The notes beneath the pieces were generated by a model. It was not told the origin of the DNA. It did not search any database and saw only the letters and a list, made by a program, of their open reading frames with translations. From contig JAEEKI010000011.1 of the NCBI GenBank assembly GCA_016282375.1, forward strand, positions 1-64,000: 64,000 nucleotides of DNA. Direction: 5' to 3'. This DNA comes from Caryophanales bacterium. Its GTDB lineage: Bacteria; Bacillota_I; Bacilli_A; RF39; UBA660. A program made the position numbers and the translations under genes. Of the stretch, positions 1-64,000 are shown one piece after another (within the stretch, counting starts at the first letter, position 1; each line of letters starts with the position of its first letter).

Positions 1-190
1 AAGAAGAATTTGTAATAATAAAAGATTAAGTTATTTTAGTCAAAATAGAACGACATATCGTTCCAATAAGTTTTCCGATTGATTATGGTTCACAAGCTGC
101 AATCAAATCTAAAGGGCAATCAAAATAGTGGGCAACTTGCCATACTTTGCGCCATATGACACAAAATGTAATTAAACAAGTTAATATAAA

Positions 191-218
191 AGACTAAGGT
201 AAAACTTAGTCTTATTTT
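191..218 (+). terminator. Intrinsic terminator (AGACTAAG-loop-CTTAGTCT + T-rich)
   Basis: Inverted repeat 191-198/205-212 followed by T-rich tract. Confidence 0.6.
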
Positions 219-301
219 GTTAATCATAAAATAAATAATATTCCGATATATCTAAATTATAGTAAGGTATGTTATAATAACTATATGAGGATGTGATTTT
301 A

Positions 302-688
302 ATGAAATTTAATAGTTTAATACCTGAATTGAGTGTTTCAAACATTAATAAGAGTAAAGAATTTTATTTAAAATTAGGTTTTAATATAATGTATGAAAGA
401 GTTGAAGATAAATTTATTTTTTTACAATTAGAAGACAATCAAATTATGATTGAAGAGAATAACAATAATTGGAATACTGGAGAAATGGACTACCCTTATG
501 GGCGAGGAATAAATATAAGTATGTCTGTTGAAGATATAGACAGTATGTACAAAAAAATAAAAGAAAATAATATTGAATTATTCCTGGATTTGGAAATTCA
601 CGAATATAGAATTAATGACATCATATCTTATGACAAAGAATTTCTGATTCAAGATCCAGATGGTTATTTATTGAGATTTAATAATTAG
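302..688 (+). CDS. Glyoxalase/bleomycin-resistance (VOC) family protein
   Basis: Translation LIPELSVSNINKSKEFYLKLGFNIMYER...IQDPDGYLLRF is typical of VOC proteins; ATG at 302 is preferred to the GTG at 293. Confidence 0.85.
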   Translation: MKFNSLIPELSVSNINKSKEFYLKLGFNIMYERVEDKFIFLQLEDNQIMIEENNNNWNTGEMDYPYGRGINISMSVEDIDSMYKKIKENNIELFLDLEIHEYRINDIISYDKEFLIQDPDGYLLRFNN

Positions 689-778
689 CATGTTTTAAAT
701 TATATCGTAAGATTAAGATATATAGAACGGATGAGAATTCGTTCTTTTATGTTATAATGAATGTGAGGAGGAAACAAA

Positions 779-1774
779 ATGGAAGATAAAAAAGCAAAAA
801 AGGGAGGAGAAAAATATATTCCCTTTAATGAAAGAGATAGTAAAGAATCAATTGTTTATTTCACTCGTGATTTAAGTTCAGAAGGTTTAAAAAAAATATA
901 CGAGAAGATAAATGAAAATATTGATGGGAAAGTAGCAATTAAGTTGCATACAGGAGAACCTCATGGACCAAATATTATTCCAAGAGAATGGGTAAAAGAT
1001 TTTATAAAAAATGAATGCCCACAGGCGACAATAATTGAAACAAATACATATTATGATGGTGATAGATATACAACAGAACAACATAGAGAAACTTTAAAAA
1101 TCAATGGTTGGGATTTCTGTCCTGTTGATATTATAGATGAAGATGGTACTGTTGATTTACCAATAGAAAATGGTAAATGGTTTGATCATATGACTATGGG
1201 TAAAAATATAGTTAATTACGATTCATTCATTGCGCTTACTCATTTTAAAGGACACGCCATGGGTGGATTTGGAGGAAGCAATAAAAACATTGGTATAGGT
1301 TGCGCCGATGGAAGAATTGGAAAAGCAATGATTCATACTTATCCAGGTGAAAGTCAATGGTCCATTTCAGAAGAAGATTTTATGGAAAGAATGACTGAAA
1401 GTACAAAAGCAACAGTTGATTATTTTAAAGATAAAATAACTTTCATAAATGTAATGAGAAACATGAGTATTTCATGTGATTGTGAAGGAGTAAATGCTGC
1501 TCCTGTGGTAACTCCAAATGTAGGCATATTAGCCTCTAGAGATATTTGTGCGTTAGATACAGCTTGTGTAGATTTAATCTATGCAATGAAAAATGAAGAA
1601 AACCATGATATTGTAGAAAGAATAGAAACTAGACATGGATTAAGACAACTTTCTTATATGCATGAGTTAGGTATGGGTAATACAAAATATAAATTGATTG
1701 ATATAGATAATAATGACAGTGAAATTACGCAGAAAGATGCAGTAAGCAATTTAAAACCATTTAATAAAAAGTAA
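779..1774 (+). CDS. DUF362 domain-containing protein
   Basis: Translation VAIKLHTGEPHGPN...THFKGHAMGGFGGSNKNIGIGCADGRIGKAMIH resembles the DUF362 family; GAGGAGG SD upstream. Confidence 0.8.
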   Translation: MEDKKAKKGGEKYIPFNERDSKESIVYFTRDLSSEGLKKIYEKINENIDGKVAIKLHTGEPHGPNIIPREWVKDFIKNECPQATIIETNTYYDGDRYTTEQHRETLKINGWDFCPVDIIDEDGTVDLPIENGKWFDHMTMGKNIVNYDSFIALTHFKGHAMGGFGGSNKNIGIGCADGRIGKAMIHTYPGESQWSISEEDFMERMTESTKATVDYFKDKITFINVMRNMSISCDCEGVNAAPVVTPNVGILASRDICALDTACVDLIYAMKNEENHDIVERIETRHGLRQLSYMHELGMGNTKYKLIDIDNNDSEITQKDAVSNLKPFNKK

Positions 1775-1920
1775 AAAAATAATCGGAAGAATAAGCTATT
1801 CGGATTAATAAATATTTAGTCATTTTAGTCAAAAACAATACGGAAACTCGTAGGATTTGGAGCTTTTAGTTGGGTGTAATCACAAGCCGCAATTAATGCA
1901 AATAAAAATAAGTAATAATT

Positions 1921-1946
1921 AAGACTAGGGAAATCTAGTCTTTTTA
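1921..1946 (+). terminator. Intrinsic terminator, GACTAG/CTAGTC hairpin
   Basis: GACTAG-ggaaat-CTAGTC-TTTTT. Confidence 0.7.
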
Positions 1947-2041
1947 AATTATAATTATAAAAATGTAAAGAGGAATTAATATAAAATCTATTTATCTTTA
2001 TATTTTGAAATGCTATAATTATTTTCGCTAGAGGTAGGAAA

Positions 2042-2920
2042 ATGAATATATTTAAAAAGATTTTTAATTGGAGTCTAATGGATTTCTGTAAAACAATATT
2101 TGGGTCATTACTATTTTGTTGTGCAATTAATTTTTTTGTTGTTCCCAATGGCTTATATACAGGAGGTGTTTTGGGTTTATCTCAAATAATAAGAAGTATA
2201 TTGATTGATATATTTAATATAAAAAGTAGTTTTGATTTTTCCGGGATACTATACTACTTAATTAATATACCTCTTTTTATTGTTGCATATAAGTCAGTAG
2301 GTAAGACATTCTTTTATAGAACATTATTTGCAGTATCAATTCAAACAGTAATGTTATCTGTAATACCCCATAATCAAGTAGTTAGTGATTTACTAACAAA
2401 TGTAATATTAGGTGGTTTATTAGCTGGATTTGGTGTTGGAATGATTCTATCCAGTGGAGCCTCAACAGGTGGAATTGATATTGTAGGTTTAGCGATTGCC
2501 AAAAAGAATAATCATTTTTCTGTTGGTAAACTTGGTATGATAATAAATACTATAATTTATTCAGTTGCGGGAATAAGATATGGTTTAGAAATAATGATAT
2601 ATTCAATAATATATTCTGCAGTAGATAATCTAATGCTTGATAAGATGCATGAACAAAATATTTGTTCAACTGCATTTATTTTTTGTAAAGAAAATCCTAA
2701 AGTAATCAATGATTTTATAAAAAATGAATTACAAAGAGACTTTACATATTGGCATGCCTATGGAGGCTATGATGATTCAAGAACATATATAATATATACT
2801 GTTTTAACAAAATATGAATTGATTAAATTAGAAAGAAATATGAAGAAATTCAACATTCAAACTTTTATGGTAAAAAGTGAAGGTATAAGTGTAAAAGGAG
2901 AATTTAAAAAGCAATTTTAA
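2042..2920 (+). CDS. YitT family membrane protein (DUF161/DUF2179)
   Basis: GSLLFCCAINFFVVPNGLYTGGVLGLSQI...GGLLAGFGVGMILSSGASTGGIDIVG is the YitT signature. Confidence 0.9.
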   Translation: MNIFKKIFNWSLMDFCKTIFGSLLFCCAINFFVVPNGLYTGGVLGLSQIIRSILIDIFNIKSSFDFSGILYYLINIPLFIVAYKSVGKTFFYRTLFAVSIQTVMLSVIPHNQVVSDLLTNVILGGLLAGFGVGMILSSGASTGGIDIVGLAIAKKNNHFSVGKLGMIINTIIYSVAGIRYGLEIMIYSIIYSAVDNLMLDKMHEQNICSTAFIFCKENPKVINDFIKNELQRDFTYWHAYGGYDDSRTYIIYTVLTKYELIKLERNMKKFNIQTFMVKSEGISVKGEFKKQF

Positions 2921-3052
2921 AATATGTTTATAATGCTATCTTTATATGTGTTTTATTGTAATACAATCTGCCATTAATTCAAAAAAGAATAAATAGTGTA
3001 TTAGCTTTTTTATTAATTGATGTATAATGAAAAAAGGAGTTTAACTCCATAT

Positions 3053-3098
3053 ACTAGTTAACCTACACATCCTAGTATAAAAAAGGGAAGGAGGATAA
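3053..3098 (+). promoter_or_regulatory. preQ1-I-like riboswitch (candidate)
   Basis: ACTAG (3053-3057)/CTAGT (3072-3076) stem, loop TTAACCTACACATC containing CCUACAC, then A-rich tail ATAAAAAAGGGAAGGAGG overlapping the SD; lies directly upstream of a YhhQ-type queuosine-precursor transporter. Confidence 0.7.
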
Positions 3099-3100
3099 TA

Positions 3101-3766
3101 ATGCAAAATGTTTTGCTAATATTCATTAATATATTGGTAACTTTTAGTTTAGTAATATTAATAGAAAAAATCTTTAAAAAAGAAGGCCTATATGTTTGGT
3201 CAGCTATTGCTCTTATAATGGCTAACATCTTAGAATGTCAAACAGTTGGATTGTTCCATGGCTTTACTGCTACATGTGGAAATGTATTGTTTGCATCAGT
3301 ATTCTTAGCAACTGATATTATGAATGAAAAATACGGAGCAGAGTATAGTAAAAAAGCCATTAGATTAGCAGTCTTTGCTATGGTAGCATTTACAATTATA
3401 ATGCAAATAGGTTTATTATTTAAACCAGATGTAACAGACATGGCTCATGATTCTATGAAGACCTTATTTAGTCTTAATTTAAGAATAACAATATCTAGTA
3501 TCATTATGTTCTATATAAGTAATAACTTAGATATATTCTTATTTGAAAAAATTAAAAAGAAATTACCTAACAAATTATGGGTAAGAAACAATGTCGCAAC
3601 TATCGTATCTAATGTTTTAGAAAACTATTTCTTTATTTTCTTTGCATTCGTAGGTATTTACGATATACAAACAATGTTAAATATTGCAACCACTATTTCT
3701 ATAGTGGAAATAATAATAGCAATTTGTGATACACCATTTATTTATATTGCAAGAAAACTAAGATAA
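3101..3766 (+). CDS. Queuosine precursor transporter, YhhQ/VUT family
   Basis: ECQTVGLFHGFTATCGNVLFASVFLATDIMNEKYGAEYSKKAIRL...IYIARKLR typical of VUT/YhhQ. Confidence 0.85.
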   Translation: MQNVLLIFINILVTFSLVILIEKIFKKEGLYVWSAIALIMANILECQTVGLFHGFTATCGNVLFASVFLATDIMNEKYGAEYSKKAIRLAVFAMVAFTIIMQIGLLFKPDVTDMAHDSMKTLFSLNLRITISSIIMFYISNNLDIFLFEKIKKKLPNKLWVRNNVATIVSNVLENYFFIFFAFVGIYDIQTMLNIATTISIVEIIIAICDTPFIYIARKLR

Positions 3767-4034
3767 TTGTAGATTTTTATAAAAAGTATGTTATAATATT
3801 GAAAATTAAGGGAGATATTATGAGAGTAAAGAAAATCTCTTTGAGATTGTTGATACTGAGATTATTATCGATAATACAATACCTCATAAGGGATATTTTG
3901 CTCCCATTTATGTCCTTAAAATCGGAAAAGGATTGTGCTATTAAAGAAAATTTGTCAATTGAGCAAGAGGTAATTTCGCTTGATAAACAAATAAGTATGC
4001 TTTCACTTCCACTATTAATGATTAATAAACAAAT

Positions 4035-4068
4035 AAAACTAAGATGTTTCGGCATCTTAGTTTTATTA
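4035..4068 (+). terminator. Strong intrinsic terminator, 12-bp perfect stem
   Basis: AAAACTAAGATG-tttcgg-CATCTTAGTTTT. Confidence 0.8.
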
Positions 4069-4228
4069 TGTCAAAATATATTTTTAAGGTTCTTTACATC
4101 ATGAAATGAAAAGGAGGTTCCATGTAAGATATAATTTACATTTATAGTGATTATAAATAATTAGTATTGGTTTATTTTCTGGCTATATGTTTTAATGAAG
4201 ACGTGAAAAGCAAAAGCGCTATTGTTTT

Positions 4229-5155
4229 TTGAGAGGAGATATGAAGATTATAAAAAACAATTGTAAGAACCATGCATCTAGTGAAAAAACTGATAATAAA
4301 CAAATGAAAGATGTAATTAATCAAATTAATGATTATATTTTAAACAAACATCATACGTGTATTGAAGTACCCATTTTAATGGAACATAATGTTCAAGATG
4401 GTGTATTTATCGAAGATAGTAAAATATTTAAGACAGATACAAAATCTATTCGTTATGATTTAACTTTGCCTTTATTTGTCTATTATGGCAATAATAAAAT
4501 TAAAGAAAAGTCATTATCTTATACTGTTGGACCTGTATTTAGAGTTGAAAAAGAAGATGCTACACATTTAAGTGAGTTTAATCAATATGAAATAGATATC
4601 TTTAATCCCGATTCAATTCGTGATGATGTCGATATCGGAAAATATATGAAAGAAATCGCAAGTATGTTTTTTGATGAAAAATCAATAACTTTAAGAATTA
4701 ATTATCGTCCTTTAACTGAATGGTTAATGAGTTTATCAAATATTTCAGATCGTCAAGAATTCTACAATGAGTTAGATGCTATGGATAAAGAGTTTTCTGA
4801 TGAAAAGTGTAAAGAAATGTTCAAAGAAAATTATGATATTGCTAAAAAGGTATTGCAAAGTTCATCAGTTGAGGAATTAGAAAAAATAAAGGAAGTTCCA
4901 AGAGAAATTGTTGATTATTTTCGAAATTATAAGGCTTTAGACGATAAATGTGTTATTCGTCCCTTACTTGCAAGAGGAGCTTTATATTATGATGGTGTTG
5001 TTTATGAAATGTTTCATTCTAAATTAGGTTCCGCAATTATGGGTGGTGGACATGGTACAATGTTTGGAGCTACAAGAGTAGGTGCTTCATTTGGATTAGA
5101 AAGACTTCTAATGTGTATTAACAAAACTAAACGTAGAAAAAAAGTTTTAGATTAG
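4229..5155 (+). CDS. Histidyl-tRNA synthetase-like (class II aaRS core) paralog, no anticodon-binding domain
   Basis: Class II motifs: IRYDLTLPL, YTVGPVFRVEKED, LLARGALYYDGVVYEMF (cf. HisRS RGLDYYTGTVFE), GASFGLERLLM; ORF ends right after motif 3. Confidence 0.7.
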   Translation: MRGDMKIIKNNCKNHASSEKTDNKQMKDVINQINDYILNKHHTCIEVPILMEHNVQDGVFIEDSKIFKTDTKSIRYDLTLPLFVYYGNNKIKEKSLSYTVGPVFRVEKEDATHLSEFNQYEIDIFNPDSIRDDVDIGKYMKEIASMFFDEKSITLRINYRPLTEWLMSLSNISDRQEFYNELDAMDKEFSDEKCKEMFKENYDIAKKVLQSSSVEELEKIKEVPREIVDYFRNYKALDDKCVIRPLLARGALYYDGVVYEMFHSKLGSAIMGGGHGTMFGATRVGASFGLERLLMCINKTKRRKKVLD

Positions 5156-5159
5156 TAGT

Positions 5160-5960
5160 ATGAATAAAAAAATTGTAGCTATCGGAGGTACAAGAACTGG
5201 TAGAGTAAATCTTGAAGATAATAATTATGAGATTACAAATATTGATGAGGAAATTATTAATTTAACCGCTAAAGATAAACCGCATTTTTTGTTTCTTGCT
5301 CATGCCCAAATAGCATTTAATCCTGAAAATGAAAAAAGATATTTTGAGATAATGCAAAAAGCATATGGAGATTTATTAGGCTGCGAGTGTCGATGCATAC
5401 TAATCTCAGATTTGTATGATAACCCCACTAAAGTTAAAGATTTTATTCAATGGGCCGATATTGTTTATGAAGGTTGGGGTTCAACTTTTGATATGATATC
5501 CTTATGGAAAAAAACTGGTTTTGACAATTTATTAGAATCAGCTTGGAAGCAAGGAAAAGTTATGTGTGGCATTTCTGCTGGAGCTATGGCTTGGTTTACT
5601 TATGGAAATACTCTAGATAAAAGATTTGCTAATAGCGAATGTAACAAGGTCGAAGGATTAGGACTTATTGATGCTTACTTATCACCACATTGTCAAAAAC
5701 ATGGTAAAGAAGAAAGTGAAATAAGAAGTTTAAAAAATCTTAACCAAGTTGGCATATCTCTAAGCGATTGCTCTGCCATTGAGATTGTTGATAATCAATT
5801 TAAAGTATTAAAATCTGATGCTAGAGACTTATCATTTACTCCATATGCTTTAAAAAGATATTGGGAAAATGATGAATTATATGAAGAACAACTAAATAAT
5901 TTTACTGAATATGAATCATTAGATAGCCTATTAAGTAAAAGTAGAGTATTAAAAAAATAA
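5160..5960 (+). CDS. Peptidase E-like (S51) / type 1 glutamine amidotransferase-like protein
   Basis: KKIVAIGGTRTG...FLFLAHAQ...IVYEGWGSTFDM...GKVMCGISAGAMAWF (GxSAGA nucleophile elbow). Confidence 0.8.
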   Translation: MNKKIVAIGGTRTGRVNLEDNNYEITNIDEEIINLTAKDKPHFLFLAHAQIAFNPENEKRYFEIMQKAYGDLLGCECRCILISDLYDNPTKVKDFIQWADIVYEGWGSTFDMISLWKKTGFDNLLESAWKQGKVMCGISAGAMAWFTYGNTLDKRFANSECNKVEGLGLIDAYLSPHCQKHGKEESEIRSLKNLNQVGISLSDCSAIEIVDNQFKVLKSDARDLSFTPYALKRYWENDELYEEQLNNFTEYESLDSLLSKSRVLKK

Positions 5961-5972
5961 TACTTTGAAGAA

Positions 5973-5997
5973 GACTAGTTTAATCTAGTCTTTTTTT
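5973..5997 (+). terminator. Intrinsic terminator GACTAG-tttaat-CTAGTC-T7
   Basis: Inverted repeat plus T7, immediately followed by TATAAT at 5999. Confidence 0.8.
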
Positions 5998-6021
5998 GTA
6001 TAATATATAAGAGGTGTAGAA

Positions 6022-7134
6022 ATGAAAGATAACCGTGAAAAAGTAGTTGTTAGAACTAGTATTATTAGCATAATCTCTAATATAACTTTAGCGGGATTTA
6101 AGGCATTCGTTGGACTTCTTGCTAATTCAATAGCAATCATATCTGATGCCGTAAATAATTTGAGTGATGCCTTATCTAGTATTATTACCATTGTAGGAAC
6201 TAAACTTGCTGGGAAAGCTCCAGATAAAAAACATCCATATGGTTATGGAAGAATAGAGTATATGACTTCGATGATTGTATCGGTAATCGTTTTGTATGCT
6301 GGTGTTACAGCCTTTGTAGAATCAGTTAAGAAGATTATTCATCCTGAAATAGCAGATTATAGTACCATAACATTAATTATCTTAATTGCTGGTATTATTG
6401 TTAAGTTTGCTTTGGGATTGTATGTTAAGAAAAAAGGTAAAGATGTTAATTCTGATTCATTAGTCGCTAGTGGGTCTGATGCCTTTAATGATGCTTTACT
6501 ATCACTATCGGTTTTAGCATCGGCGATTATCTATATGATATTTAAAATAAGTTTAGAAGCATATGTTGGTGTGCTATTATCTTTATTTATTATTAAAGCT
6601 GGTTTAGAACTAATTAAAGAGTCAATTGATAATATATTAGGCCTAAGAGTGGAAAGTAGTCTTGCAAAGTCAATTAAAAAAGAAATCTCGAAAGAAAAGA
6701 ATGTTCAAGGTGCATACGATTTAGTATTGCATGATTATGGACCTGATAAGTATTTAGGATCAGTTCATATTGAAGTTGCTGATACTTTGTCAGTTGCTGA
6801 GATTGACAAAATATCAAGAAGAATAACTAGAATTATCAAAGAAAAATATGGAGTAATATTACATACTGTCGGAGTTTATTCTGTAAATACTAAAGATAAA
6901 AAGATTACGGAAGCTAGAAAAGAAGTAAGTAGTATTGTCTTTGCTCATGAAGGAATACTTCAAATGCATGGCTTTTATTATGATGATGTCGAGAAAATAA
7001 TAAGTTTTGATATAATTATTGATTTTAAAGTTAAAGATCGTGAAGAATTATATAAAGAGATTTGTGATGAACTTCGCAAGAAATACAAAGGTTATACTTT
7101 TGATATAACATTAGATATAGATGTAAGTGATTAA
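6022..7134 (+). CDS. Cation diffusion facilitator family transporter
   Basis: LAGFKAFVGLLANSIAIISDAVNNLSDALSSIITIVGTKLAGKAPDKKHPYGYGR is the CDF signature. Confidence 0.9.
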   Translation: MKDNREKVVVRTSIISIISNITLAGFKAFVGLLANSIAIISDAVNNLSDALSSIITIVGTKLAGKAPDKKHPYGYGRIEYMTSMIVSVIVLYAGVTAFVESVKKIIHPEIADYSTITLIILIAGIIVKFALGLYVKKKGKDVNSDSLVASGSDAFNDALLSLSVLASAIIYMIFKISLEAYVGVLLSLFIIKAGLELIKESIDNILGLRVESSLAKSIKKEISKEKNVQGAYDLVLHDYGPDKYLGSVHIEVADTLSVAEIDKISRRITRIIKEKYGVILHTVGVYSVNTKDKKITEARKEVSSIVFAHEGILQMHGFYYDDVEKIISFDIIIDFKVKDREELYKEICDELRKKYKGYTFDITLDIDVSD

Positions 7135-7167
7135 GAAATAACTTTTCTTTTTATGCAATAAAGAGTA

Positions 7168-8049
7168 TTGGTAATAAAAATGAAGAATAAAAGGTTGCGG
7201 ACAAAAGCGATATTTGATTTTTTAGGGACAGTTATAGTAATTTTAATTATCCTTTTTACAATTTTAATCTTATTTTTCGTAATAAATAAGGTAATAATTA
7301 GTAGACTAAGTTCGAATGAAGAAAATGGTTTTGATAGAAAAACATTTGACAAGGTACACGAGATAGATTATAGTGTATCTTCTGATTTTACATCTTTTTA
7401 TAATGATAAACAGTCAAGTCATACATATTACAATGATGAAAAAGGCGGAATTTTTTGTTGGTTTAGGTTTGAAAAATATGATAAAAAATAATATTTCTTT
7501 TGAAGAATGGTTTAATGAAAAGAGCACACCTAGTATTGTTAATATCGACTATGTTAGTAGTAAAATATCTAAAATTGTAAATAATGATATTGATGTTTAT
7601 TATAGAGATGGTGTAGATGAATTTAGTACCAATTATTATTATGGTTTTGAAACAACACATTACTATTATCTTTTAATTTATTATGTAAGAGATGAACTAC
7701 ATGGAGACAGAAATAATCATATATATTATACGACAAGGGAACAACTATAACAGCAATCTTTCCCCAAAAAGTAATAAATACCGCTTCAGGTAAAACGATA
7801 GTGGATGATTTAACAAGTGAAACTCCAGTTATGGAGATAATGCTAAATATGCAAGATTATGAAATTGAATCAGGTAGTGTCCATCAACATAAAATATATA
7901 ATTATGGTAAAGATTCTAATAATAATCTTTCAAAGGGCGCAGATTACATTGTATATGCAATGACAATTGTTCCTAAAAAAGAACTCATTGAAAGACATAA
8001 CAGAATGCAGCAATCAAGCTTTCAAGAAAAAGGAATTAGTTTAAATTGA
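7168..8049 (+). pseudogene. Frameshifted gene for a membrane-anchored protein of unknown function
   Basis: Three consecutive ORF pieces in frames 1, 2, 1 (7168-7491, 7373-7750, 7801-8049) read as one protein with shifts near 7440-7460 and ~7735. Confidence 0.55.
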
Positions 8050-8093
8050 TTGGTAATATCATAGTTTATGTAAAAGTAATTTAGACTTAAAAT

Positions 8094-8122
8094 TTGACTA
8101 TTTTGGCTTTTTGTGGTATAAT
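8094..8122 (+). promoter_or_regulatory. Promoter TTGACT-17-TATAAT
   Basis: TTGACT 8094-8099, 17-nt spacer, TATAAT 8117-8122, preceded by TG (extended -10). Confidence 0.8.
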
Positions 8123-8130
8123 GTCTAGCG

Positions 8131-8251
8131 TTGAAAGGGAGTAGTTCCCATAATGGTTTTTGGTTCGTCAATACGATATGATAAATATCCGGATCAAAAG
8201 AAGTAAAATGAACGAGACTTTCACACATTAGTGTGTGAGTCTCTTTTTTTT
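8131..8251 (+). promoter_or_regulatory. yybP-ykoY (manganese) riboswitch with overlapping terminator
   Basis: TGAAAG GGAGUAG ... CGUCAAUACG ... CCGG ... GAACGAGACUUUCA; P1 UGAAAG/CUUUCA; 3' strand is shared with terminator GAGACTTTCACACA-TTAG-TGTGTGAGTCTC-T8. Confidence 0.88.
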
Positions 8252-8281
8252 GATTTACACACATGAAAGGGGGAATATTTT

Positions 8282-8584
8282 ATGAAAAACAAAAAAGATT
8301 ATAGTGAAGGATTAGCTTTTTTTCAGGAGTTAATCGTATGTTATGGACTTGCCGCAGTATCCTTTGCAGTAATGTTTCTTTTAGGAGAATCAATAAATCC
8401 ACATGGCATTGAAGAGATTATAGAGAATCCAAAACTCAAGGAATTAATTTATACAATTGCTAACTATCTAAAGGCATGTCCAGAAGCAATTAGATATATC
8501 GGCTTTTTTCTTAGCGCTGCTTTTACATGTAGTTTTGCAATTACTCCGGTAGTTAATGCATCTGAATTGCTTCGTAAAAAATAA
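8282..8584 (+). CDS. Small (100 aa) membrane protein of unknown function under the Mn2+-type riboswitch
   Basis: Two hydrophobic segments (LIVCYGLAAVSFAVMFLLG and YIGFFLSAAFTCSFAITPVV); AAAGGGGG SD; no family recognised. Confidence 0.75.
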   Translation: MKNKKDYSEGLAFFQELIVCYGLAAVSFAVMFLLGESINPHGIEEIIENPKLKELIYTIANYLKACPEAIRYIGFFLSAAFTCSFAITPVVNASELLRKK

Positions 8585-8686
8585 TTACATCGCATGCACA
8601 TTTAATTTATACCGATTCTGATAATTTTGGGGAAGGCTAGAGAAATCTAGTCTTTTTTATGTTATAATTTAAATAGGATGTTGGTT

Positions 8687-9301
8687 ATGAAAGAAGTAGA
8701 AAAGAAAATTCAAGTTGATGATAATAGATTTTTGATATACAGAATAACTAATGGATATGTTAAACCAACATATACTATAACAGAAGGCTTTTTAGAAGAT
8801 GGCATTTTATTAAGTACCTATAGTTTATCTCAATGGGATGATTATGGTTTGGGCGGATGGATTAATAATGATGAAGGCATTGATAAGATATCTTTTGAAT
8901 TTGATAAAAATCATCCTTTATTCTTACCATTATTTCATTTATTAAATTATGATAATGAATTATTAATTGATGACGATGATACAAAAGAGAAAAATCAAAA
9001 GTATATGTTGGTACGTAGAGAAAAGGATAAGATATATCTCGATTTTGTCGATCATTTAGAAGATAGTGATTCTTTTGAAGAAAGATTTAATGTTTTTATA
9101 AAAAATATATTGTTTGATGGTAGAAGTAAAATAGATCAAGAACAAAAAGATACAAAAAAAAGATTGCTTACTTTTTTTGCGGAAGCAAATAATGCATTAA
9201 TTAATGATTATAACCAAATAACAATGGAAGAGTCTCTTTTAGAAAATGCTACAAATGATGATTATGAACAAATGAAAAGGGTTTTTAAAAGAAAAATATA
9301 A
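8687..9301 (+). CDS. Hypothetical protein
   Basis: Intact ORF between a terminator/promoter fusion and the next terminator. Confidence 0.6.
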   Translation: MKEVEKKIQVDDNRFLIYRITNGYVKPTYTITEGFLEDGILLSTYSLSQWDDYGLGGWINNDEGIDKISFEFDKNHPLFLPLFHLLNYDNELLIDDDDTKEKNQKYMLVRREKDKIYLDFVDHLEDSDSFEERFNVFIKNILFDGRSKIDQEQKDTKKRLLTFFAEANNALINDYNQITMEESLLENATNDDYEQMKRVFKRKI

Positions 9302-9311
9302 GCCATTTTTA

Positions 9312-9336
9312 GACTAGATTGTTCTAGTCTTTTTTT
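9312..9336 (+). terminator. Intrinsic terminator GACTAGA/TCTAGTC + T7
   Basis: Hairpin plus T-tract immediately followed by TGTTATAAT. Confidence 0.8.
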
Positions 9337-9366
9337 ATGTTATAATAATACTAGGATGGTATAGTT

Positions 9367-10521
9367 ATGATAGATAGTATTATGCATAGACTAGATAAAA
9401 CTATAAGTAATCTCAGCAGTGGAAGTTTTGTAGAAATTTTTCCATTGATATTGGAAGATTTAGAATACATTCTTATAAATTATAAAAATGATAAAAAAAA
9501 ATTACCACCAGATGTAGAATTTGAATTTGGAATTGCTTTGACAGAAAAAATTCACGAGTATTATGCTAAACTTGCTAAAGTTTATGTAAAAGAAATCTAT
9601 GGTATGGATATGAATATTATTTTAGAAAACAAGTATAGTCTTTCTGGTGCAGGCGGTGGATATAATTCTCAAGATGGAAATATGTATTATTCTACGATGG
9701 GGGCTCTTTTAGCTACAAAAAGTGATTTAAGTTTTTTACATACTTGTTTGCATGAGGCTTGTCATAAATTACAGCATAGAGTTTATATGGCTGATAAACC
9801 AGTTTTATTTCCTCCCCATATGTTAAAAATACTAAGAGAATCATTATTAGAAGAAAGTTTAACGGAGAATAATAGAGAGTTTTATACTAGTAATTATACA
9901 ATGCTTTTTGCTGAAAATGATGCTGAAAATTTTGCGAGAAAAAATATTTATAATTTTATCGATAATTTATTTTCTTTGTATAAAAGACGAAGTAATAAAT
10001 CATCAATTGACATGATGAAATTCTTGCCAAAGGTTATGAAAATTAAAGATGCTTTTGTTAAAGTCTTAAGAGATGAAGAATTTAGGCTTGATCCAGAGAT
10101 TATACAACAGCTTTATGGTGAAAACATGTTAAATGGTGATTATACTTTTCATAATCATCAAGTTGATAAACTAATACTCATTGATAAATATATTAAATTT
10201 CATCCAGAACTTCAAAATCAATATCCTATTTTAAGATTATTATTTGTGGAAAATAGAGTGAAGAATTATGAAGAAATATTACAAGATTGGGATAATCAAA
10301 AAAGAAATTTAAATCAACAAGGTCAGCAAAAAATAGATGCACTATATGAAGAAATAATTAGATTAGATCCTATATTAATGATTACTAGTTTGTTAGAAAA
10401 AAATGATAATCAATCGGTTAGAGATTTTATTGATTTACATCCAACAATTTTCGAAGAGTATCCTGTTGAGATGGCGGAATTAACTGAAAAATATGGTAAT
10501 TTTTATGGCTTAAATAAATGA
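9367..10521 (+). CDS. Hypothetical protein
   Basis: Intact 384-aa ORF with SD AGGATGG; contains HTCLHEACHKLQHR (HExxH-like but HEACH). Confidence 0.6.
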   Translation: MIDSIMHRLDKTISNLSSGSFVEIFPLILEDLEYILINYKNDKKKLPPDVEFEFGIALTEKIHEYYAKLAKVYVKEIYGMDMNIILENKYSLSGAGGGYNSQDGNMYYSTMGALLATKSDLSFLHTCLHEACHKLQHRVYMADKPVLFPPHMLKILRESLLEESLTENNREFYTSNYTMLFAENDAENFARKNIYNFIDNLFSLYKRRSNKSSIDMMKFLPKVMKIKDAFVKVLRDEEFRLDPEIIQQLYGENMLNGDYTFHNHQVDKLILIDKYIKFHPELQNQYPILRLLFVENRVKNYEEILQDWDNQKRNLNQQGQQKIDALYEEIIRLDPILMITSLLEKNDNQSVRDFIDLHPTIFEEYPVEMAELTEKYGNFYGLNK

Positions 10522-10548
10522 TGATAATTCATAGATGAAAAAGATGAA

Positions 10549-10566
10549 ATAATTCATCTTTTTTTG
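10549..10566 (+). terminator. Intrinsic terminator AGATGAA/TTCATCT + T7
   Basis: Hairpin followed by T-tract and TGTTATAAT. Confidence 0.65.
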
Positions 10567-10591
10567 TTATAATTAATGGGGATGTGTTAGA

Positions 10592-11314
10592 ATGTTTCAG
10601 ACCGAAAAGGGTACAATAATTGGTGAATTTGATTTATATGATTATGGTCTTCCTACTACTAAGGGATATTTATTACATCAAGTTTCTAATGGTGGAAATA
10701 ATGGTGACAAATATCCAGAGAATAGAGAGTATTTAAGAATTATTGGATTCACTAAAGATAATCAAATAATAGAGTATGGTTATGTCTATTTTATGTTATA
10801 TACAACAAAAGAAGGTATACCAATTTCCGAGTATATAGGATTAAAAGTATTTGAAGATTACCGAAATAAGGGTTTAGGAGATTTACTTATGTCAGTATAT
10901 CTTTATTATAGTTATGATAATGGATTTACTTTTGCACAATCAACTACAAAGCAAAGAAAACTAGATTTATTATCACTGATGAATAAATATGGCTTCACTG
11001 TTAAGAAACCAGAGAAATACGATAATGGTGAAAGAACAACATTATTAGGCAATCAAATGGTTGTTGATATTTTTAAATACAATGAAGGTGGAATCTATTA
11101 TCAATTTAAAACTACTAAAGCAGAACAATTATATAGACGAAATAATTACAAAGTTGCTGATAATTATAAATATTTAAGTTCACAGGAAATAGCCCCCAAT
11201 CCAATTGATTATAAAAAGGTTGGTTGGACGGTTCCTCTTGAGGAATATGAACGAACTAATAATGATGATACTTTGGTAGAAGATAATTTAGCAAAATCAG
11301 GCTTTTCTAAATAG
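10592..11314 (+). CDS. GNAT-like N-acetyltransferase domain protein
   Basis: EYIGLKVFEDYRNKGLGDLLMSVYLYYS resembles the GNAT acetyl-CoA loop (R-x-x-G-x-G/A). Confidence 0.55.
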   Translation: MFQTEKGTIIGEFDLYDYGLPTTKGYLLHQVSNGGNNGDKYPENREYLRIIGFTKDNQIIEYGYVYFMLYTTKEGIPISEYIGLKVFEDYRNKGLGDLLMSVYLYYSYDNGFTFAQSTTKQRKLDLLSLMNKYGFTVKKPEKYDNGERTTLLGNQMVVDIFKYNEGGIYYQFKTTKAEQLYRRNNYKVADNYKYLSSQEIAPNPIDYKKVGWTVPLEEYERTNNDDTLVEDNLAKSGFSK

Positions 11315-11332
11315 GAAAAATTATAAAAAAAG

Positions 11333-11357
11333 AAAGACTAGAGAAATCTAGTCTTTT
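11333..11357 (+). terminator. Intrinsic terminator AAAGACTAGA/TCTAGTCTTT
   Basis: 10-bp stem plus T-run. Confidence 0.75.
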
Positions 11358-11372
11358 GAAATTACTTCATAA

Positions 11373-13079
<1,707 letters not shown>

Positions 13080-13124
13080 ATTGAATAGTATTAAATAGTT
13101 TGGTATCATAATTGTTAGATAAGT

Positions 13125-13685
13125 ATGAAAAAAGTAATTATTTTGGGTAATGATACTACGATATTTTATAAAAAGATTAGATTCTATCGCTTTTTAAAGT
13201 TTTTAGGATATCATTTTGAATTAAAATATAAAGATGATTCCGTTAAAAAAAGTGAAGAGATAAATAATATTATTAAAATCTTAAATACCAAAGGAAGAAA
13301 AAATACTTATAGTTTAATATACGATTATGCTTGTGATGTTTTAGATCAAGAGTTTGTTTGTCATAATCTTTGTGATTTTAAAAATGATCGTTGTGCCTCA
13401 AAAAGAAATAAGAACTCAAAACATCACAGCTGTTGTGAAGGAACAAAACGAGGATTATGTAAACATTTTGATAAAAAAACCAAAAGGTGTGGTATTAAAT
13501 CTATTGCTTGTAAACTGTTCGTGTGTCCATACTTAATGAAAAAGGGCGTTAAATATCGAGTTAATAAAGTAGTATATCTTAAATATTTTTTGAGTTTTAG
13601 ACAAAAAACTATTTGTTATGCATCTTTTTTTGAAGACAAAGACCAAGTAATTAAAAAATTTATGAATATCTTTAGATGGTATTAG
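13125..13685 (+). CDS. Cysteine-rich protein of unknown function (possible metal/Fe-S binder)
   Basis: CHNLCDFKNDRCASKRNKNSKHHSCCEGTKRGLCKHFDKKTKRCGIKSIACKLFVCPYL. Confidence 0.65.
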   Translation: MKKVIILGNDTTIFYKKIRFYRFLKFLGYHFELKYKDDSVKKSEEINNIIKILNTKGRKNTYSLIYDYACDVLDQEFVCHNLCDFKNDRCASKRNKNSKHHSCCEGTKRGLCKHFDKKTKRCGIKSIACKLFVCPYLMKKGVKYRVNKVVYLKYFLSFRQKTICYASFFEDKDQVIKKFMNIFRWY

Positions 13686-13702
13686 ATATTGAACAATAAA
13701 AG

Positions 13703-13724
13703 GACTAGAGTAATCTAGTCTTTT
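13703..13724 (+). terminator. Intrinsic terminator GACTAGA/TCTAGTC
   Basis: Hairpin plus TTTT. Confidence 0.75.
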
Positions 13725-13755
13725 ATGTTAGAATACTTTTCAAGAGGTGTTTTGG

Positions 13756-14124
13756 ATGAAATACAACGTTAATGATTTATATTTTGCTAAATGTCGGCTT
13801 TGTATCATGGATATTATTAATTCATATATGGAAGATGGTCAAGTAATAGAGCCACGTCCTGATTATGTTGATTATTATACTATTTTATATTATCACAGAG
13901 GAAAGTTTGTTAATTTGTATGATTTTAAACGAAAATATAAAGATATATCCCAAGTAACTAATCCTAAGGCCAATTATGACGAGGATATTATTTTAGAAAT
14001 AAGTAGCTTAGCCGATTATATTCGTGAGGGACAAAAAAGAATATCTCGGAAAGAATGTGAATTTGTAGAAAACATTATTACTAAAACTTTGTCCTTAGAC
14101 GATTATTGTCATCATAATAGATAA
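13756..14124 (+). CDS. Hypothetical protein
   Basis: Intact ORF, SD AGAGGTG upstream; ATG at 13756 preferred. Confidence 0.55.
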   Translation: MKYNVNDLYFAKCRLCIMDIINSYMEDGQVIEPRPDYVDYYTILYYHRGKFVNLYDFKRKYKDISQVTNPKANYDEDIILEISSLADYIREGQKRISRKECEFVENIITKTLSLDDYCHHNR

Positions 14125-14172
14125 CTAGAGTAATCTAGTTTTTTTATGGTATACTGTATATGTGATGTTATA

Positions 14173-14487
14173 ATGATGTTAGAAAGAATTCAAAAAAATG
14201 AAGAAAGATTAGATAGTTTGTTATGTTCGATTAGTAATTTAAAAGATGTATTACAAGACTTTAAATTAAATATTAAGAATATACGTTTAGTTAATAATTA
14301 TTATGGTAGTTCTAATTGGTTTAAAGATAAAAAGGCATATGAAAGTAATAATATTTCTAAAATAAAAGCGGGTGTTTTAAGTGAAGATGCTGTTTGGAAT
14401 ATGCTTGAAGATGTTGATGATATTATTTTAGAAATGAAAGATATTATAAATGATTATGAACAAATGAAGGGAAGGAAAAGAAAATGA
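14173..14487 (+). CDS. DUF4298-like small coiled-coil protein
   Basis: MMLERIQKNEERLDSLLCSISNLKDVL...NYYGSSNWFKDKKAYESNNISKIKAGVLSEDAVWNML resembles DUF4298. Confidence 0.65.
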   Translation: MMLERIQKNEERLDSLLCSISNLKDVLQDFKLNIKNIRLVNNYYGSSNWFKDKKAYESNNISKIKAGVLSEDAVWNMLEDVDDIILEMKDIINDYEQMKGRKRK

Positions 14488-15341
14488 AAAAATTATTTGG
14501 AGGTATTAATTTAACTTGGAAAAAACTAATATTATTAGCCGTTGTTGCGGGTGTTTATACGGCGGTGATGGCGATAATACCTGATTTAAAATATACATCA
14601 TTTTCGACAATTGTAGCGACATTTGAAGTTTGGATTTTCTTTGGGATATTTATTATTATGAATAGTAAATCGGCGAAGGATTCTGCTTTAAAATGCTTTG
14701 TTTTCTTTTTAATTAGTCAACCTTTAATATACTTATTACAAGTACCTTTTAGTTGGCAACATTGGGGACTATTTAGTTACTATAAATATTGGTTTATTTG
14801 GACAATATTATGTTTACCAATGGGATATATTGGTTATTATATGAAAAAAGATAAATGGTGGGGATATTTAATCTTATTTCCGATGATTATATTGACAGCA
14901 TATTGTTATATAACATATTTAGCTTATTTTACTTTTTCTTACCCTAAATATGCATTAATATGTCTATTTTGTATTGGGGCTATGATTATTTATCCACTTT
15001 ATATTTTTAACAATAAGAAAATTAGAATATTTGGTTTAATAATTAGTCTAGCATTAATTATTTTTGTAACAGTAAATGGTTTGATGAATCCTTATCGTTA
15101 TGAAACTTATATTATGGGTAATGGAAAGACATATTCTTTTGATGATACTTATAAAGTATATTTAGAAGATAAAAAATACGGTGATGTTAACATTGAATAT
15201 TTAGATAGTGTTGAAGATTATATGATTAAAGTTTCTTTTAAAAAAGAGGGTAAAACTAAGATTATTTTGGAAGATCAAGAAGGTAATAAAAAAACTTATA
15301 ATATAACTATTAAACGTGATACATATGAGATAAGTGATTAA
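14484..15341 (+). CDS. Polytopic membrane protein with C-terminal extracytoplasmic domain
   Basis: Multiple hydrophobic segments then a soluble tail; overlaps the upstream stop (ATGA). Confidence 0.6.
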   Translation: MKKLFGGINLTWKKLILLAVVAGVYTAVMAIIPDLKYTSFSTIVATFEVWIFFGIFIIMNSKSAKDSALKCFVFFLISQPLIYLLQVPFSWQHWGLFSYYKYWFIWTILCLPMGYIGYYMKKDKWWGYLILFPMIILTAYCYITYLAYFTFSYPKYALICLFCIGAMIIYPLYIFNNKKIRIFGLIISLALIIFVTVNGLMNPYRYETYIMGNGKTYSFDDTYKVYLEDKKYGDVNIEYLDSVEDYMIKVSFKKEGKTKIILEDQEGNKKTYNITIKRDTYEISD

Positions 15342-15361
15342 CTATTAATAACATAATCATC

Positions 15362-15390
15362 TTGATAAATAATGGATTACATTATATACT
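15362..15390 (+). promoter_or_regulatory. Promoter TTGATA-17-TATACT
   Basis: Exact 17-nt spacing; duplicated at 17374-17402. Confidence 0.75.
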
Positions 15391-15409
15391 CATTATAGTA
15401 GGTGAGAAT

Positions 15410-17272
15410 ATGAAAAAGCAGAACACTATTATGATGATCATAACTGTGATAATCTTTTTATCTTTTGTGGCTTTTGCTACCTATGCGTACTTTGCAACCG
15501 GTAATTTAAATGTAATTAATGTAGCAAATGCTAATACAATAACGGAAACAAATAATATGGTATTTGATGTAATTGGGGGAGGTATGTCCCTTAATATAAC
15601 ATTAGCTAAGATGGCGGATGGAGCTGCTAATAATAATTTAGTAGCTATTTCTAATAATACGACCTTAACGGTTAATTTTACACCCAATACGGATTATAGT
15701 ATGATATGTACCTATGATATTGTATATGAATGGACAAGCAGTGATAAATATACTACGCATAGTTCAGGAGTTACAGATAAAGAGTTTACCATTCAAGCCT
15801 TTCAAACATATGTAGAAAATACAATTAATGGCGATGGTATGGTTACTCAGGAAACAGATTTATCAGCTTTAACATATAACAATAATAGTGTAACAATTGT
15901 AAGTGGAGCCCAAATATCAGGAACAGGGAACACAACTACTACCGCCGTATGGAATTTAATAAGTAGAGTTTATAATGTAAATGCGAGTCAAACAGCTTTA
16001 GAGGGAAAAAATTTTGTTGGTAAATTTAAGATAGCCAATGTCTCATGTGTAGCAGGTGAGGTTGAAACAACCGTTATAGCAAGTGGAAATGTTAATGAAA
16101 ATATCACCTGGACATTAGATGATAATGGCACTCTTAAAATAATGGGATCAGGAGAGATGCCAAGTTATAGTTTTAATGGTGCACCATGGTATGCAAATAG
16201 AAGCTCTATAGAAAGCGTTGAAATTGGAAATGGAATTACTTCGATTAGTAGTTATGCTTTTAATTATTGTAGTAGTTTAACATCCATAACCATTCCAAGC
16301 AGTGTAACAAGTATTGGTGCTTATGCTTTTCAAGGAGCAGGCCTAACTTCAATAACCATTCCAAACTTGGTAACATCATTGGAAGCAGGTGTGTTTTATA
16401 ATTGTAAACACTTAACAAGTGTCACGCTGCCAAGTAATATAACTACCATTAGACCAATGGCATTTTCTGGTTGTAGTAGTCTAACCTCAATAACCATTCC
16501 AAGTAGTGTAACAAGTATTGGTGATCTTGCTTTTCAATATGCAGGCCTAACTTCAATAACCATTCCAAACTCGGTAACATCAATTGGTGAACAAGTGTTT
16601 CAATACTGCAGAAATTTAACCACCGTAACGTTATCAAGCAATATGACGACAATCACTCGTAATGCATTTTATGGATGTAGTAGTTTAGAGTCAATAACCA
16701 TTCCAAGTAGTGTAACTACAATAGGCAATATGGCATTTTCTGGTTGTAGTAGTCTAACCTCAATAACCATTCCAAATACAGTGACCTCCATTGATGCTGG
16801 TGCCTTTTCAAATAGCAGTCTAACGTCTATAACCATTCCTGATACAGTAACATCATTGGGATCAAGTGTGGTATCAAGCTGCAAAAAATTAACAAGTGCC
16901 ACCTTGCCAAATACCATAACGACAGTCCCTGATAGCACATTTGATGGATGTAGTAGTTTAACATCGATAACCATTCCAAGCAGTGTAACAAGTATTGGCA
17001 GTTTTGCTTTTCAAGGAGTAGGCCTAACATCAATAACCATTCCAAGTGGTGTAACAAGTATTGGTAATTATGCTTTTCGAAATTCAGGTCTAACATCGAT
17101 AACCATTCCAAGTAGTGTAACAAGTATTGGCGGTAATGCATTCAGAAATTGTGCTTCTTTATCATCTGTTATATATAATGGTAATACATATACAACACAG
17201 TCTGGATTTACATCAGCATATGGAGGAACTTTAGGTTCAAATGTATTTACTGGTACTTCATTAGGAGAATAA
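15410..17272 (+). CDS. BspA-type leucine-rich-repeat surface protein with TasA/SipW-substrate-like N-terminus
   Basis: N-term MKKQNTIMMIITVIIFLSFVAFATYAYFATGNLN; tandem ~23-aa repeats LTSITIPSSVTSIGxxAFxxx. Confidence 0.85.
   Translation: MKKQNTIMMIITVIIFLSFVAFATYAYFATGNLNVINVANANTITETNNMVFDVIGGGMSLNITLAKMADGAANNNLVAISNNTTLTVNFTPNTDYSMICTYDIVYEWTSSDKYTTHSSGVTDKEFTIQAFQTYVENTINGDGMVTQETDLSALTYNNNSVTIVSGAQISGTGNTTTTAVWNLISRVYNVNASQTALEGKNFVGKFKIANVSCVAGEVETTVIASGNVNENITWTLDDNGTLKIMGSGEMPSYSFNGAPWYANRSSIESVEIGNGITSISSYAFNYCSSLTSITIPSSVTSIGAYAFQGAGLTSITIPNLVTSLEAGVFYNCKHLTSVTLPSNITTIRPMAFSGCSSLTSITIPSSVTSIGDLAFQYAGLTSITIPNSVTSIGEQVFQYCRNLTTVTLSSNMTTITRNAFYGCSSLESITIPSSVTTIGNMAFSGCSSLTSITIPNTVTSIDAGAFSNSSLTSITIPDTVTSLGSSVVSSCKKLTSATLPNTITTVPDSTFDGCSSLTSITIPSSVTSIGSFAFQGVGLTSITIPSGVTSIGNYAFRNSGLTSITIPSSVTSIGGNAFRNCASLSSVIYNGNTYTTQSGFTSAYGGTLGSNVFTGTSLGE
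16240..17150 (+). repeat. ~69-nt tandem LRR-coding repeats (gene 1)
   Basis: Recurring 'ataaccattccaagtagtgtaacaagtattggt'. Confidence 0.85.
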
Positions 17273-17295
17273 AATTCTTTATAATAATAAATAAG

Positions 17296-17317
17296 ACGGA
17301 TGAAAATCCGTTTTTTA
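17296..17317 (+). terminator. Intrinsic terminator ACGGAT-gaaa-ATCCGT-T6
   Basis: Hairpin plus T6. Confidence 0.75.
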
Positions 17318-17373
17318 ATTTGAATTTGAGAAACATCACAAGATTGCATTTCAATTATGGAAACATAATCATC

Positions 17374-17402
17374 TTGATAAATAATGGATTATATTATATA
17401 CT
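17374..17402 (+). promoter_or_regulatory. Duplicated promoter TTGATA-17-TATACT
   Basis: Same sequence and spacing as 15362-15390. Confidence 0.75.
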
Positions 17403-17421
17403 AATTATAATTGGTGAGAAT

Positions 17422-19821
17422 ATGAAAAAGCAGAACACTATTATGATGATCATAACTGTGATAGTCTTTTTATCTTTTGTAGTTTTTGCTACCTATGCGT
17501 ACTTTGCAACCGGTAATTTAAATGTCATTAATGTCGCAGCCTCTAATGTAATAACTGAGCAAAATAATATGGTATTTGATGTAATTGGGGGAGGTATATC
17601 CATTAATATGTCGTTAGCTAAGATGGCGGATGGCGCTGCTAATAATAATTTAGTAGCTATTTCTAATAATACGACCTTAACAGTTAATTTTACACCCAAT
17701 ACGGATTATAGTATGATATGTACGTATGATATCATTTATGAATGGACGAGCAGTGATAAATATACTGCTCATAGTCCAGGCGTAACAAATAAAGAGTTTA
17801 CGATTCAAGCCTTTCAAACATATGCGGAAAATACGGTTAATGGCGATGGCGTTGTTACTGAGGAAACAGATTTATCAACATTAACATATACCAATAATAG
17901 TGTAACAATTGTTAGTGGAGCCCAAATATCGGGAAGTGGTAGCACAACTAGTACAGCCGTATGGAACTTAATAAGTAGAGTTTATAATGTATATGCGAGT
18001 CAAACAGCTTTAGAGGGAAAAAACTTTGCAGGTAAATTTAAGATAGCCAATGTCTCATGTGTAGCAGGCGAGGTTGAAACAACCGTTATAGCAAGTGGAA
18101 ATGTTAATGAAAATATCACCTGGACATTAGATGATAACGGCACCCTTAAAATAATGGGATCAGGAGCTATGCCAAATTATAGTTCTAGTGGTTCACCATG
18201 GTATGCAAATAGAAACTCTATAGAAAGTGTTGAAATTGGAAATGGTATTACTTCGATTGGCAAATACAGTTTTAACGGTGAGTCAAATTTGACATCTGTA
18301 ACAATTCCAAGTAGTGTAACAGGTATTGGTGATTATGCTTTTCAAAATACAGGCCTAACATCGATAACCATTCCAGATACCGTAACTACAATTGGAAACG
18401 CTGTTTTATCTAGTTGCAAAAATTTAACTTCTGCAACGTTACCAAGTAATATAACAACAATACCGACTTCTTTATTTTGGGGTAGTAGTAGTTTAACAAA
18501 CTTTACTATTCCAAGTAGTGTAACAAGTATTGGTACAAATGCTTTTCTAAATACAAAACTAACATCGATAACCATTCCAAGTAGTGTAACAAGTATTGGC
18601 AATTATGCTTTTGCAAATACAGACCTAACATCGATAACCATTCCAAGTAGTGTAACAAGTATTGGTAATTATGCTTTTCAAGATACAGGCCTAACATCGA
18701 TAACCATTCCAGATACAGTAACTTCACTAGGAACCAATGTTTTATATTATTGCAATAATTTAACTTCTGCAACGTTACCAAGTAATATAACAACAATACC
18801 TAAATCAACATTTGAAGGTTGTCGTAGTTTAACAAACTATACTATTCCAAGTAGTGTAACAAGTATTGGTAATAATGCTTTTCGTTCCTCAGGTTTAACG
18901 TCAATAACCATTCCAAGTAGTGTAACAAGTATTGGTGATTATGCTTTTTTTACTACAGGCCTAACATCAATAACCATTCCAAGTAGTGTAACAAGTATTG
19001 GCAATTCTGCTTTTGCTTATACAGGCCTAACATCGATAACCATTCCAGATACCGTAACTTCACTTGGAACCGGTGTTTTGGGTGGCTGCGAAAATTTAAC
19101 TTCTGCAACGTTACCAAGTAATATAACAACAATACCTAAACAAACATTTAATGGTTGTCGTAGTTTAACAAACTATACTATTCCAAGTAGTGTAACAAGT
19201 ATTGGTGATTATGCTTTTCGAGAGACAGGCCTAACTTCGGTAACCATTCCAAGTAGTGTAACCACAATAGGTACGTATGCTTTTTCTGGAAGTAGTCTAA
19301 CTTCGATAACTATTCCTGATACAGTGACAATTCTTGGAACCTATGCTTTTCAAAACTGTAAGAGTTTAACAAACGCAACGTTGTCAAGCAATGTGACAAC
19401 AATCCCTAATTATGCATTTGATGGTTGTAGTAGTTTAACAAACTGTACTATTCCAAGTAGTGTAACTAAGATTGGTGATTATGCTTTTCGAAATACAGGC
19501 CTAACATCGATAACCATTCCAGATACCGTAACTTCACTTGGAACCGGTGTTTTAAGTGGCTGCAAAAATTTAACTTCTGCAACGTTACCAAGTAATATAA
19601 CAACAATCCCTAATTATGCATTTGATGGTTGCAGTAGTTTAACAAACTGTACTATTCCAAGCAGTGTAACAAGTATTGGTAATGTTGCATTCAGAAATTG
19701 CTCTTCTTTATCATCTGTTATATATAATGGTAATACATATACAACACAGTCAGGGTTTACATCAGCCTATGGTGGAACTTTAGGTTCAAATGTATTTACT
19801 GGTACTTCTTTAGGAACATAA
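17422..19821 (+). CDS. BspA-type leucine-rich-repeat surface protein, tandem paralog
   Basis: Near-identical N-terminus and C-terminus (SSVIYNGNTYTTQSGFTSAYGGTLGSNVFTGTSLG) to the upstream gene, more internal repeats. Confidence 0.85.
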   Translation: MKKQNTIMMIITVIVFLSFVVFATYAYFATGNLNVINVAASNVITEQNNMVFDVIGGGISINMSLAKMADGAANNNLVAISNNTTLTVNFTPNTDYSMICTYDIIYEWTSSDKYTAHSPGVTNKEFTIQAFQTYAENTVNGDGVVTEETDLSTLTYTNNSVTIVSGAQISGSGSTTSTAVWNLISRVYNVYASQTALEGKNFAGKFKIANVSCVAGEVETTVIASGNVNENITWTLDDNGTLKIMGSGAMPNYSSSGSPWYANRNSIESVEIGNGITSIGKYSFNGESNLTSVTIPSSVTGIGDYAFQNTGLTSITIPDTVTTIGNAVLSSCKNLTSATLPSNITTIPTSLFWGSSSLTNFTIPSSVTSIGTNAFLNTKLTSITIPSSVTSIGNYAFANTDLTSITIPSSVTSIGNYAFQDTGLTSITIPDTVTSLGTNVLYYCNNLTSATLPSNITTIPKSTFEGCRSLTNYTIPSSVTSIGNNAFRSSGLTSITIPSSVTSIGDYAFFTTGLTSITIPSSVTSIGNSAFAYTGLTSITIPDTVTSLGTGVLGGCENLTSATLPSNITTIPKQTFNGCRSLTNYTIPSSVTSIGDYAFRETGLTSVTIPSSVTTIGTYAFSGSSLTSITIPDTVTILGTYAFQNCKSLTNATLSSNVTTIPNYAFDGCSSLTNCTIPSSVTKIGDYAFRNTGLTSITIPDTVTSLGTGVLSGCKNLTSATLPSNITTIPNYAFDGCSSLTNCTIPSSVTSIGNVAFRNCSSLSSVIYNGNTYTTQSGFTSAYGGTLGSNVFTGTSLGT
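18280..19690 (+). repeat. ~69-nt tandem LRR-coding repeats (gene 2)
   Basis: Recurring 'aacatcgataaccattccaagtagtgtaacaagtattggt'. Confidence 0.85.
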
Positions 19822-19844
19822 AATTCTTTATAATAAGTAATAAG

Positions 19845-19866
19845 ACGGATGAAAATCCGTTTTTTG
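19845..19866 (+). terminator. Intrinsic terminator ACGGAT-gaaa-ATCCGT-T6
   Basis: Duplicate of 17296-17317. Confidence 0.75.
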
Positions 19867-19900
19867 TATGTTATAATCTTTATAAGAGGATGGAAGTAAT

Positions 19901-21097
19901 ATGAAAAAATTAAAAGTTGGTATGTTTATGGATTCTTGGTATCCAGATATAAATGGTGTTATCTTAGTTATGGATAATTTAATTAAGAATATGCAAGATT
20001 ATGCAGATATCACCCTTGTTGTTCCAACAACAGGAAGTGAAGAGGATGACGGTAACTATCCATTTAAGGTTATTAGAGTAGATAGTATTCCTTTATTAAA
20101 GACGGGATATAAACTAGGCATGGTTGATGTAAAATATCTAAAATATAAACGCTTATTTAAAAAATTAGATTTTGATATTATTCATATTCATTCGCCATTT
20201 GCTTTAGGAAGATTAGGTATTAGGGTAGCAAGAGAAAAAAATATTCCTGTTATTGCCACGATGCATACAAGATGGGAATTTGAATTAAAAAAATATTTGA
20301 AATCAAATTTAGTAACCAAAGTGGGTATTAAGCATTTAATTAAATCTTACAATAAATGTTATAGTTGTATTGCTCTTAATAATGCCTTAGTTAAGGTTTA
20401 TAAAGATTATGGCTATAAAGGTAAAATGGATATTATTAGAAATGGCACCGACCTAGAAATTGTAGCAAATCCAAAAGAATCACGTGGTAAGATTAATAAA
20501 ATGTTTAACTTAGATGATAAAGAAAGAGTTTTGTTATTTGTAGGAAGAATAACAAGTGTTAAAAATATTTTCTTTATTTTAGATGTTTTAAAAAGATTAA
20601 AAGAAATAAATTTTAAATATAAGATGATCTATGTTGGCAACGGACCAGATTATGAAAAATTAGGTAAGAAAATTAAAGAATATGCCATGCAAGATGAAGT
20701 CATTCTTGCTGGGAAGATTATGGATAGACAATTACTTAAAGAGATTTATAATCGGGCAGATTTATTTATTTTTCCATCCCTTTTTGATGCATCTTCCTTA
20801 GTTCAAATTGAGGCAGCTTCCCAAGAAACTCCAACAATATTTGTCGAAGGATCTGTTACCTCGGATACAGTAGAAAATAATGTTAATGGGTTTAAAGAAA
20901 AAGAAGACATTGAATTATTTGCTAAACGCATCATTAGTATTTTTAATGATCAAAAATTATATAATAGTGTGAAGAAAGCTGCGAAAAATGATTTAGCAAT
21001 GTCGTGGAAAGATATTGCTAAAGATACTTATGATTACTATTTAAAAACGATTAAGAGTTATCAAGAAGAAAATCATTCTGAAGATAATATAAATTAG
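19901..21097 (+). CDS. Glycosyltransferase family 4 (diacylglycerol glucosyltransferase-like)
   Basis: KVGMFMDSWYPDINGVILVMDNLIKNM...PVIATMHTRWEFELKKYLK...LLFVGRITSVKNI...FPSLFDASSLVQIEAA. Confidence 0.85.
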   Translation: MKKLKVGMFMDSWYPDINGVILVMDNLIKNMQDYADITLVVPTTGSEEDDGNYPFKVIRVDSIPLLKTGYKLGMVDVKYLKYKRLFKKLDFDIIHIHSPFALGRLGIRVAREKNIPVIATMHTRWEFELKKYLKSNLVTKVGIKHLIKSYNKCYSCIALNNALVKVYKDYGYKGKMDIIRNGTDLEIVANPKESRGKINKMFNLDDKERVLLFVGRITSVKNIFFILDVLKRLKEINFKYKMIYVGNGPDYEKLGKKIKEYAMQDEVILAGKIMDRQLLKEIYNRADLFIFPSLFDASSLVQIEAASQETPTIFVEGSVTSDTVENNVNGFKEKEDIELFAKRIISIFNDQKLYNSVKKAAKNDLAMSWKDIAKDTYDYYLKTIKSYQEENHSEDNIN

Positions 21098-21143
21098 TAT
21101 CGTAAAACTAATTTTATGTTATAATTAGGAATAGAGGTAATTT

Positions 21144-22763
21144 ATGAATAAGAGTGGGAAAAAGGGCATAGGTTCTTTTATAAAATTATTAGTCTTTTTA
21201 TGGATAGCAAGTTTTGTTATTTCGACAGTAACATCTTTCTTTAATGGGGAAGATAATCCTAAAAATGGCGATTATGATGCAAAGGCTTTGAATATTATTT
21301 CTAGTTCTGAAAATGAGCCATTAGATAGTTATATTAAAGATTTTGCTAAAAAGAATAAAATAAAGGTTAAAATAACTTATGAAGATACATTAGATATTGT
21401 ATCTAAATTAAATAGTGGTGAAGAGTATGATGCTGTATGGAGTGCTAATTCCATTTGGAATTATAAACTAAATAAGTCAGTATCCTTATCAGAGTCAAAG
21501 TCAATGAGTATTAATCCTGTTATTTTTGGTATCAAAAAGAGCAAAGCTCAAGAATTAGGCTTTGTTGGTAAAGATATTAGAACACAAGATATTTTAGATG
21601 CCATTAAGGATGGTAAATTAAAATTTAGTATGTCTAATCCTAACAGTACCAATAGTGGGGCGGTTGCTTATCTAGGAATTCTTTCTACTTTAGCTGGTAA
21701 TCCCGATGTTTTAACTCTTGACATGCTTGAACAAGAGTATTTAAAAAATAATATTGTTTCTTTCTTTTCTGGTTTAGAAAGAACAAGTGGTGATGAAGAT
21801 TACTTAGAGGAATTATTCTTAAATGGTGATTATGACGCCGTTGTTTCTTATGAATCTTCGATTATTAATATTAATAAAAAACTTGTTAATAATAAAAAGG
21901 AACCTTTATATGCTATTTATCCAGTAGATGGTGTCAGTATATCAGATAGTATTTTTGCACTTGTAAATAATAAAGATGAGAATAAAAAAGAAGATTTTTT
22001 AAAGATTCAAGATTATTTTCTTTCGGGAGATGGTCAAGAAGTATTAGCTAATCTAGGACGTAGAACTTGGTATGGTGGAACAACAGATAGTGCTGATAAG
22101 AATGTTTTTAATCCTAACTGGGGTATTGATACCACTAAATTAATTTCACCACTTAAGTATCCGAGTGATGCGGTTATTAATCGTGCTTTAGCTATGTATC
22201 AAGAAGAACTTCGTAAACCCATTCATGTTGTTTTTTGTTTAGATTATTCTGGTAGTATGTGGGGTGATGGTTATGATGAATTGGTTAATGCGATGGAATT
22301 TATTTTAGATTATGAGGCAGCAAGTCAAGAAAGTATTCAATTTACATCTAAAGATAAGATTGATGTTATTCCGTTTGATAGTGACTATGATGAAGTTTGG
22401 AGTACGGATAAAGGCGATGATACAGATTATTTAATTGATAGGATAAAAAAACGTAATCCAGGTGGAGCAACTTATTTATATTCGGCAACTATCGAAGCGT
22501 TAAAACTACTTAATGATGGTGAGACTACTTATAATAAGTCAATAATTTTGATGACAGATGGTGATCCAAACGATAGTAAGACTTTTAAAGATTTACAAAA
22601 TTATTATAATAAACTTGGTTTAAAAATTCCTATTTTTGCCATTACTTTTGGTAGCGCAACTGAAAGATATCTAGATCAAATAGCTGATTTATCGAATGCA
22701 AAGGTATTTGATGGTAAAACTGATTTAGTAGCAGCATTTAAAGAAGTACGTGCTTATAATTAG
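21144..22763 (+). CDS. Substrate-binding-like domain fused to vWA domain, membrane anchored
   Basis: N-terminal TM; ModA/SBP-like region; vWA MIDAS DYSGSMWG and LMTDGDPND. Confidence 0.85.
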   Translation: MNKSGKKGIGSFIKLLVFLWIASFVISTVTSFFNGEDNPKNGDYDAKALNIISSSENEPLDSYIKDFAKKNKIKVKITYEDTLDIVSKLNSGEEYDAVWSANSIWNYKLNKSVSLSESKSMSINPVIFGIKKSKAQELGFVGKDIRTQDILDAIKDGKLKFSMSNPNSTNSGAVAYLGILSTLAGNPDVLTLDMLEQEYLKNNIVSFFSGLERTSGDEDYLEELFLNGDYDAVVSYESSIININKKLVNNKKEPLYAIYPVDGVSISDSIFALVNNKDENKKEDFLKIQDYFLSGDGQEVLANLGRRTWYGGTTDSADKNVFNPNWGIDTTKLISPLKYPSDAVINRALAMYQEELRKPIHVVFCLDYSGSMWGDGYDELVNAMEFILDYEAASQESIQFTSKDKIDVIPFDSDYDEVWSTDKGDDTDYLIDRIKKRNPGGATYLYSATIEALKLLNDGETTYNKSIILMTDGDPNDSKTFKDLQNYYNKLGLKIPIFAITFGSATERYLDQIADLSNAKVFDGKTDLVAAFKEVRAYN

Positions 22764-22772
22764 GGAGTTATT

Positions 22773-23408
22773 ATGAAAAATCAAGGAGTAATATCGGCAG
22801 TTGTCGGAGGAACGTTTTTTGCTGTACCATATCTTGGCTTGGCCGTTCCTTTTGTACCAGCTCTAGTTATTGGGGCAGCGGCTTTTGGGGCCAGTGAATT
22901 GGTTTTTGCTGGTACTAAGAAAAAAAATGCTTTGGAGGATTTGGAAAACTCTAATAAAAGATTATATAATCAAATAGTAAAGGCCAATAAGAGTAATGCT
23001 TTTATACTTTCTATGATACCTAAGATTGATGATGAAGCAGTAAAAGCCAATTTGAAAGAGATATATAGTACAAATACTAAAATAATTAATGTTGTAACGA
23101 AGAATAATGCTAAAGTGAAAAGCATCAATAATTATTTTGATTATTATTTGCCAGTACTTGTTAAAATCGTTTCTCGCTATGATGAGATTGAGAATCAGAA
23201 TTTAACTTCAAGCGAGATAAAAAAATTTATGAAAAGTACAGCCGAGATGATTGAGGAGGTAAATGATTCTTTCAAAAAAATTTTATCAAGTTTATATCAA
23301 GAGGAAATTGTCGATACAGATGTGGAAATGAAAGTATTTAATCAAATGTTAAAAGCAGATGGCTTTAATGATAAAGGACTCTTAAAAAAGGAGGATAAAG
23401 ATGAATAA
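22773..23408 (+). CDS. XpaC-like (5-bromo-4-chloroindolyl phosphate hydrolysis family) membrane/coiled-coil protein
   Basis: N-terminal hydrophobic segments; C-terminus ILSSLYQEEIVDTDVEMKVFNQMLKADGF typical of XpaC; two genes from TelA. Confidence 0.7.
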   Translation: MKNQGVISAVVGGTFFAVPYLGLAVPFVPALVIGAAAFGASELVFAGTKKKNALEDLENSNKRLYNQIVKANKSNAFILSMIPKIDDEAVKANLKEIYSTNTKIINVVTKNNAKVKSINNYFDYYLPVLVKIVSRYDEIENQNLTSSEIKKFMKSTAEMIEEVNDSFKKILSSLYQEEIVDTDVEMKVFNQMLKADGFNDKGLLKKEDKDE

Positions 23409-24591
23409 GAAAACAATAATAGGTATAGTAATATTTGCAGTTTTGATAGGACTTATTGTTTTATATAAAGTTGCCGGTAATGCTATTAATCACATTATGG
23501 GTGGTGATTTAACAACCATTTATGTGGCTACAGGTGGAGGAAAGGAAGATTTTCTTAAAGATAAAGAAGTATTAGAGATATTAAGAAAAGAATATAAACT
23601 TGATGTAGTCTTTGATACGTGGAGTAATAGTAAGACAGTATCTAGTCCGTTAATTAGAGAAACAATTGGTCTTGGTAATCAAGATATCATTAACCGGATG
23701 GAAAATGGGGAAACATTCACGATTAATTCCGAGGGAGTAACGAAGTATGATGCTTTATTTACTTCGGATATCCGTTATTATGAATACTATAAACAAAAAC
23801 CTATAGAAAATGAAGCTGAAAGATATACGGTATTAGGCGGAGGTTTAACGCTTAATACACCAATTGTTTTCTATAGTTGGGATAAGATAGTAGATGCCTT
23901 AATTGCTAATGGTATTGCACAAGAGCAAGATGGCATTTATTATGTTACCGACATGGATCGATTAGTAGATATCATCTTAAATGGTAAGAAATGGTCTGAA
24001 CTAGGTGTAACAGATGATATTTATGGTAATGTATCTATTTCATCAATTGACCCAGTTAAATCTAGTCCAGGTGCTACATATTATGGTTTATTACTTGCTA
24101 TTCTTTCTCACGGTGAAGTTACGGAAGAAAATGTCATAGCTAATATGCCTAAACTAAAAGATTTATATATTAAATCTGGAAATATGAAGTTTACGCCAGC
24201 TGATTTATTCCAAGAATACTTAAGAGCAGGCATGGGTACGCAAAAGATTATCGTTGATTATGAAAAAAGTATTATTGATTTTTCTAATTCTAATGAAAAG
24301 GGCTTTGAACAAGTTAAAGACCGGATAAGAATACTATATCCAAAACCAACATCTTGGAATAACCACTGTTATATGTATTTTACGGAAGCTGGTGAGATAC
24401 TTTATAAAGCTTTTGAAGAGAATGAAAAAATACAACAAATTGCTTGGGAAAAATATGGCTTTAGAACTGGTATAACAGGTGGAAAATATGATGTGTCAAA
24501 GATAGGGGTTGCTGTACCACAAGAAATAACTAGTACTGTTCCAGGTTTAAAAATGGCAGAATATAATGCATTAATTGATGGTCTTAAATAG
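23401..24591 (+). CDS. Membrane-anchored extracellular substrate-binding-like protein
   Basis: N-terminal TM then LTTIYVATGGGKEDFLKDKEVLEILRKEYKLDVVFDTW...; overlaps previous ORF. Confidence 0.65.
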   Translation: MNKKTIIGIVIFAVLIGLIVLYKVAGNAINHIMGGDLTTIYVATGGGKEDFLKDKEVLEILRKEYKLDVVFDTWSNSKTVSSPLIRETIGLGNQDIINRMENGETFTINSEGVTKYDALFTSDIRYYEYYKQKPIENEAERYTVLGGGLTLNTPIVFYSWDKIVDALIANGIAQEQDGIYYVTDMDRLVDIILNGKKWSELGVTDDIYGNVSISSIDPVKSSPGATYYGLLLAILSHGEVTEENVIANMPKLKDLYIKSGNMKFTPADLFQEYLRAGMGTQKIIVDYEKSIIDFSNSNEKGFEQVKDRIRILYPKPTSWNNHCYMYFTEAGEILYKAFEENEKIQQIAWEKYGFRTGITGGKYDVSKIGVAVPQEITSTVPGLKMAEYNALIDGLK

Positions 24592-24602
24592 GAGGTTAAA
24601 GA

Positions 24603-25757
24603 ATGGACATGAATATTAATTTAGAAGATTTTGAAAAGAAAGACGTTGAACTATTAGTAGCAGGTAATGAAAAAGTATCTGAAGAAAAGGTAGAAAGTAC
24701 TCTTAACTATGACAATTTGACAGATGAAGAAAAGAAGGCAATTGATGAGTTTGTTGCTAAAATTGATGTTAATGATGCAACACAAATATTACAATTTGGT
24801 GCTGCTGCCCAAGATAAAGTAGCAGAATTTTCTGACTCTATTTTACAAAATGTTAAAACTAAGGATTTAGGAGATGTTGGCGACTTATTATCTAAGTTGG
24901 TTTCAGAGATTAAAACCTTTGATAAAGAAGTTGCTGGTCAAAAGGTTGGCTTCTTAGAAAAAATGTTTACAAGTGCCAAAAAAGAAGTGGATCGTATTAA
25001 GGCTCGTTATTCGAAGATTGAAACTAATATTGGCGCTATTGAACAAGGCTTAGAAAAAGATAAGATTCAAATGCTAAAAGACATTAGCATTTTTGATGTT
25101 ATGTATCAAAAGAATTTGGATTATTTTAAGGAAGTATCATTATATATCATTGCTGGTGAACGTAAAATTAAAGAACTTCGTGAGGTAGTTTTACCAGAAC
25201 TTAAAGCTAAAGCTGAAAAAACTGGTGAACAACTTGATATTCAAAAAGTTAATGATATGGAGCAATTAATTAATCGTTTTGAAAAGAAAATTTATGATCT
25301 TAAAACAACAAGAATTATATCTATTCAAATGGCTCCACAAATTAGATTGTTACAAAATAATGAATCAGAGTTAGTAGAAAAGATTCAAAGTTCTATTACA
25401 AATACTATTCCTCTTTGGAAGAATCAAATGGTTCTTGCGCTTGGTATTAGCAACGCTAAACATGCTTTACAATCACAACAAGAAGTGTCTAAACTTACTA
25501 ATGAGATGTTAGTTAAGAACAGTGAAACTTTAAAACAAGGTTCTATTGAGATTGCTAAAGAAAGTGAAAAAGCTATCGTTGATATTGAAACAATTAAGAA
25601 AACTAACCAAAATCTTATTGATACTATTGATACAGTTATTAAAGTTCATGAAGATGGTCGGATTAAAAGACAAGCTGCTGAAAAAGAACTTGAAAATATG
25701 GAAAAAGAACTTAAGTCTAAATTACTTGAGATTAATGTTAAATCAAAGAAGGATTAA
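24603..25757 (+). CDS. Toxic anion resistance protein TelA family
   Basis: ILQFGAAAQDKVAEFSDSILQNVKTKDLGDVGDLLSKLV...FDVMYQKNLDYFKEVSLYIIAGERKI typical of TelA. Confidence 0.92.
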   Translation: MDMNINLEDFEKKDVELLVAGNEKVSEEKVESTLNYDNLTDEEKKAIDEFVAKIDVNDATQILQFGAAAQDKVAEFSDSILQNVKTKDLGDVGDLLSKLVSEIKTFDKEVAGQKVGFLEKMFTSAKKEVDRIKARYSKIETNIGAIEQGLEKDKIQMLKDISIFDVMYQKNLDYFKEVSLYIIAGERKIKELREVVLPELKAKAEKTGEQLDIQKVNDMEQLINRFEKKIYDLKTTRIISIQMAPQIRLLQNNESELVEKIQSSITNTIPLWKNQMVLALGISNAKHALQSQQEVSKLTNEMLVKNSETLKQGSIEIAKESEKAIVDIETIKKTNQNLIDTIDTVIKVHEDGRIKRQAAEKELENMEKELKSKLLEINVKSKKD

Positions 25758-25768
25758 AAATTATATCT

Positions 25769-25794
25769 AAAAAAAGACTTTATGTCTTTTTTTT
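25769..25794 (+). terminator. Intrinsic terminator AAAGAC-tttat-GTCTTTTTTTT
   Basis: Hairpin plus T8. Confidence 0.65.
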
Positions 25795-25815
25795 CTATAT
25801 AGCAAGGAGAGTATA

Positions 25816-27372
25816 ATGGAAAATAAATATTTTAGTGAGATTTATGATGACTTTTTTGGAGTAAATAAGATTATTGTTCCAGAAGAAAAAACTAATGATA
25901 TGGATATTTACACCGAAATAGATAATTTGTATTTAGATGACGAATCAAAAAGTCTTTTAAAAAAGATAGTAGATTATATGCAAAAGTATAATGAAGGAAA
26001 AGAGACTAACTATATCAATTTTAATATTATTTTTGAATGTAAAACGAAAGAATGTCGTAATAAAATAATTGATATTCTTAGAAATAGTGTTAGTAAAACT
26101 CAATATACTGTTAATGATAATATATATAATTTGTCTTTATATGAATTAAATAATAAGATTGATACAGTTGCGTTATATGATAAAAATGGTCTTATTAGTA
26201 TTAGTGATTTAAGTAGTATATCGATGCAAAGTGATAATAATATTAAGATATTCTTTTATAATATGGGACTAACATTAAATAAAAAGAATATAACACTTTT
26301 ATGTGGTTCCAAAGAAGAAATAGCTAATTTTAAGAGTTTTAATTCCGAAGTAATTGATAAGTATTTTAATTTTCGTTTAGTGGAGGTAATTCCTACAAGT
26401 CAAGATATTTATAATGAGGTATTAGCTAGTGTTGAAGTAACTGATGATCAAAAGATTAATCTACTTGATTATATTACATCATCACATAAAGAAATTAGTG
26501 ATTATACAGAATATCGTGATAAGTTAATTGATTATATATCTTTTCATAAAGAAATACCTAAAATTAAAGAAGAAAAGACTATCGAAGAAATATTTAGTGA
26601 GCTTGACGAACTAGTAGGTCTAAGTGATGTAAAGAAAATATTACATGATTTAGTTAATCTAATTGAGTTAAAGAAGAAAAGTGATTTAAAAATTAATGAT
26701 GTTAATCTACATATGTTATTCTTAGGTAATCCAGGAACTGGTAAAACTACTGTAGCCAGATTATTGTCAGGAATTTTATATAATTTAGGTTATATTAAAG
26801 AAAATAAACTGATGGAAGTAACAAGTAAAGATTTAGTAGCGGAATATGTTGGTCAAACCTCTATTAAAACAAATAATGTCTTAGAAAGAGCTTTAGGAGG
26901 AGTTTTATTTATTGATGAAGCTTATTCTTTATCAAGTAAGTTAAGTACATATAATGATGAAGCAATTGCTACTTTAATTAAGGGTATGGAAGATAACCGT
27001 GATAATTTAGTCGTTATTTTTGTGGGTTACACTAAAGAAATGCAAGATTTTATTAATTCTAATTCTGGTATTGCATCAAGAATTGGCTATACACTAGATT
27101 TTAAGGATTATACCGAAGATGAATTAGTTAAGATTCTAGAAGGTATGGTTCGTAAATCAGGCTTTGAAATAACTCCTGAAGCCATTAATAAAGTACGTTT
27201 AATTATTAAAGATAATAAAGATAAGCCTAATTTTGGTAATGCAAGATTTATGCGTAATCTATTTGAAAAAAGTATTATTTTACATGCTACGAATACAAAA
27301 GATAAGAAGAGTAAAAAAATCCTTCGTACGTTAACTGACAAAGATATTAATATTGATAATATATTAGTTTAA
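25816..27372 (+). CDS. AAA+ ATPase, CbxX/CfqX (SpoVK-like) family
   Basis: LDELVGLSDVKKILHDLVNLI...HMLFLGNPGTGKTTVARLLSGILY...LVAEYVGQTSIKTNNVLERALGGVLFIDEAYSL. Confidence 0.9.
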   Translation: MENKYFSEIYDDFFGVNKIIVPEEKTNDMDIYTEIDNLYLDDESKSLLKKIVDYMQKYNEGKETNYINFNIIFECKTKECRNKIIDILRNSVSKTQYTVNDNIYNLSLYELNNKIDTVALYDKNGLISISDLSSISMQSDNNIKIFFYNMGLTLNKKNITLLCGSKEEIANFKSFNSEVIDKYFNFRLVEVIPTSQDIYNEVLASVEVTDDQKINLLDYITSSHKEISDYTEYRDKLIDYISFHKEIPKIKEEKTIEEIFSELDELVGLSDVKKILHDLVNLIELKKKSDLKINDVNLHMLFLGNPGTGKTTVARLLSGILYNLGYIKENKLMEVTSKDLVAEYVGQTSIKTNNVLERALGGVLFIDEAYSLSSKLSTYNDEAIATLIKGMEDNRDNLVVIFVGYTKEMQDFINSNSGIASRIGYTLDFKDYTEDELVKILEGMVRKSGFEITPEAINKVRLIIKDNKDKPNFGNARFMRNLFEKSIILHATNTKDKKSKKILRTLTDKDINIDNILV

Positions 27373-27408
27373 ATATATAATATATGTTATTAATTATTTG
27401 GAGGGTTT

Positions 27409-27813
27409 ATGGGACAAACTTACAGTATTGGAAAAAAAGAAATAGCATTAAGTAATAATGCTGTCTTGATTCTTGAAAAAAAGAGCGAAGATTATGAATG
27501 GGTTGAGGTAACATATCAATCATCAGATAAAGAAATTTTACTTGGATCATATTTTGAATATAGTTTTGGCAGTGGTAAAGAGTGGTTGGAATATAATGAT
27601 GATTTTGTTGTCTTAATGAAAGATAAATATGGTTACTATGATAGTGCTAACGACGATGATTTATATTACTATGATGACGATAATTTTGGTTATATTGGTC
27701 CAAATGTAAAAATAATGTTTGATATTAATAATGAAAAGTTTGTTCAAGGTACCGAAGAAGAACTTTTAGAATTATATTTAAGTTCATTTAAAAATCAAGG
27801 AAGATCATTATAA
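27409..27813 (+). CDS. Hypothetical acidic protein
   Basis: Intact ORF, SD GGAGGG; overlaps the start of the next ORF. Confidence 0.55.
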   Translation: MGQTYSIGKKEIALSNNAVLILEKKSEDYEWVEVTYQSSDKEILLGSYFEYSFGSGKEWLEYNDDFVVLMKDKYGYYDSANDDDLYYYDDDNFGYIGPNVKIMFDINNEKFVQGTEEELLELYLSSFKNQGRSL

Positions 27814-28172
27814 TGTATACTAAAGTTGTTTTTATTAATTATAGTGCAAGTGAACATTTATATCGAATAAGTATATTTTTAAAAAATGCCAAAGGTATTG
27901 TTCATATCAGCAGTAGTCCATTCGATATTGATAATTATCCATACTTGTCTCAAAAACTTAAAGAAGGTAATATGGTTTATATTAATGCTTATGATGGTTA
28001 TGTAGGTCTTGAAGAAAAAGAAGGACCATATAATGAAAAAGAAGTATTTAATTCATTATATGAGAGTCATAATGATATAATGTCAGAATTACTTATTAAT
28101 TTAGATAAGAACATTAGAGATGATAATCAAGTTCAAAGAAAACTTGTTAAGATAGGTAATTTTTATAAATAA
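27813..28172 (+). CDS. Hypothetical protein
   Basis: Intact ORF translationally coupled to the previous one (TAATG). Confidence 0.55.
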   Translation: MYTKVVFINYSASEHLYRISIFLKNAKGIVHISSSPFDIDNYPYLSQKLKEGNMVYINAYDGYVGLEEKEGPYNEKEVFNSLYESHNDIMSELLINLDKNIRDDNQVQRKLVKIGNFYK

Positions 28173-28194
28173 CTAGAGCAATCTAGTTTTTTTA
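28171..28194 (+). terminator. Intrinsic terminator AACTAGA/TCTAGTT + T7
   Basis: Hairpin overlaps the upstream stop codon. Confidence 0.75.
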
Positions 28195-28220
28195 TGCTAC
28201 AATTATTTTGGGTGGTAATT

Positions 28221-29153
28221 ATGGCTTTTGTTATAATAGCGGTAATTATAATTATTATATATATCTTGATAACTTATATTATGTTTTTAATGGTTTGTAA
28301 GAATAATAAAAACAAAATGCCAATGGAAAAAGAAGTTGCTAAGACATTAGAACCTTACAAAGATATGATTGATATTGGTCAAAAATGGATGGAAGATAAA
28401 TTAAAAAGAAAGCAAATTAACGATATTTATATAAAGTCTAATGATGGCTTAAAATTACATGCCATATTTATTATGCATCCACACAGTAAGGGTATTTTTC
28501 TTGAGTGCCATGGTTATAAGAGTACTGCTCAAAGAGATTTATATCCATCATGTCATGAATATTATAAAATGGGATATAGTTTGCTAATACCTGATAATCG
28601 AGCTTGTGGTTTAAGTGAAGGTAAATATGTGACTTTTGGAATGAAAGAAAGTGATGACGTTATTTGCTGGGTTAAATATATAAACAAATCATATCATAAG
28701 CAGGCTATTATTCTTGCTGGGGTGTCCATGGGAGCAACATCGATTCTGCTTGCCTTAAAGCATATTAAAAGAAAAATGAATATAAAGTGTGCTTTAGTGG
28801 ATTGTGGATTTGTATCAGCATATGATGAGGTTTTATACTGCATTAAACATTATTTTCATTTACATGGTAAATTGTTTATTGGGATGATTAATTTTTGGTG
28901 TAAAAGAATTGCTAAATTTAGTTTAAAGAAAACTAATACAACTTTATTACCAAATAAAGTAAAAATACCAATTCTTTTTATTCATGGGGTGGATGATGAT
29001 TTCGTTCCTTGTGAAAATACAAAGGTTAATTATGAAAAATATGATGGCCCTAAAGAAATAGTTTTATTTGAAAAAACTAGCCATGGAATTAGTTATTTAG
29101 TGGATTCTAAAAGATATCTTGATGCCATTCAAAGAACAATTGACAATTCCTAA
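28221..29153 (+). CDS. Alpha/beta hydrolase, membrane anchored
   Basis: GIFLECHGYKSTAQRD...ILAGVSMGATSILLAL (GxSxG)...PILFIHGVDDDFVPC. Confidence 0.85.
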   Translation: MAFVIIAVIIIIIYILITYIMFLMVCKNNKNKMPMEKEVAKTLEPYKDMIDIGQKWMEDKLKRKQINDIYIKSNDGLKLHAIFIMHPHSKGIFLECHGYKSTAQRDLYPSCHEYYKMGYSLLIPDNRACGLSEGKYVTFGMKESDDVICWVKYINKSYHKQAIILAGVSMGATSILLALKHIKRKMNIKCALVDCGFVSAYDEVLYCIKHYFHLHGKLFIGMINFWCKRIAKFSLKKTNTTLLPNKVKIPILFIHGVDDDFVPCENTKVNYEKYDGPKEIVLFEKTSHGISYLVDSKRYLDAIQRTIDNS

Positions 29154-29185
29154 AAGTATTGATTAAATAATTGTGAGAGGTGTTT

Positions 29186-29761
29186 ATGGAAGAAGAAACA
29201 ATTTTTCAAGAACGTTGTGGTGCGGTAGGTGAACGTAATCCTGATGATCGTCAACTGTCTTTTACAATGCAATTAGATGAATTAGATAATTCGTTAAGCG
29301 TTATTTTTTCGCTATTAGGATTAAAATCAAGAGATATTAAGAAAGTTATTTTAAAAAATGGGAAAAATCAATCAAATGTCGATATATTAACATATGAAGG
29401 ATACCTAGATCTTTTAGAAAAAGCTGTTGAGATTTTACCTAATTGTCCGATTGCTCCGCTTGATGAGGATTCCAAAGCATTAAGGTGCCGTCCAGATGCT
29501 CTAATAGCCAGTGATATATTAGGTGTTACCTTTTTTTGCTTTGCTGCTAAAGCAAGAGGGGAGAAAATTGTTTATAACTACAATGGGCATGAAATAAAAT
29601 CTGAGGAAATGCCTAATAATTTTGCTGATGCATTAGATTATGTCGCTTTAAAAGTATGTCAGGTTGAAGATTATGACACACGTTGTCAACAATTATATCA
29701 AGAGATGGGTTTGCCTAAAGATTTTGACATAGAATTACCTGTTGCTAGTCGAAAAAGATAA
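29186..29761 (+). CDS. Hypothetical protein
   Basis: Intact ORF with SD GAGAGGTG. Confidence 0.55.
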   Translation: MEEETIFQERCGAVGERNPDDRQLSFTMQLDELDNSLSVIFSLLGLKSRDIKKVILKNGKNQSNVDILTYEGYLDLLEKAVEILPNCPIAPLDEDSKALRCRPDALIASDILGVTFFCFAAKARGEKIVYNYNGHEIKSEEMPNNFADALDYVALKVCQVEDYDTRCQQLYQEMGLPKDFDIELPVASRKR

Positions 29762-29762
29762 C

Positions 29763-29790
29763 AAAAAAACTGGAATAATCCAGTTTTTTA
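29763..29790. terminator. Bidirectional terminator AAAAAACTGG/CCAGTTTTTT
   Basis: Lies between convergent genes. Confidence 0.75.
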
Positions 29791-30735
29791 TTTTGCATGG
29801 TTTTTTTCAATATTGTATTTTAATAATTCTAAGAATTTTTTTAATTTAGGATTTTTAATATTTTTATAAACACCATTAATATGTCTTTTTTCAATATTGA
29901 AATTTACTTTTATTTCTACTAGTTCACCTTTTTCTAAAGAATCTTCGATATATTGTTTAGTGGCAAAACCAATACCTAGACCAGATTTAACAAATTCCAC
30001 AAGTAAACCATGACGATCCATTTCTAGGGTTGGTTTTAATTGAATATTATTTTTAATACAAATATTATTTAAAAATGTTCTTGTATCATATTTTTCATTT
30101 TGGACAATTAATGATTGCGATAAAATTGATTTTAAGTTCGTAACATTTTCTATCTTTTTATAAAACTCAGGAGTAGTAAAGAAACAATCTTCGATATCAA
30201 TTAGTTTAAATTTTTTATATTTATTTTCATTAATAACAATCGTAGAATTAATAAAGACTAAGTCTAATCTTCCGTATCTTAAATCATCATATAATTGATC
30301 AGAACTTTGATTAACTAGTTCAATAACAATACCAGGATGCAATTTTTTAAATTCAATGATGGTATCTTTTAAAAGATGTCTGGTTACAGACTCGCCAGCT
30401 CCAATCCGTATTTTACCGACATCATTAATATTAATGTTTTTAGCAATTAATTCGACATTATCTAAAGTATTAATTGAATCAACAATATAACGATAAAGAG
30501 TTTTACCATCATCTGTTAGGATCATACCTTTTTTATCCCGGACAAATAATACAATATTTAAATCACTTTCTAACTTTTTAATTGCTTTTGTTACTGATGG
30601 TTGAGTTACGCATAAAACTTTGGCAGCTTTACTGACATTTCCATAGTATGCAACGGTTTTAAAAATTCTTAATAAATCAAAACTTATATTCATATATTCC
30701 TCACAAGAATAGTTAATATGAAAACTATTCATCAC
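29788..30735 (-). CDS. LysR family transcriptional regulator
   Basis: FDLLRIFKTVAYYGNVSKAAKVLCVTQPSVTKAIKKLESDLNIVLFVRDKKGMILT wHTH. Confidence 0.9.
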   Translation of the reverse strand: MMNSFHINYSCEEYMNISFDLLRIFKTVAYYGNVSKAAKVLCVTQPSVTKAIKKLESDLNIVLFVRDKKGMILTDDGKTLYRYIVDSINTLDNVELIAKNININDVGKIRIGAGESVTRHLLKDTIIEFKKLHPGIVIELVNQSSDQLYDDLRYGRLDLVFINSTIVINENKYKKFKLIDIEDCFFTTPEFYKKIENVTNLKSILSQSLIVQNEKYDTRTFLNNICIKNNIQLKPTLEMDRHGLLVEFVKSGLGIGFATKQYIEDSLEKGELVEIKVNFNIEKRHINGVYKNIKNPKLKKFLELLKYNIEKNHAK

Positions 30736-30815
30736 GAATATACCATTTTTTGGCCTTTTTGTCTAGATTTGCTCGCTATGAAAATGATATTATGCAACTG
30801 AAAGGAGGGATACAT

Positions 30816-31760
30816 ATGAAAATATTGTGTATCGGAAATATTGCTTACGATTGTACCGTAAGTGGTAAAGAATTCATTAAGGAAGGGGTACGTAATAGTT
30901 ATGACAATGTTAAGTTTAATACGGGAGGGCCTACTTCCAATGCGGCAAGCGTTCTAGCTAAGTATGGCGATGAAGTTGATTTTTATGGTCAAGTAGGTAA
31001 TGATGCTAATGGTAAAAGAGCCCTTGAGGAGATGGCAAGCGAAGGTATTAATATTGAGAATGTTAATGTTTCAGATAATGTTATGACACCTTTTAGTTAT
31101 GTAATTATTAATGAAACAAATGCTACTCGGACGATTTGTTCAATGCGTAGTAAATCCGATTATAATTGTCCTCAGATAGAGAAAATTAATTATCAAAAAG
31201 GTTATGATTATATTTTAACTGATGGTAAATATCCTAAAGATGCGTTGAAATTAATGATTAATAATCCTCATGCTATTTCAATTATTGATGCAGGCAGAGT
31301 AAACGAAGGTATAAAATTACTTTGTCATTATGTTGATTACTTAATCTGTTCAGAGGATTTTGCCAATGATATGACCGGTTTAACTATTAATGGTGATTAT
31401 CAAAATGATTGTAATGTTTATAAACAATTACAAAATATCTTTTCTCAAGCTAAAATTACTATTACCGTAGGAGCTAAAGGTTATATTTATGCTGAAAATG
31501 GTCAAATAATTACTAAACCCGCTTATGAACCAGAAGAACCCACGGTGGATACTAATGCGGCTGGGGATATTTTCCATGGTGCTTTTACTCATGCTATAGC
31601 TAACGGTTATACATATGAAGAAAGTTTAGAGTTTGCTAATGTAACCGCTTCATTATCGACAACCAGAAGAGGTGGAAGAGCAAGTATTCCTGATTTAAAT
31701 GAAGTCGAAGAGTCTTTACTAAATAATAACCATTCTTTTACGCGCTCTTTAAAAAAGTAA
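30816..31760 (+). CDS. PfkB-family carbohydrate kinase
   Basis: MKILCIGNIAYDCTVSG...NTGGPTSNAASVLAKYG...PTVDTNAAGDIFHGAFTHAIANG. Confidence 0.9.
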   Translation: MKILCIGNIAYDCTVSGKEFIKEGVRNSYDNVKFNTGGPTSNAASVLAKYGDEVDFYGQVGNDANGKRALEEMASEGINIENVNVSDNVMTPFSYVIINETNATRTICSMRSKSDYNCPQIEKINYQKGYDYILTDGKYPKDALKLMINNPHAISIIDAGRVNEGIKLLCHYVDYLICSEDFANDMTGLTINGDYQNDCNVYKQLQNIFSQAKITITVGAKGYIYAENGQIITKPAYEPEEPTVDTNAAGDIFHGAFTHAIANGYTYEESLEFANVTASLSTTRRGGRASIPDLNEVEESLLNNNHSFTRSLKK

Positions 31761-31770
31761 TCGATGTTAA

Positions 31771-32463
31771 ATGATTGATACAGCAATAATTATTGCAGGG
31801 GGCGAAGGTAAAAGAATGCAAGAATCAGGTATTGCTACTCTTAAACCATTAGTTATTGTTAACGGAAAACCATTAATATGTTATATTATTGACAGTTTAA
31901 TAGCATGTAATATAAAAAATATAATTATTATTGAACCTTGGAACCGATCAATTAGGCAAAAAATTAAAAACATTTATGCTGATAAGAAACTTATTTTTAT
32001 TAATGCTCTTAAAGAAAAAAAGATGTTTTACAATTTAATGCTAGTACGTAAATATATTCAAAACCGTTTTATTCTAGCCGATGCCGACATTATTGTAACT
32101 CCCCAAGTAATGCAAGAGTTTATTAATAATGATCAGGATTGCTTTGGAACAATTGCTATTGTTAAAAAGCCCACCATTCAAAATAATCATTATCTTCAGA
32201 TTGAAAATGATAAGATTAAGGCTTTTGATAAACAGGCTAAAAAGGGTTTTCATGGTGGCTTTTTATATACTTTTGATCCGGAATTTATTAGTTATGTCGA
32301 AGAAAGCATTGTTCAAGATGATTTATCATTTACAAGCTTAGTAACTAATTTAGCTAAACAAGTTGATATATTACCAAACTATGTTGATAATATTTGGGAT
32401 GTTGATTGTTATGAAGATATTGTAAAAACAGAACAATTATTACAAAAAACTAGAGCAATCTAG
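31771..32463 (+). CDS. NTP_transferase-type sugar nucleotidyltransferase
   Basis: AIIIAGGEGKRMQESGIATLKPLVIVNGKPLICYIIDSL. Confidence 0.85.
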   Translation: MIDTAIIIAGGEGKRMQESGIATLKPLVIVNGKPLICYIIDSLIACNIKNIIIIEPWNRSIRQKIKNIYADKKLIFINALKEKKMFYNLMLVRKYIQNRFILADADIIVTPQVMQEFINNDQDCFGTIAIVKKPTIQNNHYLQIENDKIKAFDKQAKKGFHGGFLYTFDPEFISYVEESIVQDDLSFTSLVTNLAKQVDILPNYVDNIWDVDCYEDIVKTEQLLQKTRAI

Positions 32464-32523
32464 TTTTTTTGTGTGACAATTTTTATTTATATGATATACT
32501 TAACATATAAGGTAGGTGTGCGT

Positions 32524-33648
32524 ATGAAAAGAAGTAACATAGTTTTATTAACAATTACTACAATTACATTACTAGCCTTAGTAATTGGTGCAACATATGC
32601 ATACTTTGCTACCGGTAACCTAAATATCACAAATGTTGTCAATGCTAATACTGTGACAGAACGTAATAATATGGTCTTTGATACTCTAGGTGGGGGAATG
32701 AGTCTTAATATCACTGCATCTAATATGGTAGAAGCTAGACAAGGTAATGTGGCCGCGGAAAATAATACAACATTAACTGTTAACTTTACGGCCAATACTG
32801 ATTATAGTATGGTATGTACGTATGACATCATCTATGAATGGACAAGTAGTGATAAATATACGGCCCATACAAGTGGGGTATCGTCAAATGAATTTACCAT
32901 TCAAGGAACACTAGCTTCAAATGCACATGTTAGTGAAGGGACCAATAGTATTAAAAATGAAACAGATTTATCAACTTTATCATATACAAATTACAGTGCC
33001 ACGGTCGTAAGTGGTGCTAAAATAGATGGAACGGGCGATACGACGAATACCGCTGTATGGACCTTATCAAGTAAGTTTTATAATGTAGATGCTAATCAAA
33101 GTGCTTTATCAGGAAAAACATATGCTGGTAAATTTATGGTAGCCAATGTGTCTTGCGTACTTGGATCTACCTTTCCAGGTCCAACAAGTTATTGGTTTGA
33201 TAGAAATACTTGTAAGCCTGGAAATCCGTGTGCTCATCCAAATTATGGAGGAACATTACAAAGTAATGGACTTGCAACAGGAAGTAATGTTTATATAGGT
33301 CAAGATACTAGCCAGTATTACGTATGTGCAACCATAAGTGGCCATGAAGTATGCTTATCACAACCGTATACGCAATATGGTTTAACTGGTCATACAGTAG
33401 ATTCCGACTTCACAAGTGCGCAACAAGAAAGTGCAAAGCAAGCTTTATATCAAGTCTTTATCGATGCGGGAATTAATATTGATATCTCAGGTTGTCATTC
33501 TTATACTTGGATGCAAGCTGACTGTTCTGTTGACGACATTTACTGCGCGGTGCAAAGTAGCGGCTATGTTAAATGTTACGATATAAATGGTAACAAAGAG
33601 TGTCAGATTAATTCGCTTGGTCGTGCCAACTGTGATACTTATTTTTAA
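32524..33648 (+). CDS. Secreted protein with TasA-like N-terminus (same family as BspA paralogs) and Cys-rich C-terminus
   Basis: MKRSNIVLLTITTITLLALVIGATYAYFATGNLNITNVVNANTVTERNNMVFDTLGGGMSLNIT aligns with 15410/17422 products. Confidence 0.75.
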   Translation: MKRSNIVLLTITTITLLALVIGATYAYFATGNLNITNVVNANTVTERNNMVFDTLGGGMSLNITASNMVEARQGNVAAENNTTLTVNFTANTDYSMVCTYDIIYEWTSSDKYTAHTSGVSSNEFTIQGTLASNAHVSEGTNSIKNETDLSTLSYTNYSATVVSGAKIDGTGDTTNTAVWTLSSKFYNVDANQSALSGKTYAGKFMVANVSCVLGSTFPGPTSYWFDRNTCKPGNPCAHPNYGGTLQSNGLATGSNVYIGQDTSQYYVCATISGHEVCLSQPYTQYGLTGHTVDSDFTSAQQESAKQALYQVFIDAGINIDISGCHSYTWMQADCSVDDIYCAVQSSGYVKCYDINGNKECQINSLGRANCDTYF

Positions 33649-33674
33649 TAGTATTAGAAATAGGATGTGATATG

Positions 33675-34055
33675 ATGGAAAAAAGGATTGTTGTTACGGG
33701 TATTTTAAAAAGTAATGATGAGTATTTAATTGTTCAGAGAAGTGCAAATGATGATTTGTATCCTGGTGCTTGGGAATTTCCTGGTGGCCATCTTGAAGAA
33801 GGGGAGGCCATTAAAGACGGTTTAAAAAGAGAATTATTCGAGGAAATAGGTTTTAATGAAGAATTTGAACCGATAATAATGCATTATAGTGATGAAGTAA
33901 CTGGCAATTATAATTTAGAACTGGATTTTCTCATTAATGTTGATAAGGATAAAATAAATATTAAACTAAGTAGTGAACATTTGAGTTATAAATGGGTTTC
34001 TAAAGATTCAGAACTTTTAGATGATTATATCAAAGATAAATTAACAAACATATAA
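33675..34055 (+). CDS. NUDIX hydrolase (8-oxo-dGTP diphosphatase-like)
   Basis: GAWEFPGGHLEEGEAIKDGLKRELFEEIGF NUDIX box. Confidence 0.9.
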   Translation: MEKRIVVTGILKSNDEYLIVQRSANDDLYPGAWEFPGGHLEEGEAIKDGLKRELFEEIGFNEEFEPIIMHYSDEVTGNYNLELDFLINVDKDKINIKLSSEHLSYKWVSKDSELLDDYIKDKLTNI

Positions 34056-34085
34056 AAAACCAAGTATTGATACTTGGCTTTTTAT
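34055..34085. terminator. Bidirectional terminator AAAACCAAGTA/TACTTGGCTTTTT
   Basis: Between convergent genes. Confidence 0.7.
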
Positions 34086-34363
34086 TTTCCTAACAAATTA
34101 GTTATTGTTTTAATCGTGTTGGTTACGTCACTTGACGAAGACTTTTTAGTTGTCTTTTTAGTACTTTTGGTATTGCTTTTCTTAGTTGTAGATGATTTCA
34201 TACTATTATTAATAATGATTTCTCCAAGGCCTTCGGTAATTTTACGAACAGCATTGGGATTATTACTAATAGCTTCTTTGATCTTACCTAAATCAAGTCC
34301 ATTAGAACTACTTTTTTTCTTTGTTTCTTTTGTGTCTTCGACTTTAATTATCTTTTTTGTCAT
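34082..34363 (-). CDS. Lys/Ser/Thr-rich small basic protein
   Basis: MTKKIIKVEDTKETKKKSSSNGLDLGKIKEAISNNPNAVRKITEGLGEII...; overlaps the end of the upstream gene. Confidence 0.5.
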   Translation of the reverse strand: MTKKIIKVEDTKETKKKSSSNGLDLGKIKEAISNNPNAVRKITEGLGEIIINNSMKSSTTKKSNTKSTKKTTKKSSSSDVTNTIKTITNLLGK

Positions 34364-35117
34364 TTTCTTCCTCATGATCTTCATGTAGTTCTGGAATACA
34401 TCTTCTACATGGTTCAGTTAAATTGTGTTCGTAAGCTTGAGCAACTGTTCCTTCATAAATCTCTTCACTTTGTGAGAAAGCAGGGCAATCTGGATCAACG
34501 TGATACTTTTTACTATGCTTAGCCCAATATACAGTATCGGTTCCATTAACGGCCATAACTTCTTTTTGTGCTTGTTCTAAAGCTTCGGAAGAAACAGGAT
34601 TGAAATCATAACTTGAAACACCAGCGATAATTAATGCTACAGAAGCAACTGCTGTTACAATTGTTTTTGACTTTTTGTCTAAGTCTTTGTTTAATAATAC
34701 AAAAACGATAATTGGTAAGAAAGCTAAGACAGATAAAATAGTACCTAAATTGTTCCAAATCCAGAATTTTGCTTTATCCTTTTCAGAGATTGGATCGATA
34801 TGATTAGCTTTTTTCCATAAAAGTGAACCCGGAACAAAGAACAATAAATCTAGGATAATAAAGATAATTAAGAATGTTGTTTTATCCATTTGAGCAAATA
34901 AACTAATTTTATCTGTTAATCTTAAGATAGCAATAATTTCACAGGCAATAGCAATTACCCATAGAATAACGGCAAATATTCTTTTGGTTTTAGCTCTTTG
35001 TTCATTATTACCTTGATCTTCTAGTTTAATAATATTGCCCTTAGCATCTTTGCCAAACTTTTCTTTGCTTTTTTCACTTTCTTCTGTAATATTAACAATT
35101 TTCTTTTCTTTTGCCAC
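34344..35117 (-). CDS. Membrane protein with C-terminal extracytoplasmic H/C-x-C-type motif
   Basis: Four hydrophobic segments then VYWAKHSKKYHVDPDCPAFSQSEEIYEGTVAQAYEHNLTEPCRRC. Confidence 0.65.
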   Translation of the reverse strand: MAKEKKIVNITEESEKSKEKFGKDAKGNIIKLEDQGNNEQRAKTKRIFAVILWVIAIACEIIAILRLTDKISLFAQMDKTTFLIIFIILDLLFFVPGSLLWKKANHIDPISEKDKAKFWIWNNLGTILSVLAFLPIIVFVLLNKDLDKKSKTIVTAVASVALIIAGVSSYDFNPVSSEALEQAQKEVMAVNGTDTVYWAKHSKKYHVDPDCPAFSQSEEIYEGTVAQAYEHNLTEPCRRCIPELHEDHEEENDKKDN

Positions 35118-35267
35118 GATAAACTCCTTTCTCCACTAATATAGCATACTTTAGAAAAAAAAACTATTTTTTTTAGACAATAATGATAAAAAAATGACAT
35201 TATATCACATTATTTTTATAAGTCAATCCATTAAATAAAAAAATACATAATTCGACATTTTTGGTTT

Positions 35268-35285
35268 ACTATTGTCATCAATAGT
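35268..35285. promoter_or_regulatory. 7-bp perfect palindrome ACTATTG-tcat-CAATAGT overlapping a putative -35 (TTGTCA)
   Basis: Perfect inverted repeat; putative -10 TATAGT at 35297-35302. Confidence 0.5.
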
Positions 35286-35310
35286 GGTAATATTGTTATA
35301 GTAGAGTTGT

Positions 35311-35400
35311 AGGGTAGAAAATATCTGACTTTACTAAAGTTTTAGGACTACCTAATACTGTGGGAACGGGTATCTAGGTTGTTTTTCGTTCCCAAGTTTA
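35311..35400 (+). promoter_or_regulatory. Structured 5' leader with H-type pseudoknot (unassigned)
   Basis: ACCTA-ATAC (35350-35358) pairs GTAT-c-TAGGT (35370-35379); GGGAACG (35362-35368) pairs CGTTCCC (35387-35393). Confidence 0.65.
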
Positions 35401-35423
35401 ATAAAGATGGGAGGTGGAAACGA

Positions 35424-35969
35424 ATGAGTAGCAAAAAAAGAACTTACATTGTAGTAGCTGTATTATTAGCAGTAGTAGCATTAGGTATAGGTTATGCCTC
35501 AACAACTGCTTTATTGAACATTACTGGTAATGCAACTGCTGTACAAAGCTCAGGGGCACAAGTAGAGTTTACTGGTACTCCAACTGCTTCCGGTGGTGAG
35601 ACTTCAGGTACTAGTGCTTCAATCGATGGCACTGATAGTACTATTGGTATATGTAACGTTGCTCTAAAGACTAAGAATCAAGAAGCAACTTGTACATTTA
35701 CGATATCAAGAAAGTCAACTATGGATGCAGGTGTTAATGTTACTAGTTTAACTGCTAGTGTTTATTCTGATTCTTCAATGCAAACAGCATGGAGTTCAAG
35801 TAATGAATGGTTTACTATTACTCCATCATTTGCTGCAACATCACTTGCTAGTGGTGAAACTACAACACTTACAGTTACTGTACAATTAAAGAAAGCTAAT
35901 TTAACAGGTGCAGATGTTAGCCAAAACTTCTATATTAAAGTTTCTGGCGATGCAGCTGTTGCTAGTTAA
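35424..35969 (+). CDS. TasA/camelysin-like secreted structural protein
   Basis: MSSKKRTYIVVAVLLAVVALGIGYASTTALLNITGNATA...; SD GGGAGGTGG; followed by a SipW-like peptidase. Confidence 0.7.
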   Translation: MSSKKRTYIVVAVLLAVVALGIGYASTTALLNITGNATAVQSSGAQVEFTGTPTASGGETSGTSASIDGTDSTIGICNVALKTKNQEATCTFTISRKSTMDAGVNVTSLTASVYSDSSMQTAWSSSNEWFTITPSFAATSLASGETTTLTVTVQLKKANLTGADVSQNFYIKVSGDAAVAS

Positions 35970-36006
35970 TAGAACGTAAGCAATAAATAATCATAGGAAG
36001 GTAGCA

Positions 36007-37155
36007 ATGAAAAAAGATAAAATTAAATTATACTTTTTGGAAATAATACTTTTTGCGGTATTATTTATTGCTCTCTTTGTATCAACTAGTACGTCACGGA
36101 TTGTTTTATCAATAATATTGCTTATTTTTGCTGTTTTAGTTAAGACTTTTCTTAAAAAAGACAAAATTATAAATTATTTATCTAAAGAAGTTACTTTCTT
36201 AATGGCAGGTATGGGGCTTCTATATGTCGGTATCTTTTATCTTTTTGGATATATAGCATATAGTTTTACTCAACAAATTATTACCTTTAGTTTAGGAACT
36301 TTCGTAAGATATATAATGCCACTATCAATCATTATTGTTTCTTCAGAAATAATAAGATTTGGCTTTTTATCACAGGATGGTAAAATTAGAATTCATAATT
36401 CTAATCGTGATTATGCTAAAGCACTGACCATTATTAATATGATACTCATTGATTTAATTGTATATATCAATGTTTATGATATTCATCGTTTAGATGGATT
36501 TCTTGCATTAATTGGTTTTGTTGCTTTTGCATCGGTATCGAGTAATTTGTTTTATAACTATTACTCTAAAAGGTTTGGAATAATAGGTATTATTGTATAT
36601 CGACTAATTACGGTTTTATACGTATATATTATTCCGTTTGTTCCTAACATGTATATTTATTTCCGATCTTTTTTAAGAATGGTTTATCCTTATGTTATGT
36701 ATCTAGTCATGGAAAGTTCTTATAGTAAAACGACTTTTGTTAAATCATACAGTGCTAGAAGAAAAGATGCTTTTGTTATCTCTGGTTTGGTAGCCTTCAT
36801 GGTATTATTTACAATGTTAATATCTTGTAATTTTAGATATGGAATCATTGTAGTAGGTTCAGGAAGTATGACCGGAGCAATTGATAAAGGTGATGCTACG
36901 ATATATGAAGCATATAGTGGTCAAAAGATTAAAACAGGCGATATTATTATTTTTGAGCACAATGGTGCAAGAAAAATACACCGTGTTGTTGAGACAAAAA
37001 ACGTTAATGGAGAAGTGCGATACTACACCAAGGGTGATGCCAACTCCATGAACGATTCGGAATATCGTACAAGAGGCGATATTATTGGTATAAGTAGGTT
37101 AAATATTAAATATATAGGGATTCCTACTTTATGGTTAAATGAGTTATTTAATTAA
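36007..37155 (+). CDS. Signal peptidase I, SipW/ER type (S26B, Ser-His)
   Basis: VVGSGSMTGAIDKGDATIYE...KTGDIIIFEHNGARKIHRVVE...YYTKGDAN with multiple N-terminal TM segments. Confidence 0.88.
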   Translation: MKKDKIKLYFLEIILFAVLFIALFVSTSTSRIVLSIILLIFAVLVKTFLKKDKIINYLSKEVTFLMAGMGLLYVGIFYLFGYIAYSFTQQIITFSLGTFVRYIMPLSIIIVSSEIIRFGFLSQDGKIRIHNSNRDYAKALTIINMILIDLIVYINVYDIHRLDGFLALIGFVAFASVSSNLFYNYYSKRFGIIGIIVYRLITVLYVYIIPFVPNMYIYFRSFLRMVYPYVMYLVMESSYSKTTFVKSYSARRKDAFVISGLVAFMVLFTMLISCNFRYGIIVVGSGSMTGAIDKGDATIYEAYSGQKIKTGDIIIFEHNGARKIHRVVETKNVNGEVRYYTKGDANSMNDSEYRTRGDIIGISRLNIKYIGIPTLWLNELFN

Positions 37156-37183
37156 GTTATAAAAAAGGGAAAGGAGATACGAG

Positions 37184-38278
37184 ATGAAAAAAAATCAAGT
37201 TGATGATTTTTTTAGTAATGATGCGAAACGCAGAAATACAATCATTATATATGTTTGTGTAATTTCATTTATTTTTATCGTATCTTTATTCTTCCTTTTG
37301 TTATATATAAATAAAAGTCATGTTCAATATGTTAAGTATAGTGAATCAAGCACCGTTGATTATGATGTATATTTAAAAGAAAATGATTTTTTTGACAATA
37401 AAGTAATGCCTAAGAATAATCAATATATTAGTGAGTTAATTGATTATATTAGAGCTAATTTTAAATATGATTTATCGTTAAAGAATCTTAATGTTGATTA
37501 TCAATATTCTTATCGTATTGAGGCCAATGTTATTGTATCTGATCAAGTTACCAAAAAGACTTTATATGAATATGACGAAACACTATTAGACACTCAAACC
37601 TTTAATACTAATGATGTTAATGTATCAATTAATGAATTAGTTAATATTGATTATAATAAATACAATGATTTGATTTTAGACTTTGTTTCATTATATGATC
37701 TTAGTGAAGTAGATAGCATGTTATATGTTAAATTATATGTTGATGTTAAAGGGTCTTGTGATTCAGAAAGCGAAAATACAAGTAATGAATCTGTCACGAC
37801 ATTAGAAATACCTTTAACATATAAAACAATGTCTATTGATATCGTTGATAATTTGGTTAACAATGATGACAATGTCATGATTTGTAGCAAACCATTACCA
37901 ATTAATTTTATGTTTGCTGTTATTAGTGGTTTAGCTTTCTTACTCGACATAATATTATTAATTGATATGTTATGTTACATTAGAAAGACACGCAGTGCTA
38001 AGACCCTTTATGAAAAAGAATTAAAGAGAATCTTAAATAATTATCGTTCTTATATTCAAAAGGTAAATAATAAATTTACATTAACAGGTTATCAAGTTTT
38101 AAAAGTTGATAATTTTACAGATATGCTTGAGATACGTGATACAACTAATCAACCGATATTAATGGTTGAAAACGGTACCAAGAATAGCGCATATTTTGTT
38201 ATACCAACGAGTACTAAATTACTTTATACATATTGTATAAAAGTAAGCGATATGAAAAAAGATATAAACGAAAAATAA
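37184..38278 (+). CDS. DUF5305-like membrane protein
   Basis: N-terminal TM, YSESSTVDYDVYLKENDFFDNKVMPKNNQYISELIDYI, C-terminal TM and cytoplasmic region. Confidence 0.7.
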   Translation: MKKNQVDDFFSNDAKRRNTIIIYVCVISFIFIVSLFFLLLYINKSHVQYVKYSESSTVDYDVYLKENDFFDNKVMPKNNQYISELIDYIRANFKYDLSLKNLNVDYQYSYRIEANVIVSDQVTKKTLYEYDETLLDTQTFNTNDVNVSINELVNIDYNKYNDLILDFVSLYDLSEVDSMLYVKLYVDVKGSCDSESENTSNESVTTLEIPLTYKTMSIDIVDNLVNNDDNVMICSKPLPINFMFAVISGLAFLLDIILLIDMLCYIRKTRSAKTLYEKELKRILNNYRSYIQKVNNKFTLTGYQVLKVDNFTDMLEIRDTTNQPILMVENGTKNSAYFVIPTSTKLLYTYCIKVSDMKKDINEK

Positions 38279-38329
38279 TATAAGAATGACTTATATTATT
38301 TTTATGTTTAGGAATTTAATGGAGTTCTT

Positions 38330-39868
38330 ATGAAACGTAAACAAAAACATGATAATAGAAATAAGATTCTTATTTTGCTAATAATGTTATTAGCCACTTT
38401 TTTCATGGGAATAGGTTATGCAACAGTAAATATGTTAATGGAAGTAGATGGTAGTGCTCTTGCCATAGTTACGCATACAATGGAAATTACTAGTGTTACG
38501 ATGTCTAATAGTAATAATGCAGTTACCTCTAATTGTGTAATTAATAGTTATTTTAATACTAATTTAAATACCACTATTGAATTAGGTAATAATAGTGCAG
38601 CTTCGGTTACATATACTATAACGGTATTTAATAATACAGGATCTACGAAAGCTTTTAAGGGTCCGGTACCTTCATATGAAACCCAGAGTAATTTCTATTC
38701 AAATTCGGGTATTAAATATGAGGTATCAGGTATTACAGTTGGTGAGACTATAGCTAATCAAGCTAGTAAAACCTTTTCGGTAACTTTTTCTTATGCTAAT
38801 GGTATTAGTCAAAATAAAGTATTAAATTCTATCTTAGGATTTAATTTTGATGATTATTATACTGTAACGTATGTCGATTTTAATGGTAATAATTTACCAA
38901 GTATCGTATTTGTAAGCAGTAATAGTATTGTTATAACTACAACTGATACTTTGACTGATGTCACTGTTACAGGAACAGTCGGTAGTTCTAGTTTTAATCC
39001 AACGACGGGACAATTAACCATCAATAATATAACTTCAAATATTACCATAACTGGTATATCTAGTGGCGGAGGAAATGGTGGTACATGGAGTGAACCAGTT
39101 GAAGATGATACTACTTCTTCATATGATCCTTCAAATGTAACTGCAGGAACAACGCAATATAATAATGTTGAAGGTAAACCAAAAGTTACGGCGGATTCTA
39201 ATGGTAATATTACTCATTTTGCATTCACTGATACTGGTTCAAATGGTGTTACAATTAATAGTAATTACAATACTGGTGTTATTGCTTTTGATGGAAATGG
39301 TTTTGAAGTAACATTAAAAGGAAAATTTACTTTTGCAAACTGTACCAAAACAATCTGTCCAATTATTAATGCTTCACAAAAAGTAAATAATAAAGTTAAT
39401 GGGGTGTTAATATATGAGGCACGGTCTACTGGTAATGCATATAATAAGAGCGGTACAAAAGTTGGTACACCATATAACAAATTTAGGTTTAATAAATACT
39501 TGGATAGTAGTGCCACAGGTAGCGATGATTTTAATGTTTTGAGTTTAGTTAATAAATCAGTTGGTAGTGGACGATTTGGGTATAATGCAACTACAAATAG
39601 CGTTAATCCATATACATTAGTATTTCATCTAATATGTACAAGAAGTGGAACAAGTACAACTTGTGATTCAACAATATATGACTCTGACGGTACGACAATA
39701 ATTGCAGTTCCTCATGCTTATATGAAAATTACATTTAGCGATTCAGAACTTGGTTCTGGATTTAACGGATTATCTGTTAAACTAGGTTATTTCGAGGCTT
39801 CTACCAGTGGTGTTTCTTATACTCATAACTTCCAAGTATTGGAATTTGATGTTCATAAATTAACTTAG
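38330..39868 (+). CDS. Secreted surface protein with TasA-like N-terminus
   Basis: KILILLIMLLATFFMGIGYATVNMLMEVDGSALA...; long Thr/Ser/Asn-rich exported region. Confidence 0.65.
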   Translation: MKRKQKHDNRNKILILLIMLLATFFMGIGYATVNMLMEVDGSALAIVTHTMEITSVTMSNSNNAVTSNCVINSYFNTNLNTTIELGNNSAASVTYTITVFNNTGSTKAFKGPVPSYETQSNFYSNSGIKYEVSGITVGETIANQASKTFSVTFSYANGISQNKVLNSILGFNFDDYYTVTYVDFNGNNLPSIVFVSSNSIVITTTDTLTDVTVTGTVGSSSFNPTTGQLTINNITSNITITGISSGGGNGGTWSEPVEDDTTSSYDPSNVTAGTTQYNNVEGKPKVTADSNGNITHFAFTDTGSNGVTINSNYNTGVIAFDGNGFEVTLKGKFTFANCTKTICPIINASQKVNNKVNGVLIYEARSTGNAYNKSGTKVGTPYNKFRFNKYLDSSATGSDDFNVLSLVNKSVGSGRFGYNATTNSVNPYTLVFHLICTRSGTSTTCDSTIYDSDGTTIIAVPHAYMKITFSDSELGSGFNGLSVKLGYFEASTSGVSYTHNFQVLEFDVHKLT

Positions 39869-39879
39869 AAAATAGTAAT

Positions 39880-39906
39880 AAAACCCAGCATAACTGGGTT
39901 TTTATT
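39880..39906 (+). terminator. Intrinsic terminator AAACCCAG/CTGGGTTT
   Basis: 8-bp stem plus T-run. Confidence 0.8.
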
Positions 39907-39972
39907 TTACACAAAATTGACATTTTTGCGCTTTTGTGGTATATTATTATTCGTAAAAAAGAAGGGGTTTTG

Positions 39973-41019
39973 ATGGAAAAGATTATATCTTATGGTGAGT
40001 TACCATTTACAGATGGACAATCAGTTTATATGCGCATGGAAACTGATCCTAAATTATATATAAACTTAATTTCTAAAGGTTATAAGGTTGTTAATAACAT
40101 ATATGATGCCGATGCTTCGACTATTTTTATTACCGGTAGAAGACAATTATTAGGTTGTAAAAATGCTGAAGAATATAAAGAAATCGTTGATAAAACGATT
40201 CAAAGTTTTTTATTAAAAAAGGGTATTGCTAAACCAAGTACGATGAAATTTTCCTTAGATGATTTACTTAATTATAGATATCAATTACCATTTGTTTTAA
40301 AAAATGAACATCGTAATGGTGGTAAAGAAAAATTCTTAATAGCTAATGAACAAGATTATGAAAACTTAATAAATGCTTGTAATTGTTTATTAGATAAGAA
40401 TTTAATGTATTTAACATCATTAGGTAGCAATAATGCTGCGTGTCAAGTTAACTATGGTGAGTATTTAGAGGATAACTTCTTTGTTCAGGAGTATATTCCA
40501 ACACCATCTGATTACAATACAACTGTTCGTCTTTTAACTTCCTCTTCGAATGATTTATTATATGGTGCTTTAAAGTATAATGAACCTGGTACTTGTATGG
40601 ATAATTCAACCTTACTAGAGTACTTACTACGTGATGTATATCCTTTGACCAATAAATCAATTGTTTCCAATACTTTATCGGGTGGGGAAAACATCTTAAT
40701 TGGTGAAGCAAATTATTCTGAATTTGAAAAAGGTTTATTAGCTAGTCATGGTATTCGCAATGAGCAATTTGATGAATTAGTTTCATCAACACAAGCTGTT
40801 CACGAAATGTGTCATTCTGAATTAGGATTATTATGTGGTTTTGATTTTATCTATGATATCAATCGTCAAAAGTGGTTTTTACTTGAATATCATAGTAAAC
40901 CAATGGTTGGTGATTATTCTAAAAGACAAGGCCTTGCTTACAATAACAAGGAAGATCGTTTAACGGCTGATGGACGAGTTAGAGCAACGGCTTTATCTTT
41001 AACATTAAAAAAACGATAG
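39973..41019 (+). CDS. ATP-grasp-like protein (tentative)
   Basis: LPFVLKNEHRNGGKEKFLI...FFVQEYIPTPSDYNTTVRLL...FDFIYDINRQKWFLLEYHSKPMVGDY; weak ATP-grasp-like layout. Confidence 0.5.
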   Translation: MEKIISYGELPFTDGQSVYMRMETDPKLYINLISKGYKVVNNIYDADASTIFITGRRQLLGCKNAEEYKEIVDKTIQSFLLKKGIAKPSTMKFSLDDLLNYRYQLPFVLKNEHRNGGKEKFLIANEQDYENLINACNCLLDKNLMYLTSLGSNNAACQVNYGEYLEDNFFVQEYIPTPSDYNTTVRLLTSSSNDLLYGALKYNEPGTCMDNSTLLEYLLRDVYPLTNKSIVSNTLSGGENILIGEANYSEFEKGLLASHGIRNEQFDELVSSTQAVHEMCHSELGLLCGFDFIYDINRQKWFLLEYHSKPMVGDYSKRQGLAYNNKEDRLTADGRVRATALSLTLKKR

Positions 41020-41020
41020 A

Positions 41021-41060
41021 AAAAAGGTTAATCCAAAATATAGAATGGATTAACCTTTTT
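41021..41060. terminator. Bidirectional terminator AAAAAGGTTAATCC/GGATTAACCTTTTT
   Basis: 14-bp perfect stem between convergent genes. Confidence 0.85.
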
Positions 41061-42023
41061 TAATACTCTTTGTCTTTTTTCTTTAAAAGTTCTTTCACGA
41101 TTACTTCTTCTTCGTTCAGGGTCATCTTGTAACATAATAAATGTTTTTAACATTCGATTACGAACAATTGGGTCTTGAGGTACTACTGAACGTCCAAATA
41201 TGGTTGATGCGGTTGGAAATAATTGTGCAAATACATCAGCGTAATCAGTTAATTCAATTGGAGACATATTCGCTGTATTTTCATATAAGTCACCATATAT
41301 TAAACCTAATGCATACTTTTTATAGTAAGCTATTTGGTAGTCATCATCGCAAATATCATCAAGTTCATTAAGAGGATCTATACCGTGACTAAAATAACGC
41401 CAAGTCATGCTTAGAGCATCATCATCACTATAACCATTACTGATATAATGATTATATATATTACAAATGATACGACGTAGTTTTTGATTGATGGTATAAA
41501 TATCATATTGATCACTAGGGTAAACCAAATTGATGAAACGATCAACAGCGTAATAATTACCATCTTCTTTGATTAGTTCTTTATTGTCATTATATTTTTT
41601 ATTATGGGCAGTATTGCTGTAAAAAGAACTTAAGATACTCTTACCAAATTTGCCATTTTCATAGAATAACTTAACTAATTCTTCGATAGAACAATTAGCT
41701 AATGCCTTTAAAATAGGTTTATCTTTTTCATTATCGTAGTGGTTAATATAGTAATGTGAAGATAAAAAAGCAACTAAACGATTAATGTCTAATCCTTCAT
41801 CAATTTGAATTAGGAAGTCGTAAATATAATTCATTAATTCATCAGTAAAGATCTGTTGCTCATATTTGCGAAGAAAAATATCATCTTTAAACATATTGCC
41901 TTTTTCATCAGCATCAATATTTACTACTTCATTTTCACTAACATTATAGTTGTCTATTAATAAATATCGAAATTGTTCTTTTAATATTTCCATTAAATAA
42001 TTTTCATATTCCATATAATTCAC
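41028..42023 (-). CDS. Hypothetical protein
   Basis: Intact 331-aa ORF. Confidence 0.6.
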   Translation of the reverse strand: MNYMEYENYLMEILKEQFRYLLIDNYNVSENEVVNIDADEKGNMFKDDIFLRKYEQQIFTDELMNYIYDFLIQIDEGLDINRLVAFLSSHYYINHYDNEKDKPILKALANCSIEELVKLFYENGKFGKSILSSFYSNTAHNKKYNDNKELIKEDGNYYAVDRFINLVYPSDQYDIYTINQKLRRIICNIYNHYISNGYSDDDALSMTWRYFSHGIDPLNELDDICDDDYQIAYYKKYALGLIYGDLYENTANMSPIELTDYADVFAQLFPTASTIFGRSVVPQDPIVRNRMLKTFIMLQDDPERRRSNRERTFKEKRQRVLKKVNPFYILD

Positions 42024-42130
42024 CTGTTTGCGACATATTATAATGAATTATTTCTAAAAAATAAAGTAGAAATTATCAATAAGGGAAATTTAATAATTTA
42101 TGATATAATATAAATATAATAACAAGAGTA

Positions 42131-44743
42131 ATGGAGGATAATATGTTTTATAATGAAGATATTAAAAAGATATATGAAAAGTTGAATTCAACCTCTAAAG
42201 GATTAAGTAATAGCGAAGCCCTTAAACGGTTAGAAATAGATGGTAAAAATATTCTTCCTAAAGAAAAACGTCCAAGCATTTGGATGCTTTATTTAAAAGA
42301 GATTATATCTCCGATTGAAATTATTCTGATAATTACAGTTATTGTGTCTTTTTTTGCAGGTGAAACACTTGATGCTCTAGTTATTCTCTTTATTATTCTA
42401 GTTGATACAATTATGGGAACATATCAAGAGAATAAAGCCCTAAAATCGGCTGAAAGTTTAAATAGTTTATTAAAAAATAAGAGTTTGGTTTTGCGGGACG
42501 AAAAAAAGAAAACCATCGACTCTGAAAATGTTGTTCTAGGCGATATTATTTTCCTAGAAAGTGGAGATAAGATTCCCGCAGATGCTAGATTAATTGAAGT
42601 AAATAACTTACAAGTTGATGAATCGGTTTTAACAGGGGAAAGTTTGCCGGTCAATAAGACTATCGAGATTATTAATAGTGAAGTGTCAATATCAGAACGT
42701 AAAAATATGGTATATGCTGGTTGTAATGTTACATTTGGTCGGGCAAAAGCTATTGTCGTAGCAACGGGAATTAATACTGAGATTGGTAAAATTTTTAAGC
42801 AAGTTACGAATACTAAGCAAGAAAAAACTCCTTTGACTAAGAAGATAGATAAGTTTACAAAACAAATAAGTGTTATTATTCTAATTATTGCTTTTATATC
42901 CACTATTATCCTTTATGTTAGTGGTTATCCATTTAATAGCATTTTCTTAGCGGTGGTAGCTTTGGCCATTTCCGCGATGCCGGAAGGATTACCACTTGCT
43001 TTAACTTTGGCATTGACAATTGCAGCAAATAAAATGAGTAAAAAGCATGTTATTGTCAAAAAACTTAATTCTGTCGAAGCCTTGGGAAGTTGTACGGTAA
43101 TTGCTAGTGATAAGACAGGTACTTTAACACTTAATGAACAAACGGCTCGTAAGATTGTTTTAAAAAATCAGAATATTGTCGAAGTAACAGGAACTGGTTA
43201 TAACGATGATGGTGAGTTAATCATTAATGATGAAAAAGATGTTCCATTAGTTACTAAAATAATTAATTTATGTGCCCTAAATAACGAAGCTTATTTTGCT
43301 CGTAAGGAAGACGAATTTGTTTATCATGGTGATTCGATTGATGTGGCATTCTTAGCCTTAAAATCTAAATTTAATACAAATATTAATTATAAAACAGTTA
43401 AAATGATTTCCTATGAGTCTGAAAAACAATTTTCAGCGGTCTTTTATAAAACAGAAAAAGGTTTAAAATGCACAGTTAAAGGCTCAATTGAAAAAGTTAT
43501 GAGTTTTTCAAAGAAAGATCATTATTTATTTGAAATGAATGAAGATTTATCTAAAGAAGGTTATCGGGTCATTGCTGTTTGTGATGGATATGTAGATAGC
43601 ACGAAAGAAAGTGATATTCATGATTTGGATTTTTTAGGCTTAGTAGCTTTTATAGACCCTGTACGGGAAGAAGTAAAAGATTCAATTAAAGAATGTCAAA
43701 AAGCTGGTATTAAAGTTATGATGATAACCGGTGATCATCCAAGTACGGCTTTAGCAATTGCTAAAGAATTGGATATAGCTTCCTCTGCAAAAGATGTTAT
43801 AACAGGTATGGAATTAGAGAATGCCTTTGAAAAAGGGGAAGAATATTTTGATAAGTGCATTAAAGATAAAAAGGTCTTTTCTAGAGTTTCTCCGACTGAT
43901 AAGTTAAATATTGTCGAGTCTTTGAAAAGAAACGGGGAATTTGTTGCCGTAACAGGTGATGGTGTTAATGATGCTCCAGCTATCAAGGCAGCAAATATTG
44001 GTGTTGCTATGGGAAGTGGAACCGATATTGCTATTGATACGGCTGATATGATTATTACAGATGATAATTTTGCATCCATTGTATCTGGTGTCAAAGAAGG
44101 AAGAATTGCTTATGCTAATATCCGTAAAATTATTTTGTTCTTGCTTTCATGTGGACTTGCGGAAATCCTGTTCTATCTTTTAGCTGTGGCTCTTGGTTAT
44201 GAATTACCTTTAGTAGCTATTCAGCTTTTATGGCTAAATGTTGTTACGGATGGACTTCAAGATATTGCTTTATCTTTTGAACGGGGTAGTAAGGGAATTA
44301 TGCGTCATTCTCCTCGTAAGACTAGCGAATCTATTTTTGATAAAGAATTAGCCTTTGAAATAGCTTTGTATGGTATTACAATTGCTTTCATGGTATTTGC
44401 GGTATGGAAATATCTAATGGATAAGAACGTCGAGTTGTTATTAGCTCGAAGTATTATTATGACTATTATGGTTTTTATTCAAAATATGCATGTTTTGAAT
44501 TGTCGCAGTGAAACAAGAAGTGTTTTTAAACAATCATTAAGAAATAATCCGTTAATTTTTATATCTGTGTTTGGATCCATTCTATTACAGATAATTGTTA
44601 TCAAAGTACCATTTTTATCCGAAATATTAAAAATAAATAATTTAGCATTGAACACTATTGCTATTTGCTTTGTTTATTCATTAGTCTTAATAACTATTGC
44701 GGAATTATACAAGATGCTAAATAAGTATTTTAGAAAGGATTAA
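42131..44743 (+). CDS. Cation-transporting P-type ATPase (Ca2+-type)
   Basis: VLTGESLPV, SDKTGTLTLNE, MITGDHPSTA, VAVTGDGVNDAPAIKAANIGVAMG. Confidence 0.95.
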   Translation: MEDNMFYNEDIKKIYEKLNSTSKGLSNSEALKRLEIDGKNILPKEKRPSIWMLYLKEIISPIEIILIITVIVSFFAGETLDALVILFIILVDTIMGTYQENKALKSAESLNSLLKNKSLVLRDEKKKTIDSENVVLGDIIFLESGDKIPADARLIEVNNLQVDESVLTGESLPVNKTIEIINSEVSISERKNMVYAGCNVTFGRAKAIVVATGINTEIGKIFKQVTNTKQEKTPLTKKIDKFTKQISVIILIIAFISTIILYVSGYPFNSIFLAVVALAISAMPEGLPLALTLALTIAANKMSKKHVIVKKLNSVEALGSCTVIASDKTGTLTLNEQTARKIVLKNQNIVEVTGTGYNDDGELIINDEKDVPLVTKIINLCALNNEAYFARKEDEFVYHGDSIDVAFLALKSKFNTNINYKTVKMISYESEKQFSAVFYKTEKGLKCTVKGSIEKVMSFSKKDHYLFEMNEDLSKEGYRVIAVCDGYVDSTKESDIHDLDFLGLVAFIDPVREEVKDSIKECQKAGIKVMMITGDHPSTALAIAKELDIASSAKDVITGMELENAFEKGEEYFDKCIKDKKVFSRVSPTDKLNIVESLKRNGEFVAVTGDGVNDAPAIKAANIGVAMGSGTDIAIDTADMIITDDNFASIVSGVKEGRIAYANIRKIILFLLSCGLAEILFYLLAVALGYELPLVAIQLLWLNVVTDGLQDIALSFERGSKGIMRHSPRKTSESIFDKELAFEIALYGITIAFMVFAVWKYLMDKNVELLLARSIIMTIMVFIQNMHVLNCRSETRSVFKQSLRNNPLIFISVFGSILLQIIVIKVPFLSEILKINNLALNTIAICFVYSLVLITIAELYKMLNKYFRKD

Positions 44744-44745
44744 TT

Positions 44746-45621
44746 ATGAAAGAAACTGTGATTGAACTTCAACATTTAAAAAAGTATTATGGATTAGTCC
44801 GCGGTATTGAAAATGTCTCTTTAAAGATTCAAAAAGGAGAAATATATGGCTTTATAGGTCCAAATGGAGCTGGTAAATCGACGACGATTAGAACCATCTT
44901 AGGTTTATTAAATAAAACTAGTGGGACAATAATTATTAATGATAAAAAAATAGATTGTGAAGATTTGCCTCTTAAAGAAAAAATAGGCTATTTACCTAGT
45001 GAGATTCATTTATACGATGATATGAAAGTAAAAGATATTTTAGATTATCATGCTTTATTTTATAAAACTGATTGTTCAAAAAAACGCAAAGAATTAGTTA
45101 AATTATTAAAAATTGATGAAAAAAGAAGCATTGAAGAATTATCTTTAGGTAATCTAAAGAAAGTTGGTATTGTATTAGCCTTAATGCATAGTCCGGAAAT
45201 TCTTATTTTAGACGAGCCAACTTCTGGATTAGATCCAATTATGCAAAAAGTATTTCATGATTTATTACTCGAGGAAAAAAACAAAGGAACAACCATTCTT
45301 TATTCTTCGCATGTTTTAAGTGAAGTTGCAAGTATTTGTGATAAAGTTGGCTTTATTAAAGAAGGTAAAATAATTAAAGAAGATTTGATAGAAAATATTC
45401 GAAAATATAACTATACATATTTAAAAATTTCTTCGCCAGATATTCAAAAAATTAAAGAAGATTTAAAGTTAAAAGTTGTGAATGAAAATAATAATGAAGT
45501 TACTTTTCTTAATGATTTAGATACTAATACCATTATTAAAAAATTATCTAAATATGATATTAGTAAATTATTAATTGAAGAAATATCTTTAGAAGATTTA
45601 TTCTTAAATTATTATAAGTAG
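44746..45621 (+). CDS. ABC transporter ATP-binding protein
   Basis: Walker A GPNGAGKST, signature LSLGNLKKVG, Walker B LILDEPTSGLD. Confidence 0.93.
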   Translation: MKETVIELQHLKKYYGLVRGIENVSLKIQKGEIYGFIGPNGAGKSTTIRTILGLLNKTSGTIIINDKKIDCEDLPLKEKIGYLPSEIHLYDDMKVKDILDYHALFYKTDCSKKRKELVKLLKIDEKRSIEELSLGNLKKVGIVLALMHSPEILILDEPTSGLDPIMQKVFHDLLLEEKNKGTTILYSSHVLSEVASICDKVGFIKEGKIIKEDLIENIRKYNYTYLKISSPDIQKIKEDLKLKVVNENNNEVTFLNDLDTNTIIKKLSKYDISKLLIEEISLEDLFLNYYK

Positions 45622-45629
45622 GTGCAAAC

Positions 45630-46421
45630 ATTATCAAAAGAGAATTAAAAGTTAATTTAAAAAGTTTTATAATCTGGCTTTTAGTATTAGTTATAATGTT
45701 TTTAGTTGTTTATTTAATCTACCCTTATATTATTACTGATGAAGCGATGAAGAGTATTGATGAAATGATGGAAATCTTTCCACCTGAAGTTTTAAAAGCC
45801 TTTAATATGGATATGAGTTCTATATCTACGGCATATGGTTGGTTTAAAACAGAGGGGTTTACTTTTGTACTATTAGTTATTGGTTTTTATGTTTCTTTAC
45901 TTGGTGGTAATATTCTTTTAAAGGAAGAAAGTGATAAAACGATTGAATATTTGGGTGTTTTGCCTATTAAAAGAAGTAGAATAGTTTTAAATAAAATTTT
46001 CGTAGGTATTTTTTATGCTTTATTAATTGTCTTATTACTTGGTTTATTTAATTATGTTGCATTATCAATAACGGGTGAGTTTAATCATAAAGAGTTTATC
46101 TTATTAAGTTTAACACCAATTTTTATTGGTTTACCATTCTTTTGTTTAAATTTGTTTATTTCAACATTTTTAAGAAAAACCAAAAAGATTATTGGTGTAT
46201 CTTTAGGAATAGTTTTTATATCTTATGTATTTAGTGTTTTATCAGAATTATCTTCGAAAGTAGAGTTTTTGAAATATTTTAGCTTATATACTTTAGCAGA
46301 TACTCGTAATGTTATATCGGCTACTGCTTTAAATCCATGGATGATTATTATTAGTTTAGGTATTTCTACTTTATTTATTATAGGATCATTGGTAAGATAT
46401 AGCCAAAAGGAATTTATTTAG
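45630..46421 (+). CDS. ABC-2 type permease, probably initiated at a non-canonical ATT codon
   Basis: In-frame extension IIKRELKVNLKSFIIWLLVLVIMFLVVYLIYPY upstream of the ATG-based ORF (45696); GGTG SD-like element 5 nt before ATT. Confidence 0.6.
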   Translation: MIKRELKVNLKSFIIWLLVLVIMFLVVYLIYPYIITDEAMKSIDEMMEIFPPEVLKAFNMDMSSISTAYGWFKTEGFTFVLLVIGFYVSLLGGNILLKEESDKTIEYLGVLPIKRSRIVLNKIFVGIFYALLIVLLLGLFNYVALSITGEFNHKEFILLSLTPIFIGLPFFCLNLFISTFLRKTKKIIGVSLGIVFISYVFSVLSELSSKVEFLKYFSLYTLADTRNVISATALNPWMIIISLGISTLFIIGSLVRYSQKEFI

Positions 46422-46445
46422 TCGTAATTAAATAAATATTATAAT

Positions 46446-46625
46446 ATGAAAAAAGAACAATTACATGATTTGTTAAATGTCTATCGTAATTATTTGTTTG
46501 CCATTCAGGTCAGAAAAGAATTTGGCGATAAATATGGCGATACGAAAGAAATAATGGAATACTACGAAGAATTATTAAAAAAAGAGCGAATCTTAAAGAA
46601 CAATAAACCTTTTAAAAAGCGTTGA
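46446..46625 (+). CDS. Small (59 aa) hypothetical charged protein
   Basis: ATG...TGA: MKKEQLHDLLNVYRNYLFAIQVRKEFGDKYGDTKEIMEYYEELLKKERILKNNKPFKKR; absent from the ORF track because of length. Confidence 0.55.
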   Translation: MKKEQLHDLLNVYRNYLFAIQVRKEFGDKYGDTKEIMEYYEELLKKERILKNNKPFKKR

Positions 46626-46684
46626 CTATCTTTTTAAAATGGTTTATTTTATTGTATGTTAAGAAACGGGGAAGTGGAGATATT

Positions 46685-47518
46685 ATGCAAGATGTTATCA
46701 TTGATGGATTAATAGATACTGTAAAATTATTACCATATTTATTGATTGCTTTTTTAATTTTGGAATTTATTGAGCATAAATTAGATAAAAAGAATCAAAA
46801 ATTGTTAGTTAACAATCAAAAGATTGGACCTTTGGTTGGTGGAATCCTTGGTGGACTACCACAATGTGGTTTTAGTTCAATGGCTGCTAATCTATTTTCA
46901 GCTCGCGTAATAACTATGGGTACTTTAATTGCGGTTTTTTTATCAACAAGTGATGAAATGCTTCCGATTATGCTTAGTCAAAATGTTAGCATTTCACTTA
47001 TTTTAAAAATCATTTCTTTTAAAGTATGTGTAGGAATTGCTATCGGCTTTATTATTGACTTTTTATATCGCAAAAAAGAGAATAATACAATCTCAGAAAT
47101 ATGTGAACATGACCATTGTGAATGCGACCATGATGGTATTTTACTTTCAAGTATTAAGCATACATTAAAAATTGGTTTATTTATTTTAATTATTAATCTT
47201 TTGATTAATATTGCTATCTATTATGTTGGCGAAGATACGCTTGCTAATTTATTGGTTAAGGATAATTTACTGACATATTGTGCTTCTAGTTTAATTGGGT
47301 TAATTCCTAATTGTGCTGCTAGTATTGTCATTACCGAATTGTATTTAAAAGAATTAATATCTGTAGGTATGATGCTAGCTGGTCTTTTAACAGGAAGTGG
47401 TTTAGGTATTTTATTATTATTTAAATCAAATAAGAACTTAAAAGAGAATCTATTAATATTAAGTATTATTTATTTTGTGGGTGTTGTTTTAGGTATTGTA
47501 GTGGATTTAGTTATTTAA
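46685..47518 (+). CDS. Putative manganese/metal efflux permease
   Basis: GPLVGGILGGLPQCGFSSMAANLFSARVITMGTLIAVFLSTSDEMLPIM...CEHDHCECDHD...GLIPNCAASIVIT. Confidence 0.75.
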   Translation: MQDVIIDGLIDTVKLLPYLLIAFLILEFIEHKLDKKNQKLLVNNQKIGPLVGGILGGLPQCGFSSMAANLFSARVITMGTLIAVFLSTSDEMLPIMLSQNVSISLILKIISFKVCVGIAIGFIIDFLYRKKENNTISEICEHDHCECDHDGILLSSIKHTLKIGLFILIINLLINIAIYYVGEDTLANLLVKDNLLTYCASSLIGLIPNCAASIVITELYLKELISVGMMLAGLLTGSGLGILLLFKSNKNLKENLLILSIIYFVGVVLGIVVDLVI

Positions 47519-47713
47519 AAATCTATTATAAATGGATACAATTGTTTTTATTACTTTTAATACGGTTTATTTATGTACAAGGCTTTTACAATTCTATGAA
47601 GTTAAGATAGTGTCTATCTAAAATATATATTTAAAATCATATATAAGATTTGATGCTGATTTTTAAAGTAACATAATTTGACACAATTAGACATTTGTTT
47701 ACGTATTATATCT

Positions 47714-47743
47714 TTGACTTAATATAGTAACTAGTGTTATACT
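47714..47743 (+). promoter_or_regulatory. Promoter TTGACT-18-TATACT
   Basis: TTGACT 47714-47719, TATACT 47738-47743; no plus-strand ORF follows. Confidence 0.6.
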
Positions 47744-47749
47744 AATTGT

Positions 47750-47832
47750 AGACATAGAGTAATCTATGTTTTGAAGTAGATGTTTGTTATAGCAAACTCC
47801 TTTCTAAAAAACACATTTTATGTGTTTTTTTT
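47750..47832 (+). ncRNA. Candidate ~83-nt small RNA
   Basis: Promoter upstream; hairpins ACATAGA/TCTATGT and GTTTG/CAAAC, single-stranded ACTCCTTTCT, then terminator AAAAAACACAT-ttt-ATGTGTTTTTT. Confidence 0.5.
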
Positions 47833-49135
47833 AATGCTCTAAATCTTTAAAATATTTTTTTGTATATAAATGATTTAAGTAAACAGTAATTATTATATTG
47901 ATAATTTCAGATATTAGTAATGCATAAATACCGTAGTTAAATAGGATTAAAACGATTAAACTAATTAGTTTAATTAATGAAGCAATAATCGTGATAAACA
48001 TCGTAATTTTGGTCTTGTTTATAGCTTGCATAAAAGCAGAATAAATTGCCTCAAGATAAAAGATAATGAAAAAGGGTGCTAAGAACTTAATATAATCTGA
48101 TCCAAGCATTGTATTATATAAAAGTAAAAGAATCTTTTCTCTAAATAGAAAAATGACAAAAGTAAATGAAATCCCTAAAGTAAACGTTATTCCAAATCCT
48201 TGCTTTAATCTTTTTTTGATAAGATAATAATTTTTTTGTTCTAAATTTTTAGCTATTTCCGGTATTAAAGCAAGCGCAATAGCCGTTATAAAAAAAGAGG
48301 GAATGGTTAAAGTTGAGATGGCATAAGCATTATAGGCTCCATATTCTGTTAAAATATATTCATTAGAAAATCCTTTATATAACAATAGATTTGTTAAAAT
48401 AATGGGTTCAAAAAAATAGCAAATATTGCCGATAATTTTACTAGTAACATTGGGTATTGAAAGATCTAAGATATCTTTGAAATATAGATTATTATAATTA
48501 AATTTAAAAAGATTTATAACATCATTTTTTTTCATAAAACATAAGAATACTATAATAGATGCCAGTTCAGTTATTACCGAGGTTAAAATAAGACCTACGG
48601 CGGCATGTATATAAGATATTTTAATTAACTTGGGCATTATAATTATAACAATGGATAATCTGATTATTTGCTCGATAGTATTAGAAGCAACATGAGGAAT
48701 ATTTTTTTGAATACCATAAAAGTAACCCTTTAAAATACATGCAAGAGAAGCAAAGGGAAGAGTATAACTCATAGCAATTAATAGATAATAACTATCTGGT
48801 TCTTTTAAAAGATGATTAGCAATGATGGGTGAGGTAATATGCATAAGAATAACGATTAAAGTATTTATTATAATAATAATTATTGAAGCACTATTTAAGA
48901 TTCTTAAATCTTCTTTTTGTGCTATTAATTTAGCAATCGTTGTTGGCATAGCTAAAGTACAAAGGGTTAAAAGAAGAGAGTAAGTTGGCATAACAATACT
49001 ATATAAACCAATCGTTTTAGTGCCGACAATTCTTGTGAAAATCACTTTAATAATTAGACCTAATATTTTTGTAGTCATCCCACTTAGCATGAGAATAAAT
49101 GCCGAAGTAAAAAACTTATTTTGAAATATTTTCAT
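47831..49135 (-). CDS. Polysaccharide biosynthesis / MVF-MATE flippase (SpoVB-like)
   Basis: FTSAFILMLSGMTTKILGLIIKVIFTRIVGTKTIGLYSIVMPTYSLLLTL. Confidence 0.88.
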   Translation of the reverse strand: MKIFQNKFFTSAFILMLSGMTTKILGLIIKVIFTRIVGTKTIGLYSIVMPTYSLLLTLCTLAMPTTIAKLIAQKEDLRILNSASIIIIIINTLIVILMHITSPIIANHLLKEPDSYYLLIAMSYTLPFASLACILKGYFYGIQKNIPHVASNTIEQIIRLSIVIIIMPKLIKISYIHAAVGLILTSVITELASIIVFLCFMKKNDVINLFKFNYNNLYFKDILDLSIPNVTSKIIGNICYFFEPIILTNLLLYKGFSNEYILTEYGAYNAYAISTLTIPSFFITAIALALIPEIAKNLEQKNYYLIKKRLKQGFGITFTLGISFTFVIFLFREKILLLLYNTMLGSDYIKFLAPFFIIFYLEAIYSAFMQAINKTKITMFITIIASLIKLISLIVLILFNYGIYALLISEIINIIITVYLNHLYTKKYFKDLEH

Positions 49136-49207
49136 TCTATTATATTTAATGAAAATAATAGTTAATTATGCCAATAAAAAATCCCAACTTTCATTGGGAT
49201 TAAATAC

Positions 49208-50533
49208 TTATAATATATCGATAATATCTTGATGGATATCTTCTTGTTTTTCTTCTTCTTTTTCTGCTTCCTCTGTAGTAAAGGCTGTAACATGTAAATC
49301 ACTACCAATGAAGGCATTTTTAATTTCTTCATCATCAGCACCAAAGTCATCTTCCAAACTGGTTATTCTTATTACTTCATCAACGCTAGTCAAACCTTGG
49401 ATAACTTTTTCAAGACCATCTTCCAAAATAGTGAAGGTATTCTTCTTATCGTATACCAGTCTTCTTAAATCGTCTTTACGCATATTATTGGTAATAGCAT
49501 CTCTTACAGCTTGATTTAGAACTAATACTTCATGAACAGCAAGTCTTCCTCGATAACCACCAAAGCAATCATCACAGCCAACTGGTTCGTAAATTGATTC
49601 AACATCTTTATTTAATACTTTTTTAAATAAGTTCTTTTCATATGGATTAGTAGGTCTAGATCTACGACATTTTGGACAAATTCTTTTAACAAGTCTTTGA
49701 GATATAACTCCATTTAAGGCCGTACCTAATAAGTATCTTTCAATGTCCATATCTAGAAGTCTTTCAATTGTATTAAGCGAGTTATTGGTGTGGATAGTAG
49801 ATAATACTAAGTGTCCTGTAATAGAGGCACGAACGGCAATTCTGGCTGTTTCACCATCACGAATTTCTCCGATCATTATAATATCTGGGTCTTGCCGTAA
49901 GATAGAACGTAGTGTGGCATTAAAGTCCAAACCAATTTCACTCATAACTTGGACTTGGTTTAAGCCTTTCATTTTCATCTCGACTGGGTCTTCGACAGTA
50001 ATAATATTTCTTTCAGGTGTATTTAATTTTTGCAAAATAGAGTAAGTCGTAGTTGATTTACCAGAACCAGTAGCTCCGGCTGTTAGAATAATACCATTGG
50101 GACTAGCAATAACTCTTTTAACAAGTTGTAGGTTGTGTTCAGAAAAACCTAAAGTATCAAGGCCTGCAAGAGACATTGAATAGTCAAGTATTCTTATAAC
50201 GATTTTTTCGCCATATATAGTTGGTAGGGAAGATACACGGAGGTCTAGTTGTTTACCACTGTCTAAGTGTTTAATTGCACCATCTTGTGGTAAACGGAAC
50301 TCCGTTATATTCATACCACTGATAATCTTTATTCTAGTAGTCAGATTCTTACGAACTGAATCAGGTACTTTACAATAGTCATGTAATTCACCATCGATTC
50401 TTATACGAACATTAATACTTTTTTCATCTGGGTCGAAATGGATATCGGAAACGCCTTTTTTAATGGCATCTTCAATTATCTCATCAACTATGTCGACGAC
50501 AGGTTTATTATCATAATCAAATTCTCTAAACAT
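49208..50533 (-). CDS. GspE/PilB-family type II/IV secretion ATPase
   Basis: LTAGATGSGKSTTTYSILQKL, TVEDPVEMKMKGLNQVQV, ILRQDPDIIMIGEIRDGETARIAVRASITGHLVLSTIHTN, C-x2-C zinc motif. Confidence 0.93.
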   Translation of the reverse strand: MFREFDYDNKPVVDIVDEIIEDAIKKGVSDIHFDPDEKSINVRIRIDGELHDYCKVPDSVRKNLTTRIKIISGMNITEFRLPQDGAIKHLDSGKQLDLRVSSLPTIYGEKIVIRILDYSMSLAGLDTLGFSEHNLQLVKRVIASPNGIILTAGATGSGKSTTTYSILQKLNTPERNIITVEDPVEMKMKGLNQVQVMSEIGLDFNATLRSILRQDPDIIMIGEIRDGETARIAVRASITGHLVLSTIHTNNSLNTIERLLDMDIERYLLGTALNGVISQRLVKRICPKCRRSRPTNPYEKNLFKKVLNKDVESIYEPVGCDDCFGGYRGRLAVHEVLVLNQAVRDAITNNMRKDDLRRLVYDKKNTFTILEDGLEKVIQGLTSVDEVIRITSLEDDFGADDEEIKNAFIGSDLHVTAFTTEEAEKEEEKQEDIHQDIIDIL

Positions 50534-50640
50534 AATATCACTTCAGCCCTTTACTCTTATCTTATATTAGTATAATATATTTTATAATTTTTAACAAGTT
50601 TTAAATTACTTTTTACATATTTTTTCCTATTCAAAATTAC

Positions 50641-50750
50641 TTGAAATCTCGAATACACTTGTGTTATAATACCTCTAGCCCAAAAGGTATGTAATCCGCC
50701 TACTATATGTAATGATTACAGGTATTTATTATTTAGAAAGAGGTGAAATT
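50641..50750 (+). promoter_or_regulatory. rplS promoter and L19-leader-like 5' UTR
   Basis: TTGAAA-18-TATAAT (50665-50670); leader with GTAATC (50691)/GATTAC (50714) hairpin upstream of rplS SD. Confidence 0.55.
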
Positions 50751-51092
50751 ATGGCTAATCTTGTTGATAAGATTAATGCTAAGCATGTTCGTAATGACGT
50801 GCCAGATTTTCGCGTAGGAGACACTGTTAGAGTTGATGTTTGGGTAAAAGAAGGAAAAAAAGAAAGAATCCAAGCCTTCGAAGGACTAGTAATTGCTAAG
50901 AAGGGTGGAAGCGTTTCAGAAACATTCTCAGTTCGTAAGAAGAGTGGAACTGTTTCTGTTATCAGAATTTTTCCTGTTAATGCACCAACTATTGATAAGA
51001 TAACAGTTATTAAGAAAGGTAAAGTTAGAAGAGCTAAACTTAACTTTATCAAAGATATGCGAAAAGAATACAAAGTTAAGGAAAGAAATTAA
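50751..51092 (+). CDS. rplS: 50S ribosomal protein L19
   Basis: MANLVDKINAKHVRNDVPDFRVGDTVRVDVWVKEGKKERIQAFEGLVIAKKGG. Confidence 0.97.
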   Translation: MANLVDKINAKHVRNDVPDFRVGDTVRVDVWVKEGKKERIQAFEGLVIAKKGGSVSETFSVRKKSGTVSVIRIFPVNAPTIDKITVIKKGKVRRAKLNFIKDMRKEYKVKERN

Positions 51093-51108
51093 TTCTTTCC
51101 TTTTCTTT
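51078..51108 (+). terminator. Intrinsic terminator GGAAAGAA/TTCTTTCC
   Basis: Stem overlaps rplS 3' end, followed by TTTTC. Confidence 0.7.
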
Positions 51109-51150
51109 TTGTCCTTTTTATAGTATTATTGTAATGTAGTATTAAAGAGG

Positions 51151-51648
51151 ATGGATAAAGTGAAAATTGACGTAAAAGAAATTCTTTCTTATGTAGTAAT
51201 AATTATTGTAGTTCTTTTAATCAAAACATTTATTGTAACTTTAGTTAGAGTAAACGGTAGTTCTATGGATAAAACCCTTCATGAAGGTGATATTATGATT
51301 TTAAATCTTTTAGATAACAAACATGAAAGAGAAGAAATTGTTGTCGTTGATAAAAGTGTCGAAGGTAGTTTAATTATTAAAAGAATAATTGGTCTACCTG
51401 GTGAAAAAATATCTTGTAAAGAAGGTACTATTTATATTAATGATAAAAAATATGATGATTCATATGCTAATGGTTTAACAAGTGATTTTGATGATATCAC
51501 TTTAAAGGATGATGAATACTTTGTTCTAGGAGATAATCGTACTGTATCTCTAGATTCGAGATATTTTGGCCCAGTACCTGAAAAAGCCATTATGGGTAGT
51601 ACAAAGATAATTGTTTTTCCATTTAATAAAATAGGTAAGGTTGAGTAA
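51151..51648 (+). CDS. lepB: Signal peptidase I (Ser-Lys type)
   Basis: VRVNGSSMDKTLHEGDIMIL...LIIKRIIGLPGEKI...YFVLGDNRTVSLDSRYFGPVPEKAIMG. Confidence 0.95.
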   Translation: MDKVKIDVKEILSYVVIIIVVLLIKTFIVTLVRVNGSSMDKTLHEGDIMILNLLDNKHEREEIVVVDKSVEGSLIIKRIIGLPGEKISCKEGTIYINDKKYDDSYANGLTSDFDDITLKDDEYFVLGDNRTVSLDSRYFGPVPEKAIMGSTKIIVFPFNKIGKVE

Positions 51649-52510
51649 TATGGATCGTTTTAAAGAAGTAAAAAGGGTAAGTGTTTTAGGGTTAGTTGCT
51701 AACGCTTTTTTGTTATTTATCAAAGGTTTTATTGGCTTTATAACGGGTAGTCAAGCGATGATAGCTGATGCTTTTAATAGTGCGGGAGATATTTTTTCTT
51801 CGGTGATGACTTTTATTGGTAATAAGATTGCCAGTAAACCAATTGATGATGATCATAACTTAGGTCATGGTAAAGCTGAATATGTATTTTCTTTATTAAT
51901 AAGTGTTTCAATGATCTATGTGGCTCTTAAATTAGCTATTAATGCTTGCAAAAGTTTTTTTATTACTAATGAGTTTCATTATTCAATTGGTTTGGTTTTA
52001 ATCGCTGGTTTAGCTATTTTAATTAAAAGTTTATTATTCTTATATACACGTAGTTATTATAAAAAAACAGAAAATGTTTTAATTAAAGCCAATATGCTTG
52101 ATCATCGAAATGATATTATTTTAACAAGTTGTACTTTATTATCGGCAGTATTATCTAAGTATAATATTTTATGGGTTGATAGTTTTGTTGGCTTTGTAAT
52201 AGCAATTTGGATTTTCTATAGTGGTTTAATGATTTTCTTAGAAAGTTACGATGTTTTAATGGATACGGCTATCAGTGAAGAAGAAAGAAAAAAAGTATTA
52301 AAAATCATTGATAAATATCCCGAAATTAAGAAGATACAACACTTTAATTCCACCCCAGTAGGATATAAATATCAGATATCGTTGACTATCTTTGTTGATG
52401 GCAATATATCTACTTTTGAAAGCCATCAGATAGCCGATAAATTAGAAAAAGAAATATGTAAAAAAGTTGATGATGTTTACTTAGCAATTATTCATGTTAA
52501 TCCTATATAA
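51641..52510 (+). CDS. Cation diffusion facilitator family transporter
   Basis: LFIKGFIGFITGSQAMIADAFNSAGDIFSSVMTFIGNKIASKPIDDDHNLGHGKAEY. Confidence 0.9.
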   Translation: MSNMDRFKEVKRVSVLGLVANAFLLFIKGFIGFITGSQAMIADAFNSAGDIFSSVMTFIGNKIASKPIDDDHNLGHGKAEYVFSLLISVSMIYVALKLAINACKSFFITNEFHYSIGLVLIAGLAILIKSLLFLYTRSYYKKTENVLIKANMLDHRNDIILTSCTLLSAVLSKYNILWVDSFVGFVIAIWIFYSGLMIFLESYDVLMDTAISEEERKKVLKIIDKYPEIKKIQHFNSTPVGYKYQISLTIFVDGNISTFESHQIADKLEKEICKKVDDVYLAIIHVNPI

Positions 52511-52529
52511 GATTAAAAAGAGGTGTGAT

Positions 52530-53885
52530 ATGTTAAATAAAATATTTCATTTAAAAGAGAAAAAGACATCAGTATCTAAGGAATTTATTGCTGGTTTAAG
52601 TACCTTTATGGCTATGAGCTATGCTATTTTGGTTATTCCAGCTATTCTTTCTCAAACAGGAATGGATTATGATTCTGTTTATAGCGCTACGATTATTGCT
52701 TCGATGATTGGAACTCTTATCATTGGCTTGGTAGCTAATGTGCCATATGCTCTAAGTTCAGGGATTGGCTTAGCAAGTATTTTTACTTATACTTTATGTA
52801 GTGGCTTGGGATATACCTATCAGCAAGCATTAACCTTTGTTCTATTATGCGGTATTATTGGTTTGATTATAACTTTATCAAGTGTGAGGAAAAAGATTAT
52901 TGAGGCGATACCAAAGTTTTTTCAAGATGCCATTACCGTTGGTATAGGTTTATTCATTTCTTATATTGGTCTTATCAATAGCGGTATTATTGTCTTCAAT
53001 GCTGATAAGATTGAAAAAGGTCTTGCCATAGGGGTTACACCATCACTTGGTAATCTAACCTCAGGAAGTACTATTTTAGCTGTTATTGGTCTTATTACCT
53101 TGATATTTCTTTTAGTAAAAAAAGTAAGAGGGGCTTATTTAATTGGTATCATAGTTCCAACGATTGTTGGCTTAATAATGGGCCTTATTGATTTGCCAGA
53201 TTTTAGTAATTATAGTTTTGCTCCCCATGTTACATTAATGCAATTTGATTTTAAAGGACTTATTACTCATGATAATGGTATTTTAGTTTTCTTAATGACG
53301 TTGTTTTCTATCTCTTTATCTGATTTATTTGATACCCTTGGTGTTTTTATTGGTACAGGTAAAAAGAGTGGTATCTTTAAGATTGATAAAGATGGTCAAA
53401 TGCCTAAGAATTTAGAAAAAGCGATGGTAGCAGATTCTTTAGGAACAATTACATCCGCTATTTTTGGAACAAGTAATGTTGAAACCTATTTAGAAAGTGC
53501 TGTAGGAATTGAATCGGGGGGGAGAACAGGTCTTACTTCTTTATTTGTAGCTTTCTTTTTCCTAATAGCTTTATTTTTAGCACCAGTAGTATCTATTGTT
53601 CCAATGGTGTGTGTCGCTCCGGTCTTAATAGTCATTGGCGTATCCATGATTTCTAATGTTTTAAATATTAATTTCCATGATTTAAAGGAAGCAATTCCAG
53701 CATTCTTTATTATTGTGATGATGCCTTTAGCATATTCAATTACGACTGGTATTGAATGGGGATTTATTACATATGTTTTAGTTAATATTTTTTCTCCGAA
53801 AGAAGAAAGAAGTCATGTATCACCAATAATGTATATTTTTGCTATTTTATTCATGGTGAAGTATGTTTATCAATTTTTAGGATAG
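52530..53885 (+). CDS. NCS2 (AzgA-type) nucleobase permease
   Basis: KEFIAGLSTFMAMSYAILVIPAILSQTGMD...SSGIGLASIFTYTL...SLSDLFDTLGVFIGTGKKSG...TSNVETYLESAVGIESGGRTGL. Confidence 0.93.
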   Translation: MLNKIFHLKEKKTSVSKEFIAGLSTFMAMSYAILVIPAILSQTGMDYDSVYSATIIASMIGTLIIGLVANVPYALSSGIGLASIFTYTLCSGLGYTYQQALTFVLLCGIIGLIITLSSVRKKIIEAIPKFFQDAITVGIGLFISYIGLINSGIIVFNADKIEKGLAIGVTPSLGNLTSGSTILAVIGLITLIFLLVKKVRGAYLIGIIVPTIVGLIMGLIDLPDFSNYSFAPHVTLMQFDFKGLITHDNGILVFLMTLFSISLSDLFDTLGVFIGTGKKSGIFKIDKDGQMPKNLEKAMVADSLGTITSAIFGTSNVETYLESAVGIESGGRTGLTSLFVAFFFLIALFLAPVVSIVPMVCVAPVLIVIGVSMISNVLNINFHDLKEAIPAFFIIVMMPLAYSITTGIEWGFITYVLVNIFSPKEERSHVSPIMYIFAILFMVKYVYQFLG

Positions 53886-53893
53886 GAGTTAAA

Positions 53894-54472
53894 ATGCATA
53901 TTGAAAATGAATTAACAGTTGAGGTAGATACTAGTTATCAAAATTTACTTAGAATACTAAAAAAGAATAACTTTAAGGTAAAAGAAGAATTTGATTTAAA
54001 AGATCTTTATTTAATTCATAAAAAAGATAAAAGGGGTAAGAATTATTTATCTTTGTTAAATAAATGTATTTTAATTCGAAGTATTATTTCTAAGGATAAT
54101 GATGAACATTATTTAACTTATAAATATAAAGAGTATTTTAAAAATGGCGATATCAAGAAGCAAAGCAAAATTAATTGTAAGATTGATAACCCTAAAGATA
54201 TGCAATTGATATTTGAACAATTGGGTTTTGAAGCACTAATAAAAATAGATGATCACATGCTTATTATGGAAAATGATACTGATGAAATGGGTGTTCAATT
54301 TGTGAATGATAATCACTTATATATTGAAATAGAACTAAGTGATCATTATGCTTCCTTAGAAGAAATAAAAGAGGTTTTTACTAAATATAATATTCCAATC
54401 AAAGACAATAATTATTATGCTAAAAAGGCAGAAATTGCCTTAAAAGAAAAATATGAAAATGAAGCAACATAG
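53894..54472 (+). CDS. CYTH-like domain protein
   Basis: IENELTVEVDTSYQNLLRILKKN...CILIRSI...HYLTYKYKE...LYIEIELSD. Confidence 0.7.
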   Translation: MHIENELTVEVDTSYQNLLRILKKNNFKVKEEFDLKDLYLIHKKDKRGKNYLSLLNKCILIRSIISKDNDEHYLTYKYKEYFKNGDIKKQSKINCKIDNPKDMQLIFEQLGFEALIKIDDHMLIMENDTDEMGVQFVNDNHLYIEIELSDHYASLEEIKEVFTKYNIPIKDNNYYAKKAEIALKEKYENEAT

Positions 54473-54483
54473 CTTCTTTTTTT
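54461..54483 (+). terminator. Intrinsic terminator GAAGC/GCTTC + T8 overlapping the CYTH stop codon
   Basis: gaagcaacatagcttcttttttt followed by TGTGGTATACT. Confidence 0.7.
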
Positions 54484-54515
54484 GTGGTATACTATAGTTA
54501 CAAAGGAGACTTATT

Positions 54516-55226
54516 ATGATAGAAATTAAAAATGTAACTAAGAAGTATGGAAGTAAGAAAGCGTTAGATGATGTATCTTTTAAAATTGAAGATGGCGATA
54601 TCTTTGCTTTTATAGGTCATAATGGGGCAGGTAAAACGACTTTAATTAAGGCTATCATGGGTATTCATGACTTTGATGAAGGTGATATATTAATTAATGG
54701 AAAATCAATTAAGACTGATCCCATATCTTGTAAAAAAATCATGGCTTTTGTTCCAGATAATCCTGAAATGTATGAAAATATGAAGGCTATCGATTATATT
54801 AATTTTATTTGTGATATGTATGATGTTGATGAAGAAACAAGAACTAATAATATTATGAAATATGCTAAATTATTTGCTATGGATGATAAATTAAATGATC
54901 CTATTAATAGTTATTCCCATGGTATGAAACAAAAGACGGTTTTAATTGCAGCACTTGCTCATAATCCTGAGATTTTAATTATGGATGAACCATTTGTGGG
55001 CTTAGATCCTAAAGCAGTTTTTGATATTAAAGAAGTTTTAAATGAGATGGTGAAAGCAGGCAAAACCATTTTTTATTCAACACATATTTTAGATGTAGCG
55101 GAAAAATTATGTTCAAAAGTAGGAATTATTAAGAACGGTAAACTTATTAAAGTAGGGACTATGAAAGACATCAAAGGTGATAAATCACTCGAAAAAGTCT
55201 TTATTGAACTTGAGGAAACTAAATGA
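54516..55226 (+). CDS. ABC transporter ATP-binding protein
   Basis: GHNGAGKTT, SHGMKQKTVL, LIMDEPFVGLD. Confidence 0.93.
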   Translation: MIEIKNVTKKYGSKKALDDVSFKIEDGDIFAFIGHNGAGKTTLIKAIMGIHDFDEGDILINGKSIKTDPISCKKIMAFVPDNPEMYENMKAIDYINFICDMYDVDEETRTNNIMKYAKLFAMDDKLNDPINSYSHGMKQKTVLIAALAHNPEILIMDEPFVGLDPKAVFDIKEVLNEMVKAGKTIFYSTHILDVAEKLCSKVGIIKNGKLIKVGTMKDIKGDKSLEKVFIELEETK

Positions 55227-56830
55227 AAAAGATTATATCTCTTATTAAAGCGTGCATGACAAGTGAAATGTCATTATTTAAAATAAACCTAAAGCATAAG
55301 AGTAGAATATCTAAAATTATGATTATTCTTTTCTTATGTTTTGCTTTTATGAGCATGACTGCTTCATATTCGAGCATGATGTTAGAAAAACTGGCTCCAT
55401 TTGATATGCAATATGTAGTTTTGTCACTGTTTGTTTTTGTGATATCTATTTTTACTTTTATCGAAGGTATTTATAAGTCGGGTAGTTTATTGTTTAATTG
55501 TAAAGATGATCAATTGCTTTTATCTTTGCCTATTAAAAAATCAACAGTTTTATTTATACGTATATTTAAATTTTATGTTTTTGAGTTAATGTTCAATTCT
55601 TTATTTTTTGTGCCTTTGATGGTTTGTTATATGATTTATACTAAGGTAACGGCATCTTTTATTATTACATCAATAGTAATGCTTTTATTACTACCTATTA
55701 TTCCAATTGTGTTATCATGTATTATTGGCACGATTATAACTTGGTTATCTGGCAAGTTTAGATTTAAAAACTTTGCACAAATTTTTATTACCGCTATTTT
55801 CTTATTAGGAGTATTTTATCTATCTTTTAATATCGATAGCTTTATCGCTAATATTGCGCAAAAGGCTGCGAGTGTAAATGAATTAATAACAAAAATATAT
55901 TACCCTGCTGGAGCATATGCTAAACTGGCGGTGGATTTTCATATTAGTGATTTATTACTATTTATAGTCATTAATCTATTGATATTTATTATTTGTATTT
56001 TTGGATTAAGTGCGTTTTATTTTAAGATTAATAGTAACATTAAAAGAGTAACTACAGGAAGTCATAAGGCAATAAAAAAACAAAATATTAAAAAACACAG
56101 TCAAACAAGGGCCTTAGTATTTAAGGAATTTAATACTTTTTTTAAAATACCAGTTTTTATTATCAATGCTGGTTGGGGTATTATTCTATTTCTAATTGCT
56201 GCTTTTGCAATGTGCTTTAAATATGATTCATTCCTAAAAATACTAACTACTTCAGGAGTGGAACTGGGTTCTATTTACCAAAATGTTCCTTTGCTAGTGG
56301 TTTTGATTGTGGCCGTAGCATCTTTTACAACGTCAATAACTAGTTCGATGATTAGTTTAGAAGGTAGAAACTATGCAATAGTAAAGAGTTTACCTGTCAG
56401 TAGCAAAAGAGTGCTTTTATCAAAAGTCTTAGCAGCGTGTCTTTTAACAATTCCTGCTCTATTGATTGGGGTTTTTGCTTTGGCTATTAAATTTAAGATT
56501 GATTTTATTACAGTGCTATTAATTATTGGTTTGACAATTCTAATGCCTTTGGTATCACATTTTAGTGGCTTAATTATCAATTTGAAATTTCCTAAATTAC
56601 AATTTGATAGTCCAACGGAAGTCGTTAAACAAAGTATAAGCACTTTTGCAGCCTTGCTGTTTGATTTTATCGTTTTAATTGCTATGGGTTATTTATTATT
56701 CAAATTTGCTGATAAAAGTTTAAACGTAATGTTATTGATATTGACATTCATTATGGGATTAATTGATTTTGTGTTATACTTATATTTAGTAAAAAGAGGA
56801 ACTAGATTATTTGAAGATTTGACTTTATAG
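55223..56830 (+). CDS. ABC transporter permease (ABC-2 type)
   Basis: Overlaps ATPase stop (ATGA); many TM segments. Confidence 0.8.
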   Translation: MKKIISLIKACMTSEMSLFKINLKHKSRISKIMIILFLCFAFMSMTASYSSMMLEKLAPFDMQYVVLSLFVFVISIFTFIEGIYKSGSLLFNCKDDQLLLSLPIKKSTVLFIRIFKFYVFELMFNSLFFVPLMVCYMIYTKVTASFIITSIVMLLLLPIIPIVLSCIIGTIITWLSGKFRFKNFAQIFITAIFLLGVFYLSFNIDSFIANIAQKAASVNELITKIYYPAGAYAKLAVDFHISDLLLFIVINLLIFIICIFGLSAFYFKINSNIKRVTTGSHKAIKKQNIKKHSQTRALVFKEFNTFFKIPVFIINAGWGIILFLIAAFAMCFKYDSFLKILTTSGVELGSIYQNVPLLVVLIVAVASFTTSITSSMISLEGRNYAIVKSLPVSSKRVLLSKVLAACLLTIPALLIGVFALAIKFKIDFITVLLIIGLTILMPLVSHFSGLIINLKFPKLQFDSPTEVVKQSISTFAALLFDFIVLIAMGYLLFKFADKSLNVMLLILTFIMGLIDFVLYLYLVKRGTRLFEDLTL

Positions 56831-56863
56831 TTGAGTTTTATTGATACTTTTATAGGAGGAACA

Positions 56864-58453
56864 ATGGTAGAAAAAGAATTTTTAAAAATGATTGATACAC
56901 AGTTAGATGCAATTATTCAAGAATCTGAATTATTAACTAAACAATTATTGTATTATCAAAGTGTTGATCGCGGTAGTAAACAAATTGGTTATATTAATTT
57001 TCAATTAGCTATACTTCGAAAAAAACAACAAGTTTTAAAAAGTTTGACTGGTTTTCCAGCATATGCTCGTATCAAAGCTATGTCAGATGAAGAATTAGCT
57101 CAATATAAAACAACTCAAAAAGATATGTTGAATTCAGAAGTTCAAGAAACATTAGAACAAATAGGCCAAGTTCGAGAAAGAATTGCTGCTTTAAACAAAG
57201 AACAATATGAGCAATCTTTATCTTTTAGCGGATTAAGTGAAGAACAACGCACTGAAGCTATCACTAGAGGAAGACAAATAATTAGTGAATTAGAATCTGA
57301 AGATAAAAAACTTCAGAAACTACTTGGTAGTATTTATGATCAAAAAGATCAATTGAAGAAGGTTAATCAAAAGCAACCAGGTGAAATTAGAAATGATATG
57401 CTATCTAAGGCCGAACGTAAAAAAACTATCGAAGATAGTGTAAATAGAGTTCTAAATAATCCTGTTTCGGATACAGAAAAGATGTTGGCCTCAGTGGCTG
57501 ACGATCCTATTAAATGTCAACAAATGATTTATTTATTAACGTTATATGGAAGACTACTTTCTGCAGAAAAAAATATCAAAACACATTTGGAATTGCCCGA
57601 AGCATTACCTGATGAATTGCATGCATTGATAGTTAATCATTCCTCTTACGATGACAAAGGTAAATATGCTTATGATGTAGGAGCGATTGAAAAGATTTTT
57701 CAAGACTTCAGTGGACGTTTTGCTAAAGACAAAGGTGAGTTTAATTATCAATTTACAGAAGGTAAATTAATCGGTTTAGCGGGAAAAGAAAAAGATCGTT
57801 TCTACGATTCGATGGATGTTGGTTATTTAGTCCATCATCGTGATAAACTTGAATTAGGAAAAGTTGATCAAATATATGACTTAATTGATCGTCATAATCG
57901 TTTGGATTATAGAGTTATTAAAACTAAGGCTATTAAAGACCGAATTCAAAATTTAAATACCCTTATTCAGTTGGAAATAAACGAGGTTTATCATCGCATT
58001 ATTGCATGGTATTATGCTAATGTGCCTAAATCATTAGGCTTGCATAGTAAATTAGATTTCTTTTCAGAACAAACACTATGTGATTTCATTGAGAATTCTC
58101 AAGTAGATATTGATTTGTCTGAACAAGCTATGCATGATTTAAATAATCGTTTAATGAATGCCCAAAATGATTTGAATGCTCAAAAAGAGGGCTTTACTAA
58201 CCAAAAGACTGAGGTAGCCGGTCGCATTCGTTCCATCGCAGGAGCCGAATTTGCTAAAACAGATATGCCTTCAGTTAAGGATGAAGTTAGTTACAATGAG
58301 AATTTGCTTTTAGAGGCAATTGGTCGTGTATATGCCGAGGAAATCATTCGTAATGTGACAAGAAGGGCTGGTCAAAAAGCGATTCAAGCCCAAGAAGCTT
58401 TAAGGCAAGGTCACGAACAAGAAAATAATGATTCATTAAATAGAAAAATATAA
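56864..58453 (+). CDS. Coiled-coil hypothetical protein
   Basis: MVEKEFLKMIDTQLDAIIQESELLTKQLL...; SD AGGAGG upstream of the ATG at 56864. Confidence 0.65.
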   Translation: MVEKEFLKMIDTQLDAIIQESELLTKQLLYYQSVDRGSKQIGYINFQLAILRKKQQVLKSLTGFPAYARIKAMSDEELAQYKTTQKDMLNSEVQETLEQIGQVRERIAALNKEQYEQSLSFSGLSEEQRTEAITRGRQIISELESEDKKLQKLLGSIYDQKDQLKKVNQKQPGEIRNDMLSKAERKKTIEDSVNRVLNNPVSDTEKMLASVADDPIKCQQMIYLLTLYGRLLSAEKNIKTHLELPEALPDELHALIVNHSSYDDKGKYAYDVGAIEKIFQDFSGRFAKDKGEFNYQFTEGKLIGLAGKEKDRFYDSMDVGYLVHHRDKLELGKVDQIYDLIDRHNRLDYRVIKTKAIKDRIQNLNTLIQLEINEVYHRIIAWYYANVPKSLGLHSKLDFFSEQTLCDFIENSQVDIDLSEQAMHDLNNRLMNAQNDLNAQKEGFTNQKTEVAGRIRSIAGAEFAKTDMPSVKDEVSYNENLLLEAIGRVYAEEIIRNVTRRAGQKAIQAQEALRQGHEQENNDSLNRKI

Positions 58454-58456
58454 TAC

Positions 58457-58490
58457 TAAAAACAACAAATTATATTATTTGTTGTTTTTT
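58457..58490 (+). terminator. Intrinsic terminator AACAACAAAT/ATTTGTTGTT
   Basis: 10-bp stem plus T6. Confidence 0.8.
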
Positions 58491-58543
58491 ATTTTCGCAG
58501 AAAGATTAGATATGTTAGAATATAATTATTAGAAAGGTTATTT

Positions 58544-59587
58544 ATGAAAGATTTACAACAAATATTGTTAGATGATGATATTGTTTCTTCGATTAACAAC
58601 AATATGAATGATTTACTTACATTGATTCCTGAGTTAAAAAATATGATGGGTTTTGAACATCGTCATCCTCATCATCACTTAGATGTTTGGAATCATACTT
58701 TATTAGCTTTGAGTTTATCTAAAAAAGATTTTGATATTAGACTTAGTCTTTTGTTACATGATATTGGTAAACCATTTTCTTATCAAGAAGAAGAGGATGT
58801 AAGGCATTTTAAACATCATGCTGAGGAATCGGAAAAAATGGCTAGAACAATTCTTGAACGACTAGGTTATCCAGAAAAGTATATTGATGAGATATGTTTT
58901 TTAATAGGGAGTCATGACACTCCGATTGATGATGATTTGGTTAACTATCATTATGATCTTAGTGTTAAACTATATGAAGTACAAAGATGTGATGCATTAG
59001 CTCATAATCCGGAAAAGCTTGATAAAAGAATTGCTTATTTACATGAAACCAAAGGTAAATTACGTGCACGAAATAATATTTCTATTCCTTTGGAGGATTA
59101 CAAAGACTATTTGGTAAATTTTTATCGTTATGAAAGTGATAATTCTTTAAGTCGGCGAATCAAAAGACGCAAAATGTTGTCTTTAAAATATGATGATTTC
59201 TTCTTACAAAAGATAATAGATGATACTTATGCTTTTGTTAAAGATATTTTTAATAGTAAAGCTATTGATGTCGGATATTGCACTTTCTTACTCAATGAAG
59301 AAAGTACACAATATATATCTTTAGGTTTAATAGATGATGGTTCTGCTGATAGTATTTTTATCGATAATCAGGGTAGAATGATTAGTACTTATTTATTAAA
59401 AAGAATTTTCGGTGATACTTTGTGTATGGAAGTTCATCAAGAAGAAGTAGCCTTTAATACAAAGAATAAAGTAAATAACAATTATTGCTATTCATTATAC
59501 ATGTCTGGTTTTCCAAAAAACATGCGTGAATTAAAAGAAATATTATTTGGAAGAACTAGAGTATTAAAAAAACATTCTATGATATAA
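58544..59587 (+). CDS. HD-domain phosphohydrolase (CCA-transferase HD-like)
   Basis: HHHLDVWNHTLLALSL...LSLLLHDIGKPFSYQEEEDVRHFKHHAEESEKMARTILERLGYP. Confidence 0.85.
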   Translation: MKDLQQILLDDDIVSSINNNMNDLLTLIPELKNMMGFEHRHPHHHLDVWNHTLLALSLSKKDFDIRLSLLLHDIGKPFSYQEEEDVRHFKHHAEESEKMARTILERLGYPEKYIDEICFLIGSHDTPIDDDLVNYHYDLSVKLYEVQRCDALAHNPEKLDKRIAYLHETKGKLRARNNISIPLEDYKDYLVNFYRYESDNSLSRRIKRRKMLSLKYDDFFLQKIIDDTYAFVKDIFNSKAIDVGYCTFLLNEESTQYISLGLIDDGSADSIFIDNQGRMISTYLLKRIFGDTLCMEVHQEEVAFNTKNKVNNNYCYSLYMSGFPKNMRELKEILFGRTRVLKKHSMI

Positions 59588-59875
59588 TTTAGATATAAAT
59601 GATAGGTAAATTTTGATAAAAGGGAATATTATAACACTTATAGTATTATTAATGGAGCACTAATGAGGCTATCTCTGGGAGGCTTTATGTTTGATAATGA
59701 GCAAGGTGTTATTGATAATGCTGCAATATGACTGAAACTATTTATGGCATAAAGATACTTGATAGTTTTGTGAGAAAGTTAAAAAAACAGGAAAAGACAT
59801 TTAAGAGAAAAATATTTAGATTTACTAAGTATTTTTTTTATGTTAAAATATAGAACAATTTATATGGAGAATTAT

Positions 59876-60673
59876 ATGGCAATCATTAATCCGTCAAATA
59901 TTATAGTTAAGTTTATTGATAAAATGCATTATTTAGAAAATGAACATGTTCTAGGATGCTTTTTTTATGGTAGTTTCCTAACTGGTTTTAATAATAGTAG
60001 TTCAGATATAGATTTACATGTAATATTTGATAATAGTGATACAAAACATATTATCAGAGGTAATGCTGTCATAGAGGGAGTAAGAATTGAATATTTTGAA
60101 AAGCCTATTGATGATGTATATCTTTCGATAGATAATGATTTTAATAACCAAAGTAATGCTTTACTATCTATTATTGGTACTTCAAGAATCGTTTTAGATA
60201 AACATGGCGATTTATATAAACTTCAACAATATGCTCTTGAAAAATTTTCTCATCCGCTTCCACCACTTGATAGTGAGGATGCTAAAGAATGTGTTTCTAT
60301 TTTGAATAATCGCATGGAAAAATTAGCAAAAGCCGCTGATGAAAATAGTCCATATTTTAATCATTTATATCATTTAACAATTGAAAAGATTCGCAAGTTT
60401 TATCATAAGTTAAATGGAATGCCGGAGTTACAAACTTCAAAAGTATACCGGGTATATACTGATGAAAGATATCGTGATTCCTTTTATAAGGACTATATAC
60501 CTGAAAAAGAATTTGTTTCAATGTATATAGATGCTATATGTGATAATAGTTCTGATGTGAAAGAAAAATTAATAAAAGTACAAAAATTATTTGATTTTGC
60601 TAAGAGAAATGTTGATTTAAATGACAAAGAATATCGCATTTTAATAAAATCAAGAAATAAAAGATACAATTAA
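59876..60673 (+). CDS. Nucleotidyltransferase-domain protein
   Basis: LGCFFYGSFLTGFNNSSSDIDLHVIFDNSD (GS-x-x-x-G-x-x-x-x-x-SDID); SD GGAGA before ATG 59876. Confidence 0.75.
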   Translation: MAIINPSNIIVKFIDKMHYLENEHVLGCFFYGSFLTGFNNSSSDIDLHVIFDNSDTKHIIRGNAVIEGVRIEYFEKPIDDVYLSIDNDFNNQSNALLSIIGTSRIVLDKHGDLYKLQQYALEKFSHPLPPLDSEDAKECVSILNNRMEKLAKAADENSPYFNHLYHLTIEKIRKFYHKLNGMPELQTSKVYRVYTDERYRDSFYKDYIPEKEFVSMYIDAICDNSSDVKEKLIKVQKLFDFAKRNVDLNDKEYRILIKSRNKRYN

Positions 60674-60697
60674 GATAAATTAATAGGAGGTAATAAT

Positions 60698-61207
60698 ATG
60701 AACAATAATGAAAGAATGTCTTCTTTTACATATGTTAATAATTTTAAAAAGAAAGATAATGATACATATATAGATGTGAACTATATTAGTTCAACACCTA
60801 TTGATAAGGAAGAATACAAAAGATTGCATAGTGTTCTTGACCAATACTTTGTTAATGATAGCTGTGAAGATATCGTTGCTATTGTTATGCAAATTAAGCA
60901 ATTATTTGTAGACTATGATGAAAAAAGATTAATGGTTAGTCTTAGAAATAATGATTTTTTTCAAAGAGTAGAGTATATCGATGGTTTTGTTGATAGTTGC
61001 TATTTATCTAGTACGAATTGGGATGATGCCATATCTGTTTCCTTTGATCATAAAGGTACAGATATTCGTTATAAGAAAGATCGTCAATATGTTGAATCAT
61101 TTGAAAATGTCATAAATATATACGATGAACTAAATACCTATTTTCTGAAGTTATTTCAATTACGCTTATTAGAAAAGAAAGATGAGATGAAAAGAATAAG
61201 AAGATAG
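60698..61207 (+). CDS. Hypothetical protein
   Basis: Intact ORF, SD AGGAGG. Confidence 0.6.
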   Translation: MNNNERMSSFTYVNNFKKKDNDTYIDVNYISSTPIDKEEYKRLHSVLDQYFVNDSCEDIVAIVMQIKQLFVDYDEKRLMVSLRNNDFFQRVEYIDGFVDSCYLSSTNWDDAISVSFDHKGTDIRYKKDRQYVESFENVINIYDELNTYFLKLFQLRLLEKKDEMKRIRR

Positions 61208-61424
61208 TTTTTTATTCTTTTTTTATGTTATAATCATAAGGTGTGAACAATTGGATGATTATATTATTTGTAAAGATGAACTTATATCTGGGACTAATAT
61301 TAATGGTTCTGTTGATGTTGGCATTAAAGATGGTATATCTTGTATGGCGATTAATAATAATACTTTAACTTGTGAATGAGTTTGATTTACAAATATTGAT
61401 AAAAATAAAAGGAGTTGATCTTTA

Positions 61425-62276
61425 ATGAATGAAAATAAAACAAATATCAATTGGTACCCAGGACATATGGCTAAGACCAAAAGACAAATCTTAGAGAAAA
61501 TGGATTTAATTGATATTGTGTATGAAGTTGTTGATGCACGTATTCCTTTATCTTCGAAGATAAAAGATATTGATGAAATAATTAAGAACAAAGAGAAAAT
61601 CTTAATTATGACTAAAAAAGATTTATGTAATCAAAAAGAGACTAATAAATGGATTAGTTTCTATCAAAGTAAAGGTTATAACGTTTTATGTATTGATTTA
61701 AAGGATAATAAAGATTATAAGAAAATTATTGATTTAACTAAAAAAGTCACTAAATCAATTCAAGATAAGCGTTTGAGTAAAGGATTGAAACCTAAAGATA
61801 TAAAAGCTTTAGTTATTGGAATACCTAATGTAGGTAAGTCGACACTAATTAATAAAATGGTAGGTAAAAAGGCTGCTCAAGTAGCTAATACACCAGGAGT
61901 AACTAAAAATTTATCTTTTTTACCAACTAATTTTGGGATAGTCTTATTAGATACCCCTGGTATTTTATGGCCTAAATTAGAAAGTCAAACGGAAGCCTTA
62001 AATATTGCATCGATTGGTTCGATAAAAAAAGAAGTATTAAATATGTATGATGTTGCATCTAATATTATTGAACTTTATTTAAAATATTATCCTGAAGTAT
62101 TATGTAATATTTATCATATTGATGGTGGTGATAGTCAAAGTATTATTGATAATTTAGCTCAAAAGTGGCATTTTATAAGTGATGGGGAAGTTAATTATCA
62201 GTTAGTCTGTGAAAGAATTTATAATGATTTAATCAGTGGAAAGGTAAAAAATATTACATTAGATATATGCAAGTAG
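61425..62276 (+). CDS. rbgA: Ribosome biogenesis GTPase YlqF/RbgA
   Basis: INWYPGHMAKTKRQILEKMDLIDIVYEVVDARIPLSSK...IGIPNVGKSTLINKM circularly permuted GTPase. Confidence 0.95.
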   Translation: MNENKTNINWYPGHMAKTKRQILEKMDLIDIVYEVVDARIPLSSKIKDIDEIIKNKEKILIMTKKDLCNQKETNKWISFYQSKGYNVLCIDLKDNKDYKKIIDLTKKVTKSIQDKRLSKGLKPKDIKALVIGIPNVGKSTLINKMVGKKAAQVANTPGVTKNLSFLPTNFGIVLLDTPGILWPKLESQTEALNIASIGSIKKEVLNMYDVASNIIELYLKYYPEVLCNIYHIDGGDSQSIIDNLAQKWHFISDGEVNYQLVCERIYNDLISGKVKNITLDICK

Positions 62277-62887
62277 ATTTACTAAAATATGAAAAAGAAT
62301 TATATGCTAAAGGTTATAAGTTAATTGCTGGCTGTGATGAAGCAGGCCGCGGTCCTTTGTGTGGCCCAGTTGTAGCTGCGGCTGTTATTTTACCTGAAAA
62401 TTATTTTGTCGAAGGTTTAACTGATTCAAAAAAATTAACGGAGAAAAAAAGAAAAAAATTTTATGATATTATTATGCGTGATGCCATCAGTGTAGGTATT
62501 TCCATTATTGATAATAAAAAAATAGATGAAATAAATATTTTAGAAGCTAGTCGGTTAGCGATGAATGAAGCCGTAAGTAAACTAAAAGTTCAACCGGATT
62601 TTATAATTACTGATGCAATGGACTTGCATAAAGATAATGTATTACCTATAATAAAGGGTGATGCTAAAAGCATAACTATTGGTGCCGCATCAATTATTGC
62701 TAAAGTGACAAGAGATCGCATCATGTATGAACTGGATGAGAAGTATCCTTTATATGAACTAGGTAAACATAAAGGTTATCCTACTAAAAGACATATTGAG
62801 TTAATGGAAAAATATGGCGTTTTAGATTTTTATCGTCAAAGTTATAAACCGGTTAAAGAGGCTTTAGCAAAAGAAAGGAATAATTAA
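62267..62887 (+). CDS. rnhB: Ribonuclease HII
   Basis: LIAGCDEAGRGPLCGPVVAAAVILP...GLTDSKKLTEKKR...DAMDL...IIKGDAKSITIGAASIIAKVTRDR. Confidence 0.97.
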   Translation: MQVDLLKYEKELYAKGYKLIAGCDEAGRGPLCGPVVAAAVILPENYFVEGLTDSKKLTEKKRKKFYDIIMRDAISVGISIIDNKKIDEINILEASRLAMNEAVSKLKVQPDFIITDAMDLHKDNVLPIIKGDAKSITIGAASIIAKVTRDRIMYELDEKYPLYELGKHKGYPTKRHIELMEKYGVLDFYRQSYKPVKEALAKERNN

Positions 62888-64000
62888 TGAAAAATGTAGT
62901 TATTGTAGAGTCCCCTGCTAAATGTAAAACAATTGAAAAATATTTAGGTAGTGGTGATTATAGTGTTGTATCATCAAAAGGTCATATTCGAGACTTAGCA
63001 ACATCTGGGAAATATGGATTAGGTATTGATATTGAAAATGATTTTAAACCTAATTATCAAATAATAAGTGGTAAGAAAAAAGAAGTATCATATTTAAAGA
63101 AATTAGTTGAAAGTGCTGATCATGTCTATCTGGCAACCGATCCAGACCGTGAAGGAGAAACTATTTCTTGGCATTTATATGATGAACTGGCTATTCCTGA
63201 TTCTAAATATGATCGGGTAGTTTTTAACGAAATTACCAAAGATATAGTTTTAAAAGCATTAGAAAATCCCCGTAGAATAGATATGAATCTTGTTCATAGT
63301 GGAGAAACAAGAAGATTTTTAGATCGAATTATTGGTTTTCGTTTAAGTAAATTAATGCAATCTAAGACAGGGGGAAAGTCTGCTGGTAGAGTTCAAAGTG
63401 TAGCTTTAAAACTAATTGTGGACCGCGAAAGAGAAATCCTTGCTTTTGTACCAAAAGAATATTGGACAATCGAAGCGGTATTTAAGGACTTTACAGCTGT
63501 ATTAGATACTTATCACGGTAAAGAAGTAGAGATTAATAATGAAGATGAGGCAGATGTTATTTTAGGAAGACTAACTAATAGTTTTAAAATAACTAGCATC
63601 GAAGAAAAGGAAAAGAATCGGAGCGCTAAAGAAGTATTTAAGACTTCGACTTTACAACAACTTGCATCATCTAAACTAGGTTTTCCAGCATCTAAAACGA
63701 TGAAGATTGCTCAAAAATTATACGAAGGTATTGATGTTGGAACAGAATCAGCTGGTCTTATAACATATATGCGTACTGACAGTACTCGTATATCTGATGA
63801 ATTTATTAAATCAGCTTTTGGCTTTATTAAAGAAAAACATGGCGAAGAATATATTGGCTACGTTAAGAAAAGTAAGAAGACGGAAAATGTTCAAGATGCC
63901 CATGAAGGTATTAGACCAACTTCAGTCAATCGAACTCCTGAAAGTATTAAAAAGTATTTATCAAATGATGAATATAAACTATATAAACTTATTTATATTA
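62887..64000 (+). CDS. topA: DNA topoisomerase I (truncated by window end)
   Basis: MKNVVIVESPAKCKTIEKYLGSGDYSVVSSKGHIRDLA...YLATDPDREGETISWHL; TAATG overlap with rnhB. Confidence 0.95.
   Translation, partial: MKNVVIVESPAKCKTIEKYLGSGDYSVVSSKGHIRDLATSGKYGLGIDIENDFKPNYQIISGKKKEVSYLKKLVESADHVYLATDPDREGETISWHLYDELAIPDSKYDRVVFNEITKDIVLKALENPRRIDMNLVHSGETRRFLDRIIGFRLSKLMQSKTGGKSAGRVQSVALKLIVDREREILAFVPKEYWTIEAVFKDFTAVLDTYHGKEVEINNEDEADVILGRLTNSFKITSIEEKEKNRSAKEVFKTSTLQQLASSKLGFPASKTMKIAQKLYEGIDVGTESAGLITYMRTDSTRISDEFIKSAFGFIKEKHGEEYIGYVKKSKKTENVQDAHEGIRPTSVNRTPESIKKYLSNDEYKLYKLIYI

Follow-up and report, generated by a model that had tools for sequence, protein, structure and literature searches.

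What would a riboswitch of a manganese-sensing class control when the only gene behind it encodes a small membrane protein of no recognised family? RNAs of the yybP-ykoY type sense Mn2+ and usually lie upstream of Mn exporters (MntP, TerC, UPF0016, P-ATPases), and the Rfam family RF00080 includes L. lactis yybP/yoaB, E. coli mntP and alx, and S. pneumoniae mgtA. In the window, by which we mean the whole 64,000-nucleotide stretch of DNA analysed here, a sequence-only reading had proposed such an element in front of a 100-aa protein and had suggested that this protein may be a new Mn homeostasis protein or an exporter subunit. From 8094 to 8251 the order is promoter, yybP-ykoY-type aptamer and mutually exclusive terminator, followed by a ribosome binding site and an open reading frame. 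The features of the locus are as follows:

8094–8122, + strand: sigma-A-type promoter TTGACT-17-TATAAT with extended -10 (TG), 11 of 12 consensus matches
8131–8223, + strand: yybP-ykoY-type aptamer, supported by the held-out covariance model R1 and by covariation in 16 of 17 pairs
8132–8137, + strand: 5' strand UGAAAG of the P1 switch helix, paired with 8218–8223; helix 1 covaries
8138–8144, + strand: 5' strand GGAGUAG of L1, a sarcin-ricin-like loop, invariant in alignment A1; role according to PMC6754395
8157–8164, + strand: 5' strand of P3.1, paired with 8193–8200 (covariance model and covariation)
8166–8175, + strand: 5' strand of L3, CGUCAAUACG, of which CGUCA (8166–8170) is invariant in A1; role of the conserved A according to PMC6754395
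8175–8189, + strand: P3 apical hairpin, 8175–8179 with 8185–8189; helix 3 covaries
8189–8192, + strand: 3' strand of L3, CCGG, read from the sequence
8213–8218, + strand: 3' strand of L1, CGAGAC, invariant in A1, yet also a part of the search pattern
8214–8251, + strand: intrinsic terminator, arms 8214–8226 and 8231–8243, U-run U8 at 8244–8251
8252–8262, + strand: third arm, complementary to the terminator 3' arm at 8231–8241
8266–8273, + strand: Shine-Dalgarno sequence AAAGGGGG, read from the sequence
8282–8584, + strand: 100-aa orphan membrane protein (codon score, hydropathy, low-confidence AF2 model, no homologues)
8628–8659, + strand: closing terminator of the one-gene unit, 3' of the 100-aa frame

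The layout which had been proposed from the letters alone was borne out: the promoter lies where it was read, the P1 pairing UGAAAG/CUUUCA is accurate base by base, and the entire P1 3' strand (8218–8223) lies within the 5' arm of the terminator, making the two structures mutually exclusive. In the metal-free minimum free energy fold the terminator is formed and P1 is absent (-35.4 kcal/mol, z = -4.0). The 100-aa frame is, as claimed, the sole gene behind the switch, because its own terminator at 8628–8659 closes the unit. Most promoter-linked copies of this RNA in the window's family carry a promoter of like sequence at an equal distance to the aptamer. Further downstream, around a 207-aa frame, two alike terminator/promoter junctions (8634–8658 and 9311–9335) are 80% identical, and the same 16 nucleotides, TTTTTTATGTTATAAT, follow both.

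Assignment to the class could not be read from Rfam directly. The cmsearch check with RF00080 that had been suggested gave no match in the window, either at the gathering cut-off or at E ≤ 10, and none in the window's genome. In the control run the same model missed the validated E. coli alx and gave mntP 41.6 bits against a cut-off of 45; since validated E. coli riboswitches fail too, the missing match refutes nothing. The best Rfam match of the window RNA was SSRC10 (RF02617), with 20.9 bits over the full length including the terminator, which is below the cut-off of that family. SSRC10 itself combines a terminator with a yybP-ykoY core, its consensus GGGAGUA / CGUCAAUACG / CGAGAC being as in the window; it differs in being curated as a streptococcal sRNA. 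Its best match at locus L036, a weak one, overlaps an MntP leader. SSRC10 has probably been catalogued as an sRNA while being the leader of a Mn riboswitch.

We searched 296 genomes of the class with the core pattern GGAGTAG..CGTCA..CGAGAC, which was present in 25 of them, compared with two for a reversed control pattern. Twenty of the RNAs found in this way in other genomes, the window being excluded, were aligned (A1) and used to build the covariance model R1. On the window R1 gave 70.1 bits (E = 8e-16), the sole match in the 64 kb and in the genome. Elsewhere, in other families, the genes behind R1 matches encode P-type cation ATPases, Na_Ca_ex antiporters, Mntp and Na/Pi-type transporters, and also a CitMHS/ArsB-type transporter and an SPFH protein. 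Within 12 kb R1 detected, weakly, the validated E. coli alx (18.3 bits) and mntP (16.3 bits). A second model, R2, built only from the window's family with the window included, recovered MntP leaders (Pfam Mntp) in other families at 63, 48 and 43 bits. In A3, which aligns 47 copies found in the window's family, 93.7% of cells form standard pairs and 16 of 17 pairs show changes on both sides, while slid controls reached 31–48%; helices P1, P3.1 and P3 are supported by this covariation. The earlier class claim is thus upheld by the core sequence, by covariation and by the models' detection of Mn-exporter leaders, and on these comparisons the window riboswitch is real and its place in the yybP-ykoY class safe, Mn2+ being its likely ligand. 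A large set of RNAs of this type goes unseen at the present Rfam thresholds.

The metal-binding core is complete in the window copy, comprising GGGAGUAG, CGUCA, CCGG and CGAGAC. The L1 internal loop is made by GGGAGUAG (8137–8144) and CGAGAC (8213–8218), and is invariant in A1. The L3 loop (8166–8175 and 8189–8192, CGUCA...ACG / CCGG) is near-identical to that of E. coli alx, CGUCAUUACG/CCGG, and its A8170 we take, from knowledge of crystal structures, to be the counterpart of the invariant metal-binding adenosine. Like the RF00080 riboswitches, the window RNA has the L1 and L3 core with this adenosine, and one covariance model detects both; it differs from them in scoring under the Rfam cut-off and in that P4 is not apparent, although P4-like hairpins occur in several relatives. 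A short P2, CCA-UAA-UGG, is possible. With P4 not apparent the junction may be three-way, a version reported for mgtA (PMC9495176).

In L. lactis, P1.1 is stabilised by Mn2+ and its 3' strand otherwise joins the terminator, which yields an ON switch (PMC11087558). The ion is held by L1 and L3 phosphates and by N7 of the invariant adenosine, and mutation of this adenosine abolishes the docked state (PMC6754395). The window RNA resembles the L. lactis type in that its P1 switch helix overlaps the terminator, and since it shares these parts and their arrangement, read-through induced by Mn2+ is what one would naturally predict. At high cytoplasmic Mn2+ the ion would dock L1 (GGAGUAG/CGAGAC) onto L3 (CGUCAAUACG/CCGG), and docking would stabilise P1 (8132–8137/8218–8223), block the terminator, and let polymerase read through so that the 100-aa protein is made. 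At low Mn2+ the P1 3' strand would be taken into the terminator and transcription would end at 8244–8251. We infer Mn2+ as the ligand, the ON direction in vivo and the role of the protein discussed below.

The window RNA differs further from RF00080 riboswitches in having a third complementary arm after the U-run. Segments 8231–8241 and 8252–8262 can pair over 11 bp into a hairpin whose loop holds the U-run (-16.1 kcal/mol), and none of 300 shuffles was as good. The third arm cannot decide termination, because it lies downstream of the U-run, and its hairpin is possible only in read-through mRNA, where it likely serves as a 5' stabilising or translation-related structure. It is present in 26 of the 35 non-transporter (promoter-linked) copies and in 2 of 10 transporter-type ones (p ≤ 0.05 against shuffles), a comparison in which we set the two groups from the target genes and in which related copies are not independent.

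The gene behind the switch has gene-like codon usage (codon score 0.262, compared with 0.30–0.34 in its neighbours; reached by none of 1000 shuffles). Its product has two long hydrophobic segments by hydropathy, at about 15–35 and 70–91, and a single-sequence AF2 model places low-confidence helices at 4–38 and 73–98; with pLDDT of 63 the model was too weak for a fold search to be worthwhile. The protein matched no family in Pfam, NCBIfam or PHROG, those of Mn2+ exporters (MntP, TerC, UPF0016, P-ATPase, CDF) included. Homologues were found neither in 60 relatives nor in GTDB contigs or IMG/VR. Across 338 genomes of the family there were four weak matches at E ≤ 0.01, as against about 3.4 expected by chance, and three of the four contain in-frame stops. 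The suggested check of whether other copies of the protein also follow such an RNA found no homologue in other RNA-bearing genomes, and the protein bears no similarity to other frames near RNA copies. By these searches (338 family genomes, GTDB, IMG/VR) it is an orphan. Its hydrophobic helix cores are without acidic residues, therefore nothing in them suggests a transporter. E. coli MntS is a small protein under manganese control, repressed by MntR and shorter than the 100-aa protein. The window protein is likewise small and predicted to be controlled by manganese status, but it lies behind a riboswitch and is predicted to be a membrane protein with two helices.

What this protein may belong to is suggested by the other copies of the RNA. 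Such RNAs are present in 36 of 386 genomes of the window's family, which are uncultured gut Bacilli, with a maximum of six per ~1.1-Mb genome. The 48 assigned targets (downstream proteins with a Shine-Dalgarno sequence, identified on Pfam and NCBIfam evidence) form 24 sequence clusters. Only nine are Ca/Mn-type transporters (four P-ATPases and five Na_Ca_ex antiporters); the others include seven GEH lipoprotein-like, five PGDYG-like, four HAH lipoproteins, two AdoMetDC-like, two deoxyribosyltransferase-like and two HflK/SPFH proteins, as well as NfeD+SPFH, peptide deformylase and the window protein. There was no Pfam match at 0.01 in 21 of the 30 frames scanned behind non-transporter copies. 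Many cassette-led genes encode exported or membrane proteins. The GEHxxxx-motif proteins, often lipoprotein-like, stand at seven loci (L051, L082, L084, L086, L091, L092, L112), and the HAHxY-motif lipoproteins, a second uncharacterised family, at four (L055, L068, L113, L114). At locus L090 two riboswitch copies (1323–1407 and 1930–2015) lie in tandem about 600 bases apart, each before one gene, one of them SPFH.

The window RNA is nearest to the copies before an AdoMetDC-like gene (75%) and NfeD+SPFH (68%), and only 48% identical to the ATPase leaders of its own genus. In genome G614 two cassette copies are identical at 192 of 198 positions with unrelated genes behind them, and in G548 at 186 of 192 with different genes behind; G475 has a third near-identical pair and G593 a tandem pair. 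The duplicated cassettes begin to diverge at one end shortly before the -35 region and at the other near the start codon. Near-identical copies leading unrelated genes within one genome are direct evidence that the cassette is copied whole before new genes. Amplification together with the promoter, and an orphan two-helix protein as target, again set the window RNA apart from the RF00080 riboswitches. In the literature that could be searched we found no report of such dispersal, and no papers that link Mn riboswitches to flotillin, to NfeD or to small membrane proteins.

As the cassette stands before many unrelated genes, the 100-aa protein most likely acts in a metal-response regulon as an envelope component, not as a transporter. 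We are largely confident that the locus is a Mn2+-responsive yybP-ykoY ON switch, a dispersed promoter-linked cassette governing one small membrane protein of most likely this kind. The wider proposal, that in this one family the Mn2+ riboswitch is a dispersible promoter-aptamer-terminator-RBS cassette with a third arm which wires a multi-gene metal-responsive regulon of envelope and cytosolic genes, largely uncharacterised and including that of the window protein, we regard as evenly poised.

The 100-aa protein might instead be a dedicated Mn homeostasis factor, that is a small exporter, an exporter subunit or a modulator of the ATPase at 42131 or of the CDF protein at 6022, which we consider possible but doubtful. 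The RNA in front of it is the sole Mn-type riboswitch detected in the genome and has no other target, and the gene of a CDF cation efflux transporter (6022–7134; top-scoring models general CDF, below the MntE cut-off) lies about 1 kb upstream; in two same-genus genomes, too, a CDF gene lies ahead of the RNA, which there drives a P-type ATPase. The window has a P-type Ca/Mn-type ATPase of its own (42131–44743), 54% identical to the riboswitch-led ATPase of a same-genus genome, but no riboswitch was found before it even with filters off, which weakens the exporter-subunit idea. Against a homeostasis factor stand also the lack of a family match, the hydrophobic helices without acidic residues, and the lack of a 100-aa homologue in other RNA-bearing genomes. 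The exporter or exporter-subunit inference drawn in the sequence-only reading gained no sequence support, and is weakened because the cassette in this family mostly precedes non-transporter genes, with near-identical copies before unrelated genes within one genome; a dispersed metal-responsive regulon fits the data better. In the same part of the window, at 7168–8049 just upstream of the riboswitch, three overlapping or adjacent frame fragments with gene-like codons in different frames represent a broken gene or assembly frameshifts. Farther on, at 15362–19821, two large proteins contain extended stretches of leucine-rich TSITIPSSVTSIG repeats that look BspA-like by eye.

It seems rather improbable that the aptamer has changed its ligand, to another divalent metal or to Mn/Ca dual sensing, so that the regulon is not one of manganese. 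The full canonical core of the window copy argues against such a change; L3 variants (CAACA, UUCAAUAAC) do occur in several family copies, the targets are unlike Mn genes, and the window target too is no known Mn gene. Diverse yybP-associated genes that fit Mn2+ sensing poorly may be a sign of variants specific for other ions, which PMC7266159 expects, and the related streptococcal mgtA RNA binds and responds to Ca2+, as cited in PMC9495176.

Improbable as well is a chance landing, in which a mobile or duplicated cassette was inserted before an orphan gene that has nothing to do with it, leaving a regulation that is neutral or in decay. Near-identical copies before unrelated genes, a protein known from one genome only and the broken neighbouring gene at 7168–8049 would suit it, but promoter, core, P1/terminator overlap, Shine-Dalgarno sequence and frame are all intact with normal codon usage in the latter, and target families recur across genera (the GEH, PGDYG-like and HAH groups given above). 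Finally, an unrelated look-alike attenuator or sRNA, for which the failure of RF00080 and the SSRC10 match might speak, is disfavoured to the point of being very hard to uphold, given the covariance model score, the covariation, the cross-detection of MntP leaders and the yybP-ykoY core of SSRC10 itself with its overlap of an MntP leader.

Mn2+ riboswitches have mainly been described as local exporter controls. If the dispersed regulon is true, the riboswitch would act as a global regulator instead of giving an exporter local feedback, and Mn2+ riboswitches would count as a regulon device, with copies of one cassette standing before some two dozen unrelated gene families. Such a regulon would bear on the question whether variants of yybP respond to ions other than Mn2+ (PMC7266159), and it would place several uncharacterised protein families in a context of metal stress.
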